In this document: piece by piece, positions 1 to 64,000 of the stretch
How the letters are laid out: every line of letters begins with the position of its first letter
How positions within the stretch are numbered: position 1 is the first letter of the stretch
Assembly: GCA_037974965.1 (NCBI GenBank)
Contig: JBBPFI010000009.1
Coordinates: 186,001 to 250,000, forward strand
Origin: Dacryopinax spathularia
Lineage: Eukaryota > Basidiomycota > Dacrymycetes > Dacrymycetales > Dacrymycetaceae
Direction of reading: 5' to 3'
Length of the DNA stretch: 64,000 nt
Translations under genes and position numbers: made by a program
The notes under the pieces: generated by a model
Databases searched by the model: none
What the model was told of the DNA's origin: nothing
The model's input: the letters and a program-made list of their open reading frames with translations, nothing else

Positions 1-567
1 TACATATACATTGTCGACCGCCTGCGGCGCTCTAACAGGCGCTGATGGTCCGAGACAGCAGTGGTTCGTTTTAGGAGGGACCCCGTGGACATGTCAAAGC
101 TGTTGTGCGAACACTTGTCTAATCTGGGTCATTCGTGTTGAATATTCTGATTGGTGACCACGGGTCGCTGCCAGGACCAGAAGGTTCCCACGTAGCGCCC
201 CTAAGGGAAAGCACCAGACGGAGTCGCCAGCTAATTTGACAGTATGAGTGCGAACGAAACAAAAGGTCGATCTTGAATTGAGACGAAAAGCCCTTCTCCC
301 CGACGGACAAATTGTGACCAATGGCTTAGGGGCAATCAGCAACTGCAAAACACTGATATCTCAATTGGTATTATGCTCGAGTAATGAGGTATGGTTATGA
401 TACATATGTGCACAAACAGACAGATGATGCATGCCGTACCAAAAGGGCCGACGGCAGAAGATGCAGGGTCGCAAGACAAGAAACCGGAAAAGAAAAGTGC
501 GCCAACTATGGCAGCATTCAGTTGTCCCACCAGACCCCAAAATCCAGGCGATCGCAATCGAAACAAA
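1..567. other. No convincing gene at left edge
   Basis: Only short overlapping open frames occur here, without family motifs. The part next to position 567 is probably the 3' untranslated region of the GATA gene, which reads leftwards and stops at 570-568. Confidence 0.4.
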
Positions 568-3500
568 TCATGCGATCGTTTTTCTTCTCTTCCGCTTTGT
601 CCCACCTCCCGCTTCCAGGACAGCGCCAATAGCAATTTCTTCAACAACCGAAGCATGGACTCTACGTTTTGGCGAAATACGAGGGACGGTGCGATCCTCA
701 GGGGTACTTTCTTGCACTTCGCGGACCCAAGCCTCCAGCTCCCCGCGCTCGCGCCACAAGCCTGGCGGCTCTCTCTGAGTCCAGCAGGCGTCTCTTCTCC
801 ATCTCCTAGGGCTGTTGTCTGTGTACCGATCCGGTACCCAACTGCATCTAGTGAGATCGAAGGAGATCGCCACAGCGACAAGAGGTTGTCTCGGTCTTGA
901 AGGCGGGGGAGGGGAAGAGCGAACCAAGGAAGACCATTCTGGAGATCGGCCAGGCGAATGAGCAAGAATGGATGAGAGGCAAGGGGAAGGCGGCTCGTTG
1001 ATGAACTCGAAGTCCTCGTCGCTGTGCACCGTGAGGGGGCTGAGGGGAACGTCGCTTATTATCGAATGTGGCGAGCGCAGCGGGCTTGGGCCTGTGCGTT
1101 GCACCGTAGGCATGAGCGTTTCTTGCTGAGCGTTTTCTGTATTCTGAGTGGTATGGGAAGACGAAGTAAGTTGTTCGTTCGTCCTACGGGTATCTTGCAT
1201 GTCCTCTTGAGGCCATATCCGATAGCCGGTATCAAGCGGGCTGATATCCATTTTGGAGAATACAACTGGCGAAGCGTCAGAGCGATCCTGCCACATCTTA
1301 TACGAGACTACTCACGTTCAAGCCAGGTAGGCAGTTTAGAGAGGGGCGAGTAAGGTGTGCCGAGGAAGCCAAACGCCCCTTTAGGTATCTGGAATTCTGT
1401 AGCGAAACATAAGTTGTATGCATCTCCTGCGGGGGAACGTCTCCACTTACGCTTATTCCGTGAGACATGGAAGGACACGCTCTCCCTCCCCAGCTTGGTG
1501 GGCGTAGTCAGCTCTGCATCCTCTTCTGTCCCTGCTGAAGAAATCAGCGTGTTATCACGCCTGCAAAGCACAGCACTGACAATCGGCAAAGCCCACTGGC
1601 GCATATCCTAGTCGATCGAGACTCTCCCAATGATTAGGTGCGGACCACACGCCCCCGCCGGTTATGGTTGGTGAGGAATGTACCGGTGGTGCAGGGGGTT
1701 CAGAAGGCGCGGCAGGAGCAGATGGTGAACACGCTTGCGCAAGTGCCTCCTGCTCGAGCTTGATTCTCACTTCCTCCAAGTCTTCCTCCTTCTGTGCTCG
1801 TGCGCGTTTCTTCTGGCTGGATTGGTTGTCGTGGATGTTTGGGGCGCTCAAGGCCTTGCCTAAGGAAGTGCGTTTCCGCCCTCTTCCCGCTGCTGGAGCA
1901 GCTGCAGGTTGTGTGGAAGATACGAGGCTGGCGGCCGACTTGCTTCTCCGTAGTGCTTCCGGTGATCGAGGCCCACCTGAGCTCTTGGCATTCCATCGAC
2001 CGCGCCTCCTAGACCCATTGCGGAAGAGTTCAGGCGGTCTTGGACTTCCCTATGAAATGCATTAGCTATCGATCCAAGGACAAGTACGGGAAGACAGAAG
2101 ACTTACCCCATGCATGTTCTCATACTGCGAACAAGCATTACACAACATTTCCCCGGTCTCCTTCCTTGTACGCCATAACGGTGTTTGATCGGTGTGGCAA
2201 TTGGCACAATTCGGTCCTTGAGGGGACTGCACCTCCTGCACTTCCGGGACTTCCGGATTTTCACGAGTTTCAGCACTGTCCACTGCCTCCAGGTTCCGGT
2301 GATCTGGAGGCGGGCCAAGTTGTATCGATACAGGGGAGAAGGGCTGGTGTTGATTGGGGAGGACCTCAAGACACTCTGGACTCCGTCCAACCTCTGTTGA
2401 AAGCCAATCAGGGCCACCCTGAGCAAAGGGGAGGAAGCGGTCCGGACCTTCTAGCTCTTCACTACCCCGCTTCTTCCCCTTCGGAGGCGCAAGTTCATCC
2501 GCATTACTAGGCGTTATCGGTGTCGCAGGGGCAGGAGGTGGGGTAATAGGTTCTGGCCGTTGCTGTGGTAGCATATGCAGTTGTTGAGAAGCTTCACATT
2601 GCATGTCTGTCATGTTCGGTTGAGGCATCGTCATAGTCTGCACATGCATATATGCTGGTTCCGGTGTTGATGCAGGTCGGGCATAGACAGGTGAGTACGT
2701 TATCCCGAACTCTCCATTCGGAGAATGAGCCAGCGCTGCGGTCGTCCTCAGTTGGCCTACACCGTCGTTAGCCTCAAATACGGAACAGTGCAAAGGCGGG
2801 GGGGACGTACGTTCCCGCTCCCCAATCTCAGCCAGCTTGGACATGAGCTCCTCCTCCGTTGCTTGTGACCCCAAACCGGCCCAAGATTTGAGATAAGCGA
2901 GCATACGCTCCGGTTCTCCGTGGGCTAGTCGGACGGCTGGTGCAGTCGGATCAGCCTATATGCGCTTGTTAGCTTCTATGTTTCGGAAAAGGAGGTATCT
3001 CTAGGGCATACCAAGGGGTCCCAATGCACCCTAAGGTCCAACGGCTCCCAAGCCGGGAAATACACCCAGGCGGGCCCTCCTTCCCATGCCGGTACAGTAC
3101 GTAACTGTCCAAAGCCCGCTACTCCGCCGAACCCGCTGCCAGGTGGCAGGACAGGGTGTAGGGGGAAGAACAGCTGTGGCGGGTAGGGGTGGCCCGTTGG
3201 TGTACGCTGTGTTCCGTCAAGCCTGGGAAGAGACCGAAGGATGGGAAGGACGCGGAAGGTTCGCCAGGTGGTGAGGTCGTACGCGCCTTCCTCGCCCGCC
3301 CCTTCGCGTACCCTGGCCACAGAACTAGGACCAGGCAAGCCGAGCCCAGGAAGGGGCCGACCGACCTCTCGTTCGCCATATGCGCCTGTGGATGGAGTGA
3401 CGCTCGGTATGGACGACCAGACCACGCAAGCGATGGCGGACGAGGAGCATTCGACGTGAGGTCGAAAAGGCTCCAGCGTGCGGCAGGATATGAGCGTGCC

Positions 3501-4049
3501 ACGCGAGATCCGCGAGCCCACATCCTGAGTCCAGTTCATGCGGCTTGGTCCGGAGGATCCGATACGTGGACGAATGGATTGCTGAGGAGCTTGGATTGAG
3601 TTGCTACCCGTAGGCGTTTTGGCGATGGTAGACCGGGAGGGGGTAATGCGCGCGCGTTGAGGTCGAGGGGTTGGCTCCGGCCCACCGTTCGGCATGCTGT
3701 CTGCGCCATGGGAGGCTGACGTTGACGGACCTGCTTGTGTGCTCCATGTACTTGGAGTGCCTGACAGGTGGACCTGGGGATATGCAGGATGAGGGGAATA
3801 CGGGGCGTATGGCACTTGTGGCGAGCTTCCGGGGTGACGCATGGTCGACGGATGGTAGGTAGGTTGGGTGTAAAACGTTGAATGATTGGGCGATACGGCC
3901 GAGGTTGGGAAAGGTAATTGTGAGATTTGGTAGGGTTGGGGGAGATTGCTGAAGGGGTGTTGAGGTGGTTGTGAGGTGTGGTGAGGAGGGAGAGGAGGGG
4001 GAGGGGGTTGAGGAGGGGCAGAGCCGCTGGCGCTGAGGAACGCCGACAT
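568..4049 (-). CDS. GATA-type zinc-finger transcription factor
   Basis: This is a probable nuclear DNA-binding regulator. I read six coding exons with consistent phases: 4049-3012, 2955-2107, 2049-1623, 1534-1451, 1396-1316 and 1265-568, giving about 1058 residues. The finger ends at the second splice site and has the form C-x2-C-x18-C-x2-C (CANCHTDQTPLW ... LCNAC). It is followed by a block starting RPPELF and rich in Arg and Lys. The 18-residue loop is the form found in white-collar-type fungal and in plant GATA factors; animal GATA-1 fingers have 17. The residues after the last Cys (SQYENMHG) differ from the common GLYYKLHG. The N-terminus is Pro-rich and disordered, the C-terminus Ser/Pro-rich with a final basic cluster. 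The start is uncertain: a TGA lies directly before the ATG at 4049, and an open frame beginning at 4484 (MDPYQKEESARR) could be an upstream coding exon. No PAS domain was seen, so the target pathway is unknown. Confidence 0.8.
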
Positions 4050-4766
4050 TCAGAGGGTTGGCATCCGCCTTCCCGCGTTTGTAGTCGCTCTCGCCGTACT
4101 TTGGACTGGCGCTCGTCGCTGACAGCCTCTGAACCGTGGCGATGATGGTGGCGGTCGGGAGATGAGTTGGTAGCGGTGATGCCGGGGATTCCAGGCGCGT
4201 CCGCTGGATCAGATGACAGTAGCGGTCAGTTCGGTTTGCTCGGCCTTCGTCGCTGATTGTATCGTCGTCGACGTCGTTCACCACGTCGAGCGCGTCCCCA
4301 AGAGGCTGATGACCGTCGTGCGCAATGCTGGGACTGCCTGCTGCCCCGCTGCCGCTGCTCGTCGGTGCCTCGGGCGTCGGACTCCGGCAGGGGTCCCCGG
4401 TGCGGGTGCAATGTCCAACATGACCACCTGCTGCTCATGAACCGGCGCGCGCCTCGCTGACTCCTCCTTTTGGTAGGGGTCCACCTGTCATCCATCGGGC
4501 GGTCTGTTCTCCCATTTATTGGACGGCTATGATGTGCTGGATATAGACAGTAGGGTTATCGAGAACAGAAGGATTGTGGAGCGAGAATTTATTGGGTATA
4601 GAAGAGCAGATATATATGCAGAAAAGGCTGCGTAATACGTTATCTACCAATTTCATGGCTTCCCTGCTGTTTGCTATGGAAGCCTGCGAGCTGGCAGGCC
4701 AGAGCGCCTTGACACCGCGCCTGCGAGCTGGCAGGCCAGAGCGCCTTGACACCGCGCCAAGGCATG
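4050..4766. other. Leader of GATA gene and 3' region of CHO2
   Basis: This gap lies upstream of the GATA gene and downstream of CHO2. It holds a possible upstream exon of the GATA gene (frame starting at 4484 on the minus strand), an A/T-richer stretch around 4530-4670, and a perfect two-copy tandem repeat listed separately. Confidence 0.4.
4684..4757. repeat. Two perfect 37-bp tandem copies
   Basis: The 37-base unit beginning CTGCGAGCTGGCAGG runs from 4684 to 4720 and repeats without a mismatch from 4721 to 4757. It ends ten bases from the CHO2 stop codon, so it probably lies in the CHO2 3' untranslated region. Perfect identity suggests a recent duplication. Confidence 0.95.
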
Positions 4767-7700
4767 TTAGAGCGACACCGCACCACCCGCGGCAACACTA
4801 GGGACAAACGGCCCCAGCACTTCTCTAGCAGCAACGATCCTCCTCGCTAGACTTCGGAGATTCGCATCGCCCACAATTACCTCCTCGGCAAACTCAATCC
4901 CGAATGCTTGTCGAATACCCTGGGCAATCCGCCGGGCTTGCTCTGGAGAATAGAAGCGGAAGTCTTCCGGATCAGCCGGAGCTTCGTCTGGTGTAGCGTC
5001 GGGCTCCGAGAGGGGGGAAGAGGGCGACCCAGTAGCGAGGGAGCCGCGCTCCGAGGGAGGCAGCGTACAAGCTGGCACCAAAGCTCGGTCGGAATCGAGA
5101 CCAAGGACGACAATCTTCGCAAGGCTATCGTGCACGCTTTCGTAGTCAAACTTCTCTGGTTTGTCCACTATCACCATATCACCGTCAGTCGTGACTTAGA
5201 GAAGAAAGAAGGTTGGAGGGCGCACCAAATATTTCAAACGGCTCCGATACACTCATTACGTTGTAGAGTCCGTCATGATGGTACCTCGCCTCCCACAGAC
5301 CCGTGCTCCATGGCAAACTCTTCCCGCGGAAGACGACCTCACCCTGCTGAGGTAATCGATCTCCAGGGAGCTCGTTATGTAGTGCGGTGTCTCCGTCCCA
5401 TTCCTCGTCGACGACAGGTCGCCAGTGACCTTGCGAATTAATATCCGTGACGTTCCGAGACCGGTTGGCGCCGACACGGTACACGCCGATCCAGTCGCGA
5501 CGAGAATGGTTGGGTGCAGCGTGCCAGCGGACGGTGATTGGTTGACCGAGGTGGAAGCGCGGTGGTTTGGACGTATCATCGGGAGTAACGAGCGTCAGTG
5601 AGTACTGGGACTTGTCGAACGAAGACAGGTTCGATGCCACGCGCGGGATGATGAGCCTGTTCTTCGAATGCTCGATGAGAGACCGAGTCTCCTGCATGAC
5701 TTCCGCCAATTTCGGTTGGGCTATAGTCATCTCAGTCAGCAGCTCAGCAAGCGGAGAAAGCGATACGCACACTTGGCAAGGAACTCCTCCAGCGCATCCG
5801 CCGTTTCCTCAAACGCTTTCTCGAGCGTGTCGCGCACCTCGTCCGCAACCTTCTTGAACTCCGGCGCCTGCTTCGCCAGCCTCGACTCCAGTATTTTCGC
5901 ATTCTTCGTCGCTACCTTCCGGATGGTCCGTGTGAAGCCAGCTTCCTTCCGGAGGGAATCGCCGTACAGCTTGCGCATGTGCGGCGTCTCGACCGCAGAG
6001 AGGAACCACCAGTGGGCAAGGTGGGAAATCACGGCAAGCGCGAATACGAGCTTGCTCCCACTAAGCAGGGACAAGCCCCAGACGGCGGCGCCGCTCATCG
6101 ATTTCTCGGGGTTGTTCAGGTAGCGGTAGATGCCGGAGTAGTCAAGCTGGACGGGGAAATCTTCGATGAAGAAATCACCGAAGAACCAGCCGAAGAGACC
6201 GAGCACCTTGAACGACTCATGGGACGTCCAGATGTGCAGGAAGAGGAGGAACTGAAGCTCTATTAGCACGCTTCCTGAAGGTTAATTGGGAAGCACGCAC
6301 GAAGCCGAGCGTATGGCGGAGTAACTCGCCACCAACCGTCCAGTTGACCGGAATATGATACGTCTTCAACGCAAGCGCGCCAAAAGACGCTACGAAGCCT
6401 TCAGCATGGATCTCGGCAGAGCGTCAAGGGCCACGCACAATACGTCATGCACAAGCTCAAATTATAGATGGCCTTCCAGTTGTCGAACGCCTCCTCAACC
6501 GCACGCTGCGTGCCCTCCTCGCCCGGGAAATGGTAGTGCTTGATAAAGTGCCTTACAATCCACTTACGCTCGCTTTGCGCTTTGAGGAGCGTGCCGAGGC
6601 CGAATGAATGAAAGAGTCGCCATGCGAGGGCGTGGACGAAGAAGAAGATTAGGCACCCGCGCTCGCTAAGCTTCGGAAGGAGGAACGGCAGAAGAAAGAC
6701 ATAGGCGAGGAGAACGACCAAGGTGAAATCATTCGATCTGCGAACACGATCAGCATTGAGCAGCAACGATTGAGCGATGACGCACCTCAACAAGTCGAGA
6801 TTGAACAGTACAACGGGGTCCTTGTGGAAGTACCGATTGAGCAAGTCGTGCTGCGTCACAATTTCGGCCGGCCTTTCGTCGAAGGTGCCGCTCTTCCTCG
6901 ATGTGGGTGTGACCCTGCCGGACACCGCTTCTCTCGGCTCATCTTCGCTCTCCGTGGTCTCAGCCTCCGTAATGTCTGGTGTGTCGGCCACCGAAGTGGT
7001 GGACATCGTCCTATGATGTCCAAACTCGGAGTCCGTCTTGCGCTTGACCAGCGGCCGCCGGTGGGCGATTAGCTTCTTCTGCCCATACGTCCGCGCAATA
7101 TGCGGGTTCTCGAAGTACAGCAAGAATCCGAATTGGGCAGCGTGTGCCGCCAAGCTGACAAACATGACGGTGTAGCTGCCGACGATGAGGGAAAGGCCGT
7201 AATACCCTGCGTAACCGACGGAGTACATGGGATGCGGCGCCATCTCGAATACACCATCGAAAACAAGGCTTCCGCGCGCGAAGAAGACGTCGCCCCAGTA
7301 CCAGCCGTAGTCTTTCACCACGTGATGTGCTTCGGTCTTGACCCACCAGTTGAAGGCGATGAGTGCGAGGCCGCAGATCCACCTACGCCGCGATCAACGG
7401 TCTGTATACCGCTAAGGAGTACACGCACATACCGGAGGACATGCATCGTCATGGAAAGATTATGCGGAACCCGGAAGTGCGAGAAGGCAAACATGCAGTA
7501 GGCAACAAAGTCACTGCAACTTATGTCAACGTGGGGCGCATATATCCCGTTTCGAGAAGCTCACTTCAAGAGGATGATGTCCACGAACTGGCGGAAGATA
7601 AGCCATGTGTTGTACTCGATGGGCAGAGACTACAGCATATATCAGAGGCCGACTCGATGGTCCAACATGACGCGGCTCACATCAAAGTCATAGTCCGGCC

Positions 7701-8261
7701 CCATCTTGTTCTTCAGCTGCTTCTGTATCCAGTTGGCGACCTCCGGCCTCCTGCTCTTGTCCATCCAACCGCGCTTCTTGACCTCCCTCACGATCCACCT
7801 CTTCTTGCTCTGCTGAGTGAGCACCCATCCAAGCCCAGCATCGTAAGCCGTTCTCCAGAAAGCAAAGTAAAGCAGGAAGAGCTTCTGACTAACGGCCCGG
7901 GGCAGCAGGAGGAAGAGGACGATCTGCGCGCCGAGCGTGAACAGTGTCACCGCATCGAGGTGGGACTTGGGTAACCGCGGGTCGAAGAGAGAGGTGAGGA
8001 CGTCGTGCGTTGTTGGCACGCGAAATACTGTGCCAAACAAAGCAATTACGACGTCAGGCGATATGTGCGGGGAAGCGGGGTAAACAAGGTGGAAAAATTA
8101 CCGGTTCCGTCTGGCGTCTTTCCCCAGACAACTTCCTCTTTCGGCTTGCTGTCCTCCTCTTGCACGTGCTCGCTCTGTCCGTCAATCCGCACCCCACCAT
8201 CCTGCAGCTTTGTGACCTTTCGCTGCTTGAGCCCGCCGTTCGGCTGTTGCGGCGATGTCAT
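4767..8261 (-). CDS. CHO2: Phosphatidylethanolamine N-methyltransferase CHO2
   Basis: It catalyses the first S-adenosylmethionine-dependent methylation of phosphatidylethanolamine on the way to phosphatidylcholine, in the ER membrane. Ten exons fit with consistent phases: 8261-8102, 8027-7681, 7629-7565, 7513-7433, 7382-6786, 6737-6439, 6389-6301, 6257-5771, 5720-5226 and 5167-4767, giving about 1006 residues. The N-terminus carries the family stretch VVWGKTPDGTVFRVPTTHD. Many hydrophobic segments follow, with two phospholipid-methyltransferase regions (APHPMYSVGYAGYYG; later GLFGWFFGDFF). The C-terminal globular region has the CHO2 motif RRDWIGVYRVGANRSR. The ATG at 8261 was chosen because it begins a hydrophilic leader just before the conserved block; an in-frame codon at 8399 is possible but less likely. 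The second enzyme of the pathway, OPI3, lies in the same window at 42.2-43.0 kb. Confidence 0.95.
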
Positions 8262-10258
8262 TGTCTGAACCGGACGCGGGTCAAAGAGGGCGACAATAAG
8301 GGTCACACGAGCTGCAAACGCACTAAAGACATCAAACCGCGTGGGCGGCCCGCCATCAGAGCATGAAAGTTGGTGGCGGTGTAAATACCATGATGACATC
8401 AGCCTTCTCTGCTTCCGTTTTCACTCTTTTCTTGTCGCGTCGCACTGTGAACGGTTTGGCTCTTTACCCTCTCTTGCGCTCTGCTTATTATGTGACGAAT
8501 CTACATCTTTTCCATGCTGTGGTCGTTCTGTTCGACATGGAGGTCCTCTTGTCGGCCTCTTCTACAGCTTAAACTCGACAAATGCAAGCTCTCTTTCTCT
8601 AATAGTCGCGCAACCGCTGAGAATCTCGCCTTCCTTTTTTCTCTCTTTCGTTCAGCCAAACCAAACCCCGTCTATTCACTGTTCACTCTCAATACCCACG
8701 AGTGCGCAGTTACTAATGCAGGGAAGATCGATCTTTCAAAGAGCGACGTAAAACTATTCAGTCCGCCCGTTTTCTTTGTCGCTCGGTCGGACCTTACGAG
8801 CCGTCGCACATCCATCCATCCATCCATCCATCCTCTTTCTTTCTCTACTGCTTCCCATTTCGTCAGCTTTATTGCGATTTGTCTAGTTCTAACTTCGTCC
8901 ACTTCTCGCGCTAGAGTATGAAAATTTGCCATAAACGGGATTCCCATTAATTCTAGTGTCATCAGCCGGCCCTGAACGATTCGGCTCACTTAGCCTATAA
9001 AGCCATTCGCCCGTGAAATCCTTCCAGCCAACCACCCTGATAACTCTTCGTCCTCCCTCTACTTAAGGGAGGGGCGGTTCCAACCAAACAATCAGGGAAG
9101 ACCGACCTCTGTACTTTGGATAGCAGCTTATTGCTCCGACCGCTCCTCACCACGCGGAAAGAGTTTGTCTGCTGCTGTACAGCTTTCCCTTTCCTTGTCG
9201 TCGCTCTGCTTTTGTCGGCCTCGCTGCAGCTAGGTCTGATACCATGAATGGAAACTGTTCCTGTTTGATCCGACACCCACTGCTCTCTGATGAGCGCCTG
9301 TAACGTCTGCTCCTCTCCACGTTCTGATGCGCTGGCTGCGGTCGATAACAACGCGACGAACGTGCGTAACTCCGCCCTGCTGCAATCCAGCACGTGCGAC
9401 TCACTCCCTCAATCTTTTCCGCCTCGTTTTCTGCTACACCACTAGCTGCAACAACAAATCTCCCAACGACCAAACTATAAATCCACCGCCCCGTACAGTC
9501 CACACCAACCTGTGTACATCCCTGCCCAAAACCTCTGCCCGCTCCTTCTCCGCGCAAGCAGAAAGATCAGGGGCGGGCGGACAAAATTGTCGCAGGTTAG
9601 AGCACGAGCATCACGCAAAGACGGCCTATAGTCTGGGCCGCAAGTTTCGGGGGCGGGCTACCGGAATTCCTCGCTGTCTTACATCTCACGTTTATTTTTG
9701 TTTGGGAGTGTTGTAGGCAGTTGCTGTAAGATAGGTTGTTGTAGGGTTGCGAGGAGGGATGCCACGGGATGGTGCACGTTATCGTTATCTCCGGCCCTGA
9801 TCCGGAAAAACTTCTCGATGGAACACGTCGCTCCTTCCATGGCGTTCCTTGCTGAATCATTCACCGTGTTATCCAGCCCTGAGGTGGCATAAAATGCGAG
9901 TTCATCCTTTGAAGGACCCGCCAAAGCCCCGCTGAACGCCGTGCCCCTCCCGCCTTCCGGGAACCGAGGAGCGGGCCACATCCTTCCCCAGCGGGGCAGA
10001 GGGGTCGACAGCTTCATTTGTCCGCTTCTTGCGACATGTCTCTCAGGCAGTGGGCGGAGACTCGCTGTCGGACATACTCCCTTGCGCAGGGTTTGTCTTA
10101 TAAGCAGAGTTCGTGGAGGTATGGATAAGTCTATTGCTGCACGGTATCGCAGTACAGGTATCGCAGACAGTAGTGGTAGATCATCACACGTCATTAAGGT
10201 CTCGCACTGCTAATACCCAAAGAAAATCTATGATCGAATATCGACATCATCTGCGCGC
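8262..10258. other. 2-kb intergenic region upstream of CHO2
   Basis: The CHO2 promoter should lie at the left end. Long pyrimidine-rich tracts occur on the plus strand from about 8400 to 9000, with a short microsatellite near 8810. Open frames of 130-170 codons occur (minus strand 9393-8995 and 10194-9679), but none shows a known motif. The 171-codon one at 10194-9679 begins with ATG 65 bases beyond the stop of the next gene and could be real; I see no supporting evidence. Confidence 0.4.
8809..8834. repeat. (CATC)n microsatellite
   Basis: About six tandem copies of the tetranucleotide CATC/ATCC lie in the pyrimidine-rich region upstream of CHO2. It is a simple-sequence repeat and probably length-variable. 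Confidence 0.9.
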
Positions 10259-11400
10259 TCAAAACGGCGCACGCCTCGCGGGCAGGGAGATCCAAGCGAT
10301 CAAGCCCAGCATAGCACCCATCATGAGAATCAACAGTACAGGAGAAATCCCAAAGGAGGAAACGGATTCGGGTTCGTATTCGTCCATCTCGTCATCGGCT
10401 TGGATTGAGTCGTAGAGCTCGTCGCCATCGATATCGACGTCGGTCGGCTCGGTGGAAATATCGTTCGAGGTCGTGGTAGTGGTTGTAATGAAGGCTTCGT
10501 CGGCCTCGCCGGAGACACTGCTCGGAGCGGTGGACATGGAACCGCTGATACGGATTCGGCAAGGTAGCTCAATGAGGACGAGGCCTTCGTCGTCTGCGGG
10601 AGGTGGTGGGTAGGAAAAGTGGTCGAATTCCGGGAATTCGGATGTGGGGGTTGGGTCGACTTCCGAAGAGGGGGTGAAGTCCAGCGGGCAGTCCGGCAGG
10701 TCAGAGGCAGTCTCTTCGCTGCGCAGCCGAGTTAGCGAAGGTTCAGCTGACGGGTTTTGAGGCACTCACTCGACTGGGACGAGCCCATCTTCCTGCTCCT
10801 GGAGCGGAGCGTGTAGCTCGATATACTCGGAATCAGCGTCGGGTATCATCAACCCGCGCTTGGCGAGTCCTCGCAGGTTGTCGCTCTTCTGCGTCCTGCG
10901 CAACTGGGGCAACAGCATGAGCGGTGCTCTCGGGCGCTCTTTATCAGGCGTTCCGGGGTCGGAGTCATCCTCTTCCTCTTCCTCTGAGTCGGAAGAGAGA
11001 TCAGGGGTGGTGGGGCGGGTATCATCCGCTGGAGCACGGATTATGGGCGCGCTTGGTGTGGGCTGCGTGCATGTGTTAGGCAAGGTAGTAGGATAAGGAG
11101 ATGCAAGCGCACCTCGGCCTGCGAATCCAGAGCAAGAGAGAGCATATCTCTAGCAGCCATCTTTCCAGCCGGACTGGTATCGTCGCGCGTGTCAAGAGCA
11201 ACTCGAGCCGACCGATCAACAGTCCTCGTAGCAGGGAAGAGGAATACAGAGCAGACCAGCGCTATGAGGACCAGAAAGGGCAGCCGCCTGCGAAGGCTTT
11301 TAACCCTCTGGGAGCAGAGGTGAAACGTGCAGAAGGCGGAGAGGTGGGTGTGGGTGCATGGTGCGGTTAGAGGACGGAGCGGATGGGTGAGGATACGCAT
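10259..11400 (-). CDS. Unknown protein with two membrane segments
   Basis: I do not recognise the family. Three exons fit in phase: 11400-11113, 11062-10770 and 10718-10259, giving about 346 residues. Near residue 37 an Arg-rich stretch precedes a strongly hydrophobic segment (RLPFLVLIALVCSVFLFP), typical of a signal anchor. The middle is acidic and Ser/Pro-rich, including a run of Glu and Asp after PDLSSDS. A second hydrophobic segment (ISPVLLILMMGAMLGLIAW) lies about 15 residues from the C-terminus and is followed by Arg residues, so both ends are probably membrane-anchored with an acidic loop between. The ATG at 11400 lies 36 residues before the first membrane segment; the same frame is open further upstream, so the start is not certain. 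Confidence 0.65.
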
Positions 11401-12338
11401 GTTGGTCAACCGCGGGATTGTCTTGTCTTGGATGCCGGGAGGTCTCAGCGCGTCGCGTCGCGTCGCCAGGAATGAAGAGCGTGTCTTGGGTCGTTGACCA
11501 GGCTGGAATGTCTTGCTCGACGGACGGGTGTCTCGGACTAGCGACTCAGCCGCATCGCTCCATCCGCGAGCAAGACATGCTGTCTTATATACGCGCAGCA
11601 CTTCATGCCAAGCCGCTCCAACTCAGACTAGCGCCAACCCAAGACAATTCCAAAAACAGAGGAAAGCACCCTCCGCCGGCCCATCCGGCCTCAAAGCGCG
11701 CATCGGAGCTCCGAAGGCGGTCTAGCGTCCCTCACTCCGGTGGTTCGCGAGAGTATAACCCGGAAATATTATACGAGTATCAGCTCATTTGGAGTGGATG
11801 ATCGGACGTGATGACGAGGTGATTGAGTACGCGTTTACGCCATGGTTGCTGTTATGATGGGATTGAGCAGGGAGAGTGGCGCAGAAGGGGGGGTGGAGAT
11901 CGACGGAGAGCGGGAGCATTTGAGAAGGTGTTCTGTGAGGGAAATGAATTAGGCAGCCCGGAGTCCTGGAATAGACGGTCAAGATTCGGATCCCTGAGCT
12001 TGCCAGATCTGTCGATGGTGATATGATAACGATCAGGTTACCTCTATCACACCTGGCCAATTTTACGGTGCTGAGGCGTTATTGCCGGGGAGCGCCGAGC
12101 GGTACCGAAGGGATAACGAGCGACATGTATTAGTCCAATATATCAGATGAACACTGAGTACAACATCCTCTCCTCTGGCTTCAGATAAGACAAGGCGATC
12201 AACTCCCCCTTTGACAATGGTAACAGGATGAACCCTATCATCCACGCACGTAGCGTCTCAAGTCCGGCATGCACCTTCTCTCACGACCTTGACGTCTGTA
12301 CCTATCTCATCCGTCGCCAGGACAGACACGCCTTCCCC
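11401..12338. other. Intergenic, no gene seen
   Basis: This stretch lies between two minus-strand genes and should hold the promoter of the two-segment membrane protein and the 3' end of the Egh16-like gene. The open frames are short or are extensions of the flanking gene. I see no motif or RNA gene. Confidence 0.4.
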
Positions 12339-13329
12339 TTACTCCTCCTGGGTCCTCCACCTCTTCGCCCGACTCCAAGCACTTCCCATCCCCCGCTTCA
12401 GCTTCCCTCCCTTCGCAGCTCTCGTATTCTTGCGCCTCACCTGGGCATGCTTCAACGCCCGAGGAGAGCGTTTCATACCAGATGGCAAGGCCCCGACAGA
12501 CGACAATCTACTCGGGCTTGGGCGGGAGTTAGGTGCCGTCGGAGTGGGGACGTCGTCGTCGTCGTTGGCATCGGGGTCGGCGTCGCTCCCGCTGGCGGAT
12601 GACGAGCTGCCGCCAGCAGAAGACGACAGCGAAGAGGAATAGGACCGGACGGCGAAGCACGAGCCGTACGTGCCGTTCCCTCCCATAACTCTCAAGAGGC
12701 ATGCGTCTCCTTCCGGACCAGCGGTACAAGTCGTATTGGACGGGAGCTGCACAGTGAGCTGCGAGTGGGTGCTATTGCTGCCCGAAACATCTCTGCGAGT
12801 AGGTTAGCTCATGAGGCGGAAGATGTGGGGAGAAAGGGAGGACGTACGGCCTGCTCGTGAGGAGGACGACCGGCGTGAAGTTCCGTCCAGTTCCCGTAGG
12901 ATCGTAAGATGCGCTCAGCGCCTGGATCCTATCAGTTACGACAGTCGGAGCATAGGAGAAGAGCCGACTCGCCCCTGCTGCACCCGCCGAGTCGTCCTTC
13001 CACCACAAGCTCACACTGCCGTCGGAGCCTAACATGGGCAGCCCGGCTGCCTCAGCCTGCGCCAGCTGGCTGGGTATGTCGACTGCTGTGCCTGAGGGGT
13101 CGGTGCCGCAGCCTGCGTCCGTCGAGCCGGTAAAGGTCGAGAACGGCGTAGGGTCGGTGCCGTTGGAGAGCGGGAACACGGAGCTGCTCGCGCCTATGCC
13201 GGCCATGGAGGCAGAGGATCCGGGAGAAGTGATGTTGTGTATGTACCCTTGCCCCTGTCCCTGCACGAAGGGAACAAGACCGAGAGCGAGTAAGATGGGG
13301 AGGAGCATTTTCTGCGTTATTGTCAGCAT
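12339..13329 (-). CDS. Secreted Egh16-like (Gas1-type) protein
   Basis: This resembles the Egh16-like virulence-factor family, secreted proteins first linked to appressoria and infection in plant pathogens but also common in non-pathogens; the biochemical role is unknown. Two exons fit: 13329-12848 and 12792-12339, about 311 residues. The ATG at 13329 starts a clear signal peptide (MLTITQKMLLPILLALGLVP, then FVQGQG). Family features are the CGTDPSGTAVDIPSQ block, the LWWKDDSAG region and the late LPSNTTC ... DACLLRV ... GSCFAV segment with its paired cysteines. After this the protein carries a Ser-rich and Asp-rich linker and a basic tail, which the family normally lacks. The tail could be real or could reflect a missed intron. 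It is transcribed away from ALKBH6, with about 870 bases between their starts. Confidence 0.75.
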
Positions 13330-14197
13330 TTTGCTCCTCCTTGGAGGGAGGGAGGGACGGCGTACTTGATTTCCTTGGTTTCTCTGGATATCCAAACGAT
13401 AGTATGTCACCCGCTAGGGGTTATCGCAGACAGCAGCACAAAACGACAGTTGGAGCGAAAAGAGTGTGTTGCCCGTCCGGAGCGGGCTGTTGTTGGCAGT
13501 ATACAAGAGGTTGGTTGTGGATCGCCTCAGAGTGCTGAAAGTAAAGAAGCGGAGCAGGCAATGTGCGAGGAAGTAGGCAACAGTGAGGAGATTGTCAAGC
13601 TAGATGATGGGAGAGAGGTGCAGAGTCGAGTGAGATGAGACGACAACAGAGCGCATGATCCTCCCAAGGCAGGTGGGCATCGCCAGCCGACCAGGTCGGA
13701 GCATGCGTATGTGGTGCATGCGTACGCATCCCCAAAAGTCGAACAACACGCAGTCGACAGTGCATCGCCAGCCGACGAGGACCAGGTGGTGCAGGTGATC
13801 ACGTATTGGCTGGTGATGGCGATGGCGATTCGCCGTTTCCTCCGCGGCTCACATTCGTTGCTAAGGGCTCCTTGTGAGTCGGGCCAGAAGCAAGAAGGCT
13901 GGGGTCCCTGATTTTGGGGGAGGTTTGTTCTCCCGCCGGTACGGTCGTGCTTCGTTAGAGCTTACGTCACCTTCATCTGCTAAAGGTTGTTATTGTTTAG
14001 GCTGGATAATCTGTCGGCTTGACTTTGATCTTAGGCTCTCTGCTGCGTAGACTTCAGGCTGACTCAACCGCCAAGCTACTTGTCGCTTGTGTCTCCTATA
14101 GGCGGAGCCTGTCAACATCAGAAACCAGGCATCTTCTACTGCGCAACTCCCGCACCGACATCATCTCAGCCGTCGTCATCAGCAACCTTCGGAGTCC
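13330..14197. other. Shared upstream region of Egh16-like and ALKBH6 genes
   Basis: This region lies between divergently transcribed genes and should contain both promoters. No gene-like frame was found. A pyrimidine-rich leader is not evident. Confidence 0.35.
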
Positions 14198-15300
14198 ATG
14201 TTCGCCAGCTCTAGCTCTCAGTCCGAGCCCACCGGCGTCGGATCTGAAGCCAGTTCCCACACCCGGCCAGTCCTGCCAAGCAACTTGGAAGAACTGGCAA
14301 AGCATCGCGTGCCTGGCCTGCCGGTATTCTACATACCCGAATTCGTGACACCAGAAGAGGAGGAATACCTTGCAAGGAAGGTGAATTCGATGCGTCCTTT
14401 TGGAAGAGAGTTGGGTGCTGATCAGGGTTGACAGGTTGAGAGTGCGCCGAAGGCGAAGTGGAGGACGTTGAATGGTCGGAGGTTGGCCCGGTCGAATTTG
14501 CAAAGACTGTAAAAGCTACTGACCGCGCTTGGTTGTAGATTACAATTATGGGGTACGAAGACCAGCTTGCGCCAGAACGATGTATCTAACTGTGGGCATG
14601 TGCAGGGGGCGAACTCACCCCATCCAACGCGCTCATTACACAAGCTCTTCCGGACTGGCTCACCTCTCAGTATGTCGCTCACCACTATGGTCCTCCTTGG
14701 AAACCGCTGATAGCGGCCAGCCCAGACATCCTGCCACGGATAGCACGGACTGGTGTATTTGACAAGGCGAAGCAAAGCACGCCAAATCATGTCATCGTCA
14801 ACGAGTACCTGCCAGGCCAGGGAATTTTCGTGCGTCCTCTGCTCCAACCATCGGCTTCCTTCATTCCTTTTCCTGTCTTGCTCTGCTTCTGCCTTTGTTA
14901 TGTCTGCAGTTTACGCGGACATTTTCTGACATGGCGGTAGGCGCACAAAGACGGCCCAGCCTACTACCCTGCCGTAGCGACCCTATCCCTCCTCAGCCAC
15001 AGCACGATGAACTACCACGCGCCTCTCTCCTCCGTACCCTCTCATACCCTGCTTCTCGAACCGCGCTCGCTAGTGATCACAACAGGGGAGATGTACGAAG
15101 AGTACGCGCATTCGATCGACCCGCTGGAGGCGGACGATCTTGGTGCCTTAGAGCTGAGGAATGTGAGCTTGTTGAGCCCGGATTGGGGTGAGAGGGTCAG
15201 GAGAGGGGAGAAGGTGACCAGGGGGAAGAGACTAAGCTTGACTTGTCGAGTGGTGGAGAAGACGGCGAGGGCGCTGCTGCCCATGAGGGGCGCAAGATAG
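14198..15300 (+). CDS. ALKBH6: ALKBH6-type 2-oxoglutarate/Fe(II) dioxygenase
   Basis: AlkB-family enzymes use Fe(II), oxygen and 2-oxoglutarate to demethylate nucleic acids or proteins; the substrate of the ALKBH6 branch is not well settled. Five exons fit in phase: 14198-14380, 14435-14481, 14539-14552 (14 nt), 14606-14829 and 14941-15300, about 275 residues. Conserved pieces are LPVFYIPEFVTPEEEEYL at the start of the fold, GRRLQLWGG across the tiny exon, NEYLPGQGI before the metal site, the HxD pair in AHKDGPAYYP, a distal His in EEYAHSI, and an Arg in the LSLTCR strand expected to bind 2-oxoglutarate. All catalytic positions look intact. The protein begins at the first ATG before a Ser-rich leader. 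Its 3' end faces that of the unknown minus-strand gene 160 bases away. Confidence 0.9.
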
Positions 15301-15460
15301 CCGGCTATGGTGTGGTGATCATCTGTTCATTGTATTTGTTTAATAGTACGATGTCGTTGTGTTTCGATCGTTTTCTGTGCGTGCGGGTCCGTGTGTGCAT
15401 GCTACAAGCAACCAGAAAAGGAGAGATGGATATAGATGTTGTCCCCAAACCAGACGGCAC

Positions 15461-16418
15461 TCAGAACCAACTGCTCCGGCTCCTCCCCATCTCCTCTAGC
15501 CCCACCGGGGTCCGGTGGACCGGTTTCTTCCCGCTCCTTACGCCGAGGACGCGGCGGACAGAGAACCTCGACTTGCGCTCTTTCTCTACTCCGGTACCAC
15601 ACAGCTCCTCGCTCTTGCATTCCCCGCCACGGCGCATAATAAGCTCCTCTTGGAGTGCAAGGCTAATCGCGTGCTCCATTTCATCCCTTTTCCACTCGTT
15701 GAAAGCTGAGGCCGATGGGGGGATGGGGGAAGGCGAGCGATCTGAGGGAAGAATCGTCTCCACCTCGGACATATGGCTCGGTCGTGGTCTCCAGAGCTTG
15801 TGCGGGAGGTTGACTACGTTCTCCTCCCGTTCCGCTTCTGCTGTTGCCTGCTCCCCGACACTTCCTTCCGTGCCACCGCCCTCCTCACTTGGGGTGGGAG
15901 AAGGAGCGTCCCAATGCCGGTGCATCTCGTGGAGCGGGACAAACTCCCTCGGCGCTCTCCAGATCTCACCTGGTTTGCTCGTATCGGGTAAGGAGCACAG
16001 CAGGCTCGCGGATCTGGACCAAGGTAATCGGTGAAGGAGGTCCGCACGGGCCCGGGCGAGCGTGGCTGAGGGGAGAGCGTAGGACGAGGCGGAGAAGGTC
16101 GACGACGTCGGGGAGGAGGAAGAGCAGGAGGAGGCGCGGCTCGTGCTTGGGGAGTAGAGGGCGAGCGCGTCTGGTGTTGGAGAGGAGGAGAGTATCGTGT
16201 TGTGATGTTTCTGTTATGAGGGATTAGAGGCGCCAGTGACGTGAATGATGCGAGGGACGTACGGCGTGAGACGCGTGCTCATCATATCCCTCCTGCTCTT
16301 CGTCGGAGTCTGGGTTATCCTCTACGATGGCAGCCAGGTTGCCCAGGGATTGAGAGCGGCTGACTCTCGCAGTGCAGCGGCGAGGCTCGTACGAAGGGGA
16401 TTGAGAAGAGAAGACCAT
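15461..16418 (-). CDS. Unknown Ser-rich basic protein
   Basis: I do not recognise this protein. Two exons fit: 16418-16263 and 16210-15461, about 301 residues, starting MVFSSQSPSYEPRRC. An early acidic patch (DNPDSDEEQEG) is followed by a low-complexity Ser run. A more ordered middle, with the text KPGEIWRAPREFVPLHEMH, precedes a charged helix (FNEWKRDEMEHAISLALQEE). The C-terminus is basic. No signal peptide, membrane segment or catalytic motif is visible. The helix and the WRAP...FVPLHE block may be conserved among basidiomycetes. The frame is open throughout both exons and the splice site is canonical, so it is probably a real gene. Confidence 0.6.
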
Positions 16419-17464
16419 CGTGTACCGAATGTTGACAGGATACACAGATGAGGGGAGAGGAAGTGCGCGATCCAGTTGCCTTTGTACTGTCCTCCGCGGT
16501 AGCGCGATCCTCGCTGAGGTTGCGACAGGAGCTTCGAGTCTCAGACAGACATTGTCTCTGAAGGCTCGAGGTATGATGCGCATATATGTCGCGCCAATCG
16601 GGCAGAGACTGGCGAGCAATCCGAGACATGATCGGATTGTGCATGCGCGACGCGGTAGTCAGAGACAAGACAACGGGCGTACAGCAGTACAGCGGCTAGC
16701 TGAGTTGAAAACTTCGTTCTTTCCGCGTCTGGAATGGAAGAAACAACGACTGTGACCGAGACATACGCGAGGGAATGCGAGCTGCACTTCGAATCCCACT
16801 GCTGAGACCTGCTCCACCGAGCAAAGACTTGTAGCCCTTGATGTGGGTGTCGATGACTCGTATGTGCAGTATGACGAGTCCTGCCTTGGAATGTTAGATG
16901 TCTCACGAAGGATGCAGAGACAATGCGGATTGTTCGTCTGAGTTGGCGGTTCGGATTTTGCATCTGGAAGACTCGTATACATCCTATCAAGGCGGACGTC
17001 GTAGTCGCCGAGAGTAGTTTCCACCAGGAGGCTGACATCCCGGAGTGTTCCAGGGTGTGCAAGTACATGATTGCTTGACGAGCGCATGGGGTTGGGCACG
17101 TTGATACACATCACCTATTTTCAGCCACGATGCTCGGTGAATGGTAGAGACTAATGTTTCGATCAGCGGTTCCAGGTAGCAAGAGACAAACAGCACCAAG
17201 AACACAGAACAGGCATGATGAGAGTGCGCAGAGTACGTGATGATCGTCGTAGTGAGTAATCAAGAAGAGTGATCGACGCGGAAATGCACGCGCGTCTTTC
17301 ACGTGCGGCTGATTTGTGTGGTCCGTATCATTGCAGTCAGTCAACGACACTCTCACAGAGACAGCGAGCAGCGTCTCACGTGCAGTCGCATATACCCATC
17401 ATTTCAACTCCCCTCCTCCTCCTCGACGTGCATATACTGGCCCCAACCAGCAAACAACGGAACG
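16419..17464. other. 1-kb intergenic region between divergent genes
   Basis: This region separates the minus-strand unknown gene from the METTL14-like gene. Overlapping open frames of 110-175 codons occur on the minus strand (for example 17068-16541), but their compositions look random and I found no motif. The METTL14-like leader near 17400 is C/T-rich. Confidence 0.35.
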
Positions 17465-19601
17465 ATGTCTTCCGCCGATGTCCTCCCACGCGCAGTCGAC
17501 CTCCTCGCAGCACACAACGCCCTCCTCAACAAAGTACGCAACTCTCAACAGGTCAATCGCTCCCTCCTCTCCTCCGCCTTCCCAGAGTCATCGCGGCCAG
17601 CTGTCATCACTGCAGTACTCGACAGTCCTCTTCCTGATGCATCTCACACTGAAGTACCTCGCCTTGAGCGGCCGGATAGTCCCCCATCACCCAAGCGGCC
17701 TTTGCCGGACAGACCAGACCTGCCGCCTGCCAAGAGGGCGAGGATGGCAAAGTACAAGAATTACGTACCGGAGGAAGAAACGATACGGAACGACTACTCC
17801 CAGCACTACGTTGATACAGGCGAGTGGCCGCAGAATTATGTACAGGGTGCCGAGCTTGAGAGGCGTTTTGAGGAGTGCGTTCGTACGCATGTTCCTCATG
17901 CAATCTACTGACGCTCCTTAGATACCCGAAGCAACGCCGTCTACTGCAGCTAAAGAAAGAAGCGGTAGCCGCCGTTGCTCATCCTCCAACATACCTCCCC
18001 TTCCCACTCTCGCCTACGCCAAGCTCGACATCCTCCCTCCTTACTCGCCTGACCCCTCTCAAGTTCGACGTCATCCTGCTGGACCCGTTCCACTCGTCCC
18101 ACACATGGACATGGGACGACCTTACCTCGCTGCCCGTTCCACAGCTCGCTGGAGATCCAAGCTTCGTCTTTATGTGGGTGGGGAATGGGAGCGATGATGG
18201 CCTCGAAAGAGGCAGGGAGGTGCTTGCTAAGTGGGGATATAGGCGGGCGGAGGATATCGTCTGGATCAGGACAAACAAGAGCGATGTAAAAGGGCCAGGG
18301 GTGGGCCATCCAACATCATTGCGTGGTGTGACTGTTGCTGATGAATGCAATAGGGTGACGAGCCAACGACTTCCTTGCTCACGCACACGAAACAGCACTG
18401 TCTCATGGGCATTCGTGGCACAGTACGCCGCTCGACTGACGCCTGGTTCGTTCATTGTAACATCGACACCGATGTGATAATATGGGAGGGCGATACGTCC
18501 GATCCGACACGCAAGCCGCCGGAGCTCTACTCTTTAATCGAGAACTTTTGCCTTGGGACGCGCCGGCTGGAGCTGTTTGGCCGGCCATCATCTTTACGAC
18601 CGGGCTGGCTGACGTTGAGCGAAGATTTCGAGCACTTCGATCCAGCATCCATGTCCACTCCCTCCGCCGAGGATCCCTCTGCCCCCGCGCCAGCCGCGGT
18701 AGAATGGACGCCGGAGTCGTACGCATCCTTCTTCGCCGAAGGCGTCCGCAACGTCGTGCCACCGTCAGCTGAGATCGACTCTCTCCGGCCCAAGTCGCCC
18801 ACCCGTGGGAATGGAGCCGGTCAGACGTTGTTGGCTCCGCCGCCGAATACACAGCGCGCCGTGCCCCGACCCGGACCGGGACAACAACTATCAGGTGGGG
18901 TTGGCGGTGGGATCCCACTGGGTCAGCCCCAGAGGTTAGGACAGACTGGGCCAGCGGGTATCATCCCAGCCCAAGGCATGGTGCCTGCCATGGGTATGAT
19001 AACCCAGCAAGGCCCAGGGATGGCCATGGGGATGCAACCCGGCGGTATGGCGATGCTTCCCGGTCCCAACGGTATGGGGATGGGCATGATGCCAACTATG
19101 CCGATGCAAGGTATGCCGGGCATGCATCAGTCTATGACGGGTATGGGGATGCCTGGGATGGCTCAGCCTGCTATGGCCGGGCTGGGTGGCGGGATGACGC
19201 CTATGGGTGGCATGGGTGTTATGCCTGGTATGGGTGTGGGCATGCCGATGGCTGGTATGGGGATGGGCGTAGGAGGTATGGGGAACATGGGAAACATGGG
19301 TGGGATGGACATGGGAGGCATGGGAGGCATGAACGGCATGGGCGGGATGAACCCTATGGGCAATATGGGCAATCTGAGTGCCATGGGAGGCATGGGTGCA
19401 ATGGGTGGCATGGGAAATATGGGGATGGGGATGAACCTGCCGATGAACATGCAGACGATGCAACCCGGCCAGCAAGGACTCAACTGGGCTCAAGGGATCC
19501 CTCCTGGAGCGGGTCAGCCACAAGCGCGCGGATGGCAGGGACCACAGATGGGCAACAATTGGCAAGGCGGACAAGGCGGGCAGAACGGGCAGGCGTGGTG
19601 A
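17465..19601 (+). CDS. METTL14: METTL14-like MT-A70 family protein with Met/Gly tail
   Basis: METTL14 is the RNA-binding, catalytically silent partner in the m6A mRNA methyltransferase; KAR4 is its yeast relative. Three exons fit: 17465-17874, 17922-18300 and 18354-19601, giving 678 residues. The diagnostic NDYSQHYVDTGEWPQNYV stretch is at about residues 115-132. The MT-A70 core follows, with KFDVILLDPF at the position of the catalytic DPPW of METTL3 and the EPPL of METTL14, then TWDDL, WGYRRAEDIVWIRTNK, KQHCLMGIRGTVRRSTD, ENFCLGTRRLELFGR and RPGWLT. Because DPPW is absent, it is probably non-catalytic like METTL14. The last ~200 residues are a low-complexity GM/GGM-repeat tail with roughly 50 methionines, where animal METTL14 has an RGG tail. 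No METTL3-like partner gene is in the window. Confidence 0.92.
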
Positions 19602-20871
19602 ACAGTGACGCGATTGAGATCTGCTCAGCCATCGGCAGCGCTATTTGGAGGCGCCATTTCGACTGGATCAACGGCAGAGTACGCAGTGCAAGTGCGCCGA
19701 CCGGGTAGTGTGCCAACTCCAGGATTTGAAGGTCTAGCATGCAGACGCGATACACTACCCACTGTTAGAAACAACCGATTGACACGCCCGAGTACACCAT
19801 ATGGGACCGAAGGTCGACCTCAACGGAGCGGATGGTGGAACCGAGCGAGAGGACGACACTGTCTTGCTCACATTCAGCCCATTACGGCGGCGCCGCGTGG
19901 TGACGAGATCGTCAACAACGACGGCAACCGCCACAACGACTGCGACCCGACCGGTCCTCGCGGTATAATAGACTTTCGACGTGGAATCCGATCCATCGCT
20001 GAAGAGATAGACAGCGATAGCTGATGCGGTTCGAGCTGTCCGCGCGGACGGCAAGTCGCGCGGACTCAAGTCGCGCGGACTTGACAATTCACCAGAGACA
20101 GGTGCCGTTGGCCGGGGTTAGGATCTCTCCTGACTGCGGACTGCGTCGTATATCAATATACTGCTTGGGAAGGCTTGATGAGGGGGCCTTCGATATGGAA
20201 CCCCGCCTGTGAGTGTATGGCCTGCCCACGGTCCCTGCTGTGTCCGCCAGCCCGAGTTGATGATTGACCTGCCCGTGGCGCAATCTCCACAAAGAAGCGT
20301 GGGCTATCCCGCGGTCTATGAACCTTGGTTTTGACTTTTTGATAAGCGCCTGAACGACAGCCCGATTTTATTATGTACGCATATTCACTTTTTCCATCTT
20401 GGATCTTTCAGGACCGACCAGGGACAAGCGTCCAGGGGTCCTGAATTCGCTTTTCGGTAGTAGACACATCGCCGACCGAACAATTCACTTCCTCGGGCAT
20501 GGCAAATCGGCGATGATTTGTGCGGTTCATTGGGAGCACACGGAACCATGGCTTGTACAATGTCATTTTTTCTTTTCATTCTGATCGAACCGCATAGCCC
20601 TGAGACCATACAGCCGCTGCCGTCGCAAAGGGCGAGGCGCTCCAAAGACAAGTTAAGGTAGAACGAATAGCAAGAAAGAAAGTTGCAGTATGTTACGAAG
20701 GTGAATGCTTGCGTGCAATAAACGGTTGAACTTGAAATGGGGTTAAGATAAGCGGAGAGAAAGAGTGGGATTAATCCATGTCGAAGGTAAAGTAGGCACA
20801 CCGTTGTTGTACACTGCGTGTTGCTTCGAACCAGCACGCATCAATGGTAAATTTGACAATAGATATATCGC
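19602..20871. other. Convergent intergenic region METTL14-STE12
   Basis: Both flanking genes end here, so it should hold two 3' untranslated regions. A plus-strand frame of 139 codons (19605-20024) starts just after the METTL14-like stop; it has no recognisable motif. A cluster of CGCGCGGAC copies sits near 20040-20081 and is listed separately. Confidence 0.4.
20038..20081. repeat. GC-rich palindrome with short tandem copies
   Basis: A perfect 12-base palindrome GTCCGCGCGGAC (20038-20049) is followed by two copies of AAGTCGCGCGGACT at 20053-20066 and 20068-20081. The three CGCGCGGAC cores lie within 44 bases. Function is unknown; it lies between two converging genes. Confidence 0.75.
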
Positions 20872-23271
20872 TCAGAGAGTAGCCGATGGACGACCTTTAG
20901 TAAACTCGCTGAACGCTTCCGCGACGGAAGCCGCAGTGGGGGTCGGGGTCGCAGCCGCCGCATCGAAGGCGAACAGTGCCGACGTGCCAGTCGGGCTGAC
21001 GAGGTCTTTCGGATCCGTGAAAAGGTGCAGAGAAGGCATCGAGCTACTTGAGCTACCGGAAGGGAAAGGCGAATCGAACATGCTGTAGGTGAGCTCGGGC
21101 ACGGGAGATGGTCCGGACGAGGAGAATGAACCGTCGGACTGTAGAAGACCAGGGTCAATCTCAGCGTTCATGTGGCGCCACTTCTCTCGCCAGTTCTCCT
21201 GCGTTGCCGTCTCTGGCTCCGGGACCACCGGCGAAGGCACTAGGGGAGGAGTTGTCAGCGGACTGGCAAACTTGGTCTGCCAGGCCTTGCTGGGCGAGTA
21301 GTTGTCGGCACTGTTCCCACGGCGCATCTGGGGAACCGAGTATGGTGCGGGTGGGTTAGGGGTGACACTCCTGAATCGCCTGACTGGACCGGGTCCAAAC
21401 GAACTGAAGGCCGAGTGCTTGAACTGCTCTGCGTGCGGCGTGGCTGGTGCAGTGGGCGGCCGCTGCATCTCCTGCGCGAAGAGGAAGTTATTGGTTTGAG
21501 GGGGCCACGTGGCTCCATCGGTCGGCATGAAGGCCGCTGAGCCGGGGGGAGTGACGAGGCCATTGAACGTGAAGGTGTCGGAGGGTATGGAGGCAAGGTT
21601 AGGTGCGGAGCTGGCGAACTGAGGGATGCTATACATCGATGCTTCTGACAAGGCACCTTGAGGCAGGAGGACACCCTCCTCGCCCTCCGCTGCAGCACCG
21701 ACGTCCATGGAGACTTCGATCTCCTTGGGGTCTGCCATTAGGCTGTCTTCGTCAGACTCGAACTCAGGCTCGCTGAAGCTCTCTTGACTGGGCATCCTGA
21801 GCTGCGAAGCCAGCACACCAGCGCCGGTACCTTCCTCACGACCATGTGTGCGGACATGCTGTGCGAGATTATCGCTCCTGCTGAAACGCTTCCCGCACTT
21901 GGCGCACGCATAGGGTTTCTCCATCGTATGGGTGCGCTGGTGGCGACGGAGATGCTCCATGCGCTTGAACACACGGCCGCAGGTGTGTAATTGACAGGCA
22001 AACACCTTGGTCTTCAGGACCGGTGCTTGCATCTCATAGAAGGAGGATGCGACGGACGGAGGAGGCGTGGGCATGGGCGCCATAAAGAATTGTTGCTGGA
22101 AAGGAGGTGGTGAGACGAACTGAGCGTATTGGTTGGTGTCAATCTGCATGTAGGCATCCTGGTATTGAGCTTGAGGAAGGCCCAATCCAACGCTCGTGCT
22201 CCGCTGGCTGTCATTCTCCCAGTCGCTGATCGACTCGGAACGAGCATCCCCAAGCACAGAAGAGGGACGGGAGAGGCGCGAGCGAGAAGGCTTCGCAGCC
22301 CGCTTTCGGCGCTGCTTGTAGGTCGGGGAACCTTCAAAAAGCGAGAACATGTTGGAAATGTGGCCGGGGATGGGTGTAGGCTCTGGTGTCATAGCGGCGG
22401 AGGAACCGTCCTCGGACATCATGCCCACTTGGCGGGCTGCTTGGTCGAGCTCATCTTCTCCATCGACACTCTGGCTCTTCAGGAACTGGTCGTAAAGGCT
22501 ACGCTTGGGGTCGTACTTGAATGATCGGGCAGGCTCGCCGGTGATAACCGTTGTAGGCTCCATCCCCATCCGCTCCCTCTTGAGGTCGCGCTCAAGCGCG
22601 TCGAGGAAGAGGCGATCGTGCGGAACTGAGAACCAGTAAAACACCTTCTGCTTCTTCTGTGTACGGATGCACTGATACTTGAACAGTAGATCAAGGAATG
22701 CCGACTATTCATTTATAAGCAACCGCGCGCCCGTCACATGCAAACACGACGTTGAGCGTACCTTTGGCTCTTCCAGGCACGCGTCCGTTCCAGGCTTCAG
22801 GTTCCGCAAATCAGAAAACACGCCCTCCTCAAACTTCTTCATGTTCCGTACAGGGCGACCGAAAGCCTCGAAGCGGAATACGAGGGCGCGGACGATGTCA
22901 GTACCGGTGATGTGGTAGAGGCCGTTCCATAGTACGCAGGACACGTACTCGCTCGATGGCAGAAGGAAGCGGTTGAGAGCTGGGTGCTGGTGCTCGGGCG
23001 GCGACTGGTTACTGACATTGCCGTCTTCCCATTGTGAAGGTGCAGTCGCAAGGAAGAACTTGAGACGATCAAGATGCGCGAGGAGCTGCTGCTCGTGCAG
23101 AGTCAGAGGCCGAGGGATGGTGTCGGCATTGGCGAGCTGAGCTCCACCGGCGACGCTCATAGGCGGAGAGGGCAAGAATGGTTGCTGGGACTGCTGAGCA
23201 TCTCCATTGAACAACGCAACGGTCTGCTTGTGCTGGTCCCCAAAGTCCGAGAGGGGTGATGGTGTGTTCAT
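20872..23271 (-). CDS. STE12: STE12-like homeodomain/C2H2 transcription factor
   Basis: STE12 proteins act at the end of pheromone and filamentation MAP-kinase pathways. Two exons fit: 23271-22762 and 22704-20872, giving 780 residues. The STE12 DNA-binding domain spans about residues 60-240, with [56 protein letters not shown], then [20 protein letters not shown] just after the intron. Farther down are two C2H2 fingers, CQLHTC...HLRRHQRTH and CAKC...NLAQHVRTH, the arrangement seen in filamentous fungal STE12/SteA proteins but not in S. cerevisiae Ste12. The remaining C-terminus is Pro/Ser-rich. The ATG at 23271 was preferred because [11 protein letters not shown] begins the usual hydrophilic leader; the frame is open for another 70 codons upstream. 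Confidence 0.95.
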
Positions 23272-26200
23272 TGTCGATGGTGGTGGTGGTGGAACGAGGA
23301 AGGTAAGCTGAGCCGAGTGCAACGATGGGAGCTGTCCACTGGACGAAAGCCTTCCTGCCTTGAGCGGGTCAAGCTGTGAGAGGAGGAGGAGATGGTGTCG
23401 TGGTGGTCGTTGGAGAGTGTGGCCACGGAGATGAGTGCGGTTACTGGAATCCTTCCCGTCTGCTTTCTGGAAAAGCGGAGGCACAGGACAATGGGCACGG
23501 GAGTAGTTCGTTCAAGGAGTTGCTGGATTGGGGAAGGGCGGTAGTAATCCGGGATAGGCGTTTGGTATTCCTAGCAGCTTTGGAGAGAGAGGCGTGAGTA
23601 GCAGGGGAAGATGGGGGCGGCGAAGGGGGCGAACAATGGACAAAAGGCGCCAGGGACGCGTGCCATTATAAGCGCGATGGCCGCGGTGTCTCTCGGACTC
23701 ACCGTCCCCCTTCCCGCCCTTCCATGAACACTGCTTCTTTTTTTCTCTTGGGAACAGAAACACGGTGGCGTGCGTCATATTCGGATTGGACCATTTTGAT
23801 GTTGTGTGATATTGCCGATTGCGGGAAGGTAAAATGCTGTTCAGTTTGTCCGATTTCCATCAAGGGGGACGGTGTGTTGAGGATACCAAACGCGGCGTGG
23901 TGTCAAAGCGATCACCGAACCCGCGACGCGAACAAAATTGGGGCCCACCCGGTCTGTTCTGCACAGGAATAAAATACGCACAGCCTCCCCGACGGTTCGG
24001 TCATACCTTTCCCCCCCTTACCCTTCATTCAACCTCCCGCCCTTCGTTTTCCTCCTTTTGGGCTCCATCATAACGAAATCCATCATACTTAGCCGCGGTT
24101 CACCCGCACTTTGCAAATTCAATACGATCTTACAGGCCTTCCCCCGGTTTATCCCAACCGGAGCGCAACCACCCATCCCTCCTTTACGTTCATTCGTTCG
24201 TCAACCAGCTGGCAGCGGCCTTTACTTGACCCTCACATCCCCTTAACAACCACACATCAACCGGCTTGATCTTGAATGTTCCTGTACAATGATCTCTTTG
24301 GCACGCCAAATAACGACAGCGTCGGAATATAGATCCCCGAACGACCCACATGAGCCGAAATCTAGATTCCGGTCCCTCCGCTTTTGACTCAGCCGGCGGA
24401 GCTCTGCCTTATCATTCGGTCCGCATATCGCCTCGGTCGTAACCAGCACAGCCTACAACACCGACCCGTTGTCATTTCATCGCTTCCTTTGCCTTGCCTT
24501 CCATCCTCTCACGGGATACAGCCACGTTCCTCCCCGCGCGAGGCTCACGTTCCTCTCCGTTCGCGTGACTACTCCGCATCATTCGATTCAAGAACTCGTC
24601 CTCATGCTGTCGTTCCTGACCGCATCAAAACATGCTCTCGGGCACACCACATAACGACCAACAGATACTCGACTTCCTTTTCCATCAAGAGAGACCTGCC
24701 CGAACCTTTACGATATTATTTTCTATTGTCCACATCCACCACGGGTCGCCTGGCCGCACGTCTTCCAATCTTCGCGTCTTGCTGATGCACATTGGCCGTG
24801 GGCTTGCACACCGTTCCGAGTGCTTGCATGGCGATGTCTGGCGGTCAGCATATACACTGGCATTACTCCGTCGGACCATGCGCCTAGGTTGGCGGCTGGA
24901 CATTGGGATGTCTTGCACCGTCTCTCCATCGCCATTACCATATACATCGATTGCATCGCCCAATTCATTTCGCTTCTGCAATTTGCCCGATCACCTGACC
25001 CTAAGTCTTCTCCAAGCGGAGCGCGCCCACTTCGCAGGGTAGATGCAATAAGTTAATCGTTCCGGCTCACATCACTGCAGCCAGCCACTGCCTCCGGAAG
25101 CGGTGCTCCCGCTTGATTGCGATGCGACTGGCAACCATGCTCCGCCGTCGTCAGATGTGAACCCCCTGCGGCGGTCCTTAACATGTTAGAGAGCGCAGCT
25201 AGGCTTCGTAGAACAAGATGACCGATGCATGTCGTTGTCTTTGAACGAGATGCCATGTTCAGCCAGCTATCCGCTGGCTCCCGCACCAGTCTCCGTAGAC
25301 TTCACACTCATGCCGCCAAGATCTGCCTCGGTCTGTGGCGCTTATCAATCAGATCGGCTCAATCGATATCCGCCGGGCTTCCAATAGAACCCGCCTAGGC
25401 CGAACTCTGATGCCTAAGCTCCAGCCTGGTTGGGCTAGGTTATGGCCGAACCTGCTAGCGCCCGTAGAGGGCTGGCTCCGCCGCGGTGCTAACTTATCAT
25501 TTAAGGCCGGCGCTTAAGGCCCGACTCTTCCATGAGGTCTCGCCGGGAGTGGTCAGTGCTGTGGATCAGGTTGTACAATCGGCAGAGGTCGGGCAGATGC
25601 AGCGTGACACTTTCGACCAGAATGTCCCACACTCATGACTGGCTACCAGAATTCTACGATAGTCGAGGCGCATCCAACTCTGATAGGAACAGGACCGCAC
25701 CCGTGGTCCTGCTGCTGACTTAGGAAGGCGCAAGCTAAACTCATGCACGCGATGTGCTGAAGGCAGTGTCCTATCAGCGCCGTTGGCAACCTGACGTCTT
25801 GAGGTCGACCTTGTTCGCAGTTGTGTCAGTAAGGAAACAGCACTCCGCAGTGTAGATGCCGTTCATTGAAACTGCTTGGGAGCTGATTATTGATCTGGAT
25901 TTTGCATCACTTGAAGAACACCCCCGTAGTTTCGAGCGTGTCCCAAGAAACCACCGCTGCGTTATGTGACGATGAAAGTTCACAATCGCCAGGATAGTCC
26001 AATATTCTTCCCGCTCTGATGAGGATCCATGAGCGGCATGACTGAACATGGTCAATGCTCCGTCTTCAGCCTTCTGCTGGTAAATGAACTGCGCCGTGCG
26101 TTCCTTGGATGATGGTACCTAAATGCATACCGCCACTGCGCTGGAGCTACATATCATATTCGCGCAAAGAAGCGGCGACGGCACATGCCCTTGTCCCATG

Positions 26201-26820
26201 TCGTCGCTGGCCGTGTTTTCCGCCTTGTCCCATGGAAAGCATATGTCAGTCAAGGTCTCTTACCGGGTCGGCCGTACATAGGAGGCTACCCCCTGGGGCT
26301 GCCGACCTTTTGCTGACATGCCACTCATGCAAGCTGCTGGACGCGGCGGTCGATTGTCCTGTGGTTAGCAAAGCTGCACAGATGTGCACTTGTTGTTAAT
26401 TATATACTCCCTGACGCACTTGTGCGTTCGTGGGTGCTCCGTGCCCGTCGACTTGGATTCACGGCGCAGCGCATGGATCGCATGCACGCAGCCCATAACC
26501 GCACCTCTGGCGAAGGAGGCCTGGTTCACACGTTACCCTTCCACCAACCGCCACGTCAAACCCATGATCTGGGGCATGTGATAAGCAACTGGGCCAGAAG
26601 GACGGGTTGACCTTCGACTGGGATTTCGAGAGAACATGTTTTGAGCTGTGTCGGCAGCGACAGGACTGCCAACTGGGGTTTATCTTAATAACCGACCAGG
26701 CTCTAAACTGCCAGTGGGAACACCGCCACGGGCAGGGTCTTAATTGGCGTGCTTATCTGTTGGATCGGGCTTGCCATAACTAGTGGCTTCGGTCAACTTG
26801 CAGCATCAGCTGAGTTTCCA
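23272..26820. other. 3.5-kb gene-poor region between STE12 and VPS36
   Basis: This is the longest stretch in the window without a recognisable gene. The STE12 side (about 23700-24600) is rich in C/T tracts on the plus strand, in keeping with a long promoter or leader. Open frames reach 136 codons (24632-25042, plus) but have no motif. From about 25300 to 25530 the sequence is GC-rich and includes a short inverted motif around AAGGCCGGCGCTTAAGGCC. No element ends, coding remnants or tRNA boxes were identified. Confidence 0.4.
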
Positions 26821-28605
26821 ATGTCTTTCTTGCGACGTGTGCAAATTCTGAGCCCGGCTCCAGCATCCTTTCTATATCAGGGCGAAGAGCTTCATGCTTC
26901 ACAGCCTGGAGTTGGTCTGTACACTGGGCAAGTCTCGTCCCTCACCCGCTGCTTCAAGACGTACCTGACGATTCGTGGGTAGCAACGAGAAGGCCCTTAA
27001 TCATCAGAATGGGACTATACACCTAACCTCCCATCGCCTCATATACGTTGATGAAGCAGATCCTTCAAGGCAGTCTCTTGAGCTCCAGCTATCTCTTATC
27101 AGAGAAACAGAAGGTTATGCTCGGTTTCTGCGTAGTTCGCCCAAGATCATCCTCCACCTTGGCTATCCTGAAGGAGAACAACCGAGTACTCTGACGGAGA
27201 GTACCGTCAGCGCTGGTTTTGCACCTTCTAACGAGGGCTGGGTATGCCCGATATGCTCTTTTGCGAACCCACCTGCGCCTTCGGATGCCCGCCCGAATTG
27301 TGTTCTTTGTGGGGTGCAGAGGCCGGAGACGCGATCTTCGGTGCCCTCGCGGATGCACACTCCCGCTCCCAGTGAAATCCTCCAGTCTACGTCCACAGCA
27401 AGGGTTAACGAGAATCATCAAGAAGAGCCCCAAGGACTGATACCTTGTCCTGCATGCACCTTTCTTAACCATCCCTCTTTGTTCAATTGCGAAGTATGTG
27501 GAACGTCGCTCAAATCGAGCCGTCCGCCAACGCGACCTGCTTCTCCCTCGGAAGAAAACCTGGCGGCCAACATGATCAAACTGAGCTTCAGAAAGGGTGG
27601 CGAACCCAAATTCTACGCGATTCTCAAGAAAGTGCTACTAGCTAAAGCATGGCAAAGTCCGATGAAGCCAGACGAAGACAAGACGCGCTTAGGAATAAGT
27701 GGGTGTTGGAAGGCAGCTCGGCTTTTGGCTCAACTTACCTCTCTATCAGATGGACTGCTTCAAAACGTCAAGCTCGACGGAAGTTCCAGGACAGAGGCAA
27801 TGAAGGCGTCGTTCAAGGACCTGGACACCCTTATGAGCAATGCCAAGTCCATGGTATTGTCTTACCTCCGCGTGAGCGCATCGTTCTGAGCAGCGGTAGG
27901 TGGAAGCAGCGGAATCGTTGAACCAAAGGCTATCGGCCTACGAGCGGTCGCTGCCGCCGGGGCAGTCAATCGATTTGCCAGAGGAAGCGACCTTCATCCG
28001 TTCTTCTCTTTTCCGCCTCGGTTTGGGATCAACGGCGCTCACGAAGGACATGGTCAAAGACGACGAGAAGTACTTTGACGGACTGGCAAAAGAACTCGTG
28101 AATGTACTTCAGGTAGGAAACAGCGGGAGAGGAGTTATGGGCGACAAAGGCATTTTGGGCTTAGATGAGGTGTGGGCTGCGTGGAACCGTGCGCGCGGTG
28201 TTGGTAAGACTGCATTACCCTTCTCGTAGGACTTTCACAGGCCGTTCACACCCCTTAGCTCTTGTACCTCCAGACTCCCTACGAACCGTCATTCCTCGAC
28301 TGGCGACGTTCGCGAGCCCTCCGCTAACTCTGCGCACACTCAAGTCCGGCCTTCTTACTCTATGCACCCCGCAATACGAGCCCCGACAGTTCCAAACCCG
28401 CCTCTGCGCACGACTGAACGAGTCTCCGGCCAGGACGTTTGACATCGCTAGGGAGGAGTCGATTAGCATTAGCCTCGCCATGGAGCTCATTGAGAGTGTC
28501 GAGGAGGTCGGCGCGATAGTGCGGGAGGAGAATGCAAACGGAGAGCTGCGCTGGTGGGTGAACGACTTCGAGAGATTTGTTTGGGACGGCACCATTTCCG
28601 GATAA
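26821..28605 (+). CDS. VPS36: ESCRT-II subunit VPS36
   Basis: VPS36 joins VPS22 and VPS25 in the ESCRT-II complex, which sorts ubiquitinated cargo into multivesicular endosomes. Five exons fit: 26821-26927, 26983-27698, 27750-27853, 27900-28203 and 28259-28605, about 525 residues. The N-terminal GLUE domain shows SFLYQGEELHASQPGVGLYTG, then HQNGTIHLTSHRLIYVD. Two NZF-type zinc fingers are inserted: WVCPICSFANPP...CVLCGVQRP and IPCPACTFLNHPSLFNCEVCGTSL. The C-terminal winged-helix part has GLDEVWAAWNRARG and ends with VREENANGELRWWVNDF. The first intron needs a GC donor (GG|GCAAGT) to join YTG to NEKALNHQNG; no GT donor keeps the frame. The 27699-27749 intron is a multiple of three, so that join is less certain. 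The stop lies 18 bases from the FOL3 stop. Confidence 0.92.
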
Positions 28606-28623
28606 AGCGGCAATCTTTGGGAA

Positions 28624-29961
28624 TCATAATGACCGTCGGAACCGTTCGAAGTCACTAAGCAAGTAGATGCTGCCGGCAACGATTATAAGGTTGTCCTCCT
28701 TGACAGCCCAATCTAGAGCGCTCGCGATGGAATCCATCTGGACGACTTCGCCTCCCGTTCCAACCAAACTTTGGGCTATGTTTTGGACCTCGCTCGATTC
28801 CACTGGTTTCACCCATGGCATGCCCTCAACGGGCGAAAATTGCAAGATGGCCACCCTATCCCCCGGTCGCAGAAGTGGCGCTAGAGTAGAAGAGGGTGAC
28901 TTTGGCGGCGAGTGCGACAGCGAAATGAGGAAAGTGCGTCGGCCCCTGGACAAGCCATCGAGATAACGTCGAAGGGCCGCCGCCCCGGAGGCATTGTGGG
29001 CTGCATCGAGAAGGACAGATATGGCACAGCCCTTCAAGTTGATGTCCACCCAGCTTAATCGACCCGGCCATCGAGCCGATCGCACGCCATCAGCAACGTG
29101 CTGGTCCGTTATACGCGAGAAAGGAGGTCCTTGTCGTAGCACGTCGATTATTGTAAGGGCAGTAGAAAGGTTCTCCAGTTGATGGGCTCCATGGAGGTTC
29201 AAAACGGCGCGTATTGGTGGAGTCGACTCGAACACCACGGCGACTCCCGGCGGCTCCTTGCCGTTGTCACTGAAGGAACGTTGTGCCTCACCCTCTCCTT
29301 CGTTCTTCATCTCATCCTGGGATATAGCCTTGGTCGGTAATGCACGAACCAGGATGGCTCCAATACGTTTGACGGTGGCCTCGACAGCAGGAACGACAGA
29401 CGCGTGCTTCTGAGGTCCCAGTACGAAGGGTCGACCAGGCCTTGCGATGTGTGCTTTGTGAGCACCAATTTCTTCGACGGTGTCGCCTAGAAAAGCTTGA
29501 TGATCCAGATCAACCGAAGTAAGCGCGGAAACCAATACCACGGCGTCAGAAATGGCGTTCGTCGCATCATACTTCCCGCCCATGCCGCATTCCAGAATGG
29601 CCATGTCGACTCTTTCGGCCTCGAAGATCATCAGTGCGGTTGCCGTGAGTATCTCGAAGTTTGAAGCGGCGACGCCATGAGATTTATCAAGCGTTTCTAT
29701 CCAAGAACGTGTTGACATGTATCGTTCTTGGGTTATGGGAGTCTTGTTGAGACAAATACAGTCCCATGGATCCACATAATGCGGGCTGTTGAATCGACCA
29801 GTGCGAAATTTTGCGGCATTCAGTATTGACTCCACGAGCACAGTTGTGCTGCCTTTCCCATTGGTGCCAGCGACGTGAACGGTCGGTCTTGTAAAGCTGG
29901 GAAGAATGCTCAAGAGACGCCGGATTTTGTCGAGACTGTAGTTGATGGATGAGCCGGACAT
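28624..29961 (-). CDS. FOL3: Dihydrofolate synthase (FOL3-type, Mur ligase fold)
   Basis: It joins glutamate to dihydropteroate using ATP, an essential late step in making folate. It is a single exon of 445 residues, slightly longer than yeast Fol3. The P-loop is in VHVAGTNGKGS (about residues 28-38), followed by TGRFNSPHYVDPWDCI, the MFE-like AILECGMGGKYDATN, and VDLDHQAFLGDTVEEIGAHK, which contains Mur-ligase metal and nucleotide residues. The C-terminal domain has RWPGRLSWVD and LLDAAHNASGAAAL. Folylpolyglutamate synthase is the alternative family member, but the short N-terminus without a mitochondrial leader favours dihydrofolate synthase. It lacks introns, unlike nearly all neighbours. 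It shares its upstream region (330 bases) with the divergently read FMP46-like gene. Confidence 0.9.
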   Translation of the reverse strand: MSGSSINYSLDKIRRLLSILPSFTRPTVHVAGTNGKGSTTVLVESILNAAKFRTGRFNSPHYVDPWDCICLNKTPITQERYMSTRSWIETLDKSHGVAASNFEILTATALMIFEAERVDMAILECGMGGKYDATNAISDAVVLVSALTSVDLDHQAFLGDTVEEIGAHKAHIARPGRPFVLGPQKHASVVPAVEATVKRIGAILVRALPTKAISQDEMKNEGEGEAQRSFSDNGKEPPGVAVVFESTPPIRAVLNLHGAHQLENLSTALTIIDVLRQGPPFSRITDQHVADGVRSARWPGRLSWVDINLKGCAISVLLDAAHNASGAAALRRYLDGLSRGRRTFLISLSHSPPKSPSSTLAPLLRPGDRVAILQFSPVEGMPWVKPVESSEVQNIAQSLVGTGGEVVQMDSIASALDWAVKEDNLIIVAGSIYLLSDFERFRRSL

Positions 29962-30291
29962 TGTCCTGTTGTGACTGCCGTTGTCGCGACACGACTGGTT
30001 GGTTTGGGCTCCTTGTTATGCAGAGCCAAGGCTGTGGCGTCAAAACCCACCTCAGTACGGGTTTGCGAATCGGGCGTTTGGATCTATCTTTGGCGTGGCG
30101 TTTGGGACAGGACCCTTAGGACCCCGGAGCATGGTCCCCGCAGGTTATCCCCGCCTTTTCTTCACGGGTGGAGCACCTACTTATACATACACCGTCACTG
30201 CGAGCGTGATCGACCAAGGAGCAACTGCCACCAGCATTTACCCCCTCACCAACCTCGCTCCAGCGTTACTCAGCTCAACTGCGACATATCC

Positions 30292-30802
30292 ATGGCTTTC
30301 GCATTCGTTAGAGGCCGGCCCAATATCTCCATCTTGTCAGTCACAGCTCATTCTATGCACCAATGCGCACGGGCCACTGACATCAATCTACAGCCACCGG
30401 CCGACCGTTGCTGCTTCGAACGAGGCATTACAGCTGCTAAAGACGGCCGTTTCCCAACCTTATCCTCCTGGATCAAAACATCCCCTAGACTTCAACCTGG
30501 AGGTCATTGACTCTAAGCCGCCTACCCGTGATCAGATCGCTACGATACAGTCGTACCTCGGTAGCAACGCCGGGTTGGGCGCCTTCCTGGCCTCCTCCGC
30601 TGATGCAAGCTCGCCAGCCGCTGTTCACAAAGCGGCGGCGGACAACCTCGACAAGGTGAAGTGGCCGATTGTGGTCAATTGGGATGACGGCGACGCTAGC
30701 ATCGGGAGCGTGGAAGGCGTGAAGGAAATGCTCAAGAAGCTGAGCGACAAGAGGGAGGGCTCGTCTGGTGGCTCGGGGCCGAAAGGATGGTTTGGGTCGT
30801 GA
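30292..30802 (+). CDS. FMP46-like thioredoxin-fold protein (DUF1687)
   Basis: This matches the small DUF1687/FMP46 family of putative mitochondrial redox proteins with a thioredoxin-like fold; the reaction is unknown. Two exons fit: 30292-30335 and 30394-30802, 150 residues, starting MAFAFVRGRPNISIFHRPTV. Family features are ASNEALQLLKTAVSQPYPPG, DFNLEVIDSKPPTRDQ and KWPIVVNWDDGDASIGSVEG. The usual thioredoxin CxxC is not visible, and the C-terminus is a Gly/Ser tail. The ATG at 30292 was chosen because the short first exon splices into the conserved HRPTVAAS stretch; longer upstream frames would add unrelated sequence. An AATAAA signal lies about 115 bases after the stop. Confidence 0.8.
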
Positions 30803-30915
30803 GCTGGTGAATGGAGGCGGGGCACTACTTTGAAGAAGACTAAGTGTGGCCGGCGAACGATGTATTTCTAGGTGGTTCACAATCAGCTTGTAACCAATAT
30901 TGACCTTCTCAAATG

Positions 30916-30921
30916 AATAAA
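30916..30921 (+). terminator. AATAAA poly(A) signal after FMP46-like gene
   Basis: A canonical AATAAA hexamer lies 114 bases downstream of the stop codon at 30802. Fungal poly(A) signals are loose, so this is only suggestive. Confidence 0.4.
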
Positions 30922-31219
30922 TATGTGCAAAGTACGTTTCACACGGTTGACTCACTACTAGTCCTGGTACTACTTAGTATAATAGCGGAGACCTACGACT
31001 ACTGCACTGTACCCCGCATTTCCTATGCTAACAATGAGGCTCATTGGATGGCTGTGTGATTGTGCCCTGAGAGCAACCTGCGTCTGGGGTCCCGAAGTAC
31101 GGGCCAAGGAAAGCCGGGGGTGCATCGCCCCTGTCGTCCCCTGCATCCGGTTCCTGAGGCTGCTGGACAGCGCTCACCGCCCGGGACTCCCTTTGGCGTC
31201 CCCTTCTTTTACTGACCAA

Positions 31220-31235
31220 CTCTCTCTCTCTCTCT
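31220..31235 (+). repeat. (CT)n tract in leader of membrane protein gene
   Basis: Eight CT repeats occur about 48 bases before the ATG at 31283. CT-rich blocks near the transcription start are common in basidiomycete promoters. Confidence 0.7.
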
Positions 31236-31282
31236 TCCGCTCTCTCACCTTCATCTTTCCCTCCACTGTAAAAATCCCAGTA

Positions 31283-31998
31283 ATGTCTGGTCGGGATACT
31301 CCTGCTTACGACGCAAATTTGCTGGCTCAGGCGCCAGTGCCTACGAAGGAGCAGAGGCAGGTGTGCCGAATTATACTACTTGTATCGATAGCGCGTTCGC
31401 TCATCGGCGTCTATTGCTTTTCTGCGCGATATAGGGGGGCTACCAAACGAAGGGCCTGCTCGACGACCCTCGCGGCTCAACGCCATTACGCAGCCCTGCC
31501 CCGGCTCCCCCGTTAGCAGAACCTTCGAGCTCTAACGGTCGAACTGTCGACTTGTTGGAGAAGGGATCGATTGAAGACAGCCGTCCGGTCGCCGCCGCCG
31601 CTACGCCCACCAAATCACGGCCATGGTATCGCAATCCGAGATGGCTTATAGCTCTTGGCGTCGTTCTGGCGGCCATTATCATCGCCGCCGTGGTCGGTGG
31701 AGTGGTTGGGTCGAAGAATTCGCACCCGTCAAGTTCAAGCTCTAGCGCCAGCGCCAGCGCGAGCTCTCCGACAGGGGCGTCTGCCACGGTCGGAGTAGCT
31801 AGCGTTTCGGGTGGTCAGACCGCAACCGGAGCTGCCAACAGCGACAAAATCGGCAGTTCGAGCTCATTCAGTTCCCCTACCGGTTCCGCTGGCGAGGGCG
31901 GAACTGGGCCGTCCCCGACAGCGGCTTCTCAGAATGCGGCTTCCGCCTCGCCTGCCGCAGCAACTGGCGGCACGGTCGGTCAGTCTCCGCCCAAGTAA
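31283..31998 (+). CDS. Unknown single-pass (type II) membrane protein
   Basis: Two exons fit: 31283-31360 and 31435-31998, giving 213 residues. The N-terminal ~90 residues are hydrophilic. A basic stretch (KSRPWYRNPR) then leads into one strong membrane segment (WLIALGVVLAAIIIAAVVGG), and the rest is a Ser/Ala/Gly-rich tail ending in SPPK. By the positive-inside rule the N-terminus faces the cytoplasm and the Ser-rich tail faces out, where it may be O-glycosylated. This layout resembles the anchor of fungal membrane-bound glucanases and cell-wall sensors, but no catalytic domain follows before the stop. A splice donor-like AAGTAAT overlaps the stop codon, so a further exon cannot be fully ruled out, though the next gene begins within 500 bases. 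Confidence 0.65.
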
Positions 31999-32492
31999 TC
32001 GGCAGCTAGCAACGGTCCGTTTTCATTCTTGAGAGAGGGCCGTTGAGGGAGAGACGCCTCGTTGTACCAGCTGAGAATCCTGTGTCCGAGCGGGGTGGGG
32101 GTGACCTTATTATTGTGACAGCGTTGATCTATGTATGTTAATTCCCAGATTTGCTTTCACGTCCAAAGGCGACGGCGAAGGTGGAATGGGTTGGTCGCGA
32201 TTAGAACATTCCCGGGGAAGCAAAGGGACGTCCGGAAGCAGAGAGCAACCGTCCGACCGCCAAAAGAACGACCGTCCCCTTCTTTCGACTTTGGATCCTT
32301 TCATTCGGTGCTGCCTGCAGGCGTGCACGCTGTTGATACCTCCCTCTTCGATATCGACGGCCACATTGGCCTCGCATTGCATTTACCCCACCGACCCATT
32401 CGCTCTTTGTCAGTCTATATATCCACCAACAACAACAACCAACCGCAAGTACCCAATCCATCCGCATATGCACCAGTAGAGCCTCGAAAGAA
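31999..32492. other. Intergenic, promoter of MSB1-like gene
   Basis: No gene-like frame with motif support. The part near 32420-32470 holds A/C-rich repeats (CAACAACAACAACC) just before the MSB1-like ATG, likely its 5' leader. Confidence 0.4.
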
Positions 32493-34914
32493 ATGGCCTC
32501 TCTAATATCCAAGCTTCACCTCTCCTTTCTCAGGAAGAAAGGCAACGCTTCCACGATCTCCACGACCCCGTCGATGGGCCTCGTACACAGCGAAAGCGAC
32601 TTGAACGCTCGCGAAAAGGAACTCGTCCAAGTCTCGTCAGCCTCTTTCGTTTCACCATCACCGACGAAGAAGGGCATGATGCCCGGGAGCGCACGATCTG
32701 CCAATCGCCTGGGCGTGCGATCTATAGCCCTGATCTCTAAATCAAACTCGAAGAGCTCGTCCGGCCAGAGACAAGCCCCAGACACTGCGCCTCAGGTTTC
32801 GCTGGACCTTTCGAAAGAGTCTGCGATAAGCCGCGGTGGGGAAATGTTGCTGCCAAACGCTGAACCAGAGCTCCTCGATAAGCGAACTCTAGATCGAAAG
32901 CGACTGGGGCTGGAGGAGGTGCTGCAATTGTTGCAGTGGACTGGGCCTGTGATCGTGGAGCGAGGTGAGTTTTCTTTTTCCGTTGCTGTCGTCTACCGTC
33001 TCATCCCGGATGCCCATTAGGACTAAATACTCTTGGAATCTTTCGGCCACATTGGCATTCCGAACACTTCGACCTACAGCAGATGCTGTTGTCGACGTAC
33101 TTTGCCGCCCTCGCATCCAGTAACTCAACGACAATTGCACCGTCGCCGAGCGATGTCTTCCTTAGCGAACTTCAACATGCCGCTGATATCCATGACATTA
33201 CCTCTGTGCTGAAGTGGGGTTTACGCCATCTTGAGCTGGATCCGAGAGGCTTCGGTCGCTCCCTTGCAAGAGGTTCTGATAACTCACATTGGTCGTGGTA
33301 CCACGAATACATCCGTCATGAGCGTGAAGCAGGCTATCCTGCATCCGCCTTTACCCTCATTCTTCTACCCAGCCTCTCTCCCATCTACGCCAACTTCCTG
33401 AAGAACCTGTTCGACGTCATCTCTTCTGTTGCGGCGCATGTAGTTCAGAATGCGATGTCGGGCAACAGACTGAGCAAGGCCTTGGCGCATTGGGTGATTG
33501 GGCCAAGAAATACCGGGGTGGATAGTTTCACCTCATTCTACCAGGAATGGGAAGTCACGAGTCAAGCTATGGAGCATTTATTCTTATCCTTCGTCAGGTG
33601 AGCCCTGTCATCCTCAGAGCGTGGCAAACTCGCTGAGACATTCCTCCCAGAGATATGGGACAGCGGCACAAGTTACCAACCCGCCTGGCCGAGCTCGTCT
33701 CCCATTACCCATTCTCTAATCCTTCTCCAACTGATGAATTACTCGCACCGAGGCCCAGTATCACTACACATCGGTTCAAGGCTCTCTTGGTCAGAATACG
33801 TCAGAATCGACCGAGTGGCAGCAACGCAGCCCAGGTCCTGACTCCCTTACAACTGATTCATGAAGCACTGCAGGCTGCGGACGAAGAATACGCGCAACAT
33901 GACGTGGGACTGGGAGAGTTGTGGGGGATGCTCAAGTTTCGAGCCATGACCTCAGGGTCCGACAACAAGCAGCCCCTTGAAATATCGCTCATCGTGGCCG
34001 AGGAATCCCTGCGCGTTTTGAATCTTCTTCCGAACAACACAACGAGTGGCTCGGATGCCCCGGCGTCGTCAACGCGTGCTCCGATGCTGCCTCTGCGGGG
34101 CGCCCACGGCAAAAGACGCTCGTTCTCCATGGATCACGGCATGTCCAAAGCCTTGCATGGACATCTTGCCGTCCTATACGAGGATCCATCATCCAATGCC
34201 AGAGGACGATCACATGACGATCTCGGCACTCACGTGAATGGTCGGAGAATGGACTGGGACAGCTTCTCGTCCTCAGGGTTTGGCCTTCTTGGTCCTTCGG
34301 CTGGGTTGGCTGAATCCTTGTCCGGCCGGACTTGGCACGACGATTCTGGTGTGCACAATGGTTCGGACACTGTGGAGAGGTCGCAGACAGCCGCAAACTC
34401 TTCGACAGCGCAAACGACGTGCCCCTCGTACGTCACTTCTCTCTCTGTAGTACCTCTGGATGAAGCTTTTGTCGATCTGTGGAACGACGCTCTGCTCGAT
34501 CCTTCGGTGCAAAAGGACTGGCCTGAGTTCGTGCTCTGCCAGCTGTCGGACAGTGCCAAGGGTATGTCGGCCATGGACGGCGTCGAATGGCTGATCATCG
34601 AACGGTCTGTGGTATCCTTGCATGCCACAATCCAGGCGCGAGCTATCCAGCGCTCGCCGTCGAACGTGTCAGCGGCCACAACCACCCGCTTCACCCGCTC
34701 ATTCGGCCGTGCTACTGCTGAACTTGCAAGTCGCAAGCGCTTCTCATTCTTCTCCACGACGAGTGCACGCTCTATTCGGGGTAGGAAGCAGTCCTCGGTA
34801 ACGATCGCAGATGATCGAATGAGCGAAGGTCCCTCACTACCGGTGGAGACCGCAGCGGCCGAAGACATCTGCCAGCCCGCGGATGGGACGGCCGGTACTG
34901 CGATGGATAGATGA
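32493..34914 (+). CDS. MSB1/MUG8-family RhoGAP-like protein
   Basis: MSB1-related proteins have a RhoGAP-like fold and act with Cdc42/Rho signalling in cell polarity and wall integrity. Three exons fit: 32493-32964, 33021-33597 and 33651-34914, giving 770 residues. The N-terminus is short, basic and Ser-rich. The conserved domain covers about residues 135-400, including LNTLGIFRPHWHSEH, VLKWGLRHLELDPRGFG, YHEYIRHEREAGYPASAF, FLKNLFDVISSVAAH and LAHWVIGP, with VRDMGQRHKLPTRLAELV spanning the second splice. After that the protein is Ser-rich and likely disordered, except for a block around EAFVDLWNDALLDPSVQKDW. No arginine-finger motif is obvious, so GAP activity is doubtful. The family assignment rests on recalled patterns rather than a search. 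Confidence 0.72.
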
Positions 34915-35295
34915 CGACATTTGGCGACTCTCGCTCAGCGATCTATGCGGTCCCGTCCTGTCGCTCTGAAACCAGTGCATTCTCCACTGCCTTTTCTTTC
35001 GCCGGGCTGTTAGGGAAGATGCGCCTGTGTATCTATGATAGTCCTCTGTGCGGGGTGCAAAACCCCCGTAGATGCGATGGGCGATCATGTAATGTCAATG
35101 CATGCAACACTGCCTCACATTGCGCCTACAGTAGCCGATGCGGTGATGAGCAGCGGCTTGGCCGGGTGACCAGTAGTGCGAACCGGCAGCCTGACGGGCG
35201 GCAACGTTCGTGTGTGTTCATTTGTTTATCGAACACAAGTCTTTATGTACGGCATCTTAGGGGTTGTATTCTGAGTCTGTCCTTGTCCATTGCTC
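34915..35295. other. Convergent 3' region MSB1-like / glycogen phosphorylase
   Basis: Both neighbouring genes end here. No open frame with motif support and no repeat was noticed. Confidence 0.4.
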
Positions 35296-38200
35296 TCAAA
35301 TTTTGATCGGGAATTGTTCGATGTTCCAGAACTACAGCACGCAGTTAGAGACCTGCGCCCATCAGATATTCAGCGAAACACATAACACTGACCTCTTCCG
35401 CGTATGTCATGATGGCGCGATCAGAGCTAAACTTGCCCATCTACAAAAAGCAGCTGTCAGAAATCATACGGGGCGTAGGTGCAATGCTTACTCTAGAGAC
35501 TGTCAGAATTGTTTTCTTCGTCCAGTCCTCCGGGTCTTTGACATAAGCATCATCCACCATCTTGTTCGCCTCGAGGTATGAGTCGAAGTCATCGGTCACG
35601 AGGTAATAGTCGCCGTGGCGTATGGTGTCGACGAATGGTTGATACACCGACCCATCTCCAAATCGACCCCCCTCAATCTCCTTCAACACTGATGCCAGAG
35701 CGGGAGAGCGTTCTTCAACGGGGATCGGTCTATATTGATTAGCGTGCCTAAGTGCGGGTACGGCGTCGGTAAGATTTCCGAAGAAAAAGACCTGAAGGCC
35801 GGAGGTCAGATATGGGGAACACCTGATGAAATAAGCAGGACCGACATTGTTCGAATCCACTTCTTCGGCAATCTCTATGTTGGCCCCGTCAACGGTGCCA
35901 AGGAGCAAGCCACCATTCAGGCAGAACTTCATGTTCGATGTGCCGGACTACAGGCACGCAGTCAGTATGAGTCGTGGATGTCCAGGTGGGTGATGTACCG
36001 CTTCCGTGCCTGCGGTAGATATATGTTGACTGATATCAGAGGCTGGAATGAGGATTTCGGCCAAGGATACGGACTGGAGGGGCATCAGCACACCCGCAGG
36101 AAGACGGTTACACACGTCTTACGTAGTCAGGGACGAAGACCACGGTGAGAATATCCTTCATCTCTGCATCGGCGTCAATGGTACGAGCCACATTCACGAT
36201 GAGGCGAATGATCTAGATGGCTGTGTAGGTCAAGTCTTCCACACTATGACTAGAGATCTCCTCACCAATTTCGCCATGAAATAACCCGGAGCTGCCTTGC
36301 CGCCGAATATCACCACCCTGGGGTTGACCTTCTTGCGTTCGGCAGGGGTCATCGCCTTCAGCGATAGATAGCGCTGTTCGGTCGGTTAGATGCGGAATCC
36401 GGCAGACGAGTAGGGACTCGCACATGGATAACGCCCAGTATGTTTAGACTTTGTCGCTGCCATGATGTTAGGAACGGACTACTCGAATAACTGGTATAAG
36501 GACCTTGTATTCGTGAATTCGCTTGATCTGGATGTCGAAGAGGGATTCTGGGTTTACAGAAATACCCAAATGAGCCTTGATGTGGTCGGCCAGTCGCTTT
36601 TTGTTGTTGCGCTTGATTAAGGCCCACTTCTTCCTGAAGATAGGGTCATTCGCGAAAGGTTCCAGCTCCTTCAATAGAGTAAGGTCTTTCAGCCAAACAG
36701 CTTTGGGCTTCTGGATGGTGTCGGTGATGAGGTTGCTGAGGCCTGGGTTGCACTGATCCAACCAGCGGCGAGGGGTCACTAACTCGACGTTGGGAATGCA
36801 AAAGGCGTGTAAGGCATGAAGGCGTACCGCCGTTGGTTACATTTGAGAATCTTGAAAGCAGTGGTTCAGTACTGGTGAGGGATACGAGGACGAAGACCCT
36901 TACTTGCTCTTGCCAAAGAAGTCGACAAAGTCTCGTAGAATGGTCTCACGGACAAGATGGCTATGTAACTCCGCCACGCCATTCTATACGGCGAGTGAAT
37001 AGCAAGTTTGTATCCCACCCACAGAACGTACCACTTTGGCTGAACCTGTTTCGTGGTCAGGATGCCGGTGCTTTTCAGAATAGTCCATGGACGTACCGAT
37101 GGTAGCCAGATATGCCATTCTTACGTACTTTGGTTCGTCCTCTATAGGTCATGTGAGCTACATCTGTACAGGGGTGAAATATGCCGACCTTGGATGAGAG
37201 ACATGCGAGCAAGGCGATCACGGTCGTTCGGCCACTACAACATTTCAGCGCTTGTAGGACAAAGATAGGGCAGCACTGATTTACCTTGCGCTCAACCGCT
37301 GAACGCATGCAGATATCAGTAACCACATCTAACACGAAGGAGCCTCGGGCTACCTTGCAGAAAGGCCCTGCCAGTAATGGTCAGAGACTGGTGTTGTGGG
37401 CACAAACAGATGACAACTCACAAATTGATGTCGTAGATGATCTGTAAGTGCCTTTTCGGATGTCAACCGACGTTGTCAACAGTAGCTCGGGTTCAATACC
37501 TAGGCAGCACGTGCTCAATCAGCGGCACAGGCCACTTCTCCAGCGCCTGAAGGAAAGCCAGTGAGTATGCCCGTGCGTAATGAGCTGAAAGTGGCCAACC
37601 TCGGGCAAGACAGTGTGGTTGGTATAGAAGAAAGTCTTGGTAGTGATCGCCCATGCGTCTGCCCAAGGGACCTAAGACTCGTATAAGCCACAGGACACGG
37701 TGAAGAGAAAAGCGAGCGACTCACGTCCTCCTCATCCACCAAAATGCGCATCAACTCAGGAATAGCGATAGTAGGGTGCGTCTATAGCTGCATTAGAATG
37801 GGTAGATGAAGCATTGAGGACACAAACATCATTGAGTTGAATGGAAACGTCTGAAGGCGAGTTAGGGACAAAGGGGACAGAAGGGAGATTATAGACACAC
37901 AATCTGAAAACTCGGCCCAGGGCTTCTCGACTTGCTTGAAGCGACGTATTATATCTGCCAGACTCGCCGCACACCAGAATGCTTGCTGCTTGAGACGGAG
38001 CTCTTTGCCGAGCTGCGACGAAGACTCGTAAGCAAGCAATGGACCGTGTCTACCGAATGCCTCACCATGTGGTTGTCATTAGGATACAGAACCCGAGTTA
38101 GAGTCTCGGCGCTGCTGTTCTCCTGGATGGCGCGATCATAGTCACCTATGATGACATGAGCCAACATAGCACACTCGGTCGCGATAAAGATTACCAGCGT

Positions 38201-39576
38201 TGAAGCTATTGAGATCGAAGCCCCTCTTCGGCTTGCTACAAGACTTCAGACACGCTCATCCAGCGATATCAGTGACTTACGCATCCCAAAGGCGCAGGTT
38301 GTTCACGGTGTTCGTGGAATAGCCAGGAATCGGAACATCGTAGGCGACAGCCAGGACCTCTTGACCACCGGTCCAGACGGCCTTCCCGTTCCCGATCCGC
38401 TCCGCGTGTCCATAGAAGCGTACATCGTAGGTGACGTCCTGACGAGGGATCTCCCAGGGGTTGTCCGTATCCAGCCAAGGATCGGGACTGTATAAAAATG
38501 AGTTTAGTGACTTTCCAGGCCTGAGTGACGTACGCCTCCAGCTGGGAACCGTCGGGTGCAATATGTTGAGCAACTGTCGATCCGATCTCAATAAGCACTT
38601 TGCAAATTGGCGCTCGGTAGGGTCAGCTTACAGAGGCCATAGTGGTATCTCAACCCATAACCCCAGAGGGGAAGCTCCATAGTAGCCCCTGAATCGAGAT
38701 AGCAGGCAGCCAGACGGCCCAGACCGCCATTGCCGAGGGCAGCATCGCGCTCAGAGTCGATCAAATCTTCCAGATTCTACCAGCACGTTAAGGCTGCAGG
38801 CAAACTAATACGGCGTGAAGTCCTCACGAAGCCCAGTTTATGAGTAGCCGCCTTGTATTGCTGCTTCAATCCCAGGTTCAGCAATGCGTTATCAAGCGTT
38901 CTTCCCACTAGCGGCCTTTAATAATCGTCATAACCAACGAGCATCAGACATACTGAGAAACTCCAAAGAAAGATAGTACGCTCTGTGAGACGCTTTAGAC
39001 ATCTGGCTCGGATACACGGCAGCGCTGACGTACCGCTTGGGCTGTTTCCTTGTGTACTGCATTTGTGTTTCGTTCCACTGCAAGCAGGTGAATCATAAGG
39101 GCAGGCGACAAGGAATATTTGGCGCGTACTTTGACAATAAGATCGTCGCGAACGGAAAGGGCGACAGCTTGGTACGCGCCCATCTGAAACGAGTTAATTA
39201 CTGTCGGGGGCGAAGGAGAACACAGGTACGTTATCCAAATTGTAGGCCTGGCGAGCGAGCGTGGACTGCACATGGTAAACAATCGCATTCGTGATTTCGG
39301 AGACATCTGGAAAGGGCGCGATGTGAGACCGTCGTATCCTCCAAAGGCAGTGGGCTCACTGGTAGGAATACCCCTCATTCCGGCTTTCCAAGTTTTCTCA
39401 TCTCCTCTGGGCCAGATTTCTTTGCCATCTTTGAGAGTTGCGGGCAAATAGCCTGTATGCGCCTTATGAGCGCATATATGAGAGCATATGAGTGAATATG
39501 CACCCGTAGCGCTGCGTTTATGCTGACGCCTCGGAGTAGCCTGTCCGATCTTCGTAGGATCGATCGTGGTGATCAT
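35296..39576 (-). CDS. GPH1: Glycogen phosphorylase
   Basis: It releases glucose-1-phosphate from glycogen using pyridoxal phosphate, in the cytosol. The gene is cut into many short exons (I count at least 15) across 4.3 kb. Readable pieces in order: [218 protein letters not shown] (next to the cofactor lysine) and [15 protein letters not shown] then [11 protein letters not shown] at the end. The ATG at 39576 ([11 protein letters not shown]) is the best start but the first exon is poorly conserved. Individual exon limits are not all resolved. Confidence 0.93.
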
Positions 39577-39932
39577 CCTGAAATATCTTGCTTGTAAAAG
39601 CACCTTTCCCCTCTCACCAACACAGGTTACGGTGGTAAAGAGAAGGGGCAAAGGAAAGGTGAGATCTGGACGCGGTCGGTCTATATAACGCGGTCTGGGC
39701 GCGGCGCGCGGTGTGTGTTGGGCGGGGGCGGATGGGGGAGGGCGCGGGGTCAATAATCCGCCGGCTGTGATAGCCCCTTGCCGTATGGACAGTCGCGTAT
39801 GGCCCACCGTTGCATGACGTCTTCATATTCTCAAGGGATCGCAAGTCCGAGTCCGCCCAGAAATTATTGGTGTTCTAAACACAGAAGTTATTATACACTT
39901 TCACGCGCTTATTGTCCGCCCTCGGATTCTGT
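39577..39932. promoter_or_regulatory. Divergent promoter GPH1 / COQ8
   Basis: The ATGs of glycogen phosphorylase (minus) and COQ8 (plus) are 357 bases apart, so both promoters must lie here. On the minus strand a TATA-like TTATATAG occurs at about 39690-39681, roughly 105 bases before the GPH1 start. The segment 39655-39760 is GC-rich. Confidence 0.5.
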
Positions 39933-42079
39933 ATGCCATCCCCCTCTCTGCTCGATTTAGTCTCTGTCGTATCATCGGCTGCCCGTATCGCCAGAAGAAC
40001 TGCCGCAATACAAACCGCACAGTGGGCATCACCACCGAAGCTTGCTCGACCGCTGGAGAGCAGCCGTTCCCGCCTCCCCAGCCTTGTCCAGACGTCAGAT
40101 GTGACACCTGAACCACAAAGAAGCAATGCAGCTATTGGTCCTACGATTCTTCTCCCGCCAAAAGAAACAGTCAACGTTGTCAAGCATGAGACCACACCGG
40201 TTTCCTCAAATCAACCGGAGGCAGCTGCCGAAGATGCTGAAGAGGTGTCAGCTGCACCATTCCAACCAGCTGCACCCGTGTCAACAATGGAAACTGTTGA
40301 CTCGCGCATAGTTACCGCGGATACCGACGTAAAGCTCCGTAATAACCAGGATGCAACCCTTCAGGCGGTATGCGAGTCCACTCTCGGGAGGCTTTGGGAG
40401 CTTACGGCATACTCCTCAGACTCAAGTGGTACTCAAACCGTCGCGGGTGCCATCCTCAAGACTTGCTCGGCTTTTTCATTATGGCGGTATATTGAACATT
40501 CAAGCAAGGTCGGAGTGCCCACTGATTCGCCATCTCAGGCCTTGCCGCTGGTTTGGGAGTCGGCGCCGCGTCAGAATACCTACGTCGGCGGGGCGATTCA
40601 GAAGCCCCAGTTTCTTTGTTGCTTAGCGAGGCCAACGTTTCAAGACTTGTGGACAAATTGAGCAAGATGCGAGGAGCCGCTCTCAAGCTTGGTCAATTCT
40701 TGAGCATACAGGGTACTCGGGCTCTTCCTTCCTCGTGCAACAGGCTGATTCTAGCTACAACTAGATGCCCACGTTCTGCCGCCCCAACTAGAAGCCGTCT
40801 TCCAACAACTGCAGAACAAAGCGAATTACATGCCTAATTGGCAAATGGAGGTGGACTTCAATTTCCACTCTCCTGAGTCATGGCTGACCATCTGCTTTCT
40901 AGCAAGTAATGATGGCTGAGCTAGGGGCAAACTGGAAGTCAGCTTTTCAGCAGTTCAATCCCATTCCAGTAGCGTCGGCTTCAATCGGGCAAGTTCATCG
41001 GGCCCGATTGGCCACGTCCGGTATAGAGGTCGCTGTGAAGGTACAATTTCCAGATGTTGCAAAATCAATCTCTTCGGATCTCGCCAACTTATCGCTGCTT
41101 CTGACGACCTCTTCTCTGTTGCCCCGAGGTTTGTTCCTCCAAAACACGATCGAGACCATGCAGCAGGAGCTGGTGGACGAATGCGATTACGAGCGCGAGG
41201 CCTCCTACATGACAAAGTTTGCAGAGAACCTAAAAGAGGACCCGCTGTTTAGGGTACCTCGAGTGATGGCGGACCTTACAACAAAGCGAGTTCTTGTCAT
41301 GGAGTGGATGGAAGGACTCCCGCTCACGGGTGCGGTCTCTTTTGATCAAAGTACGAAGAACGAGGTGCGCGCAGAGCCTTTTTTTTCGTCACAGCGTGCT
41401 TTGCTAAATACCTAGGCAAAAACCTCAAGATCGCGAGCGCTATCTTGGAACTCTGTCTGCGAGAGATGTTTGAATTTGGGATGATGCAGACTGATCCTAA
41501 TTGGACCAATTTCTTGTGGAATAACCGCGAGCGCAAAGTGCGTGCTTTCGGGGGCACTGGTGTCCACACTTTCAACATTCAACAGATCGAGCTGATTGAC
41601 TTTGGTGCCACTCGAGAGTACTCCAAAGTCTTTCTCGACCAATGGTTACGTCTCCTTCGCTCTGCGATCGCTCACGATCGAGAAGGATGCTTGCAAGCCT
41701 CTCGCGAAGTGGGTTACCTCACTGGAGAAGAAAATGATGTACGCTTGTCACCTCCTCCATGCCCGGTGGACACGCCAACTAATAGGACCAGGAAATGATC
41801 TCAGCACACTTGGAGTCCATGTTTCTCCTTGGGCTGCCATTTAGAGAATCCTCTAGGCAGCCGTATCAGTTCCGAGGGCAAACCATCACGACGCAAATCA
41901 AAGCACTTATTCCGATCATGCTACGGAACCGCCTTACCCCACCACCGCGGGAGACCTATAGCCTGAACAGAATGCTTTCCGGGGCCTTCCTTTTATGCGC
42001 AAGACTGGACGCGGAAGTTGCGTGTAGTCGAATATGGCACAAAATCACCGATGGCTACGGATACGGAGCTACTGTGTAA
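39933..42079 (+). CDS. COQ8: COQ8/ADCK3-type atypical kinase (ABC1 family)
   Basis: COQ8 supports coenzyme Q biosynthesis in the mitochondrial inner membrane as an ATPase or atypical kinase. The gene has several introns. The N-terminus from the ATG at 39933 is rich in Ala, Arg and Ser, fitting a mitochondrial leader, and is followed by a variable Pro/Ala region. The core shows the defining KxGQ motif in [16 protein letters not shown], the Ala-rich loop in [18 protein letters not shown], the ATP-lysine strand [13 protein letters not shown], the acidic [15 protein letters not shown], then [16 protein letters not shown], the catalytic-loop region [13 protein letters not shown] and the metal-binding [12 protein letters not shown]. 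The last exon ends in [12 protein letters not shown]. The loop reads ASAS where AAAS is usual. It ends 75 bases from the OPI3 stop. Confidence 0.92.
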
Positions 42080-42154
42080 CCATTAGTTAAAATTTATCTT
42101 AATTGACATTAGTCGGTCACGGTTGACTGTGCTCGCAAATGCTGTCTAATTGCT

Positions 42155-42956
42155 TCAGTGGCTCTTCCTCTTTGCATCCCGCTCAGAATAGATGCGATCA
42201 GTGAACGGCCTTCTTGACGTCAATACTTTGACTCTTGCGCAGAAATGAGAATCAGGCTCACCCTTCGAACCGCAATGCTACCATATACACAAACCACACG
42301 AAAACCGAGAGAAGTAAACCAGCCGGCCGACCGTACCTGCCAATTGGGTCATTCACAGCTTGATCCCAAGCATGACCGTTCTTACCAGAATGCGCCCGCA
42401 AAGAAACACAGCGTACTGCCAACATACATCGGATCTCGAAGGATGTTGAACGGGAAGCTCTCCACCCGCTCTTTCATCAGGATGCCAAAATAGTCTCCCA
42501 GGTAGGTGCCAGTGATGCCAAGTGCATAAGTGGAGGTAAGCACGAGTAGTTGACCGGCGATGAAAAGAAAGGCAGCTAGAGCGCGGAAGACGGGCTGCGT
42601 CAGCAGTGCCAGCTTGGGCTGGTCCTGCAAGGCTCGGGTATACCTTGGAAACCGGTCAGTACAGTTCAGCAAAGAGCATACACTACAAACAAGGTATCAC
42701 GGATCAGCCCAAGTGCAAATATCGTCACAGCTAAGGCGTAGCATCCGTATAATCGATTCCCTCCGAACAGCCGCGTAATGGTGCGGTTGCGGTACTCTGC
42801 TCTCCCAGTCAAACGATGCACGCCTGCGAGCGGGTCTGACACACCATTTTGCGCAACCACATTCCAGAAAGCAGGATTAAAAGTTATGGAAGCGATGGCT
42901 ATATACAGCGACGGCTTTGTAAAGTCGATAAGGCGAGACAGCTCTGATGCTGGCAT
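42155..42956 (-). CDS. OPI3: Phospholipid N-methyltransferase OPI3
   Basis: It performs the second and third methylations that turn monomethyl-PE into phosphatidylcholine, in the ER membrane. Exons run from the ATG at 42956 to the stop at 42157-42155, with introns after LIRDTLFVV, after FFAGAF and after ALRFEG. Conserved pieces are NPAFWNVVAQNG, HRLTGRAEYRNRTITRLFGG, GITGTYLGDYFGIL, and the substrate-binding FPFNILRDPMYVGSTLCFFAGAF (positions about 42460-42382). The last exon reads RPFTDRIYSERDAKRK. Several hydrophobic segments match the small four-helix methyltransferase type. The other enzyme of this pathway, CHO2, lies 34 kb to the left on the same strand. Confidence 0.93.
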
Positions 42957-43243
42957 AGTGAATGGGTACGTGGCAGGAACATGCAATTTCTGAGAAGGAG
43001 TAGGTGGCGCCGCGCGGTTAGGGGAACCCTGAACCGTGTCGATATCGCTCCCGAATTTTTCTCGGCGACGCAGAACCGACAGCACGAGGTATTCGGTATT
43101 TGAATTCATTCACCAGGCAAGCATGGGAGAACAGTGGACAACAACTGCAGATTCCCGATCACTGCTATGTACGTCGCTTTTTGCATTCGCCCCATAACAA
43201 TAGTATATTGCACAGTATAATGTCTCAATGTAGACGGTTCTCC

Positions 43244-46052
43244 CTAGCCGGGTGTAATCGGCCACGAGCGAACGCGATCCGGGTGCTCCTCGTCGCTTTC
43301 AGCTAGATAATGGACATCTTCACCCGGAGGATCGTCCGGTGTCAGCGACAACGCGGCACCCTCAAGCTCCCCATCATGCGAACTCTCCTGCATTCCCTGA
43401 ATCTCCTCAGGCGTGCCCGACGAATCATGCAACTGAATTCCCGTCGCCAAGCTCCGTGAAATGTCCCGATGTTGGAGCTTAGTCAAGTACGCCTTGATGA
43501 ATTTTCGCATTTTTGTTTGCTTTTCATCGGATAACTTGTCCAGTCTGGCGGTGGAGTAGCTAACGGACCTCTTCTCCTTCTCGACGATAGAATCGGTGAG
43601 CTGTGGGGCAAGTCCAAGATCAGGTTCAGATGTATTGATCTAACAACAACGGAAGTAAAAACGAACCTCCTTCGCATATCGCTTGAAATCCTCTCGTTCA
43701 AGTTTGATTGAATGTTTCGCCAGATGTTTCGACATACACTGTACAACAACTTCGCTGACAAGGCGACTCATCCGCTTTTCCCTGGCGGCAGAGTCATTCA
43801 GCTTTCCCCGAGAACCGTCAGAAGGCCGATTCTGGGGCCGATGGTGCCTCTTAGAGGGCGATGACGTAGTGATGGACACGGCAGGCGCGGTCGCAGCGGC
43901 GGCAGCTTGTGCGATGATAGCCTCCAGTTCGGAACGAACCGGCTGTGGCAGTGTGCCGGCAGACAGCGAGGCAACAGTGCTTGATTTGGGTGTCGACGAG
44001 GAAGTGCTTCGAGGGAATAGAGGGGTACCTCCAAATTTGAAACCCATTGGCTGAAAGGCTGTTATGGACGCCGGAATATCCTCTTCGACTTTAATCTTCT
44101 TCAGAGGTCTGGGAGGCGAGGAGGTACCGGTAGCATCCATAGGTCGCATCTCATGATTAGGAGACGGCTGTTCTGCGTCATCCTGCTCCAGGTATATGCA
44201 ATTAGCCAAAAGAAGACGCATTCGACAAGACTTACCGCGGCCTTCCATACACGTTTAGGTATTCTATAGGCCACTTCCAACGCAGACCAACGCGACAACA
44301 GCTGCGTAGCGTAGTTAGCAGCGTGACCAACGTGTTCTCACAATGACGCTGACCTGGTTTGCCACCTCTCGCAACTTTTCACTGCCGTTCTGCGCAAATT
44401 TTTTCACTGGATCCTCCAACTGTGCGTCCTCGATCCTGTTCCGATACTGCATGGGCCACTGATTCATGCTTTCCAACGCCTGGGTGGAAGTGAACTTGCA
44501 TTCGCCAAGACCAAATCAGCATAGCTTACCAATAGAACCACTTCCTCGTCGTCACCGAATTCCTCCAATACGCTTGCCATGAGATTGAAACCGTACATGC
44601 GCATCAACCTTCGCTGTACGACGTCATCCTCCGTTATCTGGACCCCCATCAGCCAAGATCCACCCAGTCAACCAGTGCAAACTCACTCGGATGCGAGTGA
44701 GTAGCTTGTGCACAATGCGCTTATTAGTCGCTTGTCGCAGAGCCGCAATAACTTTCGGAACTTCGGCTTCATCGACTGGCCGTAGGACGGGCTATCCGCA
44801 AGATAGGGATTCAACAACCACAGCGAGCAGAATTGCACTGACTCCCGCACCAGATAATCCTCATCAAGTTTCCGGCTTTTCTTCTTCTTCGTTCCACGAA
44901 GACTCATTTTCTCAACATCCTCCGCAATCCCTAATGCTGCCCAGCGCGTCAACGACTTTACAGAGAACGTGTGAAGAAATCGCACTCACCATCCAGATAG
45001 AGATCTTCCATACCGCCCAAATCAGTCTGTGTTTTGCCACCGATGAAGCCCACGCAATTGGGTTCGCCACAATAGCAAGGCTGCGCATCATGCCTTCATC
45101 CTGTTCCATCACTACCATGAAAGGGGCTAGCGAGAGACGACGAACCCGTAACGATCGACGTTGTAATTGAATGTCAGTTCTTCCCCCTTGACGATCTTGC
45201 GCTTAGCAAAAATCCCCATCCGTACTTTGGGTCCGACAACCCATTTGGCCACGTAACAGTTTGGATTGCAGCTGTGATTTGCGAAGCGGCCTATGCCACC
45301 CTTCTTTGTAGCGTCGATGTACTTAGACCATGTAAGCCTGTGGCTAATTATAGGATGCAAGGGGCACACACCTCCTCGCGCTGTAGCATCATGAAGTAAA
45401 AGTGTTTGATGCCCTCCTCTGCGTAATCCCGCATCCGCCTGAGAAATGTTGACTGGTTGACGACCTCGCCTATATATTCGTACACGAAAGCGTCTCTGCA
45501 TATATATCAGCGGACGTGGACGTGAGCGAAAGGTCAAACACAAGAGCCGCCGGACTCACGGTAACAGGTCTGAACCCGCTCTTAGACCGTATCCCTTCTT
45601 CTCCGTGAGCACGATGTCAATGTCAGCATACTGTCTCCGCTGAAACCTGCTTCCATCAGCCATGGATGAAGTGAGGGACGACTGATCGCTTGCCTTTGAT
45701 TCTGGCAGTGTGATCGACATCGACATTCCTCCTCGAGACACTCCACTTGTGTAAGGCGATTGATGCAGTCGGAACCATGGCCACAAGCCATATAGGCAGG
45801 ATCTGTGCCTTTAGGGACTGTCAGGAATGGACTTGAACCAGCTAGGCACATCTTACCATACTCATACTGACAATCGCAGACCATGCAATCTTCCTTTTGT
45901 CTTGACCGACCGAGGGCGCTCTGCTGATACGTGTTGCCCGGAAGTTGGATGAACGTCTGTAGAGCATCCTGCTCCGCACGAGGGAGATGGTCGATCAGCT
46001 GGGGACCTTTCGACACAACCGTAGTATTGTTCGCATCCTCAATCAAAGCCAT
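43244..46052 (-). CDS. SET2: Histone H3-K36 methyltransferase SET2
   Basis: SET2 methylates H3 lysine 36 during transcription while bound to the RNA polymerase II tail. The ATG at 46052 begins [13 protein letters not shown]. An AWS region follows ([42 protein letters not shown] split over exons), then the SET domain: [57 protein letters not shown] with the catalytic NHSC, and [14 protein letters not shown]. The post-SET piece [16 protein letters not shown] is in the next exon. The long middle is divided by several introns. The C-terminus carries the charged SRI helix region ([13 protein letters not shown], then [20 protein letters not shown]), which binds phosphorylated polymerase II. It is read away from RPA49. 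Confidence 0.94.
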
Positions 46053-46420
46053 GCTTTTCGTCGCAAGAACAATCACAGGGTAGCGATGACTTGATTATAA
46101 GGGCAGAATGATTGGATCTCTTTCAGGGCATAAGAGCGGAATCCGGATTGCCTGGGAGGTATAACCTGCTCAGCGAGAGTAGGAAAGGGAGGGCACAGAG
46201 AGGCCAAGACAGGCTATTAGCGCCTGTCCAGAAACTTAGCCAAGTTCGGGTTCGCGTGTGGCAGTTAATGGGGGTTCCGGACGCGTCGGCGCTTCGCCCG
46301 GTGGCTCGGAGGTAAATCTGCCGAGTCCGTCGTCCGCACCGAAATTCCCTCAATCGGACTTACTGGAGTTCTTCCAACTGTAACTTTCTATTCTAGATAC
46401 CGTTGCCAAGCTCGATGGTT
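46053..46420. promoter_or_regulatory. Divergent upstream region SET2 / RPA49
   Basis: SET2 begins at 46052 (minus) and RPA49 near 46420 (plus), so this short region should serve both. The first coding exon of RPA49 may lie in it; I could not fix its limits. Confidence 0.4.
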
Positions 46421-47998
46421 ACGCTAGCTAATGTCGCAAGCGCACCAGACGTACTGGGACCCCTGATAGGTTCGCGGGACGCATGTATCGCTGGTCCATG
46501 CTGACTATGCTGTCTCAGCAAACTTTCCGTCTCTAGCGCCGTCAACTTCAACGAGATTCAGTTACTATACGGACTCCAAAGCGCACCAGTCCTCAAACAA
46601 AGGATTTCCTCGGGAAAGGGGTCTCTTATGTGGAAGAAACGACAACATCGAATTTCTCAGCATCAATGGGGACAGGGTGCCGACTGGCTTGGGTCCGTTC
46701 TCGGAATACGTGGTGGCCGTTCATAACAAGGAAACCAACAAGATTTACCTGAGATCCGCACCGCTCTACATTTTGTCTCGAGACGTCAAGAGGCTGCGCC
46801 GCGCTGAAGCAGCAGACTCAGCAGTATCCAAGAGGCTACAGGCTAGAAGCGCTCTTGGTCAAACTTTCGGTTCCAAGAAATCGCGCGCGGCGATACAAGC
46901 TGCCGAGCGCAATCGGGTGGATGTTTCTGCCATGAAGCACATTGCGCATCACCTACAAGAGCATGTCAGCCACCACACTCAGATGCTGCCAGAGCTGGGT
47001 AAGTGAACTACTATGGCCGGTTTGTGAGAAACCCATTCTGTTCAGGTGAAAGCGCGCAGGGACAGCTAAGTTGGCCTGGTCCGCCAGCTAATCTGGACGC
47101 CCAAGAGCCTGCGCAGGTAAGTGGTATCAATTCACCTCATGGACGAGGCGCTCACAAAGTTGTATCAGGTTTATCCTGTCAACCTCGTTATACCCCCAGC
47201 TGAGCTGAAGGCATGCCGAATAAGGGAGCTTTTCTCTGCCGCTACCACAGAGGAGAGATTGCGTATCCTCCCTTACAACCGATCGGCCTGGATCAATGGA
47301 CATTTAGCCTTCATGGCTCAGCAGGGAAGAATGGATAAGCTACGCCTGTTGGTTGGTTCCAGACATCACACCAGCTACCTGCCTGATATACATCCAGCCG
47401 CCTTCTCTTCTACATCTCTTGCATGCTATGCTTCAGACACGCCGCGTCCGGGCGGGGGGATATCAATGAAGTACAAGGCAAAATGTCTCGTATCCCGCCA
47501 TTGATTCAGGAGGGGTTGTGGGCCAGGTACTCAGAGGCAGCACGGCTTTCTCAACGGTAACGTCGCATGTTGGACGGAAGGGCGCCGCTGACGACGTGGG
47601 CTGGGCCAGGGGGCAGATTACGACCGGGATGGATGTGAAACTGCTTTCTCACATGTTCGTGCTATGTCTTATCGTTGACGACTTCGCGGCGGATTTTGCG
47701 ACGCTGGCCAGCGACTTGAGGTCGCCAAAAACTAGGTTGGTCCGTCCAACGTTATCCTGACAACTGTGGCTGATTACATCAAAGAGTGATCCAGATCTTT
47801 CGAGCGCTTGGTGAGCTGATCCTCTGGGTACGGCGTCCTTCCTCTGATAGTCTAGCAGGGTGCAAAGTGGACTTCCCTAATCCAATGGAGAGGGATCGCT
47901 TCCATGTTTCCAAAGAGGCTGCCCCCGACAAAAGAGCGTTCCTCCGCATACCACTTGACTTTCCTAAGGTTCGCCGCGGTCGGCTTCAACGTAGCTAG
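46420..47998 (+). CDS. RPA49: RNA polymerase I subunit RPA49
   Basis: RPA49 pairs with RPA34 on RNA polymerase I and aids initiation and elongation on ribosomal DNA in the nucleolus. The dimerisation domain reads NFPSLAPSTSTRFSYYT (about 46529), then LLCGRNDNIEFLS and FSEYVVAVHNKETNKIYLR. Next come SAPLYILSRDVKRLRR, ALGQTFGSKKSRAAIQ and AAERNRVDVSAMK. The C-terminal winged-helix part shows LTKLYQVYPVNLVIPPAELK, LPYNRSAWINGHLAFM, MDVKLLSHMFVLCLIVDDFA and, in the last exon, CKVDFPNPMERDRFHV, ending at 47998. Introns separate these blocks. The start is uncertain: an ATG near 46415 (MVTLANVASAPD) is possible, and a small exon further left could carry the true N-terminus. Confidence 0.85.
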
Positions 47999-48209
47999 AA
48001 TGTATTCGGTTCTGGCGTTGTGTAATGCGAGACCCTGACCAGCCAGCCCAAACCTCCCGCGCGCGCCGGGCGCCCGCGGTAAGGGTGCCCGTGACGGGAT
48101 CAACTCCAGACGCGGCAGAGGATGGCCCTGGCGTCCCTACACATCTGGTAACGTTTGAATCGCGCGTCGCGCTGCGCTCCACTGGCCTAGTCCGCTCTCC
48201 GTAGCCCGC
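47999..48209. other. 3' flank of RPA49
   Basis: A GC-rich segment with no supported gene; a short open frame on the minus strand overlaps the RPA49 end and has no motif. Confidence 0.35.
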
Positions 48210-48247
48210 ACACAACAATCCTATACCGCACACAACACTCTTATACC
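48206..48247. repeat. Short imperfect tandem repeat at edge of AT-rich island
   Basis: Two copies of a CGCACACAACA...TATACCG unit of about 21 bases lie side by side. They mark the change from GC-rich sequence to the AT-richer island on the right. Confidence 0.65.
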
Positions 48248-49800
48248 GTTATTTATCGCAGATTTTCGAACTCTCTCAACAAGTTTGGCACTGCCCGCGA
48301 CTCAGCAAAGGGTAGTGAAAATGCTTTTGTCCGTTGCCCCAGTCAGCAGATAATCATTGAACAAGGTATTTATCAGCAGATACATGCAACATCATGCACT
48401 CCCAGTGACTTGTGTCTGCAACTCTGACCTCCACAATAACTTGGTTCCTGAAGCATGTTTTCACATCTTCCTGAAGCCTGTTTTTAGCTTCTTGGCACAT
48501 AGTACAGCATTTCTGGCCCCCTGTTCGGAACACCATTTCCATTCTTAATTCCGATTAAGCATGACCAACAACATAAGCTCATGATACACTCGATGTACTC
48601 TGTGAGGCATGAAGATGCAGTACTCCAGCATTCCAGAGGTAGACTGCAACACAAGACTGTAGCCATGATGGCTTTTCTAGGTCTCATATGATTCTCCACC
48701 CCCTCGTCTCAACATTTCTCACTACAGCAGTGTGTGTGTTGCTCACACCAACTTTAGCAATCTCCCAATGGTACTGGATCTTCCTAGCAACTCCAACATC
48801 AGCACTTTGTGTTATAGATGACAATGGCTGTGTCCTACACAAGACGTGAACAGTACTGCAACCAGTGCACTTCTCTGTCAGGCAAATACCATCTCAAGAC
48901 CGGGGTCACTGTAGCTGGATTTCATGTCTGTTTTGAGCTTCTCGGACATAGTTCCAGAGGGTAGCACCAACATATGGTAATGGCTGCAGAGGATGGGCTT
49001 TTTACCATTGCCATGTGGTTTTGCTTCTTGCAGAGGAGATTTTGTAAGCACAACCAAAGGTGCACCTGGTCACCGGTCACCAAACCCTCTGAGTGCAAAC
49101 AAATCCCCATGTTACCAGGATCTGCAAGAAGTGCACACTGTTCCACCTGTTTACCGGAGCGGAATTTGCTGCGAAGTGACTGTAGGACCTTACTTTGAGC
49201 TCCAATTTCATTGTGATTTTTGCTCAGACAGGAGCACGGCATTCCTCGGCATTCCAGCCATATTCAGTGTACCCTCAGAGTCTTCCTCATCCATACTTCA
49301 CTCAGGCTGCTTCCTGGCATTGCGCAGTGACGCTGTTGCTGTAACGGGGAAGCTTTGTAAAAAAAAAAAAAAAAGACAACATAGTGTATGGTATACTGTA
49401 GACCAGGTGATTTAAGTAAGATTAAGCAACCGGATTTGAACTGGCCGAATAATTGCAGTGTTCAACAACTGCATTGCAACAAGTTCATTTTGATACTTGC
49501 CAGAGTTTTGCTTTATGCTTATGGGGTGAACAGTTGTATAGAACATCCATAAATGCACTTGGGAAGAGTGCCAGCTTATATTCAAGAAAGATCAACAGTT
49601 GAAAACTAGACATAGTGATGTGATTTGGTGAAGTTTTATCAGTTTTATTGTATACAGTCATCCAAGGGTTGCAGAATCAGTGATGAATACTATAAACCAG
49701 CTTAAAAAAAAGGGGGGGGAAACTCTAAGAGGACTGAAAATACTGAGATTGGGATGTGTAAAGATAACATAAATCAAACCTTATTTTAAGTTAAGGTTTA
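48240..49800. other. AT-rich non-coding island
   Basis: Base composition drops sharply compared with both flanks (several lines near 49450-49780 are well under 40% GC), and no frame longer than about 140 codons exists. A run of 16 A lies at about 49362-49377 and a TTAAAAAAAAGGGGGGGG tract near 49703. Two weakly similar internal segments contain (T)GTTTT(T)AGCTTCT..GACATAGT-like text near 48480 and 48930. It may be an old inserted element or a decayed copy of foreign or organellar DNA; no terminal repeats or coding remnant were recognised. Confidence 0.5.
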
Positions 49801-50013
49801 CTTCCGTGTGTGGCTGTGCTGTTGACCCCGTCCAATTTGGTGGTGGCTGTGCTGTTCCTTTGTCGGAGGCAGAGCGGTTGACGCGGAACAGTGGACCCTA
49901 GGTCATCCTTGCTCCGCGCCGGAACTTCGAAGGATGATGGGTTGAGGAAGGTTACTGCCCGGATGCGGTAGACCTGCTCAATGGGCCCCCTTCCAGGAGA
50001 ACTTAGCTCTGAA
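49801..50013. other. GC-rich junction segment, unidentified
   Basis: GC content rises again at about 49800. The minus strand is open across this segment but the frame shows no recognisable domain. It ends exactly where similarity to the OTU gene begins. Confidence 0.3.
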
Positions 50014-50771
50014 GAACAGACCGCCATCATGCTGCCCTGCGCCAGGAGATCTGTGATTGACTGGCTGGCCATCCGGAGCGGTACCGAGGCTTTGTAGACG
50101 ACGACCGTACTCTAGAGGACCATGTTGCCGTCATGAGGCAGCTAGGCACGTATGGCGGTCACCTGGAGCTATCTGCCTTTGCCCATTGCTTCCAACGCGA
50201 TGTCAAGGTTGTGCAGCCTGGCCTGGTCTACGTCATCTCCTGCGCTGCTCCGCCGTCTCCGATCAAGTCACACCCGTCCACCTTGAGCATGCCTTCCGAG
50301 GGGAATGAGAGAGAGGCCCGGAGGTTGAAGAGAGAGGCGGCAAGAAAGACGGCTGAAGACGCTCGTTTGAGCTCGATACCCCCTTCAGGTGTGAAAGCGA
50401 CGACAACACCCGTCTACGTTGCGTATCACGATTGGGAGCATTATTCATCCTTGAGAAACGTCGACGGGCCCTCGCTTGACCCAGTCATCGCACGCGAGCA
50501 ATCCCTCCCACGATTTGAAGCTTAGAGCGTTGGATAAAGCCCACTCGCGTGACCGAGAGAGTCCATCCGGGGATCTCTCCTTCAAGGAACTTGTCATTTG
50601 AATCCTCTGAAGTTCCCCTTGTCGCCACTATTCTATACGCATTTTCCTTCCTTCGCACGTCGCATTATCCCGCAACCCTCTCAAGTCAAGGCGCACGCGT
50701 CTCATATACGCCTAGATTACCCCCGTTGCTCGAGTATCAATTCTACCGTTTCCCTTCCTGTCTGGAAGCCG
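50014..50771 (+). pseudogene. Truncated inverted copy of the OTU deubiquitinase gene
   Basis: From 50014 to about 50771 the sequence is nearly identical to the reverse strand of 53903-52739, the third exon and 3' flank of the intact OTU gene. The copy lacks exons 1 and 2, which hold the start codon and the catalytic Cys. After IAREQSLPR it has lost about 410 bases relative to the parent, which shifts the frame and gives an early stop (FEA then TAG). The frame 50133-50525 is therefore a remnant. Similarity continues past the parent's stop codon for about 170 bases, so the duplication copied genomic DNA and not a spliced transcript. The high identity points to a recent event. It could still be transcribed antisense to the parent. 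Confidence 0.9.
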
Positions 50772-50895
50772 TTCCGACGGCGTATGATAACCGGCTGATT
50801 CCAAGGGCGTTGTGGCTGTGATTTCTGATGAGAATGCAAAGGCGCGGAGACAGAAGGGCCTTGTCTGCGCTCCTTCCCCACAAGCACCTGAAAAG

Positions 50896-52551
50896 ATGGC
50901 TGAGAATGTCAGGAAACGTGAGCTTAGTTCATATGGCTTATTAGACGGACAGTGCTGGTTGATCACATATCACAGCTCTCCCTTTCCACTACCAGTTTAT
51001 CGCTGGTGCCATCGCGGGTGAGCGCGGCCCAGACGCGTCGACTTAGTTGCCCACTGGCACTGACCCTTGGCAGGTGTCAGCGAAATCCTAACATTCTATC
51101 CCCTTGGTACGCCGTGTTCTCATCATTAATCAGCCGCGGCTCTGACTACAGGGAAGATGTGGTGCGTTTCTACTTCATTATCTCAGTCCGGCGGATAAAA
51201 TCGAACCTACCATAGGTGAAAACACGACTTCAACTGCAATCTGGTAAAGCGGAAGCTGGGGTGGTCGGCACCCTGCGAAACATCGTCGTTCGGGAAGGGT
51301 GTGTCGGCTTTCCCGAAAGAGGGTGGAGTGCTAGGCTCATTTATTGTGCAAGGTTCTGGAGATTGTATCGCGGATTACTTCCACCGCTCCTTCTTGAGGC
51401 GCCGAAGCGTGCTGTCAAATGTCCGTTACCTTTCTGATTTCTTCTATGCGTGCTTACAAGCGAGACAGTTGGTGCCAATGACTTCTGGGGAAAGGTCTGG
51501 CCCCTAGTGTTTACGCTTTACATAGCTCATCTTTCAGAGCAGACGTTATTGTCTCTTTCCGGAACAGGGCAAATGACCCAGCAGCTCTCGATACTGACAG
51601 GCGCGGCGGCCGGAGCGACCGAGTCCATCGTCGTAGGCTCAGCGTCGCAGGGGAGGTCACTTCGGACATTAATACCCTCCAACAGGTAGTTCCTTTCGAA
51701 TTGATCAAGATTAAGTGAGTCCGCCAAAATCCCGGTCTTCCGTCACCTTACCCCGTTCGATAGACTTCAGGACAAGTCCAGCACGTTCAAGGGTCCGGCG
51801 GACGCCCTCACCCAGATTGTCAAGCGGGAGGGTATCCTGGGCATCTACACGGGCATGGAATCGACTTTCTGGCGGTTCGCTGGATGAGATGCTACCTTAT
51901 GCGTCGCTAATCTTACCTCGCAGTCACCTTGTGTGGAATGCCGGCTACTTCGGGTATGTTGTATACGCACCCTATGAATCGTTCTTATACTTCTTTTTAG
52001 CTCCATCTTCAAAATCCGCGCCATGCTGCCTACAGCACAGGTACTCTCCTCCGCTCAGTCCCGCTAAACTCCGCCTGACCCGTGGCAAGACAGCCCAGGG
52101 TAAACTCATGAATGATCTTACAGCCGGCACTGTCGGTACGTGTCTGCAAAGGAAAGCGGGGTATCCGTGCTAATACGAGCATAGGGGGATTCATTGGCAC
52201 TGTCCTCAACACGCCGTTTGACGTCCGCAAGCACCTTTCTCGGCCGCCTGTTGCTCACATCTTCGCAGGTTGTCAAGAGCCGAATTCAAGGCGCAACGAA
52301 AACTGTGGGGGTTGTACCTAAATATAACTGGGCTATTCCGAGCCTGGTTGTAGTGGCCAAAGAAGAAGGTTTCTTTGCCTTATACAAAGGGTTCGTACCG
52401 AAGGTGTTGCGGTTGGCTCCTGGAGGAGGTGTTCTGCTCCTCGGTGAGTTTGACTTCCCCAAGCCATTGCTAACAATGACTCTCACATGTTACAGTGGTG
52501 GAATTCACGCTTAATACGTTTAGACAAATGCTGGGTCCTCCATACATATAG
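50896..52551 (+). CDS. ODC2: Mitochondrial 2-oxodicarboxylate carrier
   Basis: This mitochondrial inner-membrane carrier exchanges oxoadipate and oxoglutarate, linking lysine metabolism with the matrix. It belongs to the three-repeat carrier family. Repeat 1: FIAGAIAGVSEILTFYPLDV then VKTRLQLQSG; repeat 2: VVPFELIKIKLQDKSSTF, REGILGIYTGMESTFWR; repeat 3: TPFDVVKSRIQG and ALYKGFVPKVLRLAPGGGVL. Also visible are FWRLYRGLLPPLLLEAPKRAVKF and GANDFWGK, typical of the ODC branch. The last exon ends QMLGPPYI at 52549-52551. At least ten short introns occur. The first PxDxxK signature can be joined only through a 5-nt exon, ATGTG, at 51157-51161 between introns 51107-51156 and 51162-51215. The gene looks intact and lies between the arms of the OTU inverted duplication. 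Whether it is ODC1- or ODC2-like cannot be told. Confidence 0.9.
51157..51161 (+). other. Probable 5-nt microexon of the carrier gene
   Basis: The upstream exon ends CCC CTT G at 51106 before GTACGC, and the downstream exon starts GTG AAA ACA CGA at 51216. Inserting ATGTG, bounded by AG on the left and GTGCGT on the right, restores P-L-D-V-V-K-T-R, the carrier signature, in frame. The two flanking introns would be 50 and 54 nt, normal for this genome. Without it the frame and the essential Asp are lost. Confidence 0.8.
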
Positions 52552-52914
52552 CTGCGGACTGGGGAGAATATAAGCGGACGGTGGGCCCCTCATGCAACGT
52601 ATTTGCATCGCACAGTTCTTGGCGAGCCTGCACAAGTCACACCGCAGATGAGCTAATAGTGGCCACATGCGCGCTAATGTGCAAAACCATTCCCTTATCT
52701 CAGTTGTAACCCCGCAGTACAGTACGCAGGTTGCGGCTAGATGGCTTCCCAGACAGGAAGGGAAACGGTAGAATTGATACTCGAGCAACGGGGGTAACCT
52801 AAGCGTACATGAGACGCGTGCGCCTTGACTTGAGAGGGTTGCGGGATAATGCGACGTGCGAAGGAAGGAAGAAATGCGTATAGAACAGTGGCGACAAGGG
52901 GAACTTCAGAGGAT

Positions 52915-54229
52915 TCAGATGACAAGTTCTTTGAAAGAGAGATCCCCGGATGGACTCTCTCGGTCACGCGGGTGGGCTTTATCCAGCGCTCTAAACTTCT
53001 GCCTGACCAAAACCGCGCGGCTGCCCCTCACGCGACCAACAGCTCGTCGTTCCTTTCGGCTGAGTTTCTTCTTGAGAACGGACTCAACGTCGGCGACATC
53101 ATCGGTCGATAGGGCAGATCTGACCGCCTTCCTTGCTCGCGGATTATCGTCCAAATCCATCGCGATGTCGTCAGACATTTCGCTGGCACTGCGCTTGGGT
53201 GAGTTCGACGTGGGAGGGGTAGATGCATCTGTGGGGGTCCCCGTTGACGAGATGAATGTGGAAGCCGAGTTGGAGGGCGATGGGTCGCGGTACGCTTGAA
53301 AGTGCGGTGGCGACGGGGGGAGAGGGATGCGATGAGGGGGAAGAGGATGTTTTCGTGGGCGACCACGGGGCCGGGGGAGGACGGGCGCAGGCGAAAGCGC
53401 AGATCGTGGGAGGGATTGCTCGCGTGCGATGACTGGGTCAAGCGAGGGCCCGTCGACGTTTCTCAAGGATGAATAATGCTCCCAATCGTGATACGCAACG
53501 TAGACGGGTGTTGTCGTCGCTTTCACACCTGAAGGGGGTATCGAGCTCAAACGAGCGTCTTCAGCCGTCTTTCTTGCCGCCTCTCTCTTCAACCTCCGGG
53601 CCTCTCTCTCATTCCCCTCGGAAGGCATGCTCAAGGTGGACGGGTGTGACTTGATCGGAGACGGCGGAGCAGCGCAGGAGATGACGTAGACCAGGCCAGG
53701 CTGCACAACCTTGACATCGCGTTGGAAGCAATGGGCAAAGGCAGATAGCTCCAGGTGACCGCCATACGTGCCTAGCTGCCTCATGACGGCAACATGGTCC
53801 TCTAGAGTACGGTCGTCGTCTACGAAGCCTTGGTACCGCTCCGGGTGGCCAACCAACCAATCACAGATCTCCTGGCGCAGGGCAGCATGATGGCGGTCTG
53901 TTCCGTAGATCTACAGACATCGCAAACGTGGGTTAGCGAACGGGCGAAAGAGTGGAATTGGTCGCGTGGGGCAGCGCACTTGGTCCGATAACGCGCGGAA
54001 AAGGCAATTCCCGTCGCCCTCTGTGGGCACGACTCTAAGCCCCATCGACTTGAGCTGGGCGTCTAAGTGCCGGGAAGACTGGTCGACATCGGACACCAGG
54101 CGAGGCTTCCGCCCTCTCGCTGGTTACGCACGAGCGCCGTCAGAATGTGTTTGCACCGACGTGGGGGGATTGGGATAGCTCACTGTTTGGTGGATGCTTG
54201 ACGATGCGCCGCTTCTCTGACCTCGCCAT
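52915..54229 (-). CDS. OTU-family deubiquitinase (OTUD3-like)
   Basis: OTU cysteine proteases remove ubiquitin. Three exons fit in phase: 54229-54184, 54119-53980 and 53910-52915, giving 393 residues. The first exon encodes MARSEKRRIVKHPPN. The catalytic centre is complete: D-G-N-C in PTEGDGNCLFRALSDQ (about residues 46-61) and the His in YVAYHDWEHYSSLRN. Between them are DRHHAALRQEICDWL and GGHLELSAFAHCFQRDVKVV, typical of the fold. A basic coiled segment (EREARRLKREAARKTAEDAR) is inserted before the His region. The tail is Pro/Ser-rich with an AT-hook-like PRPRGRPRKHP and a final basic region KKKLSRKERRAVGR, suggesting nuclear or nucleolar location. A broken inverted copy lies at 50014-50771. 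Confidence 0.9.
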
Positions 54230-54620
54230 TGGAACACGAGGTGCCGACGTTGTCCCAGCACCGCGGCGTGGTACGTCGAACAGAGAACGACTCTCGTCCA
54301 AATAAAAGCCAACGTTTATATCGCGTGTCGTTTAAGTATTCTTACTTTAAACAAAAAAAGGAGGTGATTTGGGTATGTTTTGCTTGACGCTGTCGTCCCC
54401 CGTTCCCTTCGCGCGGGGGGGCTGTGTGCTCAGTTTACCACGCCAATCCCGCACCCTTTCGCTCCGTTTGCTCATCGTTTTTGCCTCCGTACAAATTCCC
54501 CCCATTTCTCCCTCAGTTCGACTGCCCACCGTTTAAAAAAGTTCGTCGAGTCAACGCGACGTCCGTCACATCCCTTCGCGTCTTTCCTCCATCTCACTTC
54601 TCCTAATCTCAACCAAAACT
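54230..54620. promoter_or_regulatory. Divergent promoter OTU gene / eEF1B-gamma
   Basis: The two ATGs are 391 bases apart on opposite strands. The eEF1B-gamma side has strong C/T tracts (around 54400-54600), as is common upstream of translation-factor genes in fungi. A run of seven A precedes it at about 54352. Confidence 0.5.
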
Positions 54621-56256
54621 ATGTCTGTTGGCACTCTGTACACTTTCACTGGCCAGCCATACGGCAAGCGCGTTCTCGCTGCTGCTGCTGCTGCAGGCGT
54701 CAAGCTCGATGTTCCCGCCTGCACGTTCGGGGAGACAAACAAGAGCCCAGAGTATCTCGCAAAGTTCCCCCACGGAAAGTTCCCCGGGTTCGAGGGGAAG
54801 GACGGGTTCACCCTCTTCGAGAGCGCGGCCATCGCTCGCTATGGTACGTCTCTTTGCTCCTCTTCATTTGTCGCCTTCAAGATGAGTTTTCACATCGGTT
54901 ATCCCTGGCTTAATTTTCCATGTCGAGATAATTCAATTACTTCACTGATCCTTCTAATCATGTGTATCCTTTGTCTCCAAAGACACATCACTGATGCACA
55001 TGCACAGTTGCGTCGCTGTCTCCCAACTCAACCATTCTTGGAGCAAACCGACATGACGCAGCCCTCGTCGATCAGTGGATTTCTTTCGCAGACAATGAGG
55101 TTCGTGTGCCGATGAGCAACGCTCTTGCTATCACCCGTGGCAACGCTGGTACCTATGTCAAGCCTGTGAGTACGCCAACTTGCGCATGGGTCCACCGTGG
55201 TTCTGAGCATGTGATCATCTAGATTGACCTGTACTGGCGTAATCGCGTAGTGCCTGCCCTTGAAGTGGTGGAGAAGCATCTCGAGTCCTGCACCTTCCTC
55301 GTTGGTGAGCGCATTACGCTTGCCGACATCACGCTTGCCAGCATCGCGCAAACTGCGTTCTCTACGCTCGTTGACGCGGCCGCTCGCGAGAAGCTGCCGA
55401 ATCTGGTCCGCTGGTACGAGACCGTCGTGAATCAGCCTGCCCTCAAGGATATCTTCGGTCAGACAACATTTGTCGACACTGCCATCCAGTACCAGCCGCC
55501 AAAGAAAGAGACGAAAGAGAAGGCAGCCACTGTCTCCGGCGCTGCCGCTGCCGCTGTCGGTGCCGTTCAGTCAGCAGCGTCTGCTGCTGTTGCTGCCGTG
55601 AAGCCCAAGAAGAAGAAGGATGAGGATGAGGATGAGGACGAATCTCTCGTGCCGGCTGAGCCCAAGGCCAAAAACCCCCTGGACGATCTGCCGAAGTCGT
55701 CGTTCAACTTGGAAGATTGGAAGCGCGCCTATTCAAACTTGGATACGAAAGGTCCGGGTGGCTCTCTCGAGTGGTTCTACCAGCATTTCGACCCACAAGG
55801 CTTCTCCATTTGGCGCGTCGACTTCAAATACAATGAGGAGCTTACGCAGGTCTTCATGTCGAGCAACCAAATTGGCGGGTTCTTCAGTAAGTCCCAATGC
55901 ACATTGAAACCTTGAAGTGATCGCTCATTTCAAATATAGACCGCCTCGAAGCCTCGCGCAAGTACCTGTTTGGCTCCGTCGGCGTTCTCGGCACTGCCAA
56001 CAACTCCATTATCACGGGTGTCCTCATCCTTCGTGGACAGGACTACAAACCTGTGGTGGAGGTTGCCCCCGATTGGGAGTCGTATGAGTACAAGCGCCTG
56101 AACCCGCTCGATAACCCAGATGACAAGAAGTTCTTTGAGGACGCCCTTGCTTGGGACCTGGAGATCGGTGGTAAGAAGTGGGCTGACGGCAAGAACGTGA
56201 GTCATCCCCTGCAATTCCATGAGCAGAGAGCTAATTAAGTGCTGCAGTTCAAATAG
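54621..56256 (+). CDS. TEF4: Translation elongation factor 1-gamma (eEF1B-gamma)
   Basis: This is the structural gamma subunit of the eEF1B exchange complex that recharges eEF1A. The first exon, 54621-54843, encodes MSVGTLYTFTGQPYGKR and the GST-like N-domain with YLAKFPHGKFPGFEG and FTLFESAAIARY. Exon 2 carries LSPNSTILGANRHDAALVDQW. The GST C-domain has VEKHLESCTFLVGERITLADI. A Lys/Ala-rich linker with an acidic DEDEDEDE run follows. The EF1G domain begins NPLDDLPKSSFNLEDWKRAYSN and includes WFYQHFDPQGFSIWRVDFKYN, SSNQIGGFFNRLEASRKYLFG and PDWESYEYKRLNP. The last exon adds only FK and the stop at 56254-56256. Domain order and length fit the family. A pyrimidine-rich leader precedes the start, suggesting high expression. 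Confidence 0.95.
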
Positions 56257-56695
56257 GCGTGGGGTTCAGGATAAGTAGCTGTTCAGTGGCTTGTACACAG
56301 GGATGCGCACAAGTCTGGCAGATGCGGAGATGTGTGGCTCATGTTATATTGCGCAAATTTTTGCGATAATGGTAGAATGACATCGCGATCGCGAGTTCAT
56401 ATCGACTCTGCGTGCGTGAAAGTAGTTGGCACTCGTGTCTCGCTGTGTTGTAGCTCGAACAAACTACCGGCCAGTGCTATACGACAACGGCGAAAAGCGG
56501 TGACTACATCACAAGTGCCGTGGACTGTACTTCCGCGTCAGGGACACAGCCCGTCCTCCGCAGTTGCACCGAGCGCGTTGCAACGGGGACTCATACTCCC
56601 CCGACCGACCTCTGTCTGCCCAACTCTTCAGCGCTCACATCGGTTCCGCCATCTGTCTAGCATACCTACAGACCTCCCCTTCCTTTCGTTCGGTA
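56257..56695. other. Intergenic eEF1B-gamma to AKR1
   Basis: Same-strand spacer with the eEF1B-gamma 3' end and the AKR1 promoter. The last 150 bases are C/T-rich. No gene seen. Confidence 0.4.
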
Positions 56696-59174
56696 ATGTC
56701 GGATCCCACCGCTATCGTGTCGCCCAAGGGCACGGCGGCTCCTACCGAAGTTGCTCTGGAGACGATTGAAGCCGACGCCCCGGGCCCATCAGCAGAACCA
56801 GAGTTGGTAAGCGAGTTGCACCATACCTAACAGTTTAGAAGCTGAAGCCTTTCTATCCTCGTCAAGCCCGAAATTTTTGTGGCCGCACAGAGAGGCGATA
56901 TGGGCACGTTAAGCAAGCTGTTGGCCGATGATCCTTCTTTGGCCAATGCCAAGGATGCGCAAGGAATCACTCCCCTCCACTGGGCCGCCATCAATGCGCA
57001 TATGGCGGCCTGTCGACTGCTTCTTGATAACGGTGCCGAAGTCGATGCCAAAGGAGGTGACCTCGTAGCGACACCCATGCAGTGGGCTGCGCGTAATGGC
57101 CATCTCTACGTTCTCCAGCTTCTGATCTCGCATGGCGCCGACCCCTCTATCGAAGATGCGCAGGGCTACAACACTCTGCATCTTGTCACGCACTCAAGCG
57201 CAATAATGCCGCTTCTTTACATGCTGCACCAGCCTGTCGCTGTGGATCATCCCGATAGCCAAGGACACACTGCTCTGATGTGGGCAGCATATCAAGGGGA
57301 TGCCCTCTCAGTTCAGCTGCTCCTCGCCCACGGTGCTTCTGTACATGCACGAGACCACGCCCAATTAACGGCACTGCACTGGGCAGTTGTGCGGGGAAAT
57401 CACCTGTGTATCAAGCGCTTGCTGGAAGCTGGAGCCGACGTCAATGCTCGAGATGGACAAGGGAAGACGCCAAGGGAGATGGCGGCGGAATTGAAGAGCG
57501 AGGGGCCATGGAGGCGAGCATGCCGCGAGGCAAAACGAACCGAGGATGGCAGAAGGCGTAAGAGCGTATTGAGCGAGGTGCGTTCCTTCAATGTCATTGC
57601 CGTCAGTTCGTCCTGAGCTGGTCACAGCGTAACACCAAGATTGCAGTGTTTCTGGTTCCCAGTCTCTTTTTCTACATCATCTTTACCACCATCTCCCTCT
57701 TGCCGTGGTACACTGGTTTGTGCTTGGCTGCGGCTGAATTTTTCGGCATGCATCACGTTGTCACGAAGGTTCTGCTTGATGCTCCTCCCTCAAGCACGGT
57801 GGTCACGGGCTCCCCATACTTCGCGGGCATAATTTTCGGCTCGCTGGTGTTCGTCGGCTGGGAGTGGGTCACTGTGCTAGTACGATGTGAGCCTGCGCGA
57901 TTTCTTGTCGGTTGCCAGCTGACGTCCTATTCAGCAACTCCAGGCTACTCAATCACGAATCTTGGTTTCGGACTGTGTTTCCTTTTATGTTGCTACAACT
58001 TCTTCCGTTCAGTCACCCTTGAGCCTGGCGCATGTCCGAAGCCTGCGGACGAGGCAGAGCTCAAAGCGGTACGGCCCCACTTGGCTCCACAAACCTCATA
58101 CCTTCTGACCCTTATGTCGGCAGATTATCGAGGAGCTGGCGAGCGAGGGACGGCTAAATGGGCAGACCTTTTGTGTCGTTTGCATGGCAAGGAAGCCTCT
58201 TAGGTCCAAACACTGTCGCGTTTGCGAGCGATGCACGGCTAGATTTGATCAGTGAGTACATGCCAAATACATCGCAGGACTTCATGCTGACCGTGTACAG
58301 TCATTGCCCTTGGGTCTGGAACTGTGGTAAGCCGGGGCCGCTCCGCTGTTCAGATTCGAAGCAAATAACACACCATTCAGTTGGCGTGTCCAATCATCGC
58401 CAGTTCATCATGTTCATCCTAACTCTCGTGATCGGGGTGTTATATTTCGATTTCCTCGTGTACGCATGTAAGTCCTTTTATTAGCTTGATTGAGCTCCTG
58501 CTGACGATTGATTAGACTTTACGCAGAACGTGTCCAGAGATGCCATTCCACCGGCCTCTTGTATATTGCCGACGACGCTCTGCAGCTGGACGTCGCAGGA
58601 ACCGTTCTTGACTGCGGTGGCTGTCTGGGCAACGTTACAACTCCTGTGGACTTCCCTTCTTCTTGTGGCACAGCTGTGGCAAGTCACTAAGCAGGTCACA
58701 ACCTTCGAAGTTTCCAATCTTTCGCGCTTCGGCTTCATGGGCGGCCGCGGTACGTCAGCACAGGGGCAGGAGGGTTTAACGCATCCCAAGCAAGGCCAAA
58801 ACCTGATGGGAGACGACGAACCTAATCCGGACGGAATCGGTGGACATCCTGTGTCGGACGGTCCTTCTGTCAAGCATCAGCACCGAAGTTCGGCCGCATT
58901 TGTATTGCAGCTACTCGGCCTAGACCGCTTTACTGCCAAGTCGAACAGGCGCGCTCTCGTGCGATCGTCTCCCAACTCGAATCCGTTCGACCAAGGAGTG
59001 TGGCGAAACTGTCTGGATTTCTGGACTACAGGGAGAGAACTGGGTGTGGAGTATGGCTCTCTGTATGAGGTCCCCGCAGGCGGATTTACAAAGAAGGCGG
59101 GCGAAGATAGTGGAAGAAGAAATGGGAAGGGTCGAAGAGGCGGGTATGAGCCCGTTCAGTCCGAGGAGGTTTGA
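56696..59174 (+). CDS. AKR1: Ankyrin-repeat DHHC palmitoyltransferase AKR1
   Basis: AKR1-type enzymes attach palmitate to cysteines of proteins such as casein kinases and G-protein pathway components, in the Golgi and endosomes. The ATG at 56696 starts [12 protein letters not shown]. About six ankyrin repeats follow ([93 protein letters not shown]). Then come hydrophobic segments, including [20 protein letters not shown]. The DHHC Cys-rich region is complete: [37 protein letters not shown], read through introns (one splits a His codon of DHHC, donor at about 58252). Downstream are the NHRQFIMF and TTFEVSN motifs; the latter is the TTxE element. The motif reads DHHC where yeast Akr1 has DHYC. 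The C-terminus ends at 59172-59174. Confidence 0.93.
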
Positions 59175-60111
59175 TGGGGTTAGAGGGAAAACCTGTACAA
59201 TAGGTGATACTGTATGTGCATTGGGAATATCATTATCACATCATTGCCAATCCCATGCTCGGCTGAGTCTAGGTGGCTGTGCCTGATCAAAGTGCAGTCT
59301 TGACTTTCCGCCACCCCCCGGAGGCATCTAACCCGGAGGCATGTGAGCGGAAGCACACGGGAGCAGACGGAAGTAAACGGAAGCAGTTTGACGCGCGTCG
59401 CTCTGCTCCCTGAACTCCTCAACATCAATTATTTTTGTACAGCTCAACACAACAATAAATACTCGGTGTACTTGAGCATAGGTTAATGTGTAGTTTAAAT
59501 TACTAATCTAAAATTTGAACAAAATTTGTTGCTATTGTATCAAGTAAAATACTATTGTCCCAAATTGCACAGCCACAGGGTCCTTCGCACTTGTGCAAAA
59601 TGCAAGCTTTACAGTCCGGACAAGTAAGAAATAGAGAAAAATAATGAATTAGCCTCATTGTTCAGAAGAGTACAGCTTAGGTCTACTCAGGATGCGCCTA
59701 CCATGTTAAAATAGCGATTTCTGTGGAGTCCTTCACTTTTATTTCCCTGAGATTCCCCTTTACTTCACTATGCTAGGGACTCTACAGGCAACGCGCACCG
59801 GAGTTCTCAGGCCGAGTGTGCCGAGGAAGCGGCATGTGACGAGGCGTGACCTGCAGGGAGGTCACATACCTCACGTGATAAAGTGCCTCCGTGGGCACCG
59901 GCATGGGTGGCGGAAAGTACGCAAGTATCAAAGTGGCTGCTCAGAACGGAAGCAGAAACACCGCAAACTCAACCCACGCTCAACGGCTGACGTCCATTCG
60001 ACGACATCATCATAACAATTCAAGCATTCCCAGCCATCGCTCCCCCCTCCTCCTTTCCGACCTCCTACATCTTTCCATATCATTGTATAATTACACGGTC
60101 CTCAGCTCCAC
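59175..60111. other. Intergenic AKR1 to UBE2S with AT-rich pocket
   Basis: An AT-rich pocket from about 59430 to 59770 contrasts with its surroundings and resembles the island at 48.2-49.8 kb in composition, though I could not align them. An ACAATAAATAC poly(A)-like signal lies near 59450. From about 60000 on the sequence is the C/T-rich UBE2S leader. Confidence 0.4.
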
Positions 60112-61310
60112 ATGGTAAAGTCTTATCTATCGTCCAATTCCTCTCACAATTCATCGTTTTGTTCGTTCTAGGTCAACACACAAGCCGTTCGTCGCGTCAT
60201 TAGGGAGGTGGCTGCTCTTCGGAACAACCCCCCAGAAGGGATTCGGGTGGTCACGTCGGAGGAGAACATGCTGGATATCGCTGGTATTATCGCCGGCCCG
60301 ACAGGAACCCCTTATGAAGGTATGTCTTTAACGCCCATTCATGCGTGCAGCAGGACTGAACGTTTTCAAGGTGGCTACTTCCGCGTCCAGTTTCAGTTGT
60401 ACGCGCTTTCGCCCATCATTTGTCCAAGCGAGACTTACATTTGTTGTTGCAGCGGTGACGAGTTCCCTGCTGTTCCTCCGAAGTGTAAGCTCCCGTCGCA
60501 CCATGGACCTCCTGCTCGATTGTGCTTACATGTGCATCAGGTCGATTTGTCACCAGAATATTCCATCCCAACGTGTCAAAGTCGGGAGAGATTTGTGTTA
60601 ACACTCTTAAGAAGGACTGGAAATCTTCATTCGGAATAGAGCATATCTTGGTCGTGCGTACCATCCACTTCACTGCGATATGTATAGTGCCATCTCAAGG
60701 CAATTCACAGACCGTGAAATGCCTTCTAATATACCCGAATGGCGAATCAGCCCTTGACGAAGAGGCGGGCAAGCTCATCCTTGAACGCTATGAAGACTTC
60801 GCACGTCAAGCCAGACTCATGACTTCCATTCACGCGACACCGAAAGTAAGCAATTAGGATATGGTCTCGAGCGTCGACCACTAATATCTCCTCCAGCGAC
60901 CGCCGCCAGAATTCCTGGATTCAGCGAAGCAAGAAAGTGAGAAGACTGTCGATGTGGAGCCGTTAATCCCCTTGGCACCCAGCGCGCAAGTCCCAGTGAA
61001 TGCTCCGCAGTTGGATTACATACCCCCTCCATCACCCGCACCATCCCAAGGATTTTCACCTGTCCCACAGACTACCTTCTCCCCAGCACCGGAGGTTTAC
61101 CGCCCGCCTACTCCAAGAGCCTCCCGGAATTATATACCAGCGATCTCGCACAGCCCGTCCGCGGCCAAGTTGCAATCCGACCGCACTCGCAGTGCCAGCC
61201 CTATCGGATTGATTGAGCAGAAGCGTTTGGCAAGAATAGCATTGGCGGAGAGGCTAGAGCGAGAGAAGAGGTGGGGTGGTCCCAAACGAAGAGGCCTGCG
61301 ACGGTTATGA
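60112..61310 (+). CDS. UBE2S: Ubiquitin-conjugating enzyme UBE2S-like (APC/C E2)
   Basis: UBE2S elongates Lys11-linked ubiquitin chains on substrates of the anaphase-promoting complex. The first coding exon is only ATG (60112-60114), with GTAAAG directly after it; exon 2 is 60172-60319 and begins [24 protein letters not shown]. The UBC core continues [49 protein letters not shown] with the catalytic Cys, [37 protein letters not shown] and [19 protein letters not shown] long Pro-rich linker ends in a basic tail [14 protein letters not shown]. The final LRRL is the same as the end of human UBE2S, which docks on the APC/C. This makes UBE2S more likely than other E2 types. Interior splice sites are plausible but not all verified. 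Confidence 0.92.
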
Positions 61311-61744
61311 CGCATGCGCATGCTTGCTCCTGTTGTACCTCTACCCATCCTCTGCGAGGACCGCTGACGATCCTCTGTACATACATAGGCAACCTGTACT
61401 TGGATCATCTATTGTACTTTTTCTCACAATGTATTATGTACAAGTCACGGAAGAGACTTCCACGTTTCCAGATTAACCACCATCAGCTAGGGTCCATTGA
61501 CAATGAGATTGCGCGAAGATGCCGATGTGGTACCGGAATACCAGCGGTTTCAGCGCTTAAAGGTAGCAGCAACACGAGCCGTGATAGTACATAAACATCC
61601 CAGGCGGCTGGCTGCGCCTAGCAAGCCTGTTGCTCTCTATTTTGGAGCCTTGTTCAGCTCGCGTAAGTTTATTCCTCACCACCAAGAATTTCTCGCTAAC
61701 TGGCCATTTCCCTATCCGTGAGTAGGCAGCCTGCTAGCGAAGTA
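61311..61744. other. Intergenic UBE2S to hydrolase gene
   Basis: Short same-strand spacer without a supported gene. An open frame starting upstream (MSRQPASEV) runs in frame into the hydrolase and could extend its N-terminus by nine residues. Confidence 0.35.
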
Positions 61745-62681
61745 ATGGCAACGTCGTCCGGCACTGTTGCGTTTCGCACCTACCAAACCTGGTATCAAAT
61801 CTATGGCGACACGTCGAACGCCAAATACCCTCCTTTAGTCTTTCTGCATGGTGGGCCCGGTGTGCCTGGCAGATACTTGCAGACCATTGGCGATCTATGG
61901 TCGACTCGCGGCATCCCCGTTATCCTCTACGATCAACTCGGATGTGGCAACTCCACGCATCTCCAGGACAAGGGTGCGGACTTCTGGACTGTGGAACTCT
62001 TTTTGGAGGAATTGGATAATCTCTTGTCGAAGCTGGGCATTCAAGATGGCTATTTTCTAGGTGGGAATTCCTGGGGTGGCATGCTAGCTGCGGAGCATGG
62101 CGTTCTCAAGCCGAAAGGCCTGAAGAAGCTCATAATCGCGGATAGTCCGGCCTCCATGGAGTTATGGCTGGAAGCCGCGAATATCCTGCTTTCGGGCCTC
62201 CCCGCGGACGTTAAGCAGGCCATTGAAGAGAACGAAAAGAATGGCACGACCGATTCGCAAGAATATAAAGACGCCTGCAATGTCTTCTATGCCAAGCACG
62301 TTTGCCGCATCCAACCGTTCCCGATCGATGTACAGAGGAGTTTCGAGCTGCTGGAGGAGGATCCAACAGTGTATCACACAATGTGCGGCGTTGTAGTAGA
62401 GACTCACTCCGTACCTAACGATTGACAGGAACGGCCCCTCGGAGTTCAGCGTCGTGGGAACTCTGAAGAGATGGACAATCATTGATCGTCTCGCCGCCAT
62501 CGAAGTTCCCACGCTGCTCATCAACGGCAAATATGACGAGGCCATGGACCTCGTCGTCCAGCCCTATGCGGAGAAGATCAAGGGCGCCATCTGGAAGACT
62601 TTCCCCGAATCGAGTCACATGCCCCACCAAGAGGAGCGAGCAGAATACATGAAAGTCGTCGGGAATTTTCTAGCGATGTAG
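61745..62681 (+). CDS. Proline iminopeptidase-family alpha/beta hydrolase
   Basis: It belongs to the S33 proline iminopeptidase / amino-acid amidase group, which releases N-terminal residues from small peptides or amides; the true substrate is unknown. Two exons fit: 61745-62382 and 62429-62681, giving 296 residues. Key motifs are the oxyanion HGGPG in VFLHGGPGVPG, ILYDQLGCGNS, and the nucleophile elbow GGNSWGGM with Ser. The acid lies in LLINGKYDEAMDL and the His in FPESSHMPHQEE, so the triad is complete. The cap region between about residues 135 and 225 is variable. An AATAAA signal lies at 62842-62847. No signal peptide is visible, so it is probably cytosolic. Confidence 0.9.
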
Positions 62682-62841
62682 AAAAGCAGAAAAGCAGATC
62701 TTCACTGTTCTCGCCCGGTACCTGCGACGTGAGGAGTTCTCGTACAGTGCAGTGCCGCAGCCCCTTGTCCCAGTAACCCGTCTATAAGAGAAGGGTATCC
62801 CAGTCTTGTGCTTCAGTACCCTGAGTGTGTATTAGTCCCAG

Positions 62842-62847
62842 AATAAA
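62842..62847 (+). terminator. AATAAA poly(A) signal after hydrolase gene
   Basis: A canonical hexamer lies about 160 bases after the hydrolase stop codon at 62681. Confidence 0.4.
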
Positions 62848-63509
62848 ATCAGAAAGCCGAGCTTTCCGAAGGTGGGAGTCCGCTTCCTAATTCAACCACC
62901 CATGCACAGGCATGACAGGTACGGAGAGCGGAGCGGGCACAAACGAGATGCAAGAGGACCGAAGCGATTGCGCCAGCAGTCACAGCACCCTACTCGTACC
63001 CCTGGAGGGAGATCCACGCTAGCGCTGCTATATCTGAGCGCAATCGCACCAAATGCCATTCGGTGCGAAGTTCCATAGCTGGCTGGTCGCTGGTCCATCA
63101 ACGTAGCCCTCCGGAAATGTTCCCGTTCATCCACCACGCCAACTGAACGGTCCATACGGAGTTAATCAGCAAAGACATCTGGACGAAATCCGGTTGCGGT
63201 GTGCTAGCAAAGGCACTAAACAAGGCATGGAGTGTCGGTAGAGTAACGGTACGTGCCTTCCGAAACAGTAACCGCACATGACTGACAGGGTGCTGTCCGC
63301 TTGGGTTCGGCAGCAAAGAACCGCCTCGTTCCGCAAACCAAAGTTTATGGGTCTGTCTACGGCAATCAATCAAACTCTCATATGCGGCAAGCACCGCTGT
63401 ATCGTCTTATGGACTTTATCAGCTGAAAGTCTGGGCATCCCTCCCAGTTATAAGCCCCCTTGTTGGAAGGGATTGAGGACAAACTGCGCAGCAACTAAGA
63501 AGTGGTACA
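62848..63509. other. Intergenic before right-edge gene
   Basis: A minus-strand open frame (63394-63098) with a hydrophobic piece is present but does not start with ATG and shows no motif. The region probably holds the promoter of the last gene. Confidence 0.35.
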
Positions 63510-64000
63510 ATGTCTGCCTCCTCCGACACCGCACACGGCGACGAATCTGACTTCGAGGATGCGGCTATCAAGACTGTCAAAGCTCTCCACTCGGACGAAC
63601 TCGCTAGCCTTTCCATCGGCCATGACCAGCTCAAATCCCCTCCCGAGACGTTCCAACATTTCATACTGAAGACACTGCATAGTTACTTCATCTTCCTCAC
63701 TTCGACATGGGTGCACTCCGCCTTGGCTATGGTCGCGCCGAGAATGAGTAGGTTCCTCCATTCAAAGGGAATCTGTCTTGAACTGGGACTGATTTTCGCC
63801 AGCGATCATGGATAGAACGGTCTTGTTTTTGTTCGCATCTGTGGCCTCCATCATCATGCAAGGGATCGGTGCATGCATTGGTGGTACTGGCTGACATCAT
63901 TATAGTACAACATTAATGCTCTTCTGCATATTGGCCCGGGTGCCATTGATTGTCCGGATCTTCACGAGATGGACACATATGGAAGCTGACGATTTGTCTC
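63510..64000 (+). CDS. Unknown membrane protein, cut by right edge
   Basis: This is the 5' part of a gene whose remainder lies outside the window. The ATG at 63510 starts MSASSDTAHGDESDFEDAA. An amphipathic stretch (KTVKALHSDELASLS) comes before a region with hydrophobic segments (LHSYFIFLTSTWVHSALAMV). A first intron begins near 63747 (donor GTAGGT), and the next exon reads MDRTVLFLFASVASIIMQG, again hydrophobic. The protein probably has several membrane spans. I do not recognise the family. Confidence 0.5.

Follow-up and report, generated by a model that had tools for sequence, protein, structure and literature searches.

A probable 5-nt coding microexon within the first signature motif of an ODC-type mitochondrial carrier gene of Dacryopinax spathularia

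Exons of only a few nucleotides are documented in plants, where small microexons of 1–15 nt include 1-nt exons in APC11 and VPS55 and, in rice, one of 5 nt; as reported there, they have RNA-seq and partly RT-PCR support, and the 1-nt ones are conserved across species (PMC8831610). Among fungi, the shortest P450 exon given for the basidiomycete Phanerochaete chrysosporium measures 6 bp (PMC1184071), and the Xlr2 gene of Trichoderma virens has a microexon whose inclusion depends on glucose, in a report whose authors call fungal microexon work limited (PMC11121469). Two Cryptococcus papers, in the passages that mention microexons, do so merely as a read-aligner setting (PMC3990503, PMC8022950). 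The described stwintrons, in turn, are two tightly packed short introns that are removed by consecutive reactions and leave no exon (PMC7138796).

The exon considered here, ATGTG, lies in a window of 64,000 nucleotides (the whole stretch of DNA that was analysed) from the basidiomycete D. spathularia, and shares features with each of these systems as they are described in the reports cited. Like the plant microexons (PMC8831610), it is very short, has a length not divisible by three, is required by a conserved protein and belongs to a kind that often goes unannotated; unlike them, it is predicted from the sequence of one genome. Its gene resembles the P450 genes of P. chrysosporium (PMC1184071) in having many introns of ~45–55 bp and tiny exons, but belongs to another gene family, has an exon of 5 nt, and comes from a genome in which 0 of 88 internal exons in 30 other carrier genes are below 17 nt. 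The Xlr2 microexon (PMC11121469) is likewise a short exon in a fungal gene, the glucose-dependent inclusion being a feature of Xlr2. As in stwintrons (PMC7138796), two short introns are tightly packed and would be removed in consecutive reactions, but here five coding bases must stay. The original prediction had called exons this short extreme for any organism, which is overstated given the 1-nt and 5-nt exons validated in plants (PMC8831610) and the 6-bp exon reported for P. chrysosporium (PMC1184071): ATGTG is a very small example of an already documented kind of exon, and exons of this length are not unprecedented. No earlier description of the ATGTG carrier exon was found in the literature searched, a body that leaves most subscription journals outside its coverage.

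The carrier gene and its first-repeat signature

A hand model without stops runs from an ATG at 50896 to a stop codon ending at 52551 and comprises 16 exons and 15 introns, the latter of 46–58 nt in a version of 297 aa. The start of the eighth exon may be placed at 51540 or 51543, giving 298 aa with one 45-nt intron or 297 aa; we used the 298-aa version for Pfam, NCBIfam, structure and own-genome comparisons, and the 297-aa version for frame tests and the Odc2 alignment. The elements that concern us are the following.

50896..52551, + strand: ODC-type mitochondrial carrier gene, including start and stop codons
51074..51106, + strand: 33-nt exon ending CCC CTT G, which gives P-L and codon position 1 of the Asp
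51107..51156, + strand: 50-nt phase-1 intron, GTACGC...GGGAAG, with donor GTACGC, a branch-like CTGAC, a skipped CAG and the used AAG
51157..51161, + strand: 5-nt microexon ATGTG, codon positions 2 and 3 of the Asp followed by a codon for Val
51162..51215, + strand: 54-nt phase-0 intron, GTGCGT...CCATAG, with donor GTGCGT and acceptor CCATAG
51216..51298, + strand: 83-nt exon starting GTG AAA, the V-K of the signature, followed by TRLQLQ
52223..52268, + strand: intron that separates Asp from Val in the third-repeat signature (PFD/VVK), in both the hand model and the profile search

Pfam Mito_carr matched the 298-aa protein in three stretches (194.7 bits), and the model contains the P.[DE]..[KR] signatures PLDVVK, PFELIK and PFDVVK. 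With three Mito_carr repeats and their signatures, the protein is a member of the mitochondrial carrier family (SLC25), and 50896–52551 encodes, by its predicted translation, an intact mitochondrial carrier. The more specific ODC label is likely, resting on an identity of 53% (301 alignment columns) with Saccharomyces cerevisiae Odc2, a figure obtained against an approximate version of the yeast sequence and with Odc2 as the sole carrier so compared. In that alignment YPLDVVKTR pairs with identical letters and without gaps, and the first signature also aligns ungapped to 1okc, the ADP/ATP carrier and the best of the solved structures matched, all of them other carriers. NCBIfam models gave zero matches to the 298-aa protein. 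No second copy of the carrier appeared among the matches listed in the 29.2-Mb genome, the others being at most 39% identical, and a search with a 58-aa exon peptide returned no relatives in bacterial/archaeal genome contigs or viral contigs. Searches for two mating-type families gave no match either, a negative that carries no weight. The intron at 52223–52268 occupies a position in the third repeat that corresponds to a point inside the first-repeat microexon.

Joining the exons across the first signature yields CCC CTT GAT GTG GTG AAA, or P-L-D-V-V-K, with CTTGATGTGGTGAAA as the predicted transcript junction. All the sequence elements named in the original prediction, namely ATGTG with an AG before it, GTGCGT after it and introns of 50 and 54 nt on either side, were located where it had placed them. 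In this model ATGTG shows two marks of a coding microexon, being an internal exon within the usual limit of ~15–30 nt between standard GT-AG splice sites, and being required for the frame and for conserved residues. As to the central proposal, that the first signature of this ODC-type carrier contains a 5-nt microexon, it held as the best-scoring model in the tests that we ran, all of them on genomic sequence. We consider it very probable that ATGTG (51157–51161) is a real and constitutively needed 5-nt coding exon of an intact ODC-type carrier gene.

Splice choices and the spliced-profile search

To see which splicings the stretch allows, those of 51074–51298 were enumerated, allowing GT and GC as donors, AG as acceptor and a minimum intron length of 35 nt, which gave one without an intron, 31 with one intron, 48 with two and 0 with three. 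Reading frames that are continuous and free of stops were confined to the two-intron class (18/48, against 0 without an intron, 0/31 with one and 0 with three), and only two of these 18 carry P.[DE]..[KR] in frame, one with the 5-nt exon (PLDVVK) and one with a 10-nt exon (PLGTPEDVVK). The claim that no other splice choice keeps both frame and Asp was too strong, since GT-AG alternatives with exons of 10 nt (PLGTPEDVVK), 7 nt (PLGTPEDVK) and 2 nt (PLDVK) also do so; among the splicings enumerated, what belongs to the 5-nt exon alone is the normal spacing of the signature, without insertion or deletion. In the N-terminal part of the protein, Pfam Mito_carr scored 77.2 bits with the microexon and 65.7 bits with the four-residue insertion, and found no match if the microexon is skipped.

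Skipping would produce the junction CTTGGTGAAA and a frame that terminates as PLGENTTSTAIW*, retention of intron 51107–51156 would give PLGTPCSHH*, and retention of intron 51162–51215 would give PLDVVRFYFIISVRRIKSNLP*. Each of these events brings a stop no more than 19 codons past P-L, so inclusion of ATGTG would be all-or-none for the full-length carrier. Such early ends, together with the regulated microexon reported for Trichoderma Xlr2 (PMC11121469), are what one would look for if the exon were real but optional and served to switch the carrier on or off by its inclusion. The same effect would follow, however, from mis-splicing at any coding intron that shifts the frame, and the donors and intron sizes are ordinary for this genome, so that we regard optional inclusion as unlikely.

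Independently of the enumeration, the locus was analysed by a home-made spliced dynamic-programming search, with exons allowed down to about one codon, against a profile of 26 carrier repeats from the same genome with ODC left out. The repeats derive from the 30 genes with Mito_carr matches that were used for comparison, and the profile includes the signature, so the search favours models that restore it. ATGTG was called as an exon in 4/4 settings, and again when all AG acceptors were scored equally and the branch term was removed; forbidding the acceptor at 51156 cost 12.3 or 13.4 bits, and forbidding the donor at 51162 cost 11.5. The 88 internal exons of the 30 other carriers mentioned above, the smallest of which is 17 nt, come from the same search, which indicates that on real carriers the method is not prone to calling microexons. 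In the ODC gene itself, four hand-model introns (51421–51468, 51495–51542, 51954–52000 and 52041–52089) came out as two in the default run, which also stopped short of the first exon.

When the inner 97 bases were dinucleotide-shuffled between fixed outer splice sites (n = 4000), 437 shuffles produced an internal exon no longer than 8 nt, so the call of a small exon by itself means little and it is the score that matters. The real score of 44.0 was reached in 1/4000, and the microexon signal exceeds chance. These shuffles also bear on the reading in which faulty assembly, or a disabling change of recent date, has broken the stretch, the apparent microexon rescuing it by chance. The general signature YPL[DE]xx[KR]T was restored by some route in 84/4000 shuffles, and the gene sits between similar inverted duplicates (see below), both of which this reading could claim; against it stand the remainder of the gene, which is open with 16 exons, start, stop and all three repeats, the single shuffle that matched the real score, and two donors that are common forms in this genome. 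A broken stretch is, on this evidence, very unlikely.

Donors, acceptors and branch spacing

Compared with 108 introns from the other carriers, both donors around ATGTG are familiar: GTGCGT, which follows the microexon, is the commonest hexamer (33/108), and GTACGC, which precedes it, the third commonest (14/108). Our scoring gives credit for R at +3, G at +5 and Y at +6 but none for C at +4, and the C at +4 shared by both is for this reason the independent part of the donor evidence. The lengths of 50 and 54 nt are likewise usual, 67/108 comparison introns being 45–60 nt long. At the carrier loci of this genome donors favour C at +4 in general (GTGCGT 33, GTACGT 18 and GTACGC 14 of 108); the usual donors of many fungi are GTAAGT and GTGAGT.

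The acceptor of the 50-nt intron is the less ordinary element, as AAG acceptors are rare (4/108 comparison introns, and 7/104 with neutral scoring), and a CAG precedes it. Measured from the A of CTGAC, this CAG lies at 6 nt and the AAG at 11 nt. In acceptor-neutral models of the 30 carriers, a CTRAY motif occurs no more than 30 nt from the end in 57/104 introns of up to 110 nt; an AG closer than 10 nt to the branch A was used in 0/57 of these and one at 3–9 nt was passed over in 12/57. The scored models gave the same picture (AG under 10 nt used in 0/62, passed over in 13), with the scoring itself favouring such distances. Moreover, AG counts made independently of gene models after 783 CTRAC sites (276,930 bases, both strands) came to 70, 70 and 75 at 11, 12 and 13 nt, compared with 31 at 6 nt, 31–47 at each position from 3 to 10 and 39–63 at each from 14 to 29. 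The choice of AAG at 51156 is thus as predicted from the spacing habit of the genome. The weaker side of the model is the 54-nt intron 51162–51215, in which no YTNAY branch motif was found; 20/108 comparison introns, too, have none at 8–30 nt.

Two further introns of the ODC hand model use AAG, ending at 51352 and 52089. The former is also given by the frame and by the automatic runs; at the latter a later CAG (52098) keeps the frame too, and AAG was picked for its 11-nt spacing and for the match to the yeast length. In intron 51495–51542, too, AGs lie close together, in the order TTTCAG, AG and CAG; the hand model's frame rules out the first CAG, which follows the likely branch A by 8 nt, in agreement with the spacing rule.

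It is by these measures that the 10-nt exon of the enumeration (51152–51161, GGAAGATGTG) can be weighed. It would pair the donor at 51114 with the upstream CAG, adding four residues (P-L-G-T-P-E-D-V-V-K) and giving the junction CTTGGTACGCCGGAAGATGTGGTGAAA, and would require the following intron.

51114..51151, + strand: alternative 38-nt intron, donor GTGTTC, acceptor CAG

This model keeps frame and Asp, takes the CAG that comes first, and is the runner-up path under default scoring once the microexon acceptor is forbidden. Its donor GTGTTC, in contrast, occurs in 1/108 comparison introns and does not have the G at +5 that 101/108 possess (a position rewarded by the scoring), and its AG would follow the branch A by just 6 nt, whereas 0/57 introns use one at under 10 nt. 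Its intron of 38 nt compares with a minimum of 47 nt in 120 modelled introns (one of 38 nt appears in the acceptor-neutral models), and the protein loses 11.5 bits in Pfam and the P-x-D spacing. The probability left to a 10-nt exon is accordingly very small. That no exon is left at all, 51107–51215 being a stwintron (a nested or twin intron, the inner one interrupting a splice element of the outer) excised in two steps, has a negligible probability: twin introns are known in fungi, as described in PMC7138796, but deleting the whole of 51107–51215 shifts the frame to a stop 10 codons past P-L, and an enumeration of two-step splicing that included junction-made sites (GT donors) produced no in-frame signature and zero additional signature solutions.

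Intron removal, annotation and surroundings of the carrier

Returning to the 5-nt exon, we propose that each of its flanking introns, at 50 and 54 nt, would be recognised as a unit by intron definition, in which case the exon itself need not be recognised. From what is established about splicing, the two introns would most likely be removed sequentially, because 5 nt cannot hold the complexes of a 3′ and a 5′ splice site at the same time. In the first intron the A of CTGAC would act as branch point, and the spliceosome would skip the CAG at 6 nt, because this first AG is too near the branch adenosine, and take the AAG at 11 nt. The transcript, which the gene presumably produces, would then include ATGTG constitutively. 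A further idea, that two introns 5 nt apart inside the carrier signature force ordered splicing, the efficiency of which would set the amount of 2-oxodicarboxylate carrier and make the exon a conserved, frame-critical control point, strikes us as quite unlikely.

If correctly read, this is a fungal exon close to the minimum size, and the cause of its odd acceptor, the spacing from branch to AG, can be read from the sequence. Gene finders that impose a lower limit on exon length would lose ATGTG and return a broken or truncated carrier, an error that automatic annotation can easily make. The microexon may serve as a test case for annotation, and also for intron definition where splice sites are 5 nt apart.

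An origin of the two introns by duplication of one found no support: 51107–51156 and 51162–51215 seem similar on inspection, yet a score at least as high is reached by 560 of 5671 intron pairs and by 68/5000 composition shuffles. A DNA search with 51095–51230 listed no second genomic place up to E 10, a result that does not show rarity.

The carrier is flanked by an inverted duplication with arms at 50004–50765 and 52749–53913 that are 95–98% complementary, and a DNA search with the left arm gave no places outside the locus among the matches listed. Each arm contains a related reading frame.

52915..53910, − strand: OTU-like cysteine protease reading frame, right arm (Pfam 29.2 bits)
50061..50525, + strand: shortened OTU-like copy, left arm (Pfam 22.4 bits, under the 23.3 cut-off)

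The left arm is without ~400 nt that are found at 53000–53399. This rearrangement lies ~130 bases upstream of the carrier start codon and has no bearing on the microexon; its arrangement resembles the model in which a small inversion leaves inverted duplicates at both its ends.
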